DNA of 38,730 nt from Flavobacteriales bacterium. Lineage in GTDB: Bacteria; Bacteroidota; Bacteroidia; NS11-12g; UBA955. Shown piece after piece: positions 1 through 38,730 of the stretch. The first letter of the stretch is position 1. The number at the start of each line of letters is the position of its first letter. A program made the position numbers and the translations under genes. The stretch is from the NCBI GenBank assembly GCA_024643755.1, contig JAHEMG010000010.1, positions 1 through 38,730 of the forward strand, written 5' to 3'. Under the pieces are notes generated by a model. The model was not told the origin of the DNA. It searched no databases and saw only the letters and a program-made list of their open reading frames with translations.

Positions 1-965
1 GTGCGATTATTTGCATCCAAAATGGTGATATCAAACTGCAAAGGTTTGGGCATTTCAACAAAAAACAAATCGTTGGTACCATCCCCGTTGGGTGTGAACA
101 CATCCGGCACAAAAACTTCCGTTACTTCATCGGCTGGCAGCACCAAGATGGATAATCGCTGGCTATCGGCACAGGTCAATCCAGTTTTTGCATCCACCGC
201 AACATTGACCATTTTCACGGTAAAAGTCTTCTTCTGAGCAACAAAATAGGTATGTGATACGCTATTGGCCGTATAGTCTTTTAAACCATGTAAACTCGAT
301 TTTTCACCATCGCCCCAATGAATGCGCATATCGCCAAACCGACCATTCAACGCCAAACTCACTACACCGCCCACATTTTCAGCAATCACCGGCTGCCATC
401 CGCCCAAAACATCCTTACATGGCTTTGTCTGCTCAACAGATGCCATCACTTTGCTCGATTTTTGTCCGCCCGAAACCTCGTCAACCTTCACTGGTGTAAC
501 AGCGTCTGAATTAACCACTGAGGGACGTAAAACAGGCAATTCTCCATCCGCCACGCCGCTTGCTTGCTGATGTGACAGTGATTGATTGAATCTTTGATTA
601 TCCTTCTGATCAATGCCCCCAGCCGTGGTCTCAACTTGAATATCCGAAGAGCCCACTTTGTCTGCTTCAGCCGTTTTCTTTTCTGTAATATCAGCCACAG
701 CGGGACTGTTTTTTGACATTGGTCTATCGCCACTCACAACAAAATAAGCAGTAACGCTCACCAAAGCCGCTACACCCACCCAAACCAAGGGCAACTTCAC
801 CAAAGTGCTCCATCCAGACGCAACGGAAGCATTTGTACCGCCCGCTGTAACGCCTTGATTCAGCTGCTCAACACATTGTTCGAACAAGCCATCGGGAGGC
901 GATAATTTGGCATCCCCCAATCCTTGCTTAAACAGCGCGTCAATATGCTTTAATTCCTCACCCAT
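1..965 (-). CDS. Membrane protein in anti-sigma position: short N-terminal cytoplasmic segment, one TM helix, PKD-like domain, gliding-motility/T9SS type-B-like C-terminal region (truncated by window edge)
   Basis: Translated by hand from the minus strand: MGEELKHIDALFKQGLGDAKLSPPDGLFEQ...LPLVWVGVAALVSVTAYFVV (TM)...GDMRIHWGDGEKSSLHG...VSHTYFVAQKKTFTVKMV (PKD-like)...VFVPDVFTPNGDGTNDLFFVEMPKPLQFDITILDANNRT, open to the window edge. Start ATG overlaps the TAA of the upstream sigma gene (TAATG). Absent from the ORF track because it has no stop in the window. Confidence 0.85.
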   Translation of the reverse strand, partial: MGEELKHIDALFKQGLGDAKLSPPDGLFEQCVEQLNQGVTAGGTNASVASGWSTLVKLPLVWVGVAALVSVTAYFVVSGDRPMSKNSPAVADITEKKTAEADKVGSSDIQVETTAGGIDQKDNQRFNQSLSHQQASGVADGELPVLRPSVVNSDAVTPVKVDEVSGGQKSSKVMASVEQTKPCKDVLGGWQPVIAENVGGVVSLALNGRFGDMRIHWGDGEKSSLHGLKDYTANSVSHTYFVAQKKTFTVKMVNVAVDAKTGLTCADSQRLSILVLPADEVTEVFVPDVFTPNGDGTNDLFFVEMPKPLQFDITILDANNR

Positions 966-1501
966 TAATTTCTTTCTAATTTGGCCTGCAACCATTTGCG
1001 GGCTTTGAACAACTGCGACTTACTGGTATTTTCGGAGATACCCAGTACTTCACCAATTTCGGCGTGGGTAAATCCTTCTATCGCATACATATTGAAAACC
1101 GTGCGATACCCATCGGGCAAAGCAGCAACCAATTTGAGCAGATCTTTTGTTTCCAAGGGCTGCGCTGCATTCACATCGGCTGTTAGGTTGTAGGCCTCAT
1201 CCAAGCTTCCCGCGTATTTTGCCTTGTTCTTTTTGATTTGATCCAAACATGTATTCACGGCGATGCGCTTCACCCACCCTTCCAAGGAACCTTGAAAGCG
1301 GAATTCTGCGGATTTTTGGAAAAATTTCACCATGGTTTCTTGTAACATGTCTTTGGCTTCATCTGTTGCTCCCATGTATCGGACACAAATGGCGTAAATC
1401 ACCGGAGAAAAATGCTGATACAACGCTTGTTGCGACTGACGGTTTCCCGCAGAACATTCGCGCAACAGTTGATGTAGTTTTGGCTCCGATAAATTTGTCA
1501 T
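965..1501 (-). CDS. ECF-type RNA polymerase sigma factor
   Basis: MTNLSEPKLHQLLRECSAGNRQSQQALYQHFSPVIYAICVRYMGATDEAKDMLQETMVKFFQ (region 2) and LPDGYRTVFNMYAIEGFTHAEIGEVLGISENTSKSQLFKARKWL (region 4 HTH). Track ORF begins at 1552; the internal Met at 1501 is a better start. Confidence 0.93.
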   Translation of the reverse strand: MTNLSEPKLHQLLRECSAGNRQSQQALYQHFSPVIYAICVRYMGATDEAKDMLQETMVKFFQKSAEFRFQGSLEGWVKRIAVNTCLDQIKKNKAKYAGSLDEAYNLTADVNAAQPLETKDLLKLVAALPDGYRTVFNMYAIEGFTHAEIGEVLGISENTSKSQLFKARKWLQAKLERN

Positions 1502-1567
1502 TCTGTATCCACATGACCCAGATTTGTACCCAAGATGGCATTCTTGCCACAATGGTTGTCTACGGTC

Positions 1568-2686
1568 TTAATTTTTTTTCGAAATCGCCTGAATCAACCC
1601 GTAGGTTGCATCCATCAACAACACTTTCGCATTGCCATTGCGCTCTATGCCGTACATAGTCTTCTCCAACACCGACACCATATTTCCAATAACCCCTTCG
1701 CCCAGTTGCAAGGTGTTGAATTTATTTACGAAGTCCAACTCGGGGCCTTCCCACAGTCCTTCAGAACCCGTGTAAGGCAAAACTGCGCAAGACCTCAAAA
1801 CCTGAATGCCATACAACAAGAAAGATTTCACACCTTCCCTACCCAGCGAGGCGGTATCGTCGCTCCACTGAAATGCTTCGCCCATTTTTCTGCGAAAGCA
1901 AATGGTCATCCAAGTGCGCCAAGCATCCAAATGCGGATTTCCAGCTTCCTTGCCCAAATCTCTCGCCAGGCGATAATTCCCCTGGGCTACTTTGGCCAAT
2001 CGCTGAGCATCTTCCAAAGATATCCCGTCTCGATCTACCAGCGCTTGTGTGAGCGATGCATCATCAATTGGCGCAACACGCACCAGTTGGGTTCTCGATA
2101 GAATGGTACCAAGGATTGCATCCAAATCACTACCCACCAGCAAAAACAAGGTTTTCTCTGGCGGCTCCTCCAAACTCTTCAATATGATATTCCCTTCCTG
2201 TCCCAAAAACTCGGGCAACCAAATGATACAGACCTTCATTTTCCCCTCAAACGACTTCAGGGAGATGTTCTTGAGGATGTTCCGCAGTTCTTTGGTGGGA
2301 ATATTCCCTTGTTTATTTTCTGCATTCAGTTGCTGCATCCAATCCTCATAATTTAAATAAGGGTCTTCTTGTAGCGCAGTGCGCCATTGCGGATAAACGT
2401 CTGAGCACATCTCCATTTCTCCCTTTTTATTGGGAAAAGGAAAAGTAAAATGGACATCGGGATGTATCAGGGACGATACTTTTTTACAACTACTGCATTC
2501 GCCACAACTATCCACCTCCGTGCGATTATCACATAGCAAATACTGGACATAAGCCATGGCTAACGCCAAATTACCACTTCCCTCTGCACCCAAGATCAAT
2601 TGCGCGTGCGGAACCCTGCCAATTTGAGCACCGTGCAGCATTCTCTGCTTGATAATATCCTGTCCGATAACCTCTGCAAACCTCAT
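1568..2686 (-). CDS. holB: DNA polymerase III subunit delta'-like
   Basis: MRFAEVIGQDIIKQRMLHGAQIGRVPHAQLILGAEGSGNLALA (degenerate P-loop), CGECSSCKKVSSLIHPDVH zinc module, ILKSLEEPPEKTLFLLV. Confidence 0.88.
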   Translation of the reverse strand: MRFAEVIGQDIIKQRMLHGAQIGRVPHAQLILGAEGSGNLALAMAYVQYLLCDNRTEVDSCGECSSCKKVSSLIHPDVHFTFPFPNKKGEMEMCSDVYPQWRTALQEDPYLNYEDWMQQLNAENKQGNIPTKELRNILKNISLKSFEGKMKVCIIWLPEFLGQEGNIILKSLEEPPEKTLFLLVGSDLDAILGTILSRTQLVRVAPIDDASLTQALVDRDGISLEDAQRLAKVAQGNYRLARDLGKEAGNPHLDAWRTWMTICFRRKMGEAFQWSDDTASLGREGVKSFLLYGIQVLRSCAVLPYTGSEGLWEGPELDFVNKFNTLQLGEGVIGNMVSVLEKTMYGIERNGNAKVLLMDATYGLIQAISKKN

Positions 2687-3468
2687 AGCGCGTCTTTTAA
2701 TCCCCTCTTTTTCAGATAGACGTACAACAACAGAGAGCCTACAACCACCAAAATGGCGATGAATTGGCTGTGCGATAATAATCCATCAAACAAAAATCCA
2801 CGTTCCCCATCGCCCCGATAGGCTTCGGTTACATACCTACCCACTCCGTAGACCAAGGCATATACCAAGAACACCTGTCCCGAGAATTGTTTCCCACGAT
2901 GGAGTACCCAATACATGATGGCGATGCTCAGTAGGATAATCCCAGAATCCCAAAGCTGAACTGGATATAGCGCCTCGCCTAACGGCTCGGCATGCGACTT
3001 TGGATCACGAAAAACAATCCCCCATTCACCCGGTTTACAAACCAATCCGTGACAACACCCGGCCATCAAACACCCAATCTTCCCTATGGCATGAACCCAA
3101 GCACCCGCTACACCTACATCATCCATCCGATCCCAAAAGTCCCATCCCTTCTTCTTAAACCACCAATACAACAACGGTAACGTAAGCAAGAATGAACCAT
3201 AAAAGACGAATCCATCGCCCAAGTGCGTGAGAAAATGAGATAGGTTATTCCAATAACCCACCGGATCTTCCAAAAAGAAAAACAACTTGCCACCCACAAA
3301 AACACCTACCCCACACCACAAAATCAATTCACTGATCGAATCCACATCCATACCAAGTCGCACCCGGTTAAAATACAGGTGCAAAAACGCCGCAATCATC
3401 CCCAACAGAATAAAGAATCCGTAGCTATAAAGGGTAATCCCGCCGATATGAAACAACTCGGGCCTCAT
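2683..3468 (-). CDS. lgt: Prolipoprotein diacylglyceryl transferase
   Basis: Multi-TM; VHAIGKIGCLMAGCCHG, ALYPVQLWDSG and late YGVGRYVTEAYRGD motifs typical of Lgt. 4-bp overlap with the downstream holB-like gene. Confidence 0.95.
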   Translation of the reverse strand: MRPELFHIGGITLYSYGFFILLGMIAAFLHLYFNRVRLGMDVDSISELILWCGVGVFVGGKLFFFLEDPVGYWNNLSHFLTHLGDGFVFYGSFLLTLPLLYWWFKKKGWDFWDRMDDVGVAGAWVHAIGKIGCLMAGCCHGLVCKPGEWGIVFRDPKSHAEPLGEALYPVQLWDSGIILLSIAIMYWVLHRGKQFSGQVFLVYALVYGVGRYVTEAYRGDGERGFLFDGLLSHSQFIAILVVVGSLLLYVYLKKRGLKDAL

Positions 3469-3474
3469 GGATTA

Positions 3475-3482
3475 CAAACCTA
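3475..3482 (-). promoter_or_regulatory. Candidate -7 element TAGGTTTG upstream of lgt
   Basis: Plus strand CAAACCTA = TAGGTTTG on minus, matching TANNTTTG, 7 nt before the lgt ATG. Confidence 0.5.
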
Positions 3483-3483
3483 A

Positions 3484-3876
3484 TCACAAATGCGACTGAA
3501 TCAATGCCAACATCGACATCAATTCTTCCGAACTCGGGTGTAATTTCTCCTTAGTAAAATTGATATCGCCCACCGTTTGCATCGGCACCAAATGAATGTG
3601 CGCGTGAGGCACCTCCAAGCCAATGACCGCAGTTCCAATGCGCTTACATGGCACCGCCTTCCTTACGGCATGTGAAACACGTTGCGCAAACTGCCAAAGA
3701 GCACCCAATGCCTCAGGCTCCAAATCAAAAATGTAATCAACCTCCTGCTTAGGTATCACCAATACATGGCCATGCACCAGTGGCATAATATCCAAAAATG
3801 CCAAATGATGCTCATCTTCACAAACCTTATAACAGGGAATTTCTCCCGCAACGATTTTTGAAAAGATAGAGGCCAT
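3484..3876 (-). CDS. HIT family protein (histidine triad)
   Basis: MASIFSKIVAGEIPCYKVCEDEHHLAFLDIMPLVHGHVLVIPKQEVDYIFDL...VPHAHIHLVPM histidine triad. Confidence 0.95.
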   Translation of the reverse strand: MASIFSKIVAGEIPCYKVCEDEHHLAFLDIMPLVHGHVLVIPKQEVDYIFDLEPEALGALWQFAQRVSHAVRKAVPCKRIGTAVIGLEVPHAHIHLVPMQTVGDINFTKEKLHPSSEELMSMLALIQSHL

Positions 3877-3882
3877 CGTCGG

Positions 3883-4356
3883 TTAAATGGTAATCTCCAG
3901 AATTTCCAACTTCACAATACCCGCAGGCACAGTAATGCTCACTACATCACCTACGGCCTTGCCCATCAATCCCTGTGCGATAGCGCTCTTGATCGATATT
4001 TTATTCTCTTTCAAATTGGCTTCACTCTCGGCGACCAAACGATACACTGCCTCCTTGCCTACATTGTGGTTAATCACCCGCACGTTGCACATAATGCTCA
4101 CCTTGCTGGTATCCAGCATAGAACTATCCAATACGCGTGCATTGGCAATCATGTGTTCCAATTGATTGATTTTCGACTCCAAAATACCCTGAGCCTCCTT
4201 GGCCGCGTCATATTCCGCATTTTCACTCAAATCACCCTTATCACGGGCCTCCGCGATTGCTTGGGTGATGCGAGGACGTTCCTCATGCTTCATGACGTAC
4301 AGCTCCTGCTTCATTCTTTCCAGTCCTTCTTTCGATAAATATTGAATATCGCTCAT
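3883..4356 (-). CDS. greA: Transcription elongation factor GreA
   Basis: YLSKEGLERMKQELYVMKHEERPRITQAIAEARDKGDLSENAEYDAAKEAQGILESKI; C-terminal KSAIAQGLMGKAVGDVV. Confidence 0.96.
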   Translation of the reverse strand: MSDIQYLSKEGLERMKQELYVMKHEERPRITQAIAEARDKGDLSENAEYDAAKEAQGILESKINQLEHMIANARVLDSSMLDTSKVSIMCNVRVINHNVGKEAVYRLVAESEANLKENKISIKSAIAQGLMGKAVGDVVSITVPAGIVKLEILEITI

Positions 4357-4374
4357 GGTTGTTGATGTGTTTTA

Positions 4375-4412
4375 AGAAAAAATGTGCACCAGCGATTTAC
4401 ACTGATGCACAT
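4375..4412 (-). terminator. Rho-independent terminator of the 13268-to-4438 operon
   Basis: Minus strand ATGTGCATCAG-TGTAAATCG-CTGGTGCACATTTTTT: about 11-bp stem with one mismatch, then a T6 run, immediately downstream of the 4438 stop. Confidence 0.75.
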
Positions 4413-4437
4413 AGTACAAATATATTAAAAGTTTCTA

Positions 4438-5541
4438 TTATTCGGCTGTACCCAATCCAATGCGCACGCCAAACGAATGTACGCCACTAAATGGATTCGT
4501 TGCCCTGTAAGAGTAATCCAAACTCACGGTATTTCCATCCTCTCCCATCTTCCAATCATAGCTCAATCCAGCCATAGGACCGGTAAATGCTGATGGACGG
4601 GTATCCTCGTTAAAGATGCCCTCTTGGTAGGCAAATCCACCGCGGATCGACAAGAAATCTTTGTAGCTATACTCAGCAGCCAAAGTCAACTGATTCGCAC
4701 TGAAAGCGAAGTTGGTAAAGCCAAATCCCAATGTGAGTTTGTTGTCGTACTGATTCGGGTCAGCATCCAATTTTACATCATATGAAGCCGCGATGTTCAA
4801 CAAAGCGGGCAACTTGATATTGTCAACCTTTACCTGCATTGTCTTACTGAAAGTACCGTTATCCAAGATGGCCTTATAGCTCAAACCATCACCTGAATGT
4901 TGCATATCAGGACCGATGTTCTTCATGCTAATACCAAAGCGGAAATCGTCTTTCTTAATGCTTCCGCGAACAGGGCGCAATGTTGTTACATACTGCACAC
5001 CTGCATCCAAAGCAATACCCGAAGCTTGTGCGTCAGGAATACCTTCAGACACCATTTTAGCCATGATACCTGCAGAAATATTGCTACTAAAGCTCTTTGA
5101 GTAAGCCAAACCAATGTTGGTCATATTCACACGGAATGTACCAATACCACCATACGGATTTTGTTCCGTTGTGATGTCGATGGGTTTGATAGCATATTGC
5201 ATCACATGGATACCAAATGTACCGCTCTCACCCACTTTTTGGGCAAAACCCGCATTGTTGATGGCGATTCCTGAACCCATTAACCACTCGGTTCTTGAGA
5301 AACTCATTTCGGTGTTGTTCTTGATGCGATCCAAGCCTGCCACGTTCATATACATAGCCTCCGTGCCGCTCACCTTACCACCATAAGCCCAACCCATTCC
5401 GCTTGAACGCGCCCATCCGTTGATGGTCAACTGGGCAGAACCTGCCTGTCCTTGTCGCTCTGGGTTACCCGCAACTGCAGCGCCAATAGCACCCACAGTC
5501 AGCAATCCGGCCAAAAATATATTCTTTTGTCTGCGATTCAT
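4438..5541 (-). CDS. PorV/PorQ family outer-membrane protein
   Basis: Signal peptide, then GGKVSGTEAMYMNVAGLDRIKNNTEMSFSRTEWLMGSGIAINNAGFAQKVGESGTFGIHVM...GLAYSKSFSSNISAGIMAKMVSEGI, resembling PorV/PorQ/UPF0164-like beta-barrels. Confidence 0.82.
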   Translation of the reverse strand: MNRRQKNIFLAGLLTVGAIGAAVAGNPERQGQAGSAQLTINGWARSSGMGWAYGGKVSGTEAMYMNVAGLDRIKNNTEMSFSRTEWLMGSGIAINNAGFAQKVGESGTFGIHVMQYAIKPIDITTEQNPYGGIGTFRVNMTNIGLAYSKSFSSNISAGIMAKMVSEGIPDAQASGIALDAGVQYVTTLRPVRGSIKKDDFRFGISMKNIGPDMQHSGDGLSYKAILDNGTFSKTMQVKVDNIKLPALLNIAASYDVKLDADPNQYDNKLTLGFGFTNFAFSANQLTLAAEYSYKDFLSIRGGFAYQEGIFNEDTRPSAFTGPMAGLSYDWKMGEDGNTVSLDYSYRATNPFSGVHSFGVRIGLGTAE

Positions 5542-5552
5542 CTTCTGTTTTA

Positions 5553-8500
5553 TTAATATGTATCCAAATCAATGGCATGCATGATACCATACCAACGAAC
5601 TACTTTTTCACCCAAATCCTTCGTCTTCACGTGAATCAAGTACAATCCTGAAGCAATAGGTACATTGCTACCGTTTTTCAAATCCCACTCGTAGAAGGTA
5701 TTGTTGTCCGCCTTGTTTACACGACGAATCAAGTTACCTGCCATATCGAAAATGGTGATTGTACACTCAGGTGGCAAGTTGGTGATTTTAACACGAGAAT
5801 CGATAGGACTGTTTTCGTACTCGCTGTAACCTCTGTATGGGTTTGGAACAACATTCACCAAATCCAAGTTTTTAGTACCAATTTCATTTGACACTTTCGG
5901 AGCGATGCTTGCTGCGTCGAATGAGTACATCGGACGATTGTTGTTGATATTATTACCAGCATCAAAAGTGGTGTAGGCCTTGCGGATATTGATGTTGAAA
6001 GTAACTTCCGTTGGGGGCTCATTTTTGTTAATCATCTTGTAACCAGGGGCCATGTATGAAGGCATTACCCACATGATCTGCGACAACAAACGCGTTTTGT
6101 CCAAAGTAGCCACTTTTCCACCAGCTGCAGCAGGCAACAAAGCCGTTTTGAAGCGTTGGAAGTTTGCTTCGTCTTCACCCAAGTAACGCTCGCCTTTGAT
6201 GTTACGAGAAATACCACTCACACCCGTTCCAAAGATGTATACGAAATGCTTACCACCCATCGCAGGATAGTTACCATTGTCGTTATATACTTTGTCGGTT
6301 GGATTCCAAATCATATCCCTACCATTCTCACCACCCAAGTAGCTATCTTCAGAGAAGGCCATTGCCAAACGCTCACCTGTTTCCATATTGATGGCGTAAC
6401 CAGGGAACCATCCCAAGCCCATTGAACCTGAAATGGGGTTTCCGTTTTTATCTACAGAAGGAGCGAAACGCATGTTGAACTTCTCCATTTGTCCTTCATT
6501 CGAATTTTTCAATTCATCATCAGACATTTCCAATACAGGGCAACGTGTCCACAAGTCTTTGTTCGGTGTGATAACAATTTGCACACTCGCCAATTCACTC
6601 AAAGGACTCTGTAATCCTGATGAGTTACCCCACCAAGCGAAACCATAGGTATTTCTTCCGGCTGCGGTCAATTTCTCACGAGCAACCAAACCATAAGGCG
6701 CAATTCTACCGTTCCAGATACGTTCAAATGCTTGACCAGGGTCTGCCGCAGTTCCATCCTGGTTAAAGAAATCGTGAATCAAAGGATCAAATGTAGCACC
6801 TCTACCGTTGCTACCCGAACGGATCCAGTTCTGCCACAATGCACCCGAATTTGCTGTGTTTTGTGCGTCATTGTCGGCCACAGCGGTCAACCATTGTTTA
6901 CCATTGTTCTCCCACTTAACACTCCAACTCAACATACCATTGCTAGGATCAGCATTGGCATTTTCACCTGGGTTAAATACTTGCTCAACTTCTACACTAA
7001 AGCCCCAATCAGCCAAAGTTTCCTGGGTCTTATTATTCTTTCCTCTTCTACCTTGAACAGATTCAAACCCAACACCAATGATGGTATCGTTGAAAATGGT
7101 ATCATTCTCCAAATCAGTTGCACCCTTCTTCACCATGAACCAACCAGTATTCTTGGTGATAGAATCTTTCAAACCAGACGCCAAAGACGCCTTATTTTCA
7201 CGCAAGACGAATTCAAATTTCGCATTAGGTACCTTAATTGGGTCAACAACTTTAATCTTTACTGGACCCGCACCAGCAACATAAGTTGCTTCTTTCGCAA
7301 ATCCGTTTTTCAAGATTTCGTCAACGGTTTCTTTGGTGAACTCCAATACATTGCCACCATTACCACGACCAGCCAAACGGGTCAAAACTGGACCACTGCC
7401 ATAGTTCGACTGCAACTCAGTTCCAAATTGCTCTGGCTCTGTTTTGTGAGGAATCGCTTTGTATGTTTTGATGTTACGACGTCCAGCCAAGAATTGGTTT
7501 GGATCAACCTGCAATGAATCATCCGCCAAAATAGCATAAGACAATACCATGTAATAAACGGGCTTGAAGTCTACCAAACGCGTGTTTGAACTAGTAGCAA
7601 ACAAATCGTTCTTGATGCTCCAAGTATGTTGAACACCTTGGTCTGCACCCTCAACCTTAATCACAGGTAATAAAGCAGCCAACTTAGGATCATAAACCTT
7701 ATTGACAATCATACCACGGTTGTTCTTCATATCACACTGGAACAACAAACGCGCTCTGTCAATATTGTCCAAATCTCCCGTACTAACGGTGGCATCTTTC
7801 AACTGATACACCATGTAACCCTCGAACTTATAAGTACGCTCCTTATTATTCGCATCCTTATATTTTTCTGTGTAGTTCTCAACTTTAGGACTGTTTGTAT
7901 TCAAGAATTTCAATACCAATTCTTGCTCCAATTCCTGAATTTCGATATCAGGTGCATTAGGACCATCCAAAATTTTGAAATTATTGTTGAACAAGGTTTG
8001 TGCTTTATCACTCGCCAATTGCAACAAACGAATTGAACCTGTACCCAAACAAGGTGAACCTGCACCACCACTGGTAGTACGTGCCCACACTACACCTACA
8101 GTGATTCGCTGGATTTGACCAGGACGCAAAGTAAATGGACCTGTAGATTGCAAGAAACGACGGTCCCCAGGTTTGTTACCTGCAGATTTTTCATCCCAAC
8201 ATTCTGTAGGATAACTTGGATCTGTATTGGCTGGGAACATGAATTTGGCCGGCTTAGAACCGCCAAAACCAGTACCACCATAGGTTACATTCTGTCCACC
8301 CAACCACTTTCCTTGTAACAAATTGTAATATTCAATGGCCTCACCTGGGTTACCACGCACAGGATCTTGGTCGTTATTGTAGTACATGAAGTGACTCAAG
8401 CCCAATTGATTACCTGCTGAATCTGTAGGACCTTCAAAATAGTCCACACCCACAGTAGGGGGATTCAAACCATAACCCAATACACCTTCATCATCATCAT

Positions 8501-9461
8501 CACCATTGTAACAGAAACCCAACGAACGTCCAACATCACAACCCACATAGTCATCCGCGTAGTTACCCAAATCGGCATCCACCCACTGACCCATGTAACA
8601 ATCATTCAACGTGGTGAAACCACGGTTAATGATCTTAGAACTGTAGAACGTCATGTTGTTTACCTCATCGTTCGTAGCAAATGCAAAACCTGTCGTTTGA
8701 ATTTCAATACCGATCGGCTGTCCTTGCGTTTCGCTGTGGATGTTACCCTTGTCATTGTAAACCCACCAAATAAACATATCTGGCTGTTTGTCTACACCAT
8801 TGTCAATTGAAGGACGGCGGTCATCCAATACGGGGTGCTCCCCTGCAAATGGATCATAAACACCATCAGGTGTCACTTCTTTGTAAGGTGCCAAATATTT
8901 CGCTTCGTTACCAAACATCACGGCACGCTGACGGCCTGCTGGCCAATCGCGAATACCCGCACTTTGATTCAAATATTTACTGCTTTCAAAATCCTCCAAC
9001 TCATCGCGGGTCACCTTCCACATTTTGTCGTAGGCCTTACAACGAACAGGATCTGTACCAGCAGTGGTAGTATCCAAAGGTCCTGGCCAAAAATCCACAC
9101 CCTTTTGACGGTAAGTCATCGCAGCCAACTTCAAGCTACCACCATTATCGCGACCACCAATCCAGATAGCACCGGCAAAAAGCGCATGTTTTCTTACTGC
9201 ATTAGGGTCACTGATTTTGGGAATTTCGTATTTGGGATTATTAATGTCCCACCACATATCACCACCATTCAAAAGCTTGGTTCGAACGTTGTTTACGTCC
9301 AAATCCGCACTCTGGGATGCTGGTTCACAGGTGTTGGCAAATTGTCCTGCCCTACGATCCACACGGGGAGCATTTCCCCTGCCATTCAAGTTCAAAATAG
9401 GACGGGCTACCGCCATATGAACTGCCATTGCAGAGAGTAAAAATATTCCTAATCGTTTCAT
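5553..9461 (-). CDS. Large secreted protein (1302 aa) with T9SS-type C-terminal sorting-like domain
   Basis: Signal peptide MKRLGIFLLSAMAVHMAVA; C-terminus NLVNVVPNPYRGYSEYE...VKITNLPPECTITIFDMAGNLIRRVNKADNNTFYEWDLKNGSNVPIASGLYLIHVKTKDLGEKVVRW resembles FlgD/T9SS type-A CTDs. Confidence 0.8.
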   Translation of the reverse strand: MKRLGIFLLSAMAVHMAVARPILNLNGRGNAPRVDRRAGQFANTCEPASQSADLDVNNVRTKLLNGGDMWWDINNPKYEIPKISDPNAVRKHALFAGAIWIGGRDNGGSLKLAAMTYRQKGVDFWPGPLDTTTAGTDPVRCKAYDKMWKVTRDELEDFESSKYLNQSAGIRDWPAGRQRAVMFGNEAKYLAPYKEVTPDGVYDPFAGEHPVLDDRRPSIDNGVDKQPDMFIWWVYNDKGNIHSETQGQPIGIEIQTTGFAFATNDEVNNMTFYSSKIINRGFTTLNDCYMGQWVDADLGNYADDYVGCDVGRSLGFCYNGDDDDEGVLGYGLNPPTVGVDYFEGPTDSAGNQLGLSHFMYYNNDQDPVRGNPGEAIEYYNLLQGKWLGGQNVTYGGTGFGGSKPAKFMFPANTDPSYPTECWDEKSAGNKPGDRRFLQSTGPFTLRPGQIQRITVGVVWARTTSGGAGSPCLGTGSIRLLQLASDKAQTLFNNNFKILDGPNAPDIEIQELEQELVLKFLNTNSPKVENYTEKYKDANNKERTYKFEGYMVYQLKDATVSTGDLDNIDRARLLFQCDMKNNRGMIVNKVYDPKLAALLPVIKVEGADQGVQHTWSIKNDLFATSSNTRLVDFKPVYYMVLSYAILADDSLQVDPNQFLAGRRNIKTYKAIPHKTEPEQFGTELQSNYGSGPVLTRLAGRGNGGNVLEFTKETVDEILKNGFAKEATYVAGAGPVKIKVVDPIKVPNAKFEFVLRENKASLASGLKDSITKNTGWFMVKKGATDLENDTIFNDTIIGVGFESVQGRRGKNNKTQETLADWGFSVEVEQVFNPGENANADPSNGMLSWSVKWENNGKQWLTAVADNDAQNTANSGALWQNWIRSGSNGRGATFDPLIHDFFNQDGTAADPGQAFERIWNGRIAPYGLVAREKLTAAGRNTYGFAWWGNSSGLQSPLSELASVQIVITPNKDLWTRCPVLEMSDDELKNSNEGQMEKFNMRFAPSVDKNGNPISGSMGLGWFPGYAINMETGERLAMAFSEDSYLGGENGRDMIWNPTDKVYNDNGNYPAMGGKHFVYIFGTGVSGISRNIKGERYLGEDEANFQRFKTALLPAAAGGKVATLDKTRLLSQIMWVMPSYMAPGYKMINKNEPPTEVTFNINIRKAYTTFDAGNNINNNRPMYSFDAASIAPKVSNEIGTKNLDLVNVVPNPYRGYSEYENSPIDSRVKITNLPPECTITIFDMAGNLIRRVNKADNNTFYEWDLKNGSNVPIASGLYLIHVKTKDLGEKVVRWYGIMHAIDLDTY

Positions 9462-9479
9462 AAATCTTTCTTTTCTTGT

Positions 9480-12400
9480 TTAGTTGAAGTTAATACGTAA
9501 ACCTACACGAACCGTTCTGGGCGCACCCAACATACCCGTTTGTGAAGCCAACATAATTTTATACAAATCAATATAACTCTGAGCGTCAATTTGGTTTTGA
9601 GCCAACAACTGTCCTTGAGGAGAATTGATAAATCCATCATCCATTGCCTGACCTGTGTAAGGATAAACCGAATTCACGTTGCGTGCATTCAACACGTTTT
9701 GTACCCAGAAGAAAACACTCATGATCAAAGGTTTGCCGTTGTCCTCACGGTTGAAACGAATACCTTTGGTAATGTTAATATCAAATGTTTGTTGCCATGG
9801 CAAACGAGCACCGTAAGGCACACCTTTGATTTGTGCACGATCCACCGCACCAGACTGCACAGGTCTAACTGTAGGGGTATAAGGCGTTCCACTGTATGAG
9901 TTTGAAATGATATTAAAGCTGGCGTATTTGAAGATTTCTTTGCCATTCACCTTAGGACCCAAATACAAATTCTTCTTGGTTTTGGGGTCTATACCACCGC
10001 CATAAGCCCAAGTAGCCATCAACTTGATGTTGTGACGAATATCCAACTCGCCCAAAGGAATTACGTTACGCAAATTGGGCTGGTTCGAAGCAATCAATGT
10101 GGCCTGTGAACTGATGTTTGATCCAGTACCATCGGCAAATTGCAACATGTAACTTGCAACGAATGAGAATGGGCCAGGAATCGTACCGATGCCACCAATG
10201 TCGTTCATAGAGAAAGTACCTCTGAAACCAGTGATGGTTGAGAAGTCGATGTTACGGTAAGTTGTGTATGTTACTGGATAGCCCTGGCTGATTTGATACA
10301 AACCAAAGTCTTTTCTGTTTTCACTGTAAGAAGCCGCAATTTCCAAACCACGGTCTTTCTTCACACCAAAAATCTGCTTGTAACCCACTTCGTAGTCAGT
10401 TTTAATACGGGGTTGCAAACTTCCGTTTGAAATGGTGGCACCCTGACGGTTCTTCAAGTAATACAATTCATCAATTGACAAGAATGAAGCCGCTTGGTTC
10501 GGACGTTGTGCTAATACATCATAGCTCACATAGAACGACTTTCTTTCTGGCTCCAAGGGGAATGAGAACCAAATACGTGGCAACAAGTTCAGAGCTGGTG
10601 TAAAATCTTCCAAAGCGTCTTTGGTCAATTCTTGCTTATTTGGGTTAACCAAGTATGGTGCGATTCTACCATTGCTGGTTTGGTTTGCCAAAAATTCTGC
10701 ACTCTTCAATTCAGAACCATCGGCATTGAACCAACGGTCACCATTGCGATATCCAATGATCTTGGTGGGTGATTGAATGTCATTCACGTACACCTTGAAT
10801 TCTTCACCAATGTTATTGGGATGAGATACTGCCAAACCATTGATTTCGGTAACCTCAGCAGCCGTCTTGATAGGATACAAAGTATAGGGATCTTTCAACA
10901 CCAACTGGTTGGCATCATAACGCTCCATACGAACACCCAAACGGAATACCAAGTCCTTGAAACGGAACTGATCCTGCAACCATGCTGAAATATAGACTGG
11001 CTGAAATGCACCAATGGTGCGCATGTCTTTGTTATTCAAAAACTGCTCAATACTTGGCTTGCCAATCACCTTGTTACCCAAATGGTCGTAACCGAAATAA
11101 CTAACTAAACCATTACCATTGTTCAACAACTCATCCGCATTAAACATATCCAATGAGAACATGCTGGGGTCATAAGAATTGATATCAACGAAGGTGCGTT
11201 CGTCTATGGTATTTCCGTAAACGTCTTTCCCTCCACCAGCAATCAACTTATCACGGAAGGCACGGTCAAAGTGCGACTGTTCACCGTAGTTGATCAAACG
11301 ATTATAGCGAACTGTGTCTGTGAACTGGCCATTGGCATCATAACTCAAAATGGGATTACCCAAATCCAATTCTGCGATGTGCTTATTCATTTGTTGACGC
11401 ATCAATACCCACAAGCTATTGGCAGCCAATCCATAACCACGAGTTATTTGCTGCTCATAGTAGAAACCCGCTTGTAAATCGTGCTGAGTTCTTTCACGAC
11501 CCCCCACTGATTTTGGCTTAACAGACATCTGTCCTACCGCAAACACACCATAACGTTCTGTATTTGATTTTGAATAGTTCGCCGTAATTCCACCTGGAGT
11601 ACCATGCAATGAGTACACACCGTTCGGGTTCATACCATTCAACAAACCTTGGTTGGTCAACAGGGTATTCATATTTTGAATCTTGAAATTACGACTGTCG
11701 TAATAGTCATAAATATTCTCGGTATACTTGGCACGAAGAGGGTTCAAGTCACTTGCCTTGAATGACATCAATGTATCAGCATAACCCACTTGCTCCCAAT
11801 AGTTTCTCAACTGTACGTAGTTACCAAACTGATCGCGAACAATCTTGGGCTCTTTGTTTGGATTCTGTGAAGGATCATAGTTAGCATATGCGTACACAGC
11901 CGTTGGATATGACTGAAACTTACCAATGTAACCGTAATCAAAAATGTTGTCCAAATGCCTTGCATCACGTGTTAATGAAGACGAAGTTTGATATTCGGCA
12001 CGAACAGAGTAGTATGCATTCTTGATTGAGCTTTCTTTGTTCGTTTTGAAGTTTTGGGTAAACAACAAGTAACCACGGAATGTCTGGTTATCGCCACGGG
12101 CGTTGTTCTTGTAATTCATCACCGAGTTGCTCGCTGATAATCCAGATGAGTAGAAGTAACTCGCGTAACCAGTTACACTCACATACTGAGAAGGACGCCA
12201 TTCCAATTTACCTACGAAGTTTCCGTTTCCACTTGCGCTATTCGGACGTGCCTTCAACAATTCGAAGTCTTCCATACGCAAGAAGTTGGCACTGTGTACG
12301 AAACCATTGGGCGTAAACACCAAAGGATTTTCTTCGATTTCAGCCAATTTCGCATCGTTCACACGGTAAACACCTGTGCGTGTAGGCGATGCATCCTTGT

Positions 12401-13268
12401 AGTAACCCAAGTTGGCGTTCATCATATAACCCAACTTTACGTTGCGCTTGGTTTTACCTGTTGAAGGATCTTTTTCTTCCTTTACCCAAATCGGACCGGA
12501 AATGAATCCCTCAACGGTGTTGTATCCAAAAGGATCCAAACCAGTTGAAGTAATTCCTTCAATCGCTGTTACAATTTTATCAGTCGCTGACTTTGAGGTA
12601 GATGAAAACACCCCGCCTGTTAAGTCACCGTACATGGCAGGAATACCTCCTACGTTCGCAGAAATCTGCTCTGTACCCAAGGTTGGCAATCCGCCTCCAC
12701 CAATAACACGCTGACCGTCAATGTATGTACCGTTACCGTCTGCACGTGTACCACGAACCGAAATACCTTGTGGCGTACTCAAAATGGCCGAGTTTGTACT
12801 TTCCAACAAACCTGTACCACGCTGACCCGATCCAACAATCGATTTTCCATCAATCACAGACTCGGATTTCAAGAAATCAACCGGCGCTCTCTTACCTTTC
12901 ACCTTGATTACCGCTGGACCCATGGTGCCTGATCCCGACTTGATGAAATTCACTTCTTCATCAGGGTTTTGGCCTGGTTGCAGACTGATGTCCTTGATCT
13001 CCTGATCAGGATAGCCCTCTTTGGTCGCTTTTACGTCGTACCTACCCGGTGTTAACGTAGCAAAACCGACGTTACCGTCTGAATCCGTGGTATCCGTTGC
13101 AACCTCAATGTTGTTCAACAACATCACAATCTTTACACCGCTCATGTTCCGGCCATCTTGGTCTTTGGCCTTAATACGAAAGTCGGCAAAGTTGGTTTGC
13201 GCTGTTACCACACCGATGGACAAAACCACCACTGCGAGTGCAATAATCTTACGTAGCATATACTTCAT
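9480..13268 (-). CDS. TonB-dependent receptor with N-terminal carboxypeptidase-regulatory-like domain
   Basis: Signal peptide; FRIKAKDQDGRNMSGVKIVMLLNNIEVATDTTDSDGNVGFATLTPGRYDVKATKEGY; plug-like region GTGLLESTNSAILSTPQGISVRGTRADGNGTYIDGQRVIGGGGLPTLGTEQISANVGGIPAMYGDLTGGVFSSTSKS; C-terminal VRVGLRINFN. Confidence 0.92.
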   Translation of the reverse strand: MKYMLRKIIALAVVVLSIGVVTAQTNFADFRIKAKDQDGRNMSGVKIVMLLNNIEVATDTTDSDGNVGFATLTPGRYDVKATKEGYPDQEIKDISLQPGQNPDEEVNFIKSGSGTMGPAVIKVKGKRAPVDFLKSESVIDGKSIVGSGQRGTGLLESTNSAILSTPQGISVRGTRADGNGTYIDGQRVIGGGGLPTLGTEQISANVGGIPAMYGDLTGGVFSSTSKSATDKIVTAIEGITSTGLDPFGYNTVEGFISGPIWVKEEKDPSTGKTKRNVKLGYMMNANLGYYKDASPTRTGVYRVNDAKLAEIEENPLVFTPNGFVHSANFLRMEDFELLKARPNSASGNGNFVGKLEWRPSQYVSVTGYASYFYSSGLSASNSVMNYKNNARGDNQTFRGYLLFTQNFKTNKESSIKNAYYSVRAEYQTSSSLTRDARHLDNIFDYGYIGKFQSYPTAVYAYANYDPSQNPNKEPKIVRDQFGNYVQLRNYWEQVGYADTLMSFKASDLNPLRAKYTENIYDYYDSRNFKIQNMNTLLTNQGLLNGMNPNGVYSLHGTPGGITANYSKSNTERYGVFAVGQMSVKPKSVGGRERTQHDLQAGFYYEQQITRGYGLAANSLWVLMRQQMNKHIAELDLGNPILSYDANGQFTDTVRYNRLINYGEQSHFDRAFRDKLIAGGGKDVYGNTIDERTFVDINSYDPSMFSLDMFNADELLNNGNGLVSYFGYDHLGNKVIGKPSIEQFLNNKDMRTIGAFQPVYISAWLQDQFRFKDLVFRLGVRMERYDANQLVLKDPYTLYPIKTAAEVTEINGLAVSHPNNIGEEFKVYVNDIQSPTKIIGYRNGDRWFNADGSELKSAEFLANQTSNGRIAPYLVNPNKQELTKDALEDFTPALNLLPRIWFSFPLEPERKSFYVSYDVLAQRPNQAASFLSIDELYYLKNRQGATISNGSLQPRIKTDYEVGYKQIFGVKKDRGLEIAASYSENRKDFGLYQISQGYPVTYTTYRNIDFSTITGFRGTFSMNDIGGIGTIPGPFSFVASYMLQFADGTGSNISSQATLIASNQPNLRNVIPLGELDIRHNIKLMATWAYGGGIDPKTKKNLYLGPKVNGKEIFKYASFNIISNSYSGTPYTPTVRPVQSGAVDRAQIKGVPYGARLPWQQTFDINITKGIRFNREDNGKPLIMSVFFWVQNVLNARNVNSVYPYTGQAMDDGFINSPQGQLLAQNQIDAQSYIDLYKIMLASQTGMLGAPRTVRVGLRINFN

Positions 13269-13347
13269 AGGTCTTTTTCTTCTCTAAATCGCTTTTTATA
13301 CAAATAACGATAATTTGGCAAGTTTACCGAAAAAACAAGGATTTATC

Positions 13348-13368
13348 AAGTTTCAAACGTTGAAACTT
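13348..13368. promoter_or_regulatory. Perfect 9-bp inverted repeat AAGTTTCAA-ACG-TTGAAACTT upstream of the TonB receptor gene
   Basis: Read directly at 13348-13368, about 80 nt upstream of the 13268 start; could be an operator or RNA hairpin. Confidence 0.5.
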
Positions 13369-13416
13369 TTGACTAAATTGTGTTACTCAGAAAAGAAATT
13401 TGAAATAATCCAAAAA

Positions 13417-14376
13417 TTAGATCCGCGGTATGTCGTACAATTTCAACACTTTATCGAGAAGCACATCCGATATTTTCTGATAACTTTCCACCGTCCAGCC
13501 CCCTACATGCGGACTCAGAATCACGCGATTATTTTCACAAAGTCCATTGAAAACATCCATAAAGGCATCATCGCCCAAAAAAGGCGGCTCCACCGACAAT
13601 ACATCCGCTCCAAATCCCAGTAACCTTCCACATGAAAGCGCCTCTAGTACCAAGGCCAAATCCAAGACTCCGCCACGCGATAAATTGAGCAGCCAAAAAT
13701 GTGATTTCATCAAGGCCAATCGATCTGCATTTAACCAATTTTTGGTTTCAGCCGTCAAGGGCACATGCAAGGTCAATACATCCGACTCTCGCAACAATAC
13801 CTCCTCAATCACCTCCTCTACCATATCACCGCCAAAACCCGTTAAATACTTATCGTGGGCGATCACCCGAACCCCAAAACCCGATAATTTTCTCGCTACA
13901 GCGGAACCCGTATTTCCAAATCCCAAAATCCCCACCGTTCTACCCCGCAATTCCACACCCCGATTGCCCTCACGGTCCCAAAGACCATCCAACACCTCCC
14001 TGTGCGATTTAACCAAATTGGTAAACAATCCCAACAGCATGGCCAGGGTATGTTCTCCCACCGCATCAGAATTGGCCTCGCCCGCATTGAAACAATGGAT
14101 GTTCAAACTTGCAGCAGCAACATCATCTATATTATCCATCCCAGCACCGCCTCTGCCAACCCACCGTAAATGCTTGCTGGCTGTTAAGATATCTTGTCCA
14201 ACAAAACACTTGCTCCTAACCATCAACCCATCGGGTTGATGCGTTTGCAATAACCCCACAATCTCCGCCACACTCGATGAACAATCGCGGGCATCAATCA
14301 CAGAAAACCCTGCTGCTTTGAGCCCCATTTCCAGGGCCGGATGAAAATCATCGATCAGCAGAACCCGCGCCAACAT
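13417..14376 (-). CDS. D-isomer-specific 2-hydroxyacid dehydrogenase (phosphoglycerate-dehydrogenase-like)
   Basis: RTVGILGFGNTGSAVARKLSGFGVRVIAHD (NAD-binding), LTLHVPLTAETKNWLNADRLALMKSHFWLLNLSRGGVLD, LSPHVGGWTVES. Likely start is the internal Met at 14376, whose ATG overlaps the accC TGA. Confidence 0.92.
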   Translation of the reverse strand: MLARVLLIDDFHPALEMGLKAAGFSVIDARDCSSSVAEIVGLLQTHQPDGLMVRSKCFVGQDILTASKHLRWVGRGGAGMDNIDDVAAASLNIHCFNAGEANSDAVGEHTLAMLLGLFTNLVKSHREVLDGLWDREGNRGVELRGRTVGILGFGNTGSAVARKLSGFGVRVIAHDKYLTGFGGDMVEEVIEEVLLRESDVLTLHVPLTAETKNWLNADRLALMKSHFWLLNLSRGGVLDLALVLEALSCGRLLGFGADVLSVEPPFLGDDAFMDVFNGLCENNRVILSPHVGGWTVESYQKISDVLLDKVLKLYDIPRI

Positions 14377-15884
14377 CAAGCAAAATTCTTGCGATTGCGA
14401 TACCAAGCAGACTCGGTTGAACCGGTTTGGGCGATAGTTGCTTCACCACCGGTTGCTGCGGCACCTTGTTGAAAAAAGTGAAGCGCTGCCTGAGCCAACA
14501 ATTGCGCCTCCGCCGCTTCCAGCGGCTCCGGCGTCATCTGCTCCTCGGTAAAGTATTGCTGAATAAAGTGCGTATCGAATTTTCCCTCAATAAATGCCGG
14601 ATGCTGCATCACAAAATCGCCAAACATCAATGTGGTCTCAATACCCGTAATCACATATTCTGAAATCGCCCTGCGCATGCGCGCAATGGCCTCCAACCTG
14701 CTCGGTGCCCACACAATCAACTTCGCCAACATGTTGTCGTAGTAAATGGGAATATCCATGCCGCTCTCCATACAATCATCCACCCGAATTCCCGATCCCT
14801 GTGGCACCTTATACGTTTCCACCCTGCCTACGTTTGGCAAGAATTGATTCATCGGATCCTCAGCACAAATTCTCAGCTCAATCGCATGTCCATGTATCTT
14901 CAAATCGCCCTGAGTAAAGCCCAATTTCTCTCCCGCAGCCACCCTGATTTGCTCCTTCACCAAGTCAATCCCAGTGATCAATTCCGTCACCGGATGCTCA
15001 ACCTGTAAGCGCGTATTCATCTCCAAGAAATAGAACTCCATGTTCTCACTCAATAAAAACTCCACGGTGCCTGCACCAGAATAATTACAGGCCTTGGCAA
15101 CATTTACCGCCGCCTCGCCCATCGCCCTGCGAATCTCCTCTGTCAATACCGCACTTGGGGCCTCTTCCACCAACTTCTGATGCCTGCGCTGAATACTGCA
15201 TTCCCGCTCAAACAAATAACAAGCGTTCCCATAATTATCGGCCATCAATTGAATTTCTATGTGTCTCGGACTCCCCACATACTTCTCAATAAACACACTA
15301 TCATCGCCAAATGCGCTACGTGCCTCGTTCTGCGCCATCTGCAATGCACTCAAAAAATCTTCTTTCCGCTCAACCACGCGCATCCCTTTTCCACCACCGC
15401 CAGCGCTCGCTTTTACCAGAACGGGGAAACCCACTTCAATCGCCACCAGCAAAGCATCCTCTGGATTTTTAATCGCCTCATCGATGCCAGGAACCAACGG
15501 CACGCCAAAAGCCTTTACCGCCTGTTTCGATGCAATCTTGCTGCCCATCACTTCCATGGATTCAGCGCTCGGACCAATCAATACCAACCCGTTTTCTTTC
15601 AGTAATCGGGCGAAATTGGCATTCTCGCTCAAAAAACCATAGCCCGGATGCACTGCCTCAGCGCCGGTTTGTTTACACAAATCAATGATTCGATCCATCC
15701 GCAAATAACTATCTGCGCTGGCCGGTCCACCCACACAATAGGCCTCGTCCGCATAACGAACATGCAACGCTTGTGCATCGGCTTCACTGTAAATACCCAC
15801 GGTGGCAATACCCATCTCCCGACAAGTCCTCATCACGCGGATGGCAATTTCTCCGCGGTTGGCAATCAAAATCTTTTTAAACAT
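14376..15884 (-). CDS. accC: Biotin carboxylase subunit (acetyl-/propionyl-CoA carboxylase type)
   Basis: MFKKILIANRGEIAIRVMRTCREMGIATVGIYSEADAQALHVRYADEAYCVGG; KASAGGGGKGMRVV; FLEMNTRLQVEHPVTELITGIDLVKEQIRVAAGE. Track start at 15938 is probably too far upstream. Confidence 0.95.
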   Translation of the reverse strand: MFKKILIANRGEIAIRVMRTCREMGIATVGIYSEADAQALHVRYADEAYCVGGPASADSYLRMDRIIDLCKQTGAEAVHPGYGFLSENANFARLLKENGLVLIGPSAESMEVMGSKIASKQAVKAFGVPLVPGIDEAIKNPEDALLVAIEVGFPVLVKASAGGGGKGMRVVERKEDFLSALQMAQNEARSAFGDDSVFIEKYVGSPRHIEIQLMADNYGNACYLFERECSIQRRHQKLVEEAPSAVLTEEIRRAMGEAAVNVAKACNYSGAGTVEFLLSENMEFYFLEMNTRLQVEHPVTELITGIDLVKEQIRVAAGEKLGFTQGDLKIHGHAIELRICAEDPMNQFLPNVGRVETYKVPQGSGIRVDDCMESGMDIPIYYDNMLAKLIVWAPSRLEAIARMRRAISEYVITGIETTLMFGDFVMQHPAFIEGKFDTHFIQQYFTEEQMTPEPLEAAEAQLLAQAALHFFQQGAAATGGEATIAQTGSTESAWYRNRKNFA

Positions 15885-15966
15885 GGCGCTGTGCAAATAT
15901 CGCATCCTACACCGTGAATTACACGCATATCCAACCAACTTTTGAATTTACACCCACCTTTTGATT

Positions 15967-15974
15967 TACCTTCG
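15967..15974 (+). promoter_or_regulatory. Candidate -7 element TACCTTCG upstream of ccmB
   Basis: Near-match to TANNTTTG; TTTG at 15941-15944 is a possible -33 element. Confidence 0.4.
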
Positions 15975-16007
15975 CACCCTCAAATCGTGTTGCAAAGCAT
16001 AAAAAAT

Positions 16008-16649
16008 ATGGCCGTTTTGGTGCGGGCGGAATTTCAGCTCGACCTTAAAAAACCTGCAGTTTTGGCCTCCGCCATCCTACAAATGGCTACCATGACTTTA
16101 CTCGCCTTTTTATCACAGCCCCAAATCACCGCCAAAATCTGGAACAGCCTGTATTGGATTATTCTCTTGTTTTGCACCCTCCAAGCGATTTCTAAAAACT
16201 TCTTGGGCGTGAACCGAGCCCGGTGGATCTATTTCAACCAATTGGCCGCCCCACAATCCATCCTTTGGTCGAAAATGGTATACGGATGGTGTAGCATGAT
16301 CATCCTCACCCTCGCCAACTTGCTATTCTTCGGGTTTTTCATGGGCTTTCCCATTGAACACCCAGGCGCTTATTTCCTGAATCTCTTGTTGGTGGTTGCA
16401 GGCATCGGTAGCGTATTTACCCTCATTGGCGCCATCGCTTCCAAAGCCAACCAAGCCGGATTTCTGGCCCCTGTGCTCAGCTTACCCGTGGTTTTACCCC
16501 TCATTCTAGTGGGTATGCAGGCCTCGAACAAAACCCTAAACCCCGTGCTTGTGAGCTCAGTTTACAATGATATCGCCTTGGTCGGAGCCCTCGATTTTTT
16601 GATCGTTGTCCTAGCTGTTGCCCTGTTTCAACCCCTTTGGAAGGATTGA
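16008..16649 (+). CDS. ccmB: Heme exporter protein CcmB-like ABC transporter permease
   Basis: MAVLVRAEFQLDLKKPAVLASAILQMATMTLLAFLS...RARWIYFNQLAAPQSILWSKMVYG...FTLIGAIASKANQAGFLAPVLSLPVVLPLILVGMQAS. The track start (15942, TTG) lies upstream of the candidate -7 motif; GTG at about 15987 is another possible start. Confidence 0.82.
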   Translation: MAVLVRAEFQLDLKKPAVLASAILQMATMTLLAFLSQPQITAKIWNSLYWIILLFCTLQAISKNFLGVNRARWIYFNQLAAPQSILWSKMVYGWCSMIILTLANLLFFGFFMGFPIEHPGAYFLNLLLVVAGIGSVFTLIGAIASKANQAGFLAPVLSLPVVLPLILVGMQASNKTLNPVLVSSVYNDIALVGALDFLIVVLAVALFQPLWKD

Positions 16650-16659
16650 ACGAACTCCT

Positions 16660-18753
16660 TTATTTACCCGACCAGTCAAACAAGATTCGCACGGCCTCAT
16701 CCATTCCCGCATCTTCGCGGTAACGCTTCAACCAATCTTGCTTTTGTGCCAGTTTGATAGCATCTGTTCCAGCCTCCTTCAAGTCAACCTGTAACGCCAT
16801 CACTGTATCACAAACCGTCCTGTATTTGTAGTCGCGCAGCGGCTTATCCTGGGCCCTCAACGCCTCTTGCTGTGCCTCGAACTTCTTCATATTCAACGAA
16901 TACGTGTATTCATTGCGCACTTGTGCCAATTCCAAAGATCGCTTTTGCACCAACGCATAATACTCATTCTTAGTCAGGCGCTTTTTTGACTGTTCGATGG
17001 CCTTCAATCGCTGAGCTTCCTTGAATGGATTGTATCGCTGATAGGCTGCCGCAGGGATTTTATCGTAAGCCAAATGGAAGTCCATTTCCTTTTCCCCTTG
17101 TTCAATACCATCATACACATCAGGCAACACCACATCGGGCTCTACCCCACGCAATTGCGTTGTTCCGCCATTGATGCGATAAAACTTCTGAATCGTCACC
17201 TTCAATTGACCAAATCCACGAGGAAACACATCACTTTGTCCGCCCGGCAATTCCACAAACGTCTGCACCGTACCTTTACCGAACGTGCTCTTGCTTCCTA
17301 CGATCACCGCCCTACCATAATCTTGCAAAGCTGCAGCCAAAATTTCAGAGGCAGAAGCACTGTAGGTGTTGGTTAAAATGACCAACGGACCACTATAATC
17401 CACAGACGGATTGCGATCTTCATGCACTTCTATGCCTCGCATGTCTTTAACCTGCACGATTGGACCTTGAGGGATAAACAATCCTCCCATTTCTATGGCA
17501 TCTGCCAAACTGCCACCGCCGTTGTTGCGCAAATCAATGATAATGCCCTTAGCACCCTCTTTTTGCAACTTGGCGATCTCTGTTCTCACATCACCGGTGC
17601 AATTACGACCGCGACCCCGCTGTGAGAAATCGGCATAGAAACTAGGCAAATGAATCAACCCAAATTTTTTGCCTTTGTAGGTCATTACTGCGCTTTTCGC
17701 AAAACTCTCCTCTATCACCACAACTTCACGTATGATCGGAATCACAACGATGCTACCATCGGGCTTTTTCACCGTCAAACGCACTTCTGTACCCTTCTTT
17801 CCGCGAATCAATTGAATGGCATCATCCAACTTCATATCCACCACATCCACTGGCTCTGCAGGACCTTGTGCAACTTTCAAAATCAAATCGCCCGCTTTCA
17901 ATTCGCCCTGACGGTAGCTGGCGCTTCCAGGAACAATCCGCTCCACTTTCACGTAACCATCACGCTCGGTCAAAGTGGCACCAATACCCTCCAACTTGCC
18001 TGTCATCCCGATATCAAAGTTCTCCTTGTCTTCTGGCGGAAAATAATTGGTATGGGGATCATAAATTTCTGCAATCGTGTTGGCATACATCCCAATTTGA
18101 TCACGGCGATCCATTTTCTTCAACCGTTTAAACCAGTCTGTATAAAATTTCTTGGTCTCATTACGCGCCTGCAACTCCAAGGTATCGAAGGGTTTTTGCT
18201 TGGCGATGGCCGATGAGTCTTTGGCTTTCTTTTGGGTTTCCAATTTGCGCGATAAACGCTCCATGCTTTGGAATTGCAACCATTTTTGCCAGTCCTTTTT
18301 CAAGGTCTCCCAATTGGGTTGAAAAGCCTGTGGCTCATCATACACAGTATAGGTTTCATCCAAATCGTAGTTCAAGGGCTTGGCCAATGACTCCGCGATT
18401 ACGGGCTCTAGGTTCGACAATCGGGCCATCAAAATATGCCAGGTTGTATCGAAGAAATCGAACCTACCCACCTGTATTTGATCATCGATTGATGTCTTAA
18501 ATGGCTCAATCGCCTTCAAATCTTCTTGGGTGAAGAAATGCTTATCGCGGTCAAGGTTGTTGATGAGGTTGTTATAGATATTCACACTCAGTGAATCATC
18601 CAACTCCTTGGGTTCGTAATGGGCCTCTTTCAGCATCATCATCAAGGTGCCCAAAAAGCTATCATTCTCTCCAAATTTCTTGTTACTACAGAACACGAAC
18701 AACGCCAAAATCATCGACGTGGTGGTGATCACTACCCAACGGTTAATTCTCAT
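16660..18753 (-). CDS. prc: Tail-specific / C-terminal processing serine protease (S41, PDZ domain)
   Basis: YDPHTNYFPPEDKENFDIGMTGKLEGIGATL; PDZ region RIVPGSASYRQGELKAGDLILKV; GIIIDLRNNGGGSLADAIEMGGLFIPQGPIVQVKD; LTNTYSASASEILAAALQDYGRAVIVGSKSTFGKGTVQ. Confidence 0.95.
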   Translation of the reverse strand: MRINRWVVITTTSMILALFVFCSNKKFGENDSFLGTLMMMLKEAHYEPKELDDSLSVNIYNNLINNLDRDKHFFTQEDLKAIEPFKTSIDDQIQVGRFDFFDTTWHILMARLSNLEPVIAESLAKPLNYDLDETYTVYDEPQAFQPNWETLKKDWQKWLQFQSMERLSRKLETQKKAKDSSAIAKQKPFDTLELQARNETKKFYTDWFKRLKKMDRRDQIGMYANTIAEIYDPHTNYFPPEDKENFDIGMTGKLEGIGATLTERDGYVKVERIVPGSASYRQGELKAGDLILKVAQGPAEPVDVVDMKLDDAIQLIRGKKGTEVRLTVKKPDGSIVVIPIIREVVVIEESFAKSAVMTYKGKKFGLIHLPSFYADFSQRGRGRNCTGDVRTEIAKLQKEGAKGIIIDLRNNGGGSLADAIEMGGLFIPQGPIVQVKDMRGIEVHEDRNPSVDYSGPLVILTNTYSASASEILAAALQDYGRAVIVGSKSTFGKGTVQTFVELPGGQSDVFPRGFGQLKVTIQKFYRINGGTTQLRGVEPDVVLPDVYDGIEQGEKEMDFHLAYDKIPAAAYQRYNPFKEAQRLKAIEQSKKRLTKNEYYALVQKRSLELAQVRNEYTYSLNMKKFEAQQEALRAQDKPLRDYKYRTVCDTVMALQVDLKEAGTDAIKLAQKQDWLKRYREDAGMDEAVRILFDWSGK

Positions 18754-18779
18754 ACGACAGTTAAAAACAAGTTAAAGTT

Positions 18780-18787
18780 CAAATATA
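18780..18787 (-). promoter_or_regulatory. Candidate -7 element TATATTTG upstream of prc
   Basis: Plus strand CAAATATA = TATATTTG on minus, 27 nt upstream of the prc ATG. Confidence 0.55.
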
Positions 18788-18807
18788 GAAACGCAACAAT
18801 TCACAGC

Positions 18808-20871
18808 TTATTTACCAGGACCTTTTGGCGCCGGAGGAGGAGGCATATTGGGCGCACCATGACCAGGGCCTCCCTGACCATTGTGTCCAGGACCACCTTG
18901 TCCGCCAGGACCGCCTTGTCCGCCAGGACCACCGGGTCCGCCCATTGGTGCACCTTTCATCTCTGGCAATGGCTTGTAGAATTTCTCCAATCCCAACGTT
19001 TTGATTCCTTGATCAAATACCAAATCAACGGGAATACCTGCCTTTTCAATGCGATTCAAGTCCATCTGCAACGAAGCACCAATCACACCGCGTGTGTTCA
19101 ATACCGCTTTTACATCCGCAGCGTTACCGTTGCCCTGTAAACGCAATAATTCACCCGCCAAATCAGAAATCACTTGGCGCATTTTAGCCACATCCACACG
19201 ATAAGTACGCTTTTCTGCGCCCCCATCGGCCACAGGCTTTCCTTTTTCTTCCAAAACGATAGCCCCCTGATTCAACAGGGTATTAAACGTAATCATATTG
19301 GCTTTTCCATGAGCCGATGACGCACCAAATCGCACAGAACGGAACACGCTGGCAACAAAAGTCACATAATAGTCATCCAAGCTGCCTTCAAGTTCCTTTT
19401 GATCAAACAATTGAGTCACCATGTACAATCCAAGCACGTCTGCTTTGCACTCCTCAATGGCCGAATAGTCTGCACCCAAGGCTTCGCGAACGGTCAATTT
19501 ATCATTTCCAACAACATTTTTAATACCCAATCCATGAGCCACTTCGTGGAACATGACATTATTAAAAAATGCATTGAACGTAATGTTCTTCTGTTGAGAA
19601 GGGGCAATAACACGTGCGGCGATGGGCACCACCATGTTTTCAAATTTTGCCTGCATGGTGTTCTTCAACTGAGAACGTCTTGTGCCATAATATTTCTGCA
19701 ATCGCTCATCATTGGGCAAGTTCACCGCGATGGTCTTGCTGCCAGAATTGCAATCGCCTGCATAATACACTGCGTCAAAAACAGCCAACTGACTCAAGGG
19801 CTTAGAACCGGGCTCACGTGGTGGGAAACCTGGCTCCATGGTCATTTCAACGTGGTCGCTGCTGGCCTCGTCTTGATCCAATGAGGGCTTATATTGAGAT
19901 TCTACAGGCAAACCCGCTTGCAACTTGGGCAAGTATGCAATGAATTTCTCCAACTTCGCATCCCAAGCCTTGTCGCGCACCAAAACATACGCTTCGTACG
20001 ATGTTTTCTGTCCATACAACTTGTCTTCGTAATTCTCAATCGGTCCGATAACCAAGTCTAAATGGCTTTTCAACGACAACCATTTGATATCGCTCACCGT
20101 GTAATCGTCCATCATCAAAGCACCCATGCGCAAACGCAAATATTCTGAAAACTCTGGATCTTCTGCACGAATAGCTTCGGCCGCCGCGTTCATTTCATCA
20201 CCCATTTTCATGACCTCTTCGCGATAGAACTCGCCAAATTTAATTGACTGATATTCTTTGCCATTGCCACTGCGGAAAGGCATTCCCATGGGCTCCGGCA
20301 TGATTGGACCATTTTTGTGCTTACTTGGATCGATTGGTCCGGGCGCCTTAAAATCACGCACAATAGAGTATGGCTCTTTCACAAAAGGCAAAAACATGGT
20401 ATCAATGCCTGCCACAGAAAAATCGCGGGGATAGAAATTAACACCCATCGGCTTTGGACCATATCCTTTGATGAAAGGTTCGTCGTTATTCAAACGATCC
20501 CAAGGACCATAATTGACATCGGCAAATTTCCTTTCGCTCGGGTCTTTGATACCAGCCAAAAAGTCGCCTTTGTCGCCAATGGTTTGCTTCCAAAATATAC
20601 GGTCTGCATATTCCGCTGCTTTGATCAAGTGGGTGATACACTCGCGTTCAGCCGTACTCAACAACGCCGTATCGGTCTTCAATTCAAACTTTTTGTACAT
20701 CGCAAGTCGCTGTGCAGCCACATTGGGTGCAACAGGCGCCGCAGCCACAGGGGCTTTTTTCTTGGGCTTTGCCGGCTTTTGGGCCATTGCTGGCATTGAG
20801 AATGCAACGGTTGCCAATGCAACGATCCAATTCAATTTCACCTTGGGATGGTTCACGAAATTTTTCACCAT
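18808..20871 (-). CDS. Secreted M49-like (dipeptidyl-peptidase III family) zinc peptidase with Gly/Pro-rich C-terminal tail
   Basis: Signal peptide ...VALATVAFSMPAMAQ; metal-site motifs MFHEVAHGLG (HExxH) and EECKAD; tail GGPGGPGGQGGPGGQGGPGHNGQGGPGHGAPNMPPPPAPKGPGK. Confidence 0.83.
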   Translation of the reverse strand: MVKNFVNHPKVKLNWIVALATVAFSMPAMAQKPAKPKKKAPVAAAPVAPNVAAQRLAMYKKFELKTDTALLSTAERECITHLIKAAEYADRIFWKQTIGDKGDFLAGIKDPSERKFADVNYGPWDRLNNDEPFIKGYGPKPMGVNFYPRDFSVAGIDTMFLPFVKEPYSIVRDFKAPGPIDPSKHKNGPIMPEPMGMPFRSGNGKEYQSIKFGEFYREEVMKMGDEMNAAAEAIRAEDPEFSEYLRLRMGALMMDDYTVSDIKWLSLKSHLDLVIGPIENYEDKLYGQKTSYEAYVLVRDKAWDAKLEKFIAYLPKLQAGLPVESQYKPSLDQDEASSDHVEMTMEPGFPPREPGSKPLSQLAVFDAVYYAGDCNSGSKTIAVNLPNDERLQKYYGTRRSQLKNTMQAKFENMVVPIAARVIAPSQQKNITFNAFFNNVMFHEVAHGLGIKNVVGNDKLTVREALGADYSAIEECKADVLGLYMVTQLFDQKELEGSLDDYYVTFVASVFRSVRFGASSAHGKANMITFNTLLNQGAIVLEEKGKPVADGGAEKRTYRVDVAKMRQVISDLAGELLRLQGNGNAADVKAVLNTRGVIGASLQMDLNRIEKAGIPVDLVFDQGIKTLGLEKFYKPLPEMKGAPMGGPGGPGGQGGPGGQGGPGHNGQGGPGHGAPNMPPPPAPKGPGK
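18886..18942. repeat. Imperfect 18-bp tandem repeat encoding GGQGGP units in the M49-like peptidase tail
   Basis: Plus strand tccaggaccaccttg/tccgccaggaccgccttg/tccgccaggaccaccggg/tccgccc read directly. Confidence 0.7.
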
Positions 20872-20877
20872 AGTTTA

Positions 20878-20885
20878 CAAACCTA
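20878..20885 (-). promoter_or_regulatory. Candidate -7 element TAGGTTTG upstream of the M49-like peptidase gene
   Basis: Plus strand CAAACCTA; the TAGGTTTGTAA arrangement is also seen upstream of lgt. Confidence 0.55.
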
Positions 20886-21014
20886 CAAGAATTTTGCCAC
20901 AAGCGAAATACCCATTTTGAAGGATGTCGTTAAACGCTGAATTCGGAACGACAAACACCATAGGAAATTGGCGGGAAATAACACATTTTTGCAACCGCAA
21001 AACCAAAACAAGGA

Positions 21015-21022
21015 TGTCTTTG
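21015..21022 (+). promoter_or_regulatory. Candidate -7 element TGTCTTTG upstream of the GNAT-like gene
   Basis: One mismatch to TANNTTTG. Confidence 0.35.
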
Positions 21023-21041
21023 TTTTCAATGCACTTACACC

Positions 21042-22004
21042 TTGAAACCCCTCGATTTTCAAACATTCCAACAACTTCAGAGTGCCTTTGGCAATTACGA
21101 AGGAAGCATCAATTTGGGTGGGCAACCCTTCCCTTTCAGCAACATAGAACTCAGCAAGCCAACCGGCAAATACGTTTCTCGTGTTATTTTAAAGTTGGCC
21201 ACCGCCCTGAGCGCCAAAGGGTTTGTTCAATATGCCGGCAATGCATGCAGTCCAGGTTTACAATTTCCGGAGCTCAACGATCGTACCGACCTCTCATCCA
21301 TCAACACCGCCAATTGTGGTGTACTCATTGTCAACGTCCTTGGCACACCCAACATAGCTGGCGCGGTGGCTGTGAAGGCCGAGCCCTTCATGAACTTGCA
21401 AATCCAGCCCTCTTGGAATCATTTCGACGATTATTTGCAAGCGATGAGTTCAAAATATCGCGTGAGAACCAACAAAGTGCTCAGCACTTCTGATGCCTAC
21501 CAAGCCATTGAACTGAAACATACAGAAGCCAATGAATGGATTCCGCAATGCGCCCAGATGTTGGGACATACACTCAAAGACAAAACGCTGGCCATTTCGC
21601 CCAAACTTTCTACCATGCTTCACACGTTTGTGAGGACCATGAAAGATAAATTTAAAGTCTGGGGTTATTATAAAAACGACCAATTGTGCGGGTTCATTTC
21701 CGCCATTGAAAGTGAGCACGGCCTGTATGCGATGCACTTAGGATTAACCGATGATGCGGCCAAAGATCAGTTGTACCAGCGCATGATGTACGATGTCATC
21801 GCCTACGGCATCGAGCAGAAAGACGAATTTGTATGTTTGGGTAGAACCGCCACCGAAATCAAGAGTACCATGGGCGCTACCCCCATCGAAAACAGCTATA
21901 TCCTCTATGCCAAAAGCAAAATTTTGCGCGGCCTCATTGCCCTGTATGCGAAGCGATTTCATCGGGTAAAACCCTACCAATTGCGAAACCCTTTCAAAGG
22001 TTAA
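21042..22004 (+). CDS. GNAT-like acyltransferase family protein
   Basis: C-terminal half KLSTMLHTFVRTMKDKFKVWGYYKNDQLCGFISAIESEHGLYAMHLGLTDDAAKDQLYQRMMYDVIAYGIEQKDEFVCLGRTATEIKSTMGATP resembles GNAT/FemAB-like folds. The only plausible start in this frame is TTG. Confidence 0.65.
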   Translation: MKPLDFQTFQQLQSAFGNYEGSINLGGQPFPFSNIELSKPTGKYVSRVILKLATALSAKGFVQYAGNACSPGLQFPELNDRTDLSSINTANCGVLIVNVLGTPNIAGAVAVKAEPFMNLQIQPSWNHFDDYLQAMSSKYRVRTNKVLSTSDAYQAIELKHTEANEWIPQCAQMLGHTLKDKTLAISPKLSTMLHTFVRTMKDKFKVWGYYKNDQLCGFISAIESEHGLYAMHLGLTDDAAKDQLYQRMMYDVIAYGIEQKDEFVCLGRTATEIKSTMGATPIENSYILYAKSKILRGLIALYAKRFHRVKPYQLRNPFKG

Positions 22005-22016
22005 AACCAAATCGCT

Positions 22017-22024
22017 TACTTTCG
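22017..22024 (+). promoter_or_regulatory. Candidate -7 element TACTTTCG upstream of the C1 peptidase gene
   Basis: Near-match to TANNTTTG, 7 nt before the ATG. Confidence 0.4.
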
Positions 22025-22031
22025 CAGGGTT

Positions 22032-23249
22032 ATGAGATTCCTGCTGTCAGTCTTCGCCCTAACTTCCGCTTCTTCGGCCATCGCCCAAACAGCCACACCA
22101 GCGCCGGCAAAAGCCATTGATTATACCATCAACAAACCGGGGAGCAGCTATGCCTTCACGCCCAGCAAAATATTGGCAGCTACGCCCGTAGAAGACCAAT
22201 GCAGAACCAGCACTTGTTGGAGTTACAGCACCTTATCACTCCTTGAAAGCGAACTCATTCGACTGGGAAAAGGACAACACAATTTGAGTCAAATGTACGT
22301 TGCCCGTTGCGCATACACGGAAAAGGCCAAAACCTACCTCCGCATGAACGGTAATCATAGCTTCGACCAAGGCGGTGAAGGTTGGGATATTCCCAGCATC
22401 GTTACACAATATGGCATTGTACCCGAGAGTGTTTACACCGGTTTGAAAAATGGGGCTACCCGACATGATCACAGTGAAATGATCGCCGTGCTCAAAGGTT
22501 TCATGAGCGCTTTGGTAAAAAGAGAGACGGGCACGTACACAGAAAGTTGGTTACCGGCATTTGAAGGGATTTTGGATGCATATTTGGGCCCCATCCCCAA
22601 GGAATTTGTCTACGAAGGCAAAACCTACACGCCCAAATCTTTTGCGGCGAGTTTGGGGTTGAACATGGCCGATTACGTGGCTTTAACCAGCTTCACCCAC
22701 CACCCCGATTACAGTGCTTTTGTAATTGAAGTACCCGATAACTGGGCGATGGACCGCGCCTACAACCTGCCCTTGGAAGACTTCACCCAATCGGTAAAAA
22801 ACGCTTTGAACAAAGGATATACCGTGGCTTGGGCTGCCGATGTCAGTGAAAAAGGTTTCTCATTCCGCGATGGTTTGGCCATCGTACCCGCCGATGAATC
22901 TACCATCAAAAAAATTGGATCCGACAACGCAGGATTCAATGATGCTGGCGCGAAAAAAGAAGGCAACGCATTCAACCAACCCGTTGAGGAAATGGTGATT
23001 ACGGCGGCGGTTCGACAAGCGGCATTTGACCGACAGTCTACTACAGACGATCACGGCATGCACATCGTGGGCATGTCTACAGAAAAAAACGGCACCACGT
23101 ACTTCTTGGTGAAAAACTCTTGGGGAACCGGGAATTCATTGGGTGGATTCTTCTATGTGAGCGAGGCATACTTCAAATACAAAACCATTTCCGTGATGCT
23201 ACACAAAGACGCTGTAGATAAGGGATTGAGCAAGAAGCTCGGGTTTTAA
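22032..23249 (+). CDS. Secreted papain-like C1 (bleomycin hydrolase/PepC-like) cysteine peptidase
   Basis: Signal peptide MRFLLSVFALTSASSAIAQ; VEDQCRTSTCWSYSTLSLLESELIR (Gln/Cys), DDHGMHIVGM (His), FLVKNSWGTGNSLGGFFYVS (Asn). Confidence 0.9.
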   Translation: MRFLLSVFALTSASSAIAQTATPAPAKAIDYTINKPGSSYAFTPSKILAATPVEDQCRTSTCWSYSTLSLLESELIRLGKGQHNLSQMYVARCAYTEKAKTYLRMNGNHSFDQGGEGWDIPSIVTQYGIVPESVYTGLKNGATRHDHSEMIAVLKGFMSALVKRETGTYTESWLPAFEGILDAYLGPIPKEFVYEGKTYTPKSFAASLGLNMADYVALTSFTHHPDYSAFVIEVPDNWAMDRAYNLPLEDFTQSVKNALNKGYTVAWAADVSEKGFSFRDGLAIVPADESTIKKIGSDNAGFNDAGAKKEGNAFNQPVEEMVITAAVRQAAFDRQSTTDDHGMHIVGMSTEKNGTTYFLVKNSWGTGNSLGGFFYVSEAYFKYKTISVMLHKDAVDKGLSKKLGF

Positions 23250-23269
23250 GGAATATCGAAACAATCGCG

Positions 23270-23277
23270 TATCTTTG
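23270..23277 (+). promoter_or_regulatory. -7 element TATCTTTG upstream of ald
   Basis: Exact match to TANNTTTG, 15 nt before the ald ATG. Confidence 0.65.
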
Positions 23278-23292
23278 CGCCACTTTTCAACT

Positions 23293-24408
23293 ATGATCAT
23301 TGGCGTTCCAAAAGAAATCAAAAACAACGAAAACCGCGTGGCATTGACGCCCGCAGGTGCAAGTGAATTGATCAAACACGGTCACACACTGTATGTGCAA
23401 AAGACTGCTGGCGAAGGCAGTGGCTTTGCTGATGCTGAATATCAAGCCGCTGGTGCAACCATCCTCAACACCATTGAGGAAGTGTATGCCATCGCCGAAA
23501 TGATCATCAAAGTAAAAGAGCCCATCGAAAGCGAATACAGTTTGATCAAAAAAGATCAATTGTTGTTCACCTATTTCCACTTCGCTTCTTATGAGCCATT
23601 AACGCACGCCATGATTGAGCGCGGTGCTGTTTGTTTGGCCTACGAAACCGTAGAAAAAGCCGATCGCAGTTTGCCTTTGTTGGTTCCAATGAGTGAAGTA
23701 GCAGGTAGAATGAGTATCCAAGAAGGTGCAAAATACCTTGAGAAGCCCATGGGCGGAAGAGGTGTATTGTTGGGCGGTGTCCCAGGGGTAAAACCTGCCG
23801 AAGTATTGGTATTGGGTGGTGGAATCGTTGGTACCCAAGCGGCCAAAATGGCTGCAGGATTGGGCGCCCGCGTTACCATGATGGATATTAGCTTGCCTCG
23901 TTTGCGTCAGCTCGACGATATCATGCCTGCCAACGTTGAAACGTTAATTTCTAACGAATATAACGTTCGTAACGCCGTGAAAACCGCTGATTTGGTTATC
24001 GGTGGCGTATTGATCCCAGGTGCAAAAGCGCCTAAGTTGATCACACGCGACATGTTGCCAACCATGAAAAAAGGTGCGGTTATCGTTGACGTTGCCATCG
24101 ACCAAGGAGGTTGTTTTGAAACATCTAAGCCCACAACACACGCTGAGCCTTGCTACGAAGTAGATGGCGTTGTTCACTATTGCGTGGCCAACATGCCTGG
24201 TGCTGTTCCTTATACTTCAACTTTGGCCTTGACCAATGCCACTTTGCCCTACGCAGTGCAGTTGGCCAACAAAGGTTGGAAGAAAGCATGTGCCGATAGC
24301 AATGAATTGAAATTGGGATTGAATGTGATCAACGGCAAGGTGGTTTACAAAGGGGTAGCAGAAGCTTTCAACCTTGAGTACACCCCAGTGGATACTTTCT
24401 TGAACTAA
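23293..24408 (+). CDS. ald: Alanine dehydrogenase
   Basis: MIIGVPKEIKNNENRVALTPAGASELIKHGHTLYVQKTAGEGSGF; EVLVLGGGIVGTQAAKMAAGLGARVTMMDI; DVAIDQGGCFETSKPTTHAEPCYEVDGVVHYCVANMPGAVPYTST. Confidence 0.97.
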   Translation: MIIGVPKEIKNNENRVALTPAGASELIKHGHTLYVQKTAGEGSGFADAEYQAAGATILNTIEEVYAIAEMIIKVKEPIESEYSLIKKDQLLFTYFHFASYEPLTHAMIERGAVCLAYETVEKADRSLPLLVPMSEVAGRMSIQEGAKYLEKPMGGRGVLLGGVPGVKPAEVLVLGGGIVGTQAAKMAAGLGARVTMMDISLPRLRQLDDIMPANVETLISNEYNVRNAVKTADLVIGGVLIPGAKAPKLITRDMLPTMKKGAVIVDVAIDQGGCFETSKPTTHAEPCYEVDGVVHYCVANMPGAVPYTSTLALTNATLPYAVQLANKGWKKACADSNELKLGLNVINGKVVYKGVAEAFNLEYTPVDTFLN

Positions 24409-24415
24409 TTTCAGT

Positions 24416-25189
24416 ATGACCAACTTGGTCAATTACCGCGTTTACGGAGAAGCAAACAGCCGTCCGCTGTACATCCTGCATGGCATTTTTGGCATGCTCG
24501 ATAACTGGCATTTGGCCGCTCAACAGCTGGCCACAGACTTTCGCGTAATCACTTTTGACGCCCGAAACCACGGCAAGAGTTTTCATGACCCAGCGTCTGG
24601 TTACCTTGCCATGGCTGAAGACTTAAACGTCTTGATGCACCATTTGGGCGATGAGCAGGCCATCATAATGGGACATTCGATGGGAGGTAAAACGGCCATG
24701 TTTTTTGCCGACAATCACCCAGAAAAAGTGGAACAGTTGATTGTGGTTGATATCGCGCCGAAACGATACGTTCCCGGTCATTTGGGCTATTTCAAGGCCT
24801 TCAAAGAGGTCCCATTGCATCAATTGAACTCACGCAAAGAAGCGGAAGAAGCTTTTCTGCCCTATGCACCAGACATGGGTGTTCGCCAGTTCCTACTCAA
24901 AAACATCGAACCCATTCCCGGAGGCGGTTATACCACCAAAAGCAATTTGGAAGCCATCGAAATGGCCTACGAAGAAATCATCGGCGAGCTGTCCTTCAAA
25001 CAAGTGTTTCTGCGAAGGGCTGATTTCATTGCCGGAAGCAAAAGTGGTTACATCAAAGAGGACGACAAAGACAATATTCTGCAATATTTCCCAACTGCGC
25101 AGTTCCATGTAGTGGCCAACGCCGGTCATTGGGTGCATGCTGAAAACCCCCAAGGCTTCCTGGCCTGTTTGTCGGAAATTCTGCGGTAA
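24416..25189 (+). CDS. Alpha/beta-fold hydrolase (YbfF-like)
   Basis: YILHGIFGMLDNWHLAAQQLATDFRVITFDARNHGKS; nucleophile elbow GHSMGG; late GHWVHAENP. Confidence 0.94.
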   Translation: MTNLVNYRVYGEANSRPLYILHGIFGMLDNWHLAAQQLATDFRVITFDARNHGKSFHDPASGYLAMAEDLNVLMHHLGDEQAIIMGHSMGGKTAMFFADNHPEKVEQLIVVDIAPKRYVPGHLGYFKAFKEVPLHQLNSRKEAEEAFLPYAPDMGVRQFLLKNIEPIPGGGYTTKSNLEAIEMAYEEIIGELSFKQVFLRRADFIAGSKSGYIKEDDKDNILQYFPTAQFHVVANAGHWVHAENPQGFLACLSEILR

Positions 25190-25206
25190 TATTTCGCAAG
25201 GTATTG

Positions 25207-25214
25207 TACCTTCG
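25207..25214 (+). promoter_or_regulatory. Candidate -7 element TACCTTCG upstream of the 266 aa OMP gene
   Basis: Near-match to TANNTTTG, embedded in the inverted repeat AAGGTA-TTG-TACCTT (25198-25212). Confidence 0.4.
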
Positions 25215-25225
25215 TTATTTCCAAC

Positions 25226-26026
25226 ATGAAACACCTGTTCATTGCTATATACGCTTTATTGATTTCTGTGATGGCCACATCCCAAGTGGTTGAACCGTCG
25301 GCTGTTGCTACACCACAAACGCCCCTAACCCGTCCTTCCTGGGTTGCGATGCACGTTGGCGGTGGTTTTCAATTGAATGCAGGCGGTTGGAGAGAGCGAT
25401 ACAATGCCAATGCAAAATTCGATTTGGGCGCCGAATACCAGCACAAAGAGCAATGGTTGTTGGGGTTCAATTATGTCCCCTACACCGGCGGTTGGGTAAA
25501 TACGGACAGTTTATACGGCGATATTATTTCTGATGCCAATTATTTGTTTGATGTCAACGGCAATCCTGCCGTGATTCGAACCTACATGCGCGGCTTTAAT
25601 TTTTGTGCTACCGGCGGCAAAATCATCCCATTGAAGCAAAGCACCTTGAAAAACCCACGAACATGGTCGCTCCAACTCATTGGCGGCGTAGGGTACCATG
25701 AACATTTCACCAAATTCCAGTTTGACAAGGGCTTGGTGCCACAGCTGGAGGGGTTTTACGAGGTTGGACATGATAATTATCGCGCGGGCTACTGTTTTAC
25801 CGAGCAGGTGCGATTGCAATATATGAATCCAAACACGTTGAGTTTTCAGGTGGGTTTAGGGTTGATGCAGGGTTTTACCAAGAACATGCGGGAGTGGGAC
25901 ATGAGCACATTCAGGGCACCAGATGCCAAGCAAACCGATTTGGGATTTGGCATCAACTGTAATTTGGTGATTCCGATTGTGATTTATACCAAAAGCACGG
26001 TAAGGGAAACGGAATATTTCGAATGA
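25226..26026 (+). CDS. Putative exported protein, probable outer-membrane beta-barrel
   Basis: Signal peptide MKHLFIAIYALLISVMATSQ; alternating amphipathic strands (WVAMHVGGGFQLNAGG, FDLGAEYQHKEQWLLGFNYVPYTGG, LSFQVGLGLMQGF). No family recognised. Confidence 0.6.
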   Translation: MKHLFIAIYALLISVMATSQVVEPSAVATPQTPLTRPSWVAMHVGGGFQLNAGGWRERYNANAKFDLGAEYQHKEQWLLGFNYVPYTGGWVNTDSLYGDIISDANYLFDVNGNPAVIRTYMRGFNFCATGGKIIPLKQSTLKNPRTWSLQLIGGVGYHEHFTKFQFDKGLVPQLEGFYEVGHDNYRAGYCFTEQVRLQYMNPNTLSFQVGLGLMQGFTKNMREWDMSTFRAPDAKQTDLGFGINCNLVIPIVIYTKSTVRETEYFE

Positions 26027-27336
26027 TTATTGCTGTCTACAATGTGGGTTTAGGTGTTTACCGTTGGCTAATCCAACTGTTTGCATTGTGGAATCCCAAG
26101 GCGAAGGCATTGTTGAATGGATGGGCCAGGGATCGCGCTTTTCATCGGGGCGATATCATTCATGAGATTAACGGGGTTACTACGGGTGAATTCGAGTTGA
26201 TTTGGATTCATTGTGCCTCACTGGGTGAATTTGAGATGGCGAAGCCCATTGCGGCCGCCTTGCAGGCGGCCTCCAGCCAACGGCATGTGCTGTTTAGTTT
26301 TTTCTCGCCCTCAGGGTATAATCACGCTGTTTTAGATCACAACCAAACCAAAGTATACTTGCCGTTGGATGGACGTGACAGCGCGAAGCGCTGGCACGCG
26401 CAATGGCAGCCGCAGGCCGCCATTTTTATTCGCTACGAATTCTGGTATCACCACTTAAAAACGGCCATCCAAGCAAACATTCCCACCTTCGCCCTCGGCG
26501 TATCGCTCAGACCCAATCACTTCCTATTCTCCAAAGTAGCATCGCCCTGGAAACACCTACTAAAACAACTCAATGGCATTGGACTGATCAACGAATCCAT
26601 GGTGCTGTTGGCCCAACAAAATCAGTTCAACAACGCCTTCCTTTTCGGTGATTCCAAATTTAATAGGGCATACGACAGAACCCTACTATCTCCCTCACCC
26701 AACCCCCTACTGCAAACATGGCTTCAGCGCAAACCCACCCTCATCTTCGGTAGTGCCTGGATGCAAGAAATTACCCTGCTGCAAGATTTCATTCAAACCC
26801 ATCCCACGGCCTTGAACAGCTGGCAAATCCTCATCGCCCCACACAACATCTCCCCTGAATTTTGCGCGCAAATTCAAGACGCGTTACAGCCACTTCAAAC
26901 GGCGAAATACAGCGAAAAAACAACGTTATCAGAAGAGGATCAAGTGGTGATTTTGGATACTATCGGACAGTTAGCAGATTGTTATAGATACGGCGCGATG
27001 GCGGTAATTGGCGGTGCATTCGGCAAAGGGTTACACAATACCATTGAAGCGGTGGCCTTCGGACTCCCCGTGATCTTTGGTCCGAATTTCCAGAAATTTC
27101 CAGAAGCCCAACAATTCATCCATGCGGGCTTTGGTTTCAGTGTAAGCGACAGTGAATCATTCAATCAAATACTGCTGACTTTGATGTCAGAAGTTCAACC
27201 TAGCCCGTCGCAACCCCAACAAAAAAGCTTCACCCACCCACTGTCAACCCTAGCCAAAAATTTCGTGGCAGCGAACCGGGCGGATGTGTCGAAATTTGTC
27301 AATCTGACATACCCAGAGGCAAAAAAGGGTAAATAA
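26023..27336 (+). CDS. waaA: 3-deoxy-D-manno-octulosonic acid (Kdo) transferase
   Basis: LIWIHCASLGEFEMAKPIAAAL; VLFSFFSPSGYNHAV; LPLDGRDSAKRWHAQWQPQAAIFIRYEFWYHHLKTA; AVIGGAFGKGLHNTIEAVAFGLPVIFGPNFQKFPEAQQFI. Confidence 0.95.
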   Translation: MIIAVYNVGLGVYRWLIQLFALWNPKAKALLNGWARDRAFHRGDIIHEINGVTTGEFELIWIHCASLGEFEMAKPIAAALQAASSQRHVLFSFFSPSGYNHAVLDHNQTKVYLPLDGRDSAKRWHAQWQPQAAIFIRYEFWYHHLKTAIQANIPTFALGVSLRPNHFLFSKVASPWKHLLKQLNGIGLINESMVLLAQQNQFNNAFLFGDSKFNRAYDRTLLSPSPNPLLQTWLQRKPTLIFGSAWMQEITLLQDFIQTHPTALNSWQILIAPHNISPEFCAQIQDALQPLQTAKYSEKTTLSEEDQVVILDTIGQLADCYRYGAMAVIGGAFGKGLHNTIEAVAFGLPVIFGPNFQKFPEAQQFIHAGFGFSVSDSESFNQILLTLMSEVQPSPSQPQQKSFTHPLSTLAKNFVAANRADVSKFVNLTYPEAKKGK

Positions 27337-27394
27337 TCGGCATAAAACTGACATTTTTTCGCCCAATAGGCAAAGAACCCTCCATTTTAGGCAT

Positions 27395-27410
27395 TGGCAT
27401 AAGATTCGCC
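27395..27410 (+). promoter_or_regulatory. Sigma-54-like -24/-12 promoter upstream of groESL
   Basis: TGGCATAAGATTCGCC vs consensus TGGCAYRNNNNTTGCW: -24 block intact, two mismatches in the -12 block; expected TSS falls about 20 nt before the groES ATG. Confidence 0.5.
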
Positions 27411-27441
27411 ATAGATGGGCAAACAAAAACCTTAAAAAATT

Positions 27442-27717
27442 ATGTCAGTAAACGTTAAACCATTGGCCGACAGAGTTCTGATAGAGCCTGTTCAAGCCGA
27501 GCAGAAAACTGCTTCAGGAATCATCATCCCAGACACAGCAAAAGAAAAGCCTCAAAAAGGTACCGTAGTAGCTGTAGGTCCAGGCAAAACAGATGAACCC
27601 GTTACAGTAAAAGTGGGTGACACAGTTTTGTATGGCAAGTATGCAGGCACTGAATTGAGCGTAGAAGGCAAAGACTACCTCATCATGCGTGAAAGCGATA
27701 TTTTGGCAATCATTTAA
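27442..27717 (+). CDS. groES: Co-chaperonin GroES
   Basis: [45 protein letters not shown]...[30 protein letters not shown]. Confidence 0.98.
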
Positions 27718-27730
27718 CCAAAGCAATTAA

Positions 27731-29377
<1,647 letters not shown>

Positions 29378-29412
29378 GTCATTATTCAGAATCTAACAAA
29401 AATTCAATTTAC

Positions 29413-29475
29413 CGCAAAGATTTGCTTCTTTGCGTTGATAAAAAAGGGCCCCGCAAGCGGGGCCCTTTTTTGCTT
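29413..29475. terminator. Tandem hairpins after groEL, the second a strong bidirectional terminator
   Basis: Hairpin 1 CGCAAAGA-TTTGCT-TCTTTGCG (29413-29434); hairpin 2 GGGCCCCGC-AA-GCGGGGCCC flanked by A-run and T-run (about 29439-29471). Confidence 0.9.
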
Positions 29476-29478
29476 TAA

Positions 29479-30456
29479 CTAACTCATATTTCTATTTAAA
29501 ACGCTAATTAACAACTTCTTCACCGTTTCCATTTCTGATGAATTACTTGCTGCAACAAACAACGTCAGACTGGCCAATGCCTCATTGCTTATTATAGTCT
29601 GGCCAGTTGTTGCGTACAACAATCCATTTCTATCCAAAAACATTAGAAAACATGCCGCGGCTATTCGCTTGTTACCATCGATAAAAGCATGATTTTTCAC
29701 AACGAGATAAAGCAACATCGCCGCTTTCTCCTCAACAGAAGGATAAATATCAAGTTCGCCGAAACATTGTTTTATTTGATTTATTGCACTTATAAATCCA
29801 CCATCTTTTTCTAGTCCAAACACATTTGAACGTATTGACATCCGCATTTGACTCACTAAAGCTTCATATTCCCTCACGGTTGGATATTCAGCTTGAAATA
29901 AATGTTGACCACTAGCATCAAGAACCTCGTGATCATAATCATCCAAAAGCTTTAACCCTATACTAAAGCGATGCAACCAAGCATAATTATTATCAGCGAC
30001 CGCACTAACCTCTATCGCCCTTCCGAGAATCCTAATCCCATCATGTAGCACCTGTATTTCCTTGTTTTTCTGTGCTAATCGCTTTTCGTTAATAGAAATC
30101 CCCTCAATCAAATATTCCCGTATTCGCTTGGTTGCCCACTGACGAAATTGCGTACCACGTATAGAATTTACGCGATATCCAATTGATATTATTACATCGA
30201 GATTAAAATATTCAACTACATATATTTTACCATCCAAAGCAGTTGTTGCATATTTTGCAACAACTGAATCCTTATGTAATTCACCACTGTTAAATATATT
30301 CTTCAAATGACGCGAGACAACCGACTTGTGTTTTCCGAATAAATTTGAAATTTGATTCAAATTCAACCATACAGTTTCGCCATCAAATTTCACTTCAATT
30401 TGAGCTTCTCCGCTCTGAGAAGTGTATATTTCTATCTTACTATTCAACTGATTCAT
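29479..30456 (-). CDS. RhuM-family N-terminal domain fused to Doc/Fic C-terminal domain
   Basis: N-terminus TVWLNLNQISNLFGKHKSVVSRHLKNIFNSGELHKDSVVAKYATTALDGKIYVVEYFNLDVIISIGYRVNSIRGTQFRQWATKRIREYLIEG (RhuM-like); C-terminus VVKNHAFIDGNKRIAAACFLMFLDRNG (Doc-type HxFxDGNKR). Internal Met at 30456 preferred over 30513. Confidence 0.9.
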   Translation of the reverse strand: MNQLNSKIEIYTSQSGEAQIEVKFDGETVWLNLNQISNLFGKHKSVVSRHLKNIFNSGELHKDSVVAKYATTALDGKIYVVEYFNLDVIISIGYRVNSIRGTQFRQWATKRIREYLIEGISINEKRLAQKNKEIQVLHDGIRILGRAIEVSAVADNNYAWLHRFSIGLKLLDDYDHEVLDASGQHLFQAEYPTVREYEALVSQMRMSIRSNVFGLEKDGGFISAINQIKQCFGELDIYPSVEEKAAMLLYLVVKNHAFIDGNKRIAAACFLMFLDRNGLLYATTGQTIISNEALASLTLFVAASNSSEMETVKKLLISVLNRNMS

Positions 30457-30550
30457 ATCATTATTTCTTAGCAATTTTCTACTACAATAAAATCGCGACC
30501 GTCCCTCACTCACTTAACACAGAATCCCTAAGTCATTGTTACAGATTCCG

Positions 30551-30558
30551 TATCTTTG
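30551..30558 (+). promoter_or_regulatory. -7 element TATCTTTG immediately upstream of ruvX
   Basis: Exact match to TANNTTTG, only 4 nt before the ATG at 30563. Confidence 0.6.
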
Positions 30559-30562
30559 CAGT

Positions 30563-30976
30563 ATGGGAAGAATCATGGGCATCGACTACGGCAGTAAACG
30601 CACTGGCCTAGCCGTGACAGACCCCCTAAAAATGATCGCCCAGCCCCTGGAAATGGTCTACACTGCCGACCTTAAAATGTACCTCGACTCCTACCTTTTC
30701 GATGAAGATGTCGAGTGCTTTGTAGTAGGCCTGCCCACCAATCTACTCGGACAAGATACTGATGCCACTGGCCCCGTGAAACAGTTCATCCAAGCACTGC
30801 AACAAGCATATCCCCATATTCCTGTTGAAACCATCGATGAACGCCTCACCAGCCACGAAGCACAACAAAGTATCTTAGCATCCGGAGCCAAAAAATCACA
30901 ACGTCAAAACAAAGGCCTCATTGATGCCGTGAGCGCCGCACTCATCCTTCAAACCTACCTACAAAAGATTTCATGA
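30563..30976 (+). CDS. ruvX: Putative Holliday junction resolvase RuvX/YqgF
   Basis: MGRIMGIDYGSKRTGLAVTDPLKMIAQPLE...FVVGLPTNLLGQDTDATGPVKQFI...VETIDERLTSHEAQ. Confidence 0.94.
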   Translation: MGRIMGIDYGSKRTGLAVTDPLKMIAQPLEMVYTADLKMYLDSYLFDEDVECFVVGLPTNLLGQDTDATGPVKQFIQALQQAYPHIPVETIDERLTSHEAQQSILASGAKKSQRQNKGLIDAVSAALILQTYLQKIS

Positions 30977-31527
30977 TACTGCCCATCTACGCCTACGGCA
31001 TGCCCGTGCTAAGAAAAAAAGCCGAAGACATTACCCCAGAATACGAAGGTTTATCAACCCTGCTCGAAAACATGTTCGAAACCATGTACGACAGCAGTGG
31101 CATTGGATTGGCAGCACCGCAAATTGGCCTACCCATCCGCTTATTTATCGTTGATGGCTCAGACATTGAAGACGATCCAAGCACCAAGAATTTCAAAAAG
31201 GTCTTTATCAACGCCCAAATTCTCGAAGAATTCGATACCCCATGGGAATATGAAGAAGGCTGCCTATCAATACCGTTCGTTCGCGCCAATGTGAAACGCA
31301 ACGCCAAAGTAACCATCCAATACCTCGATGAAAACTTTGTGCAGAAAACAGAAACCTACGATGGTATGGCCGCCCGCATCATCCAACATGAATATGACCA
31401 CATCGAAGGCATTTTGTTCACCGATCGCATCCACCCCCTCAAAAGAAACATGTTGAAGAAAAAACTCAACAACATCTCCATGGGCATGGTCAATGCGCCG
31501 TACAAAATGAAATTTCCAAAAAAATAA
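30973..31527 (+). CDS. def: Peptide deformylase
   Basis: GIGLAAPQIGLPIRLFIVDGSD, EEGCLSIPFVRANV, IIQHEYDHIEGILFTDRI; 4-bp overlap with ruvX. Confidence 0.97.
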   Translation: MILPIYAYGMPVLRKKAEDITPEYEGLSTLLENMFETMYDSSGIGLAAPQIGLPIRLFIVDGSDIEDDPSTKNFKKVFINAQILEEFDTPWEYEEGCLSIPFVRANVKRNAKVTIQYLDENFVQKTETYDGMAARIIQHEYDHIEGILFTDRIHPLKRNMLKKKLNNISMGMVNAPYKMKFPKK

Positions 31528-31556
31528 TGTAGCTTGCATGTATTGAGCCCTCAAAC

Positions 31557-32456
31557 ATGCGTGCCTACCTAGCCATCATCCGGCCCAACAACATCCTCCT
31601 TACCCTGCTTACCCAAGCAGTGTTTATGTTGGCGGCATCCAGGCTCTCCTACTTTAGCATCGATTGGGAAAACATCGCACTCCCTGAAGCGTATTTGATC
31701 ATCCTCACCTGTTGCCTTACCGCCGCCGGTGGCTATGTCATCAATGACCTTTTTGATGTCGATACAGACCACGTAAACCGTCCCAATAAACGCATACTAA
31801 AACGCAACATATCCCATCAATCAGCCGTGGTGTATTATGCGATTTTGACGGCGGCAGGACAGTTTTGCGGCTATTCAGCTGGGTTAGGTGTTGGACTCTT
31901 TGCCACCGCCATCGCCATCCTACTGTACTTTTATTCCTCAGACCTTAAAGCGATGGGACTTCCAGGCAATCTCCTCATCGCATTTATGTCGGGCAGCGTC
32001 ATCTACATCGCCTCCAGAGGCATCCACGAAATCAACCGCGGCTTCTTCGCAGAATACGCCTTCCTAGCGTTCCTCCTCACCTTCGCCCGAGAATTAATCA
32101 AAGATGCACAAGACATCGAAGGCGATAAGGAACAAGAATGCGAAACCTTCCCCATCGTTCACGGTACCAAAAAAACCAATCTGCTTAGCAACGTAATCCT
32201 CGCCACCATCCTCGTTTTTCTAGGCATCGCGAGCTATCTCTTAACCATTGATGTATTTCTCGATGTGAAATCGACCAGATCAATAATAGCATTGATTTTC
32301 CCATGCTACTTGGCCTTCATTTTGATTCCAATGGTTCTCAGGGCGATGTTTCTCATCGCAAAGGCACAACAAAAACGCGATTACAAAAAAATCAGCAAGT
32401 GGCTCAAATTCACTTTATTGATGGGCTTGCTGAGTGTGCTACTCTCCCAACCCTAG
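31557..32456 (+). CDS. UbiA-family prenyltransferase (geranylgeranylglycerol-phosphate geranylgeranyltransferase-like)
   Basis: GGYVINDLFDVDTDHVNRPNKRILKRNIS; FAREL..DAQDIEGDKEQECETFPIVHG; multi-TM. Confidence 0.85.
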   Translation: MRAYLAIIRPNNILLTLLTQAVFMLAASRLSYFSIDWENIALPEAYLIILTCCLTAAGGYVINDLFDVDTDHVNRPNKRILKRNISHQSAVVYYAILTAAGQFCGYSAGLGVGLFATAIAILLYFYSSDLKAMGLPGNLLIAFMSGSVIYIASRGIHEINRGFFAEYAFLAFLLTFARELIKDAQDIEGDKEQECETFPIVHGTKKTNLLSNVILATILVFLGIASYLLTIDVFLDVKSTRSIIALIFPCYLAFILIPMVLRAMFLIAKAQQKRDYKKISKWLKFTLLMGLLSVLLSQP

Positions 32457-32457
32457 A

Positions 32458-33039
32458 TTACCGGGGCTTCTGCGTGTCCCAAATCTCTGCAATCGCCTCA
32501 AACTCTTCGTACCAAGACGGTCCCATTTTGCGGGTCAAAGCCTCCTTCAAAAACTGATATACAGGCACTTTCTTCTCCTCTCCAACCCTACAGGCCTCCG
32601 AACACAAATTCCAACTGTGGTAGTTCAAAGCCATGTATTCACCATATTGCTTCGCCCTGATGGGATACAAATGACAGCTCATGGGCTTCCTAAACCAAGA
32701 CTGATTGGCAAAATAGGCCTTTTCGATGGCACAGCCGGCGATTCCTGCTTCATCGTACACCACAAAAACACATTCACCCGTAGGCAAACAAGTAGTCACC
32801 AAATCGCCATCTCTATCCTTTTCATGAAACCCAACTTCAGCCACTTTGGCCTTGCCTAGGTCCGACATAAAAGGCGTGTATTTCTCGTATTCCTGAGCAA
32901 TGATGTCGATCTCCGCTTCCTCCAATGGCGCGCCAGCATCGCCCTGAACACAACATGCGCCCTTACAACTCAGTATCTGACACTCAAATTTCTTTTCAAG
33001 GATATCCTCCGATACCAGGGCTTGTCCAACAATAATCAT
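32458..33039 (-). CDS. DUF3109 family cysteine-rich protein
   Basis: FECQILSCKGACCVQGDAGAPLEEAEID...CLPTGECVFVVYDEAGIAGCAIEKAYF...KPMSCHLYPIRAKQYGEYMALNYHSWNLCSEAC. Confidence 0.87.
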   Translation of the reverse strand: MIIVGQALVSEDILEKKFECQILSCKGACCVQGDAGAPLEEAEIDIIAQEYEKYTPFMSDLGKAKVAEVGFHEKDRDGDLVTTCLPTGECVFVVYDEAGIAGCAIEKAYFANQSWFRKPMSCHLYPIRAKQYGEYMALNYHSWNLCSEACRVGEEKKVPVYQFLKEALTRKMGPSWYEEFEAIAEIWDTQKPR

Positions 33040-33051
33040 CCCCGCAACCGA

Positions 33052-33567
33052 TTACTCACCCAAATATTGCTTCCACCCCTCGCGCTCCAATTTATCCGCT
33101 TTTCCCATCACCTCAACCCGCATCGATTCTTTGTAATCTGATACTCGCTGAGCGATGGTCTTGTCGGCCACTCCCAAGATCTGTGCTGCCAAAATACCTG
33201 CATTCTTAGCACCGTTGATGGCCACCGTAGCCACAGGAACACCTGGAGGCATTTGAACAATCGAATACAAGCTATCCATACCGCTCATTGTCTTGGTTTG
33301 CACCGGCACACCAATCACAGGCAAGTGCGTAAAAGACGCCACCATTCCTGGCAAATGCGCTGCACCACCAGCCCCTGCAATAATCACTTCCAAACCGCGC
33401 GAAGCCGCCTGTTCAGCATAGTCCATCAAACGCTTCGGTGTTCTGTGTGCGCTTACCACCGTCATTTCGTAGTCCACACCCAACGCATCCAAAATCGCCC
33501 CTGCCTCTTTCATTACCGGCAAGTCGCTATCGCTACCCATGATGATGCCTATTTTCTTCATTTTCAA
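33052..33567 (-). CDS. purE: 5-(carboxyamino)imidazole ribonucleotide mutase
   Basis: [49 protein letters not shown]...[27 protein letters not shown]. Confidence 0.98.
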
Positions 33568-34307
33568 TTCGATTTATTCGCAAAGTTCGCCAAAAGCGAA
33601 ACAATAATATACAAAAAGTAAAAAACGATGAATCCTGCCGACCCAAATAGCACACAGGGCACAGCCAATCCAACCAAGGATAGTTTGTACTTACGCAAGG
33701 GATCATTGGCCCCAAATTTCATGGCCAACATCGGCAAATCACTCACCATCATGTAAGCCGTCAACAATGGCATATACAACCAAACCCAAAAATGATTCAA
33801 CAAAGGGCGGATATCGATCAACGGCTTATCAATGAACCACAAATCGCCCGGATGTCCCAAATTGTAACTCATCCAAGCAAAAGATCCCAAAACCAAACCC
33901 GTAATCGGCGTGGGAATGCCCAAAAAGCCCGTGGTTTGACGCGTATCAATGTTAAACTTTGCCAGGCGATACCCCGCCGCCAATGGAATCAACATCCAAG
34001 TGTATCCATTTATGCAGAAACGGTCTGGCGGACAGTATCCCTGATACTCCATCATCGCCTTCCAAATCAAACCGGGCAGCACACCAAACGTAACCACGTC
34101 GGCCATGGAATCAAGCTGTTTGCCCATCTCACCGGCCACACCCAGCTTTCTGGCAGCAAAGCCATCAAAAAAATCCAATCCAGCGCCCAACAACATCAAT
34201 AAAAAGCCCATCCATTCCTGTCCCGCCATCACAAATCCGATACCCAACAGGCCACAAGCCATGTTGCTCAGGGTAATCAGATTGGGTATTTCTTTCATCC
34301 ATTTCAT
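33564..34307 (-). CDS. pssA: CDP-diacylglycerol--serine O-phosphatidyltransferase
   Basis: [60 protein letters not shown] (CDP-alcohol phosphatidyltransferase motif). Confidence 0.95.
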
Positions 34308-34308
34308 A

Positions 34309-36336
34309 TTAGTTGATCGTATCTAAATTCAATGTAATTCCCATTTCCATGAATAACCCGGCCTTCAATCCACCCAAGTTATCACCGTTGAAATAGTTCA
34401 ATCCCGTTGCCTTATACTGCCAACTGCGATTTTTCGTTTGCGACTCTTGATAACCCGCTTTTGCATATAAGGACAGCGCATCATGTGGCCTAAACCTTGC
34501 AGAAATATAAGCTCCTGGCACCCATTCACGCGATGTGATGGTCTGTATGCCATTAATCACAGGATTGCCAAAATTCAAGGTTGGTGGCACATACTTCAAT
34601 TGGTGTGTCACATGCCAAGCCCTCAGGCCTACACTCCACAACCAGGCCTTTTTGTCGTACAAATTCATGCCCGCATCCACATGATATACCCTCGCACGGT
34701 AATTCAACCGCTCCCCATCAGCAGCGCTGAACAATGACTTTTTACCCTGCGCATAACCCAACTCCATGTGTCCACGCTGACCCAAAAAGGTCAATCCCAC
34801 AGGCACATAAAACAATTTGGCATCGCTCAATGGATAGTTATTGGCTGCAAAGTGCTGGGTAAATTCATCCGACAAAAACTGCGGAGTCATGTAACGTGCA
34901 CCAAAGGTTAGGCCAATGTGGTGATCGCCCACACCAGAATAACCGTCATAATCGCCATCGTATTCATCAGACTCGTCTGATTCTTCGGTAAAATCATGGG
35001 CCAACACAAAATCAAACTTCTTGGCCAACTCCACCAAACCACCAGATGAATCTTTGGTGTGATACAACATCATCCCTTTATCAACTGTTGCCAAAATGGC
35101 TTTCACCTCTTCATTGATAGCCAAGGTATTGCCCAAGTTCACGGCACAGATATCCTTGCCATCAAACTCCTTCTCTTTGTAAAAAATCCCTACCGATAAA
35201 ACCGATGTGTCATTCCTAAAATAACGGGTGCGCAAACGGGTAAGCAAGCTATTGTATTCAAACCAACCACAATCTTGTTGTTGCTTATTGGTGCTGATAT
35301 GACAGCGGCCAAACTGACCAAAGAACTTTCCACTGGGGTATTGCTTCAACAATTTCACCATGTTTTGGAACATATGCTCTTCACGCCATGCCACTTGCTG
35401 TGCAGAATTATCGGTTTTTGTCCATAAGTACCACTCACGCAATTGTCCAAACGCCAACGCATATTCTGAATAATCTGCACCCATCCACTGCTTCCACACT
35501 TTGCTGCTATCGGCATATTTCCCGTCGATCGCAGCATGCTTGCTGAGCCACAAATACAACTCCATCGAACCATCTTCGGTGTCAAAATCTTCTTCTTCCT
35601 CATTCATCAAAATCACATCCATTCGCTGATCTACACCCTCCAAATCTTCAACAATCACAGCAGCGGCTGAAACAGTGTCAGTAGTGGATATCATCAACGC
35701 AGTATCAGATATACTTTCCTCTGAATCTTCATCATCTGTGCCTTCTTTCTCAATCTGCTGGGCCAATTTGGTCGCCATAAAAGCACCCATACGGATACTC
35801 GGAGGCGCCATGCCACGCTTTTGTATCACATCGCCCAACCGCATCACCGTCATGTCGTAAAAACGCTCTACATCCAACCCATGCACCTTGATCTTTTGTG
35901 AGTCTGGCAAGGTTTGGTTCCAAACCCGGATGCTATCAAACAACTTCATGTAATCGTCTGAAGATGTGGCGCGCAGAAAACGCTTCGCTGTTGAATCTGT
36001 GTTCGTGAAATATCGCTCCATGTAAAGGGCGCGGGTGGGACTCAATTCGATCACAAAATGTCGTACCCCGGCCTGCTCATGAAAGAACTTCAAAAAGCGA
36101 TATTCACCCAATGAATTGAAGCCAGAAAACATGTGGTTTTCACCCGACAACATCACGCGAGCTTGTGCCGCACGGTCTGTCAACGGTTTAATGCTCTTCA
36201 ATTCCGCAAATCCATTTTGCTTAAAATCAATGTAATAACCCGTTGGCAATAAGTTTGTTTCTTCGGTATTCTCTTTCTGTGCTTGTGCACCAACCATCAA
36301 GGCAAACAAACAGCCTGTTAACATCCACTTTTTCAT
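34309..36336 (-). CDS. Exported erythromycin-esterase/ChaN-like domain fused to C-terminal beta-barrel-like domain (675 aa)
   Basis: Signal peptide MKKWMLTGCLFALMVGAQAQ; ARVMLSGENHMFSGFNSLGEYRFLKFFHEQAGVRHFVIELSPTRALYMERYF; IKVHGLDVERFYD; FFGQFGRCHISTN; acidic linker EESDESDEYDGDYDGYSGVGDHH, then amphipathic strands (IGLTFGARYM, FYVPVGLTFLGQRGHMELGYAQGK, LWSVGLRAWHVT, GLKAGLFMEMGITLNLD). Confidence 0.7.
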   Translation of the reverse strand: MKKWMLTGCLFALMVGAQAQKENTEETNLLPTGYYIDFKQNGFAELKSIKPLTDRAAQARVMLSGENHMFSGFNSLGEYRFLKFFHEQAGVRHFVIELSPTRALYMERYFTNTDSTAKRFLRATSSDDYMKLFDSIRVWNQTLPDSQKIKVHGLDVERFYDMTVMRLGDVIQKRGMAPPSIRMGAFMATKLAQQIEKEGTDDEDSEESISDTALMISTTDTVSAAAVIVEDLEGVDQRMDVILMNEEEEDFDTEDGSMELYLWLSKHAAIDGKYADSSKVWKQWMGADYSEYALAFGQLREWYLWTKTDNSAQQVAWREEHMFQNMVKLLKQYPSGKFFGQFGRCHISTNKQQQDCGWFEYNSLLTRLRTRYFRNDTSVLSVGIFYKEKEFDGKDICAVNLGNTLAINEEVKAILATVDKGMMLYHTKDSSGGLVELAKKFDFVLAHDFTEESDESDEYDGDYDGYSGVGDHHIGLTFGARYMTPQFLSDEFTQHFAANNYPLSDAKLFYVPVGLTFLGQRGHMELGYAQGKKSLFSAADGERLNYRARVYHVDAGMNLYDKKAWLWSVGLRAWHVTHQLKYVPPTLNFGNPVINGIQTITSREWVPGAYISARFRPHDALSLYAKAGYQESQTKNRSWQYKATGLNYFNGDNLGGLKAGLFMEMGITLNLDTIN

Positions 36337-38564
36337 TTCTGTGTTCTCCTTTCTTTGGTGCGGGGCGATTTTTGTCCTACCGATACTGTCGCTGCTGTAT
36401 CATACGAATACGACTCGCTGCGGCTACCACCTGAATACAAATTATCATCAAATTTCCAATGCAACCCCACTTCACCCATCAAATACCAACCGGTGCTTTT
36501 GAATTCAGACCCGTTGTTCATGGGTTCTTTTTGATACAGCCAAGTACTCTCACCCAAATCCCATGCATAGCCTCCAGTAACACGGGCAAAAAACGGACCT
36601 ACATGCACCGTGGGCTCTATCGTTAACCCATACAAATATGCGGGGTTGCTCACCACAAAACTGGGTTGCTCTTGGTTGATAAACCCACCTGAGTTTACCA
36701 TAAATTTCTTATAGCGCTGCTCTCCATAACCCGTAAATCCACCTACCCCAAAGGTCAGGAATCGACCCAGAGGAAACTGTGTCATATCGCTGTATAAAAC
36801 ATAGGTGGCACCATAGTTGTCCTTTTCACCACCCACCGTTTGTGCCAACTGCAAGCGATGATTTTGTAGCAAATTTCCTTTGCGGGTATTGATACCAATG
36901 CTAATGCCCTGGGTAATGAGATTTAACTCCTCACCAGCAGGCAAACCCATTACTGAACGCATCGCATTCAAGTATTTCGGTCTAAATATGGGCTGAATTT
37001 GTGTGTATGCAACATCAAAAACCAAAGCCACATCTTCTCTTACCGACCCATATATGCGCTTGCTCATGAAGGAACTACTCGAAGATTCTTCATCATCCCA
37101 GCCTTCATAAGCGACAGACGCAGAATCAAAAGCAACGCCCCAATCCCAGCCCTCTGTTGTTTCCGCTATTTGTAGCACTAAGGTTTCAACTTGCACAGAA
37201 TCCTTCAGTGTATACTTATCTGTAATATTGGTAAACAGCTGCACAGTATCTTGTTTGCCCATGCCAAAAGGATCATCACCCAAAGCCGCAGTATCTGTTC
37301 CACCCAAAGCACTCAATGGGGGATAAACGGTGGTATCCATCGCCGATGTTGTCGCGCTGCTATCCAATTTCAAACGCATCAAGGTATGCTCATACGAACT
37401 CATGCCCATCATGAAAACACGTCCCACATCACTCAATCTCACCCCTTCCATCAACAAATCCTCCATCAAACTAGGCAACACCTTTGCGCTATAGCGATGG
37501 ACCGCAAATTGTTCTATCGGATCAGAACCCAACACCAAAACACGGCGCTTTTCATTTTTCAACTGCCCAACCAAATTCGCACGCTTTTGCCACTGCTCAA
37601 AATAGGTCTCTCCAACCAATACCCGATCATTCACAGAATCGCGTGGAATTGGCTTCAACCAAGGTTTTAACGCTTGAAAAGCAGCCCTGTTCTCAGGCAA
37701 AATATATTGCTCTAATTCCCCTGAAATCGCCCATAATGAATCGCGCAGTACCGTAATGCTCTCCACTGCACTAAAAGCGGGATCCACATCCAAACTCTCG
37801 GTTTCATCTTCGTCATCACCGGGCACTTGAATTTCGTTTTGCTCCTGCCATAAGCGCCACAATCCCACGGAAACCAGGGAACGAATGCCCTCGACTTGCG
37901 AACGAATGCGCGCCGGGATGTTTTCGTCGTTCTGCTCTGCACCCCCCAATCCCAATGTGGTATCTGCGGGAAACAAGGCATTCAAATACGCCGCCAAGGC
38001 ATACTCATACTCACGGTCGCTGTACTCCAAATAAGAACCACCGGCCTTACCATACAATTCGCTTGATACAAAGGAGAAGTTGGCGAAGGCCATGCTATCA
38101 ACCTTTCTGCGATTATCAATCGCATCCATCACTTGTATGAAAGGATTTTCGATGTCTTCGTCGAACGACATTTTCACGTATTCTTTATGACGCAAATCGG
38201 GGTGTTTCAAATACTCATTGAGCAAGCCCACTTGAATCGGGTGAAAATTGATGTATGCTGCTCCAAACTGCTGCAAATCACCGCTGTGTATCAACGACAC
38301 AAGCTCTATCATTTCGATGGGCTCATTCGATTCTGTCGCAACACAAGTTGAAGCCAAGACAATTTTCTTGTTATCCAGTGAGGAAAGTACCCGACCCTGG
38401 TAGATTTTCGGCGCGATTTCAGTTTCAGAATCGCCAACGGTGGTCACAACCGCTGCAGTGTCAGACGCCACCTTCGTAGCAACCGCATCCCACTGCGCAC
38501 CCAAACCACCCATGCAAAGGGCAAGAGAAGAGAGGGCCCAATGCTTCTTTTTATTCATGTTCAT
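36333..38564 (-). CDS. Exported protein of unknown function with C-terminal beta-barrel-like domain (743 aa), probable partner/paralog of the 675 aa protein
   Basis: N-terminal signal-like segment; RRVLVLGSDPIEQF; acidic linkers PGDDEDETESLDVD and WDDEESSSSS; C-terminal strands DVALVFDVAYTQIQPIF, LITQGISIGINTRKG, FLTFGVGGFTGYG, WYLMGEVGLHWKFDD. Overlaps the next gene by 4 bp. Confidence 0.6.
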   Translation of the reverse strand: MNMNKKKHWALSSLALCMGGLGAQWDAVATKVASDTAAVVTTVGDSETEIAPKIYQGRVLSSLDNKKIVLASTCVATESNEPIEMIELVSLIHSGDLQQFGAAYINFHPIQVGLLNEYLKHPDLRHKEYVKMSFDEDIENPFIQVMDAIDNRRKVDSMAFANFSFVSSELYGKAGGSYLEYSDREYEYALAAYLNALFPADTTLGLGGAEQNDENIPARIRSQVEGIRSLVSVGLWRLWQEQNEIQVPGDDEDETESLDVDPAFSAVESITVLRDSLWAISGELEQYILPENRAAFQALKPWLKPIPRDSVNDRVLVGETYFEQWQKRANLVGQLKNEKRRVLVLGSDPIEQFAVHRYSAKVLPSLMEDLLMEGVRLSDVGRVFMMGMSSYEHTLMRLKLDSSATTSAMDTTVYPPLSALGGTDTAALGDDPFGMGKQDTVQLFTNITDKYTLKDSVQVETLVLQIAETTEGWDWGVAFDSASVAYEGWDDEESSSSSFMSKRIYGSVREDVALVFDVAYTQIQPIFRPKYLNAMRSVMGLPAGEELNLITQGISIGINTRKGNLLQNHRLQLAQTVGGEKDNYGATYVLYSDMTQFPLGRFLTFGVGGFTGYGEQRYKKFMVNSGGFINQEQPSFVVSNPAYLYGLTIEPTVHVGPFFARVTGGYAWDLGESTWLYQKEPMNNGSEFKSTGWYLMGEVGLHWKFDDNLYSGGSRSESYSYDTAATVSVGQKSPRTKERRTQK

Positions 38565-38577
38565 CGAGTGTTTTTTA

Positions 38578-38730
38578 TTAAACGAGATTCAGCACCTGTT
38601 CTTTGATTTGTTCCAACTTTTCCTTCATCTGAACCACCGCCTGTTGCATAGGGAAATAGTTACTCTTCACCCCCATTGTATTCATTTCACGTCCCATTTC
38701 CTGGGCGATAAAATTCAACTTTCTTCCCAA
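38578..38730 (-). CDS. yicC: YicC/YloC family protein (C-terminal 50 aa, truncated by window edge)
   Basis: Hand translation: LGRKLNFIAQEMGREMNTMGVKSNYFPMQQAVVQMKEKLEQIKEQVLNLV*, the canonical YicC C-terminus. Not in the ORF track because it is open at the edge. Confidence 0.93.
   Translation of the reverse strand: MGRKLNFIAQEMGREMNTMGVKSNYFPMQQAVVQMKEKLEQIKEQVLNLV

Follow-up and report, generated by a model that had tools for sequence, protein, structure and literature searches.

A putative barrel-tethered Ere/TIKI-superfamily hydrolase and its presumed pseudoenzyme partner in Bacteroidota

What might two adjacent genes contribute to the cell envelope if each encodes a soluble domain followed by a predicted outer-membrane β-barrel, and if one appears to have kept the active site of an enzyme related to the erythromycin esterases (Ere) while the other has lost it? 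This question arises from a 38,730-nucleotide stretch of DNA (the window) in a 2.36-Mb draft genome whose nearest named relatives are MAGs of freshwater and lake Bacteroidetes. As had been predicted from the sequence, the window carries open reading frames of 675 and 743 aa (P675 and P743) that overlap by 4 bp. The P743 gene lies upstream of the P675 gene, both are on the minus strand, and the overlap reads ATGA, which likely couples their translation. Both N-termini resemble signal peptides by sequence, in agreement with the original prediction. The locus comprises the following features.

36333..38564, minus strand: gene for P743, the presumed pseudoenzyme partner, with a signal peptide, a degenerate Ere-derived domain, a linker, and an 8-strand barrel
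37365..38387, minus strand: degenerate Ere-derived domain of P743, residues 60-400 (profile alignments)
36450..37025, minus strand: OmpX/Ail/OmpA-like β-barrel of P743, residues 514-705, homologous to the P675 barrel (hhalign, AlphaFold, Foldseek, tree)
36333..36336, minus strand: ATGA overlap of the P743 and P675 genes, a -4 overlap that recurs in many orthologous pairs
34309..36336, minus strand: gene for P675, with a signal peptide, an Ere/TIKI-superfamily hydrolase domain, an acidic linker, and an 8-strand barrel
36277..36336, minus strand: signal peptide-like residues 1-20 of P675 (...GAQAQ), from sequence inspection
34993..36240, minus strand: Ere/TIKI-superfamily domain of P675, residues 33-448 (profile and Foldseek)
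36133..36141, minus strand: motif 1 of P675 (GENH), E66-N67-H68; counterparts of E66 and H68 in EreC are E47 and H50, the His of P675 being nearer to the Glu by one residue
36046..36048, minus strand: E97 of P675, corresponding to EreC E78 (alignment, spacing)
35299..35385, minus strand: R318 to H346 of P675 (WREE...FGRCH), corresponding to EreC R261 and H289 (alignment, spacing)
34921..34992, minus strand: acidic linker of P675, EESDESDEYDGDYDG (sequence; low pLDDT)
34327..34920, minus strand: OmpA/OmpX-like β-barrel of P675, residues 473-670 (AlphaFold, Foldseek)
33564..34307, minus strand: pssA-like CDP-alcohol phosphatidyltransferase, directly downstream; a syntenic neighbour outside the claimed system

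C-terminal barrels and predicted topology

AlphaFold predicts eight-stranded C-termini for both P675 and P743, with a helix separating strand 1 from strand 2, and the best Foldseek matches to these regions are OmpA, OmpX, Ail, and OmpW (prob 1.00), bearing out the C-terminal barrels that had been proposed. None of the curated barrel family models scored above its cut-off for either barrel. The two barrels are homologous to each other (hhalign prob 92%, E 6e-7), and the alignment pairs IGLTFGARYMTPQFLSDEF with LVFDVAYTQIQPIFRPKYL, the two stretches at the barrel starts whose likeness had been flagged. The predicted barrels resemble those of the OmpA/OmpX type but differ in their additional helix, and the order of parts departs from that of OmpA, where the soluble domain follows the barrel instead of preceding it.

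Both ends of an eight-strand barrel lie in the periplasm, as is established for OmpA and OmpX, and by analogy we infer that the soluble domains of P675 and P743 are periplasmic. Its C-terminal barrel would anchor P675 on the periplasmic face of the outer membrane. A surface location, which had also been considered, is disfavored by this topology, which argues for the periplasm instead.

Family, active site, and likely chemistry of P675

A profile of the P675 N-domain built from 42 sequences matches the solved proteins BcR135 (E 4e-13), BcR136 (8e-13), and EreC (4e-9). Foldseek places the P675 model with 2rad, 3b55, and 6xcs (EreC) at prob 1.00, with low TM-scores and from models of modest quality (mean pLDDT of 58 for P675, the soluble part of which has modest confidence, and 53 for P743). 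The protein differs from the PF05139 family in scoring under the family cut-off: it reaches 21.8 bits at full length and 23.6 bits for the domain alone, below the curated gathering score of 26.4 bits, which some of its barrel-fused relatives pass. Family models of TIKI, TraB, and ChaN do not match P675, and its best detectable relatives are Ere proteins. The profile and fold matches support the assignment of P675 to the Ere/TIKI/ChaN superfamily and uphold the EreA/ChaN-like domain of the original prediction, whose quoted P675 motifs are all present and conserved in relatives.

All five catalytic positions of EreC (E47, H50, E78, R261, and H289), whose roles are described in PMC7979712, are present in P675 as E66, H68, E97, R318, and H346, and these residues are invariant in 57/57 barrel-fused enzyme copies and 9/9 soluble relatives. 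The alignment itself sets E66, E97, and R318 against E47, E78, and R261. The two glutamates lie 31 residues apart in both proteins (E66-E97 and E47-E78), and the arginine and the final histidine 28 residues apart (R318-H346 and R261-H289). P675 thereby shares its fold, its five catalytic positions, and both spacings with the Ere family (PF05139; EreC, BcR135, and BcR136); it differs in having GExH rather than GExxH as motif 1, in being fused to a barrel, and in being paired with a presumably inactive paralogue.

The histidine of motif 1 sits at E+2 in P675 and at E+3 in EreC. In a class sample, every barrel-less PF05139 protein whose motif 1 could be read (16 proteins) has E+3 (GExxH), and all four barrel-fused proteins have E+2. 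The E+2 spacing is also that of RRSP, a 2His/2Glu endopeptidase of the TIKI/TraB/ChaN superfamily with E3900-x-H3902, E3930, and H4030 (PMC6254334). Like RRSP, P675 carries the 2His/2Glu set by which the superfamily is recognized (E-x-H or E-x-x-H), here as E66, H68, E97, and H346. Since its E+2 spacing matches that of RRSP, the chemistry of P675 may be ester or peptide hydrolysis. P675 most likely hydrolyzes an ester, lactone, or peptide bond, with water activated by E66/H68-E97-H346 and with R318 in a supporting role.

The same spacing, unlike the GExxH of the barrel-less PF05139 proteins, raises the alternative that P675 is a TIKI-like peptidase rather than an esterase and acts on a periplasmic or outer-membrane protein, which would be compatible with the proposed pairing of P675 with P743. 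Ester and peptide hydrolysis are treated as one common mechanism in PMC6254334, which also speaks for this alternative. We regard it as rather unlikely, given that the profile and fold matches of P675 are to Ere proteins (BcR135 and EreC), including the equivalent of R261 at R318, and that P675 matched no peptidase family.

P743 and the history of the tandem pair

P743 gave no match in Pfam, NCBIfam, or PDB-sequence scans, and Foldseek on its model returned barrel matches only and no Ere fold. With the two small family alignments as input, hhalign recovers the barrels only, and the N-domain link appears once a broad Ere profile and intermediates are used. A P743 N-domain profile drawn from the window's genus alone matches the broad Ere profile at 95.4% (95.3% without signal peptides), against 0.2-2.6% for reversed and 20 block-shuffled controls and at most 1.6% for 40 unrelated protein families encoded at these loci; pooled degenerate partners reach 97.9%.

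In the global profile alignment, E66, H68, E97, R318, and H346 of P675 fall on T73, V75, N106, R328, and R357 of P743, the pairing of H346 with R357 being of low confidence because that segment shows no local similarity when tested alone. At the positions of E66, H68, and E97, P743 thus has T73, V75, and N106, the loss of catalytic residues by which a pseudoenzyme is recognized. The last third of the P743 N-domain likewise has no significant similarity to the Ere domain when tested by itself. The stretch YFEQWQKRANLVGQLKNEKRRVLVLGSDPIEQ, proposed to stand in place of the final His motif, takes that position only in the global profile alignment, and its segment has no local similarity on its own.

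The distribution of relatives places these differences in an evolutionary series. Many Bacteroidia families have a single enzyme-barrel protein, about 590-730 aa long, and other families have soluble relatives of about 380-425 aa; within this order, the enzyme-barrel profile was matched in 72 of the 108 genomes searched. Among the loci read within the window's own family, the tandem pair is found in seven genera (g1, g6, g7, g8, g10, g12, and g14), and the altered copy is invariably the upstream one. Single-copy genera also occur in the family, several of them with the gene at this very site (yicC - enzyme-barrel - pssA).

The upstream copies differ in how far they have diverged. Those of g6, g8, and g12 still match Ere over their whole length (hhalign 100%, E 4e-77), and in none of these six recognizable copies is the catalytic His, the base, kept. 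It is the sole loss among the five positions in one of them (L102), and three other intermediates keep H346 or E97 and lack the base. The domain is more divergent still in g1, g7, g10, and g14. In a tree of the barrels, a single branch (support 86/98) separates all 21 upstream copies from the rest, and their genus groupings largely mirror those of the enzyme copies. The simplest reading of these sequences is one tandem duplication in place, followed by loss of catalysis; the P743 lineage would have lost the catalytic base first and most of its N-domain sequence similarity later. The locus offers a readable enzyme-to-pseudoenzyme series at a fixed site, from a single copy through loss of the base only and full loss to fusion in one relative.

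The hhalign match of the N-domains (95%, with controls at or below 2.6%), the homologous barrels, the intermediates, and the single barrel clade support the view of P743 as a degenerate, duplicated enzyme-barrel protein that has lost its catalytic residues, and the paralog and pseudoenzyme proposal of the original prediction stands with them. The significant similarity between P675 and P743 that an HHalign comparison had been suggested to look for was found. The three outcomes named beforehand as telling against that prediction (no barrel at either C-terminus, no EreA/ChaN fold in P675, and no such similarity) did not occur.

Gene context and the pairing of P675 with P743

Within the family, the locus is syntenic with yicC, pssA, purE, and DUF3109, and in other families the neighbors are aat, a chorismate-binding enzyme, IMP dehydrogenase, and a phosphoribosyltransferase. 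This context points to no substrate because the neighbors are housekeeping genes that change between families; adjacency to pssA was set aside as functional evidence for the same reason. A plasmid or phage origin was also considered and dropped, as no plasmid or phage relatives were found.

Two further readings of the locus can be weighed against this context. The GExH motif of P675, which we take to resemble that of ChaN, counts toward an outer-membrane system in which the two proteins would bind haem or iron, and ChaN belongs to the same fold superfamily (PMC6254334). Pfam scans found no match to ChaN or to any haem-binding family, the full set of hydrolytic residues is invariant, and there are no syntenic haem or TonB genes, so that the haem binding raised in the original prediction appears very unlikely. 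That P675 is a true erythromycin esterase conferring macrolide resistance, as its Ere-family homology might suggest, is extremely unlikely: the protein is under the PF05139 cut-off and scores 14.3 bits against the 750-bit cut-off of the NCBIfam EreB model, its synteny is that of the core chromosome, it lacks plasmid and phage relatives, and it is predicted to be barrel-tethered.

Purifying selection appears to act on both genes, with approximate dN/dS values of about 0.05 for P675 and 0.11-0.15 for P743; dS is near saturation and the ratios are rough, and nonsynonymous change is far below synonymous change in both. In one relative (G062), both proteins are encoded by a single open frame, 1098 aa or longer, which runs off the contig end of a draft genome and whose second half has no signal peptide. 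A comparison of L105 with L106, the second part of this frame, found the signal peptide absent from L106 and present in its sister. The fused frame fits periplasmic soluble domains because both ends of an eight-strand barrel are periplasmic, and its missing second signal peptide suggests that P675 and P743 act jointly in the periplasm.

P743 could instead function independently of P675, as a duplicate repurposed for ligand binding, adhesion, or a structural part in the outer membrane, its adjacency merely reflecting the tandem origin. The strong divergence of its N-domain and linker would fit such a role, as would a conserved block peculiar to the partner barrel loops (GGFINQ.QPS..NPA). We consider this unlikely in view of the order, adjacency, and short overlap maintained across several genera and of the joining of the pair in one frame in one relative.

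We infer instead a physical complex of P675 and P743, at the outer membrane, in which P743 has been retained as a pseudoenzyme-barrel protein; its probable role is to bind either P675 or the substrate of P675, as a scaffold, regulator, or substrate presenter. It is fairly probable that P675 is a periplasmic, barrel-tethered hydrolase with its dead, barrel-tethered paralogue as a binding or regulatory partner. The stricter proposal, that the two form an obligate complex in Bacteroidota whose substrate lies in the outer membrane or periplasm, is put forward more tentatively. The pair makes the role of the dead partner directly testable.

In the open-access papers searched, we found neither an outer-membrane barrel joined to an Ere/TIKI domain nor a catalytically inactive partner in tandem. 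The superfamily itself is already known; what appears to be new here is the architecture, the motif spacing, and the dead twin. To our knowledge, most members of the Ere superfamily lack a known natural substrate, and the barrel-tethered subfamily, common in this order, would place one of them in the envelope. In autotransporter esterases and outer-membrane enzymes such as EstA and OmpT, a hydrolase is likewise carried or formed by an outer-membrane barrel, whereas the P675 barrel is predicted to be small and closed, its catalytic domain is unrelated, and the enzyme domain is probably on the periplasmic side.

Gene order and a joint reading frame

The order yicC, partner (the presumed pseudoenzyme, P743), enzyme-barrel (P675), pssA, purE and DUF3109 is kept in much of the family, and yicC is partly masked (N) in the window's assembly.

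Window 32458-34307, and G000 C5 38578-39048 past the window end: flanks in conserved order
L106:5287-8580 (+), genome G062 C21: partner and enzyme-barrel in one open frame, at least 1098 aa

The joint frame, carried by the draft genome of a relative, has no signal peptide at the start of its second half. Its length is a lower bound, as the contig ends before the frame stops, and the remainder is probably located on C71 of the same genome (L107).

Conserved block in the partner barrel

The A2 alignment reveals a strongly conserved GGFINQ.QPS..NPA block in the partner barrel (P743 residues ~626-642). No counterpart was seen in the enzyme barrel, an absence that makes this block a candidate for a partner-specific function.

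Tandem soluble genes and other window genes

L156:4584-5801 and 5773-6930 (-): tandem pair of Ere-like genes for soluble proteins that have no barrel
Window 5553-13268 (-): neighbouring proteins of 1302 and 1262 aa, both very large
Window 18808-20871 (-): M49 peptidase-like domain in a protein of 687 aa

Both genes at locus L156 retain the catalytic residues, forming a tandem Ere-like pair with no inactive member. The 1302 aa protein displays a FlgD_ig-like C-terminus and the 1262 aa protein a CarboxypepD_reg domain; both are likely secreted or surface proteins. A tail-specific protease (window 16660-18753) adjoins the M49 peptidase-like protein.
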